Origin: an uncultured Ruminococcus sp.
Lineage (GTDB): Bacteria; Bacillota; Clostridia; Oscillospirales; Acutalibacteraceae
Assembly: GCA_902767285.1 (NCBI GenBank)
Contig: CACXHC010000017.1
Span: 1 to 9,563 of the forward strand
Reading direction: 5' to 3'
Length of the DNA stretch: 9,563 nucleotides
Positions 1 to 9,563 of this stretch are shown here, one piece after another (positions within the stretch are counted from its first letter, which is position 1; every line of letters begins with the position of its first letter). The translations under genes were made by a program, and so were the position numbers. The notes beneath the pieces are model-generated. The model saw only the letters and a program-made list of their open reading frames with translations. It was not told the origin of the DNA and ran no database searches.

Positions 1-1076
1 GCAGCAGTATAAGTCCAAGCAATATCATTGTCTACTACAGTACTTTCGACAGCTTCAAACAACTTTACATTTGTTATTCCTGTAGTACTTATTATTGCAC
101 CAGTCTGTCTATCAACATACCATGTTGTTGGATTAGAAGAATCATTATTATAGGAAATTCCGTCAACATATACGGTATCATTTCCAGATGCATCAGTCTT
201 AGTTTTCAGTGCATAATACTTGCCTTGGTTTGCCCAGGTGCCATCTTCATTACTGGAGGAAACATAATAATAGCCACTGTACTCCCAATCTCTGTCAGTC
301 TCTACGTTGTTTACATCGACATTGCGACGGAAAAGATACAAACCTGTAGTAGCCGGCATAAATGTGTCAGCATCAACATCACCATAAGCAGTGTATGGTG
401 CATGATAAACATTTGATGCAGGTGCTGTTGCAACATTATCTACAATAACAGTTGAACCAGTAACAATATCAGTAACAGCATTGTTTGTATCATCATAATA
501 AACATTAACCGCTTTATTCTGATTCAATGTATATCTATATACTGCATCGTTGGGTGCAGACGCAAGATAACCGCCTGTTTGTAAGGCTTGCACTTCTGAA
601 TATGCATTCGAACTATTTGTTGTAACATTGCTGTTTGCAGGATTAATTGTTTGATCCTTGCTCAAAACTTTAACGTAACTTGTTCCAGTTTTCTCAAAAC
701 CGAGTGCAGCAAGTCTTGCGTTATCTGTGATTGCAGCTGGAGTACCTGCACTTGCATAAGCAAGTCCAGCACCTTCTTTTACAAGATTGAACTCACCTTC
801 AAGCCAAACTCTTACAAAAGCATCTACATTACCGGTATTTACAACGCTAACGTTTTTCTCAATTTCCTGACCGGGAACCCAGTTCTCAGGCGGTGTGAAA
901 TCCTCGGCAATGCTTACACCGTAGTTTGCACTTGCCGTCAAACGGTTGGTAACTTCATCTTTACTCGTGAACCACGCAAATGTACTGCCGGTAATGGTAA
1001 TAGCAGCCACAAGCAAAGCAGCTACTAACACTCGGCGTTCTCTTTTTGCTTTTTTCTTGTTTTTTGTTTTTTTCAT
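1..1076 (-). CDS. SipW-dependent exported protein, TasA/BsaA-like (3' end outside window)
   Basis: This is an open frame of 358 codons from an ATG at 1074-1076 with no stop before the window edge, so the C-terminus is missing. A strong ribosome site (GGAGG, 1085-1089) lies 8 bases upstream of the start. The first 15 residues carry 10 Lys/Arg, followed by a hydrophobic core (about 16-33) and the segment STFAWFTSKDE. This is the pattern of SipW-cognate signal peptides such as that of TasA, with likely cleavage after Ala34. Residues 61-92 (PPENWVPGQ, then NTGNVDAFVRVWL) match the beta-sandwich start of the TasA/camelysin/BsaA group. The rest is rich in Thr, Asn, Tyr and Ala, as in surface proteins. 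The signal peptidase gene ends 63 bases upstream, so the two are probably co-transcribed and the peptidase probably processes this protein. Fibre or matrix formation is inferred from the family. It could instead be a surface protein with another role. Confidence 0.85.
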   Translation of the reverse strand, partial: MKKTKNKKKAKRERRVLVAALLVAAITITGSTFAWFTSKDEVTNRLTASANYGVSIAEDFTPPENWVPGQEIEKNVSVVNTGNVDAFVRVWLEGEFNLVKEGAGLAYASAGTPAAITDNARLAALGFEKTGTSYVKVLSKDQTINPANSNVTTNSSNAYSEVQALQTGGYLASAPNDAVYRYTLNQNKAVNVYYDDTNNAVTDIVTGSTVIVDNVATAPASNVYHAPYTAYGDVDADTFMPATTGLYLFRRNVDVNNVETDRDWEYSGYYYVSSSNEDGTWANQGKYYALKTKTDASGNDTVYVDGISYNNDSSNPTTWYVDRQTGAIISTTGITNVKLFEAVESTVVDNDIAWTYTA

Positions 1077-1139
1077 TGTTTGTTCCTCCCTTTTTTTATA
1101 AATTTTTTAGGTTTGAACATCGTCAATACTATCCTCAAA

Positions 1140-1823
1140 TCAGGCGTTACTGCTGTTGAGGTCGTTTCCGATGGGGGTGTCGTCGCCGGACTCTTCGTCG
1201 TCTTCGTCATCATCGCCATCAAAGTAACGCATCATAAGACTGAAAAATACACCAACAAGCACTATAAGCGGAACTATAAAATACCACCTTAACTGCACAA
1301 AACGCACTATCAAGCCTAATTTTGGAATGTGAAAATTAACTGTTCCTATAACTCGGCTCTCATCAATAAGAAAAGTATCTTCAGAACTGTTCGCATCACC
1401 CTTTGTTTTAAAACAGGTGACGCCGGTACCCTCATAATTTTCGATTTTCTCAATAACTCGGTGCGTAAGGTAAGCATCTGAATTTGATGACGGATTGAAT
1501 GTTATTACATCACCTTCGCCAATTTCATCTGCATTAGCCAATCTCACAAATACCATATCTCCGCTTGCAAACTCGGGTACCATTGAATCTGTAAGCACAA
1601 TATAATATCGATAGCCAAACATTGACTTTGTGGGATTTCTGTCTGTCGCAAATAACACAGCCGCCACAACAATGAGAATCGAGAGCAAATAAACAAACAC
1701 CGAGCGGACTATGGAAAATACACGATACCCAGTACTTAAATCTTCTTCATCTTCTGTATTTTTTGTATTTTCGGTTAAATCGGTATCTGTCGTTTTAACT
1801 TCGGCGTTACTCTTTTTCCTCAT
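1140..1823 (-). CDS. sipW: Signal peptidase I, ER/SipW type
   Basis: This 227-residue membrane peptidase should remove signal peptides outside the cytoplasmic membrane. It has an N-terminal cytoplasmic stretch rich in acidic residues, a membrane segment (about 41-60), the catalytic domain, a second membrane segment (about 180-199) and an acidic tail (11 Asp/Glu in residues 202-215). The catalytic serine is in VLTDSMVPEF (Ser80). The position of the bacterial catalytic lysine holds histidine, in YLTHRVIE (His121), and KGDAN supplies Asp143. Ser-His-Asp is typical of the SipW/archaeal/ER branch. An in-frame ATG at 1859 would add 12 residues. I prefer 1823 because AGGAAG (1834-1839) sits 11 bases upstream, and the consensus promoter would start RNA near 1868, leaving almost no leader for the longer form. 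It is the first gene of a two-gene unit with its probable substrate. Confidence 0.93.
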   Translation of the reverse strand: MRKKSNAEVKTTDTDLTENTKNTEDEEDLSTGYRVFSIVRSVFVYLLSILIVVAAVLFATDRNPTKSMFGYRYYIVLTDSMVPEFASGDMVFVRLANADEIGEGDVITFNPSSNSDAYLTHRVIEKIENYEGTGVTCFKTKGDANSSEDTFLIDESRVIGTVNFHIPKLGLIVRFVQLRWYFIVPLIVLVGVFFSLMMRYFDGDDDEDDEESGDDTPIGNDLNSSNA

Positions 1824-1874
1824 TATCAGCATCACTTCCTTAACAGAATACACACACATAGCATCTTATTATTC

Positions 1875-1903
1875 ATTATATCATCGTAAAAAAGAAATGT
1901 CAA
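1875..1903 (-). promoter_or_regulatory. Consensus sigma-A promoter of sipW
   Basis: Read on the minus strand, TTGACA (1898-1903) and TATAAT (1875-1880) are both perfect and are 17 bases apart. TG one base before the -10 box adds an extended -10 element. The expected RNA start is near 1868, giving a leader of about 45 bases to the ATG at 1823. Confidence 0.85.
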
Positions 1904-2014
1904 CACTGTTTCCGCAAAAAAAATATAAAAATTTTGTAATGCAACAAACACATATTTTTGTTGAGCTATTTTTTACTTTTTATGCAAAACACCATGTCAT
2001 GAGCATATATTTTT

Positions 2015-2758
2015 TTATTTTTTATTTAAATTAAGAGCAATCTTGAGATCACCGTTTTTTGTTTTTACTGCGAATTTATAGCGTCCGTCACCGCTGATAT
2101 ATGAATTTAGTCCGTTATCGACATACGAGGTCATTTTACCGTTCTTTGATGAAAAATCCATAGAATAACCAATGTCATTATTCACCAAAATATCGACATT
2201 TCCGCTTGATGTAGTAAGCTGTGTCGAATTTGAATAAGTATTTTCGCACAAAACTCTGCCGGTTTTCCCGTTTACAGTAATATTTTCGGCTACGATATTT
2301 TTTATTATCACTTCGCCGTTTGTATTTATATTCAATGATTTCAGCTTATCGGCTTTACTTTTCGGAATACGAATTTCGACTTTTTTATACAAATCATCTA
2401 AGGAGCTTTCGTCACTTTGATAATAGACGGTACACTCATTATCCTGAAGAGCAAATGCGAGGCGTTCGTTTTCCATAAGCTGACGAGTGGCGGATTCTTC
2501 AACAAAGTAATAAGATTCATTATAGGCGATTATCTCGACTCTGCCACCGAACCAATTGACGTTTAGAGTGTCGACATCATCGGGAGGATAATACTCCCCC
2601 ATGGCATAATATATCGACATATCGGTTGGGTCGAGATCCTTCAACGCATCGTTTATTGTATCTTCCTCGGGAAGGGCTGATATTAGTCCCGAGGTCAACA
2701 CAACAAGCGACAAAAAGACAACAGTAAAAACCGACAAACAAATACTTCTTGTTTTCAT
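2015..2758 (-). CDS. Exported DUF4097-type beta-strand repeat protein
   Basis: This 247-residue protein begins with a signal peptide or membrane anchor (MKTRS, then a hydrophobic core at about 7-27). Residues 63-80 (DTLNVNWFGGRVEIIAY) and 127-192 (VEIRIPKSKADKLKSLNI, then repeated strand-turn units ending TTSSGNVDIL) have the pattern of DUF4097/putative adhesin domains, which form a right-handed beta structure. Members lie outside the cell or in envelope-stress gene sets; no exact role is known to me. The ATG is 18 bases after the pduL stop and has no clear Shine-Dalgarno site, so it probably depends on transcription, and perhaps ribosomes, arriving from pduL. No clean terminator follows; only an A+T-rich tract with a weak hairpin (1942-1963) lies between it and the sipW promoter. 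The family call is fairly sure; function is unknown. Confidence 0.8.
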   Translation of the reverse strand: MKTRSICLSVFTVVFLSLVVLTSGLISALPEEDTINDALKDLDPTDMSIYYAMGEYYPPDDVDTLNVNWFGGRVEIIAYNESYYFVEESATRQLMENERLAFALQDNECTVYYQSDESSLDDLYKKVEIRIPKSKADKLKSLNINTNGEVIIKNIVAENITVNGKTGRVLCENTYSNSTQLTTSSGNVDILVNNDIGYSMDFSSKNGKMTSYVDNGLNSYISGDGRYKFAVKTKNGDLKIALNLNKK

Positions 2759-2776
2759 TTAATAGTTATTTAATAA

Positions 2777-3346
2777 TTAAGGAATAATTATTCCGTCTAC
2801 AACACCCGAAATTGCTCCGGCGTTTGCTTCATCGGTATCGATGTGCATAGCGGTTGCGAAATCTGCTCTTACTCTGCAAACGACATCACCGAAAGTTAAT
2901 GCTCTGCCTGTACCGGCATCGATTTTAACGCTGACGATTTGTTTATCTTTGAGTCCGAATTTTTCGGCATCTTCGGGGGTCAGGTGAACATGACGCTGTG
3001 CAGCTATAACGCCTTTTGTTATTTCGAGTTCACCTTTGGGGCCGACAAGTTTACAGCCGGGTGTGCCTTCAATATCTCCGCTCTCTCTTGTGGGAACAGC
3101 AATACCGAGCTTGCGTGCATCTGTGAGAGATACTTCAACTTGATCGGCATTTCTGTACGGCCCGAGAATAGACATAGCGAACTCACCTTTAGGGCCTACT
3201 ACCGTAATTTTTTCGGCACAGGCGAACTGTCCGGGCTGGGAGAGATCCTTCTTTTTTGTAAGTTCTGCATCTTCGCCAAAGAGGGCAACGAATGTTTCTC
3301 TCGTTACATGAATATGACGTGCAGAAGTTTCAACCATTACTTTCAT
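2777..3346 (-). CDS. pduL: Phosphate propanoyltransferase / phosphotransacylase PduL
   Basis: This 189-residue enzyme should interconvert acyl-CoA plus phosphate with acyl phosphate plus CoA, acting with an acetate or propionate kinase. It has the two PduL domain repeats with metal-binding histidines: SARHIHVT (His11, His13) and AAQRHVHLT (His119, His121). It also has AMHIDTDEANA (His168) near the end. ILGPYRNADQVEVS and KLVGPKGELEIT are family blocks. The first conserved motif starts at residue 8, so the N-terminal extension that targets PduL to microcompartments is absent, and no shell or diol-dehydratase genes are nearby. A cytosolic housekeeping role in acetate/ATP formation, replacing Pta, is therefore likely. 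GGTGAT (3352-3357) lies 5 bases before the ATG, and a good promoter lies at 3405-3433. Substrate preference (acetyl or propionyl) cannot be read from the sequence. Confidence 0.95.
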   Translation of the reverse strand: MKVMVETSARHIHVTRETFVALFGEDAELTKKKDLSQPGQFACAEKITVVGPKGEFAMSILGPYRNADQVEVSLTDARKLGIAVPTRESGDIEGTPGCKLVGPKGELEITKGVIAAQRHVHLTPEDAEKFGLKDKQIVSVKIDAGTGRALTFGDVVCRVRADFATAMHIDTDEANAGAISGVVDGIIIP

Positions 3347-3404
3347 TGTTTATCACCAATCCATTAATTTATTTATTGCCGGTGTTCAGCAATCCTCACA
3401 TAAT

Positions 3405-3433
3405 ATTGTACATCATTTCAACAAAAATTTCAA
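3405..3433 (-). promoter_or_regulatory. Likely sigma-A promoter of pduL
   Basis: On the minus strand, TTGAAA (3428-3433) and TACAAT (3405-3410) are separated by exactly 17 bases, each 5 of 6 to consensus. RNA would start near 3398 and give a leader of about 50 bases before the pduL ATG. Confidence 0.65.
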
Positions 3434-3472
3434 CAACTTTTTGAGATTTTTACAACATTTACGGCAAATATA

Positions 3473-3501
3473 TTGTATTTTTGCTGTTTGTATGGTAAAC
3501 T
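3473..3501 (+). promoter_or_regulatory. Possible promoter of the uracil-DNA glycosylase gene
   Basis: TTGTAT (3473-3478) and TAAACT (3496-3501) are 17 bases apart, with TG one base before the -10 box (extended -10). The hexamers are only 3/6 and 4/6 to consensus, so this is tentative. It faces away from the pduL promoter in the same divergent region. Confidence 0.4.
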
Positions 3502-3522
3502 AACAAAGGTTCTGTATATCAA

Positions 3523-3560
3523 CAAAAGTTTTTTTGCTTCTTTTTTTTCAAAAAAAGAAG
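3523..3560. repeat. Small palindromic repeat, copy B
   Basis: CAAAAGTTTTTTTG is followed by an inverted repeat: CTTC plus a T run (3537-3548), one C, then an A run plus GAAG (3550-3560). An 11-base stem can form. Its lead-in (CAAAAG, T run, G) and its T-run/C/A-run centre match the element at 8599-8653, while the arms differ. It lies in the leader of the downstream glycosylase gene. No T run follows in either direction, so it is not a classic terminator. Confidence 0.55.
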
Positions 3561-3599
3561 ATAAAATTTGCATCAAAACATGAGAAAGGGAGAATCATT

Positions 3600-4178
3600 A
3601 TGTACAATAATTGGGAAGATTTGAAAAACAACTGCATGACGTGCCAAAAATGTGAGCTTGGTCAGACAAGGACAAATCTTGTTTTTGGTACGGGAAATCC
3701 GAAAGCCGAGGTTATGTTCGTTGGCGAAGGGCCGGGCGAACAAGAGGATCTCAGCGGTCAGCCGTTTGTTGGAAGATCGGGAAAACTGCTCGACAAAATG
3801 CTCGCTGTAATCGACCTCGACCGCACCAAAAACATCTATATAGCCAACATGGTGAAATGCCGTCCGCCTATGAACCGCAAGCCTAAACCAGAAGAACAGG
3901 ACGCTTGCATCGACTGGCTGAGAAATCAAACCGCACTTGTGAATCCCAAAATAATAGTTTGTCTCGGAAGTACCGCTGCGGCGAAAATTATCAAGCCTGA
4001 TATAAAAGTTTCTCGTGAACACGGTATTTTTACCGAACGCAAAGGCATCTTTATGATGGCTACACTCCACCCCTCGGCTCTGCTTCGCAATCCCAATAAC
4101 AAACCCGCCGCTATGGAGGACTATTTTAAACTGAGGGATAAAATAAAAGAAGTCTGCTCTAACACATATACTGACTAA
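3600..4178 (+). CDS. udg: Uracil-DNA glycosylase, family 4 (iron-sulfur type)
   Basis: This 192-residue DNA repair enzyme should remove uracil from DNA to start base excision repair. It has the family 4 layout. CQKCELGQTR (Cys15, Cys18), MVKCRPP (Cys87) and DACIDWL (Cys103) supply four cysteines for a 4Fe-4S cluster. VGEGPGEQED (41-50) with GQPFVGRSGKLLDKML is active-site motif 1, and LHPSALLRNPN (156-166) is motif 2. The ATG at 3600 is chosen because GGGAG (3588-3592) sits 7 bases before it and conserved sequence starts soon after. An upstream in-frame ATG at 3534 would begin inside the palindromic repeat and add 22 unlikely residues. It is the only plus-strand gene here and is convergent with the tetR-type gene, with a shared terminator between them. 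Confidence 0.95.
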   Translation: MYNNWEDLKNNCMTCQKCELGQTRTNLVFGTGNPKAEVMFVGEGPGEQEDLSGQPFVGRSGKLLDKMLAVIDLDRTKNIYIANMVKCRPPMNRKPKPEEQDACIDWLRNQTALVNPKIIVCLGSTAAAKIIKPDIKVSREHGIFTERKGIFMMATLHPSALLRNPNNKPAAMEDYFKLRDKIKEVCSNTYTD

Positions 4179-4222
4179 AAAAGAAACCGACTGTAACTTT
4201 TTGTACAGTCGATTTCCTTTTT
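4177..4222. terminator. Bidirectional intrinsic terminator
   Basis: Arms 4183-4195 and 4204-4216 pair over 13 positions with one mismatch, around an 8-base loop. On the plus strand the stem is followed by CTTTTT; on the minus strand the A6 at 4177-4182 becomes a T6 tract. It should therefore end both the glycosylase gene (stop at 4178) and the convergent regulator gene (stop at 4239). Confidence 0.9.
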
Positions 4223-4238
4223 GTGTTGACAAAGCAAT

Positions 4239-4820
4239 TTAAGAGAGAGATTTATAATCATCAAAAATGCCATTTAAAGATGACAATATCGTTTTTGAAA
4301 TAACATCGGCAACATACTGCTTGTCAACCGATTCTTTATCCTTTATCCAATCCATGAGCATACCCGAAAGAGCCTCCGTGTAAAATCTGCTGAGAAATGC
4401 TCTATAGCGCTCATTAAGAACCAAATTATGCTTTCTTTCGTTAATGATAATATATTTTTTCATGAGTTCTATAAAATCATCGTAGAAGAAAGATTTTACT
4501 ACATCATGTCCCACCGAATCATACGCACAGAACACAAGGTGGCTGTTTTGTTCGACATAATTCATAACAAAAACAATTGCTTTTCCAAAATCAGATTCTA
4601 TGTCGAAGTTTTTTACAACATCGACTGCATCTTGCTGAACCATCCATTTCAGCAAAGAATAAATATCCTGAAAATGATAATAAAAAGTTTTTCTGTTTAC
4701 GCCACTATCCTTTATTATCTCCGTAACCGTTACTTTTGAAAACGGCTTTTTCTCCATGGCTTTTCGTAAAGAATTTGCAAGTGTCCTCTTTGTATTAAGC
4801 GAAGCGACTGCATGAGTCAT
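4239..4820 (-). CDS. TetR/AcrR-family transcriptional regulator
   Basis: This 193-residue DNA-binding protein has an N-terminal TetR helix-turn-helix. Residues 11-29 form helix 1, and 30-50 (VTVTEIIKDSG, then NRKTFYYHF) form the recognition part with the typical FYYHF ending. The all-helical remainder, with the segment MLMDWIKD (154-161) near the end, resembles the C-terminal domain of DhaS-like TetR proteins, but the ligand is not predictable. The ATG at 4820 has a perfect GGAGGT (4830-4835) 9 bases upstream; an in-frame ATG at 4850 lies in the -10 region and would add 10 residues. It follows the ECF transporter operon on the same strand after a 171-base gap with its own probable promoter, so control of that operon is possible but not shown. 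Confidence 0.9.
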   Translation of the reverse strand: MTHAVASLNTKRTLANSLRKAMEKKPFSKVTVTEIIKDSGVNRKTFYYHFQDIYSLLKWMVQQDAVDVVKNFDIESDFGKAIVFVMNYVEQNSHLVFCAYDSVGHDVVKSFFYDDFIELMKKYIIINERKHNLVLNERYRAFLSRFYTEALSGMLMDWIKDKESVDKQYVADVISKTILSSLNGIFDDYKSLS

Positions 4821-4848
4821 TTTGTATCTACCTCCTACTATACAAATC

Positions 4849-4854
4849 ATTATA
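4849..4854 (-). promoter_or_regulatory. Possible -10 element of the TetR-family gene
   Basis: A perfect TATAAT on the minus strand lies 28 bases before the ATG at 4820. No good -35 box is at 16-18 bases; TTGACC upstream is 24 bases away, too far. A regulator-assisted promoter or one helped by the A-tracts further upstream would fit, but this is weak. Confidence 0.35.
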
Positions 4855-4890
4855 ACTCGCAGTACGAAATAAATAAACGGTCAAAAATTG

Positions 4891-4929
4891 TATTTTGGTT
4901 ATTTTCGACTTATTTTCAGCTATTTTTTT
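4891..4929. other. Helically phased T/A-tracts, possible intrinsic DNA bend
   Basis: TATTTT recurs four times, beginning at 4891, 4900, 4911 and 4921, so spacing is 9, 11 and 10 bases, close to one helical turn. Within it, TTATTTTC is repeated exactly at 4899-4906 and 4910-4917. Phased A-tracts bend DNA. The array lies about 40-75 bases upstream of the TetR-gene -10 element. Chance in AT-rich spacer DNA is not excluded. Confidence 0.4.
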
Positions 4930-4991
4930 GAATTTATTCATATTTTGAACACATTCTCATCACTTTATAAAAATATATACAACTAAAAATT

Positions 4992-5675
4992 TTACAAATT
5001 GTATTTTTTACAAATCCGTTCCAATTTCCGAGTTATTGGTTTTGATAATACCAATAAAAAAATAATATTCGATACGGCATATATTGCTGTTATAGGTATC
5101 GCCGAAACTAATGCGGATATGTATCTCAAAATATTAAACCGACCGTCCCACCACATGGTTGTCCATATATCCATAAATGCGGAATATACCAATCCCGACA
5201 ACGCTCCGTAAATTAAAAGAAAAATTCGGCTTTTTTTTAAAATACCACTCATCAGTCCGGCAACAAAGCCTATACTTCCCCATATAAACATTTGAAACGG
5301 TGTCCACGGCCCCTGCATAAACATGAAATTTGATATTAATGCCGACATAGCTCCACATAAAAAACCTGATTCGCACCCAAGCTCCATTCCGCACAGTACG
5401 ACTATCGCTGTAACCGGCTTGAAAAACGGCAGAGGTGCAAACAAGGCTCTGCCGACTATTGATAACGCTGTCATTACTGCGAGAAGTACGGCTTTTTTTG
5501 AGAAATTCGCCTTCTTTTCAAACGATATTAAAAACGGTATGACCGAACTAACCGCAACAGCAAACGATATTAACAAATATTTTCGGTCTGAAAAGACACA
5601 TATTCCGGCAAAAATTAATGTCGGAATAAATACAAAAATAATCAATATTTCGTATATAATATTTTTTTTCAACAT
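4992..5675 (-). CDS. ECF transporter S component (probably corrinoid-type)
   Basis: This 227-residue integral membrane protein should be the substrate-binding subunit of an energy-coupling factor importer. Hydrophobic segments lie at about 9-28, 33-52, 62-80, 88-118, 126-145, 151-170 and 185-210. The hallmark stretch runs from MTALSIVGRALFAPLP (68-83) through FKPVTAIVVLCGMELG to FMQGPWTPFQMFIWGSIG (119-136). Small residues (G, A, S) in the membrane helices suit contact with EcfT. The GRALFAPLPFFKPVTA and GPWTPFQMF blocks remind me of S components of the cobalamin-related CblT/CbrT type, but that comes from memory and the ligand is unproven. It is last in the operon, 14 bases after the ATPase gene, with only a weak ribosome site. 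A poor 6-base hairpin (4977-5004) followed by ATATTTTT may end the transcript. Confidence 0.85.
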   Translation of the reverse strand: MLKKNIIYEILIIFVFIPTLIFAGICVFSDRKYLLISFAVAVSSVIPFLISFEKKANFSKKAVLLAVMTALSIVGRALFAPLPFFKPVTAIVVLCGMELGCESGFLCGAMSALISNFMFMQGPWTPFQMFIWGSIGFVAGLMSGILKKSRIFLLIYGALSGLVYSAFMDIWTTMWWDGRFNILRYISALVSAIPITAIYAVSNIIFLLVLSKPITRKLERICKKYNL

Positions 5676-5689
5676 TTATCACGGTGCTT

Positions 5690-7285
5690 TCATTTTATAT
5701 TATTTTTTCGGCACATCTCGACAACGTCGCTCATCGTTACCGCATTTTGAAATATACCTCTTGCAATTTGGGCTTCAGGGGTGGTGAAGTATGTAAGCTG
5801 AGAAAAAAATCTTTTTGGCTCGTCTATCGAAACTATATTTTTGTTGAACAAAAATGCACATCTGTCGGAACACTCGGAAGCGGTTCGGGTGTCGTGCGTT
5901 ACGATTATTTGCGTTACTCCGCTCTTTTTGAGATTGCGTATTATTGAGATAACTGATTGCCTTGATTCAAAATCCATAGCTTTTGTTGGCTCGTCAAGCA
6001 GAATAATATCAGGAGATGTGAGAAGAATTTTGGCTAATGCCGTTTTTTGCTGTTCTCCTCCGCTTAAATCATACGGGTGGCGAGACATTAGTTCGGATAT
6101 TCCCAAAAATTCGCATATATCCGATATTCGCTCTTTGTTATCGCAGACCGAAAGCAAATCCTCTTCAACAGTCGATTTAAAAAATATTTCCCGTGGGTCT
6201 TGGGGCAACATCGATATTTTAATTTTTTTACTGCGTTTATAAAATCCGCTGTATATTTTTTCTGTACCCAAAATTATTTTTAAAAGAGTCGATTTGCCCG
6301 AACCGTTGCTTCCAATAATGCTAAAAATTTCACCTTTTTTGACATCAAGTGAAAGATTGGTCAAAATATCGCTTTCATTTTTTGAATACCTAAAATAAAT
6401 ATTCCGAATTTTTAGAATATTTTCGTTGTTTTGTTCAGGCTGCGAACTGATAGGCATAATATTTTTTGTAATCGTATAATTATCCAAAATATATCTGCGG
6501 ATTTCGGCTGATGTAACCAAAATTTCATTTGCGTTTGGTGATATTGCTCTATGAATTCGTGCTGATGTTGGTAAAAATATCTCACTAAAATTTTGGCTTA
6601 TATGTTTTGGATGAGAATTTTCGATTAATTTTCCTTTTTCGAGAAGAATCACCCTATTGGCATAGGAAAAAATATCGTCCGTATAATGTTCGGATATTAT
6701 GACGGTTGTACCGAGTTCCCTATTCAATCTTATTATATGCGATATTAATTTTTTTGCGGATATTGTATCGAGCCGAGATGTAGGCTCATCAAGCAAGAGA
6801 ATTTCGGGTTCGTGAAGCATTACGCTGGCAAGATTTACAATCTGACGTTCACCGCCTGAAAGATATTCCGTTTTTTTATTGTATATTGGTTCAAGTCCGA
6901 AATATACCGAAATTTCGGCTGTTTTTCGGCGGATTTCGTCACTGCTTTTGCCGAGGCTTTCGAGTCCGAACGCAAGCTCTCTCCAAACGGTTTCGGTGAC
7001 AATCGAAGTGTTGCTGTTCTGCATAACGAATCCAACTGCGGTTACTGATTCTTGTTCCGACTGCTCTTCTATTTTTTTGCCTAAAACAAAAATATCGCCT
7101 GTGCGTTCGCCGTAGGGTGCGAGCTGTTTTTTCAAAAGTTTCAGGAGAGTTGTTTTTCCGCTTCCTGAACGTCCGCACAAAAGAACTATTTCGCCTCTTT
7201 TTACACTGAACGAAATTTCGTTCAGTGCTTTTGTTTTTTCATCGGGATATTTAAAACTGAGCTTATCGACACAAATCGAGTCCAA
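5690..7285 (-). CDS. ECF transporter double ATPase (fused EcfA1-EcfA2)
   Basis: This 531-residue cytoplasmic protein carries two complete ABC ATPase domains in one chain and should power the ECF importer without a second ATPase gene. Domain 1 has Walker A GRSGSGKTT (38-46), Q-loop Gln89, signature LSGGE (142-146), Walker B ILLLDEP (162-168) and switch His200. Domain 2 has GSNGSGKST (325-333), Gln362, LSGGEQQ (407-413), IILLDEP (427-433) and His464. All catalytic residues are present in both halves. The linker is about residues 225-288. Translation probably starts at TTG (7283-7285): GAGGTGA sits immediately upstream with optimal spacing, and the first residues (SICVDKLSFKYP) are a normal ABC start. 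The gene overlaps the end of ecfT by 64 bases in another frame. Similar fused ATPases are known in other ECF systems. Confidence 0.95.
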   Translation of the reverse strand: MDSICVDKLSFKYPDEKTKALNEISFSVKRGEIVLLCGRSGSGKTTLLKLLKKQLAPYGERTGDIFVLGKKIEEQSEQESVTAVGFVMQNSNTSIVTETVWRELAFGLESLGKSSDEIRRKTAEISVYFGLEPIYNKKTEYLSGGERQIVNLASVMLHEPEILLLDEPTSRLDTISAKKLISHIIRLNRELGTTVIISEHYTDDIFSYANRVILLEKGKLIENSHPKHISQNFSEIFLPTSARIHRAISPNANEILVTSAEIRRYILDNYTITKNIMPISSQPEQNNENILKIRNIYFRYSKNESDILTNLSLDVKKGEIFSIIGSNGSGKSTLLKIILGTEKIYSGFYKRSKKIKISMLPQDPREIFFKSTVEEDLLSVCDNKERISDICEFLGISELMSRHPYDLSGGEQQKTALAKILLTSPDIILLDEPTKAMDFESRQSVISIIRNLKKSGVTQIIVTHDTRTASECSDRCAFLFNKNIVSIDEPKRFFSQLTYFTTPEAQIARGIFQNAVTMSDVVEMCRKNNIK

Positions 7286-8109
7286 AAAATCACCTCAACA
7301 GCTGCGGGGACAAATGCCAAAATCGCAAACATTATATATGAAAAGCAAGCCGAATTTTCGGTTGGTATTTCGGATATTGACGGGTAAAACGAAAAATTCA
7401 AACAGCCTTTTTTTATCGAAATTATAATGACCGCACATATTATTACATCAAAAATCAGAAAACAAAAATCTTTAGGCGAAAATTTAAAATTAGAATAATT
7501 TGTTCTGTTTTTTAATTCAGCTCCACGAGATTTCATGCTGTCGGCGGTGTCTATCGAATCCTCAAGAAATATCGAAACAAGAACCGAAAACGCCGACAAA
7601 TAAGATATTGGTTCTCCCAAAGCGGTTTGGGAATCAATTATCCGCTTATATTTATCTTTCATTAGCGGTATAAATCTAAGTATCAAAGAAATCAAAACTG
7701 CAATTTTAGGAAAAATCTTTCCTATAAGGTGGATTATCTTGTCGGAGGTCATGCACTCAGACATAGATAAACACCATAATATCGATGTCTGAATAACTAT
7801 GGACATAAAAAATCCAAATATCAGTGCCTCAAGCGTAACGGGCAGACCGCCCAAAAAGAAAAGCTCGGTTACTCCGTGGTGAGAAAAAAGCGGATTTATA
7901 ATTGTTATCATCATCATAAAAACAGCATTTCCGATTATTGATTTTACACTGATTTTTTTTGATACAAGTATTCTGTGGGCAACCGCACCAATAAACGAAA
8001 TTATGACTATTATCGGATTCATGGCAAGCACCGTAAATGATATTACCGACACGAACCACATAAAAAGCGGAAGCGGGTGTATTTTGGAAAACGCACACTC
8101 ATTTTGCAT
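7222..8109 (-). CDS. ecfT: ECF transporter transmembrane component EcfT
   Basis: This 295-residue membrane protein should be the scaffold that links the S component to the ATPases. The start (KIHPLPLFMWFVSVISF) and the following NPIIVIISF are typical of the family. Two coupling-helix regions are visible: LRFIPLMKDKYKRIIDSQTA (144-163) and DTADSMKSRGAE (187-198), the latter matching the conserved Ala-Arg-Gly block. Hydrophobic segments lie at about 12-47, 58-72, 93-115, 133-150, 213-231 and 258-275. The chosen ATG (8107-8109) overlaps the stop of the DUF4430 gene by 11 bases, with GGTGAT about 7 bases upstream, so translation is likely coupled. An in-frame ATG at 8142 would lie deeper in that gene. 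The C-terminus overlaps the ATPase gene by 64 bases. Confidence 0.9.
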   Translation of the reverse strand: MQNECAFSKIHPLPLFMWFVSVISFTVLAMNPIIVIISFIGAVAHRILVSKKISVKSIIGNAVFMMMITIINPLFSHHGVTELFFLGGLPVTLEALIFGFFMSIVIQTSILWCLSMSECMTSDKIIHLIGKIFPKIAVLISLILRFIPLMKDKYKRIIDSQTALGEPISYLSAFSVLVSIFLEDSIDTADSMKSRGAELKNRTNYSNFKFSPKDFCFLIFDVIICAVIIISIKKGCLNFSFYPSISEIPTENSACFSYIMFAILAFVPAAVEVIFWTRFVSISSVLNIPMKKQKH

Positions 8110-8578
8110 AATAATTATCACCAACATCTCTGCCGAGGTCACGGGTGTAGACCCATTTTACAATATCGCCGTCGTGCAGAATATATTCCGAGCTTGAAAT
8201 TGTGGGAAAGTTATCATTGACGCTGTACATCCAGCCTGACAAATCGCCGTAATCATACTCATAAATATTGTCGATTGCCTTGACGTATACAGAGTTGCCC
8301 GAAACTCCGGCATAATCAAAATGAATTTTTTGTTCAGTCAAAATTTCGTTTAAAACGGAAAATGCCGTATCATCATCAGAAATAGGAATTTCGGTTTCGG
8401 GAACAATTATTTTGTTTTCGGCTATTTGGTTGGCATCAACAGAAATTACCACATATCCAACATAATTCTCTGATTTGCCATTGTCGGCAGAATAGTGCTT
8501 GCCAACGGTTTCAAAATTCAACGCAAAAACAACCACTATTAATAATATTATTATAACCCAAATACTCCTTTTTTTCAC
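8099..8578 (-). CDS. Membrane-anchored DUF4430 (transcobalamin C-terminal-like) protein
   Basis: This 159-residue protein has one N-terminal hydrophobic segment (about 6-22) with no lipobox, so it is probably anchored outside the membrane or secreted. Residues 42-153 match DUF4430: VVISVDAN, then AFSVLNEIL (72-80), GDLSGWMYSVND (111-122) and DGDIVKWVYTRDLGRDVG (136-153). DUF4430 is related to the C-terminal beta domain of animal transcobalamin and intrinsic factor, which closes over cobalamin. The start is GTG (8576-8578), with a strong AGGAGG (8585-8590) 6 bases upstream. The gene sits between an alpha/alpha-toroid lipoprotein gene and ecfT, overlapping the latter. This context suggests that it is the second half of a surface ligand-binding pair feeding the importer. 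Ligand identity is inferred. Confidence 0.85.
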   Translation of the reverse strand: MKKRSIWVIIILLIVVVFALNFETVGKHYSADNGKSENYVGYVVISVDANQIAENKIIVPETEIPISDDDTAFSVLNEILTEQKIHFDYAGVSGNSVYVKAIDNIYEYDYGDLSGWMYSVNDNFPTISSSEYILHDGDIVKWVYTRDLGRDVGDNYYAK

Positions 8579-8598
8579 AAAATCCCTCCTCTAATAAT

Positions 8599-8653
8599 CA
8601 AAAGTTTTTTGGAAGGGGTTTGGGGAAACCTTTTTTTCAAAAAAGGTTTCCTC
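8599..8653. repeat. Small palindromic repeat, copy A
   Basis: CAAAAGTTTTTTGG (8599-8612) is followed by a G-rich stretch and a perfect inverted repeat: GGAAACC plus six T (8624-8636), a TC centre, then six A plus GGTTTCC (8639-8651). It extends through G-T and G-C pairs to 8622 and 8653, so the arm includes part of the TGA stop of the lipoprotein gene (8652-8654). No T run follows on the minus strand. As RNA it would form a stable hairpin between the first two genes of the ECF operon and could set their relative expression. Confidence 0.6.
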
Positions 8654-9518
8654 AAGCAAACGCAAAACAAAGCGAATAGAAAGCCTGTGCCGTGGCGTAT
8701 GTATCGGAAGTTCCGCCCGAAGTGTGTGCAAATCCGCCGTTGCTCTGCTGATAGGACAAAAGTCCGTCGATGAGATTTTTCTCACCTTTTGTAAACCTGC
8801 TGTCGGTCATTGGGTTTGCTCCGACTGAACAAACTGCAATTATCGTTTGAGCTGTGGTTTCGCACGAAGCCTCTCCCCAATTCTTGACCGAACATTCGGA
8901 TGTGACTTGTGTTGACAAATAATCTATCATCAAATTTACCGCCTTGCTCACTTTCTCATCTTCCATATACGGAGAAAGTGCGTGAACCGCCATCGCTGTT
9001 ATGTCGGTTTCGGACGTATTTTTGTTTATCATATACAACGCCCCACTATCGATTTGCCGAGAGAGGATTTCCGAAATCAAATCTTCTTTGAGTGTGTTTT
9101 CTATTGGTTGATTTTCAAGCACCATCAACCCAAATATAAGATGATTTATCATTCTTTCGGTTAGGGGCTTTGATTTCAAATCCGATACAATCGAGTCCAA
9201 CATTCCGTTAGCCGAAATATCGGCTCCGTTGGCTTTTGCTGCAATTGCGATTCTCTCTTTGTCAGTAATAATCATATCATCCGAAAATATTTTTTCAGCC
9301 GATACTACATATTCGGAATCGGGATTTCCCGATATGCCCGTTCCGTATGCAAACCAATCGTAAACGCTGTCGCCGGCTGATGCTTCGAGATTTTCGTTTT
9401 TCCAAGATGTCGTTTTTTCGATTGCCTGAGATATGCGTTCGCCATAAGTCGGATTTTTTGTACACCCGCTCACTAATATTATCGCTATTACCAAAATTAA
9501 TGACGTTATTTTCTTCAT
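8652..9518 (-). CDS. Lipoprotein with alpha/alpha-toroid (squalene-cyclase/prenyltransferase-like) repeats
   Basis: This 288-residue protein has a lipoprotein signal peptide with lipobox LVSGC (Cys19), so it should be attached to the outer face of the membrane. The body consists of helical hairpin repeats. Late units carry recognisable pieces: ETDITAMAVHALSPY, NWGEASCETTAQTIIAVCS and QQSNGGFAHTSGG followed by DTYATAQAFYSL. These resemble the QxxxGGF-type repeats of the prenyltransferase/squalene-cyclase toroid. No catalytic DxDD-type motif is seen, which argues against a cyclase. The alpha domain of intrinsic factor and transcobalamin has the same fold, and the next gene supplies a beta-domain-like partner. 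The ATG at 9518 gives a complete lipoprotein signal; AAGG lies about 13 bases upstream, so the ribosome site is weak. It appears to be the first gene of the operon. Confidence 0.82.
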   Translation of the reverse strand: MKKITSLILVIAIILVSGCTKNPTYGERISQAIEKTTSWKNENLEASAGDSVYDWFAYGTGISGNPDSEYVVSAEKIFSDDMIITDKERIAIAAKANGADISANGMLDSIVSDLKSKPLTERMINHLIFGLMVLENQPIENTLKEDLISEILSRQIDSGALYMINKNTSETDITAMAVHALSPYMEDEKVSKAVNLMIDYLSTQVTSECSVKNWGEASCETTAQTIIAVCSVGANPMTDSRFTKGEKNLIDGLLSYQQSNGGFAHTSGGTSDTYATAQAFYSLCFAFA

Positions 9519-9535
9519 TTCGACTTTTTTACCTT

Positions 9536-9563
9536 AAAAAGGGGCTGTGAAAAAACAACAGCC
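9536..9563 (-). terminator. Terminator-like hairpin upstream of the ECF operon
   Basis: On the minus strand GGCTGT (9558-9563) and ACAGCC (9543-9548) pair around a 9-base loop, followed by CC and five T (9536-9540). The T tract ends only 17 bases before the operon's first ATG. It may end an upstream gene or be the terminator arm of an attenuator. The stem may extend beyond the window edge. Confidence 0.55.

Follow-up and report, generated by a model that had tools for sequence, protein, structure and literature searches.

The animal cobalamin carriers transcobalamin, intrinsic factor and haptocorrin combine an alpha/alpha toroid with a transcobalamin-type beta-grasp domain, and in transcobalamin and intrinsic factor both domains lie in one chain. 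Burroughs et al. (2007) predicted that bacterial toroid/SLBB proteins encoded with CbiO/CbiQ are B12 scavengers, the operons that join toroid-SLBB proteins to an ABC ATPase and CbiQ being found usually in bacteria without B12 synthesis (accessible text of PMC1796856). ECF-CbrT of Lactobacillus delbrueckii is described as importing cobalamin and cobinamide by way of CbrT; eight S components there, CbrT included, are predicted to draw on a single ECF module, and the cbrT gene lies in the cluster nrdJ-cbrS-cbrT-pduO (PMC5997447). Capture of B12 at the surface ahead of an importer is described for BtuG of Bacteroides, a beta-propeller that works with BtuB (PMC6977713), and a surface binding protein likewise serves an ABC importer in BtuFCD, with a binding protein and permease of the families PF01497 and PF01032.

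The locus described here shares features with each of these systems. It lies in a 9,563-nucleotide stretch of DNA from an uncultured Ruminococcus sp. (the window), which is an entire contig, and on the evidence of sequence and predicted structure we read its five genes as an ECF importer and two predicted surface proteins, which together would scavenge cobalamin or some related corrinoid (probability about 0.8). Compared with the animal carriers the putative binder is bacterial, predicted to be membrane-tethered, divided between two ORFs rather than carried on one chain, and encoded alongside an importer. The toroid and SLBB-like proteins beside an ABC ATPase and CbiQ recall the systems of 2007, so that what the original prediction called an unusual architecture is less unprecedented than it supposed; a CbrT-type S component, the linkage of relatives to riboswitches, a probable split within a loop and a probable swap of the anchor go unmentioned in the accessible part of that paper (PMC1796856), and we found no published description of the split topology or the anchor swap in the open-access literature searched. 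The S component is homologous to that of ECF-CbrT but, unlike the L. delbrueckii gene, adjoins the genes of its own ECF module and those of the two surface proteins. BtuG and the window pair differ in fold, and the families of BtuFCD are likewise different ones.

ORF analysis placed all five genes on the minus strand, where they had been predicted and with the predicted domains: a toroid protein with a lipobox-like site (8652-9518), a DUF4430 protein (8099-8578), EcfT (7222-8142), a fused double ATPase EcfA-EcfA' (5690-7285) and an S component (4992-5675). The double ATPase matches PF00005 twice and carries two P-loops, two LSGGE signatures and two Walker B motifs, EcfT falls in the CbiQ family (PF02361, 25.9 bits against a cut-off of 25), and the S component matches PF07155 (41.4 bits, cut-off 26.7), giving the two CbiO/EcfA-type ATPase domains, the EcfT/CbiQ membrane subunit and the membrane S component of an ECF transporter. 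The EcfT start given here may be a few codons too early. The genes had also been called closely packed, and they are indeed adjacent on one strand, but 73 bases separate the toroid gene from the DUF4430 gene, and in this gap one copy of a palindromic, dispersed repeat (8624-8651, unstranded) abuts the toroid stop codon. When up to three mismatches are allowed, this repeat matches the genome 116 times in forward and 117 times in reverse orientation (control, 0), including at least 17 exact copies among the matches listed. The grouping of the genes is not chance, since the same genes are found together again in relatives. An Rfam scan of the window gave sub-threshold chance matches only, and searches of viral contigs (query P0002) and of plasmids found nothing.

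The DUF4430 protein (159 residues) has a single N-terminal hydrophobic segment, predicted to anchor it, and a transcobalamin C-terminal/SLBB-like domain (8144-8374; PF14478, E 4.6e-16). As a single sequence it reached no transcobalamin chain in the PDB, a profile being needed: the DUF4430 family profile matched TCN2 at 4.7e-5, although its match to intrinsic factor, at 0.034, was weaker than that to an unrelated RSV chain (0.014). The anticipated transcobalamin-like beta domain is thus borne out. The toroid protein (288 residues) matches Prenyltrans only weakly (E 4e-4, under the Pfam cut-off), yet its AlphaFold model, at a pLDDT of 94.5, shows about 12 helices past the signal segment and matches alpha/alpha toroids, as had been foreseen. 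Its best structural matches are terpene cyclases, with no transcobalamin among the best 50 listed by VIA-align, which does not exclude a relation to the carriers; searched as a single sequence against the PDB it likewise found no transcobalamin chain, and with toroid profiles the matches were confined to terpene cyclases. The DUF4430 half is related by sequence, and the toroid half alike in fold, to the corresponding halves of transcobalamin and intrinsic factor.

The likeness of both halves to intrinsic factor comes from a natural toroid-DUF4430 fusion that stands in for the window pair, single chains having been folded. The predicted model of this fusion resembles transcobalamin and intrinsic factor across both domains and could be aligned to 2pmv over both, with 18% identity to intrinsic factor in the structural alignment, which suggests that the two-part resemblance claimed in the original prediction is real. 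The Foldseek superpositions on the carriers are loose (rmsd 7-19 Å, TMq 0.38-0.49), the linker (residues 310-364) has a pLDDT below 50, and in VIA-align terpene cyclases, matching the toroid only, outrank intrinsic factor, which stands at rank 32. The fused chain has 929 relatives at E<=0.001 among 8000 candidates scored. Of 80 named loci, 72 carry toroid and DUF4430 as a fusion; these loci are the best 80 of 277 and were found with a fused query, so this figure says nothing on the frequency of splitting. At locus L162 the position of the toroid comes from tblastn alone. In many fused relatives the two domains are joined by a pair of hydrophobic helices that a short loop connects, and given this joint the split pair is most simply a fused chain cut in the loop between two membrane helices. 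Within the genus the pair is split in 11 of the 14 members that carry it; three (G003, G018 and G021) have a DUF4430-like stretch N-terminal of the toroid as well as a separate DUF4430 protein.

Two alternatives concern the toroid itself. It is scarcely credible that a terpene cyclase or prenyltransferase adjoins the transporter by accident. DxDD is the hallmark catalytic motif of class II terpene cyclases, and neither this motif nor DDxxD occurs in the window toroid, which moreover begins with an N-terminal export segment; the joining of toroid and DUF4430 in one chain at the fused loci, biased as these are by the query, also speaks against accident. That the toroid is a decayed remnant of a repeat-associated truncation, leaving DUF4430 and the ECF importer to work alone, is less far-fetched but still quite unlikely. 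The protein falls short of the 415-486 residues of its 13 closest unfused homologues (P0030-P0042) and lacks their C-terminal hydrophobic helix, the repeat directly adjoins the end of its gene, and elsewhere in the order short DUF4430/S-component pairs occur with no adjoining toroid gene. Against decay, the reading frame is intact, the fold is predicted with high confidence, and the last toroid helix retains 15 residues compared with 18 in P0045, a fused homologue. Two more distant homologues of 314 residues (P0043 and P0044) also lack the C-terminal helix, so that a short form of the toroid can exist. A replacement anchor may be supplied by the lipobox-like VSGC around Cys-19 (9462-9473, minus strand), a match to a loose pattern that also occurs in one protein among the 13 closest unfused homologues and in 20 among 120 fusions.

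The corrinoid reading of the gene set holds up. Against PDB sequences, the sole match of the S component at E<=10 was 6fnp_A (E 5.4e-11), the solved B12 S component CbrT, and the profile of the S component matched CbrT at 5.3e-32. The genes metF-metH precede the set in three congeners. Outside the window genus, the sampled order yielded 26 cobalamin riboswitches, of which 22 lie upstream of DUF4430/ECF genes. A second set, from the 40 of the 80 named loci that have long flanks, gave 20 of 34 so placed, four of the 20 scoring below the gathering score; the other 14 comprise 12 off the stretch and two facing away. No RF00174 match was found in the window genome, an assembly of 323 contigs in which, because the window spans its whole contig, just 45 bases precede the toroid start and the operon leader is cut off. 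The remaining 13 pair-bearing members of the genus also gave none in a larger search with stricter filters, nor did five pair loci of the genus under lax settings. The riboswitch linkage is thus that of relatives in other genera, and none was seen in the pair-bearing members of the window genus. A GCCACTG motif inside the riboswitches was considered and dropped, as a minority carry it, none of the inside-locus matches of the second set does, and it is an invalid test of RF00174. The linkages of the homologues, through S component, riboswitches and metF-metH, all lead to cobalamin and none to another vitamin, which supports the corrinoid ligand originally proposed, at the level of sequence.

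Two other substrates have to be weighed against complete cobalamin. The heme cluster of L. sakei is said to consist of five genes, transcobalamin-like surface proteins among them, and the same machine might then take up heme or another tetrapyrrole. Heme-specific ECF importers are known, since PMC7299338 describes LhaSTA of Staphylococcus lugdunensis and cites systems of streptococci and L. sakei, but the only PDB chain that the window S component matches is CbrT, and relatives stand behind cobalamin riboswitches and metF-metH, which makes heme improbable. Heme S components have little mutual similarity according to the accessible text of PMC7299338, so a missing match to LhaS or the L. sakei proteins would prove little. 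A corrinoid precursor or lower-ligand vitamer, such as cobinamide or alpha-ribazole, is unlikely too, though it deserves more weight: CbrT also transports cobinamide (PMC5997447), and the 14 pair-bearing members of the genus lack CbiC, leaving salvage open, whereas the modelled arrangement of toroid and beta domain is like that of carriers of complete cobalamin.

The toroid/DUF4430 pair occurs in 14 members of the genus (22 genomes); two more (G011 and G012) have only a DUF4430 type of 350 residues and were not counted. A complete importer lies beside the pair, on the stretch read, in seven of the 14; in G001, G009 and G013 the contig ends before the locus does, G004 and G007 show EcfT alone beside the pair, and G010 and G015 have no ECF gene there. 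Among 75 DUF4430 places in all, 61 were examined for ECF neighbors, and 26 of these lacked a same-strand ECF subunit within 6 kb; the 14 outside the count are further domains, neighboring genes in a fetched locus, or other stretches. The six genus genomes without the pair have a BtuF-like protein, and across the genus the pair and BtuFCD with corrin synthesis exclude one another. This exclusion maps to one change on the gene tree (20 of 22 genomes) and so is not 22 independent points; it is probably one event and statistically weak.

The toroid on its predicted lipid anchor and the DUF4430 protein on its predicted membrane anchor may sandwich a corrinoid outside the membrane, much as transcobalamin does with its alpha and beta domains, and hand it to the S component, after which EcfT and the double ATPase would drive it inward, chiefly for methionine synthase. 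We give about even odds to a fuller picture, in which the locus encodes a bacterial intrinsic factor tethered to the membrane and belongs to a family that is widespread in clostridia and akin to the animal carriers. Toroid and beta-grasp domain would form an extracellular clamp, either a single chain wrapped around a transmembrane hairpin or two chains cut inside it; this clamp would catch corrinoids and dock on an S component of the CbrT type, so that the ECF importer would have a substrate-binding protein of its own. In the window the toroid's own membrane helix is missing where the gene ends beside the dispersed repeat, which in this picture would have swapped the helix for a lipid predicted to hold the protein instead. 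The family of the fused chain is a concrete candidate in Clostridia, found in the window genus in genomes without CbiC. It would be an ECF importer to which an extracellular capture stage has been added, and its members, as kin of the bacterial proteins proposed to have given rise to animal transcobalamin and intrinsic factor, are directly testable for B12 binding. Downstream of the five genes, on the same strand, lies a TetR/DhaS-like regulator (4239-4850), and such a regulator again adjoins the operon at three further loci (L035, L036 and L039).

The five genes of the window's operon lie on the minus strand from 9518 to 4992 in the order toroid (8652-9518, 288 aa), DUF4430 (8099-8578), EcfT, double EcfA and S component, on one complete 9563-base contig from an assembly of 323 contigs that is 97% complete. 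Both nucleotide-binding sites of the double ATPase are complete, and EcfT barely exceeds the CbiQ cut-off. Of the importer's subunits, it is the S component that tells the most. Used as the sole query against PDB sequences (E up to 10), it returned a single match, CbrT of L. delbrueckii (5.4e-11), and a profile built from 20 of its relatives found CbrT at 5.3e-32 and nothing else at E up to 1. Published work (PMC5997447) demonstrated that CbrT binds cobalamin and cobinamide and, together with its ECF module, transports them. Most likely, the two surface proteins, of which the toroid is putatively lipidated, would pair to hold a corrinoid between them on the outer side of the membrane and hand it over to the CbrT-like S component. 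The EcfT/EcfA module would then tip the S component inward, and the imported vitamin would serve MetH.

We found the toroid and DUF4430 pair in 14 of the 22 genomes of the genus. Six genomes without it (G002, G005, G008, G014, G016 and G020) carry a BtuF-like protein and CbiC and are the only ones of the 22 with cobalamin riboswitches; G011 and G012, 89 and 68% complete, have neither the pair nor a BtuF-type system. All 22 genomes have a B12-binding domain, which scores above cut-off in 20 of them. The MetH reactivation domain occurs in 20 genomes, with 14 above cut-off, and the window's genome has both domains. Given that these domains are present and CbiC is absent, the pair-bearing genomes would seem, as judged from CbiC alone, to use B12 without making the corrin ring. 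On a gene tree covering 20 of the 22 genomes the six CbiC/BtuF genomes group together (support 88/94), so the distribution of the two systems probably reflects one evolutionary switch. In G003, G018 and G021, three genes precede the pair and importer on the same strand, namely metF, a gene weakly matching the MetH-reactivation domain, and metH (Pfam check on G021 only).

The importer is complete beside the pair in 7 of the 14 genomes (G000, the window's own, G003, G006, G017, G018, G019 and G021), and the contig ends there in G001, G009 and G013; EcfT alone accompanies the pair in G004 and G007, and no ECF gene was found beside it in G010 and G015. At six loci of genus members without the pair (L091-L096), the genes after a riboswitch encode a small surface protein, a BtuF-like lipoprotein and, where the contig extends far enough, a FecCD permease and an ATPase. 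A Pfam scan, run on the small protein of L093 only, gave a weak match to NEAT (E 0.005, short of the cut-off), a hint of a NEAT-like domain that may serve corrinoids. A second type of DUF4430 protein, roughly 350 aa long, stands alone in genus members (L044-L050, L065, L071-L073), with no ECF subunit on the same strand within 6 kb; that of L044 has a C-terminal hydrophobic segment, and its gene comes after protein kinase and PP2C phosphatase genes.

Sampled relatives outside the genus contain 26 cobalamin riboswitches (RF00174), 22 of them upstream of and on the same strand as DUF4430 and/or ECF genes; the remaining four precede metE (L101), a cbiK-FecCD operon (L097), a cbiD operon (L098) and a BtuF-FecCD operon (L099). 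Forty genomes with long flanks, from relatives found with a fused toroid-DUF4430 query, gave 34 RF00174 matches. Twenty of these are at most 2 kb upstream of the toroid/ECF operon; another 12 fall outside the stretch and 2 face away. A cmscan of the 20 loci with an upstream match placed a cobalamin-clan aptamer at the mapped position in every one; 16 reached the gathering score and 4 fell short of it, two of the latter fitting AdoCbl and AdoCbl-II best. In the six loci read (L106, L113, L130, L132, L140 and L154), a secreted protein of 230-495 aa, possibly an additional surface protein of the operon, lies between riboswitch and toroid gene. These proteins share a recurring 'VYVSIxDxxGxLxLA...' pattern, and a Pfam scan of the L106 protein found no family above cut-off. 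Elsewhere, a short DUF4430 protein and a short CbrT-like S component form 14 two-gene units (L061, L068, L070, L074, L075, L080, L081, L083, L085-L089 and L100), eight preceded by a cobalamin riboswitch; no ECF module of their own was found near them.

Fusions of the two domains are numerous: the fused query matched 929 relatives at E<=0.001, and each of the 120 matches listed fits both domain profiles and shows two or more hydrophobic segments after the toroid. Within the window's genus the split form predominates (11/14). All 13 of the closest unfused homologues of the window toroid (P0030-P0042) end in one hydrophobic helix, which is absent from two more distant homologues of 314 aa. Because split toroids end in a helix and the window's split DUF4430 protein starts with one, the split pair is most simply read as a fused chain severed in the short loop between two helices. 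The window toroid departs from this pattern, ending at 8652 without the C-terminal helix but with a lipobox-like site instead. Immediately past its end lies a 28-base palindrome (8624-8651) with 116 forward and 117 reverse matches in the genome at up to 3 mismatches (control, 0), its 3' flank agreeing with other copies over about 24 further bases. An assembly error at this repeat is an unlikely source of the short toroid; the database cluster of the 288-aa form holds four contigs, which may not be independent. The dispersed repeat, GGAAACC...GGTTTCC plus the common flank, is frequently close to contig ends in this assembly and in its behaviour resembles a small mobile element or a REP-like one.

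In the excerpted text of Burroughs et al. 2007 (PMC1796856), bacterial toroid-SLBB proteins occur in operons with CbiO and CbiQ, B12 scavenging is predicted for them, and the animal carriers are proposed to have been acquired from low-GC Gram-positives. The window's system has toroid-SLBB-type proteins and the CbiO/CbiQ operon in common with those described there. Relative to that text, the present analysis adds a CbrT-type S component, evidence from riboswitches, metF-metH and CbiC, a predicted structure-level match across both domains, the putative loop-cut topology of the split pairs and the predicted anchor swap in the window's genome.

A TetR/DhaS-like gene comes next after the five genes, and the window's order of TetR, type-4 UDG, PduL and DUF4097 is kept in a relative (L035). 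The PduL-type phosphate propanoyltransferase (2777-3346, minus strand; PF06130, 6e-77) is accompanied by no microcompartment genes among the other nine window genes scanned. The DUF4097 protein gene (2015-2758) adjoins that of a SipW-type signal peptidase I (1140-1859, minus strand; TIGR02228, 83.6 bits).
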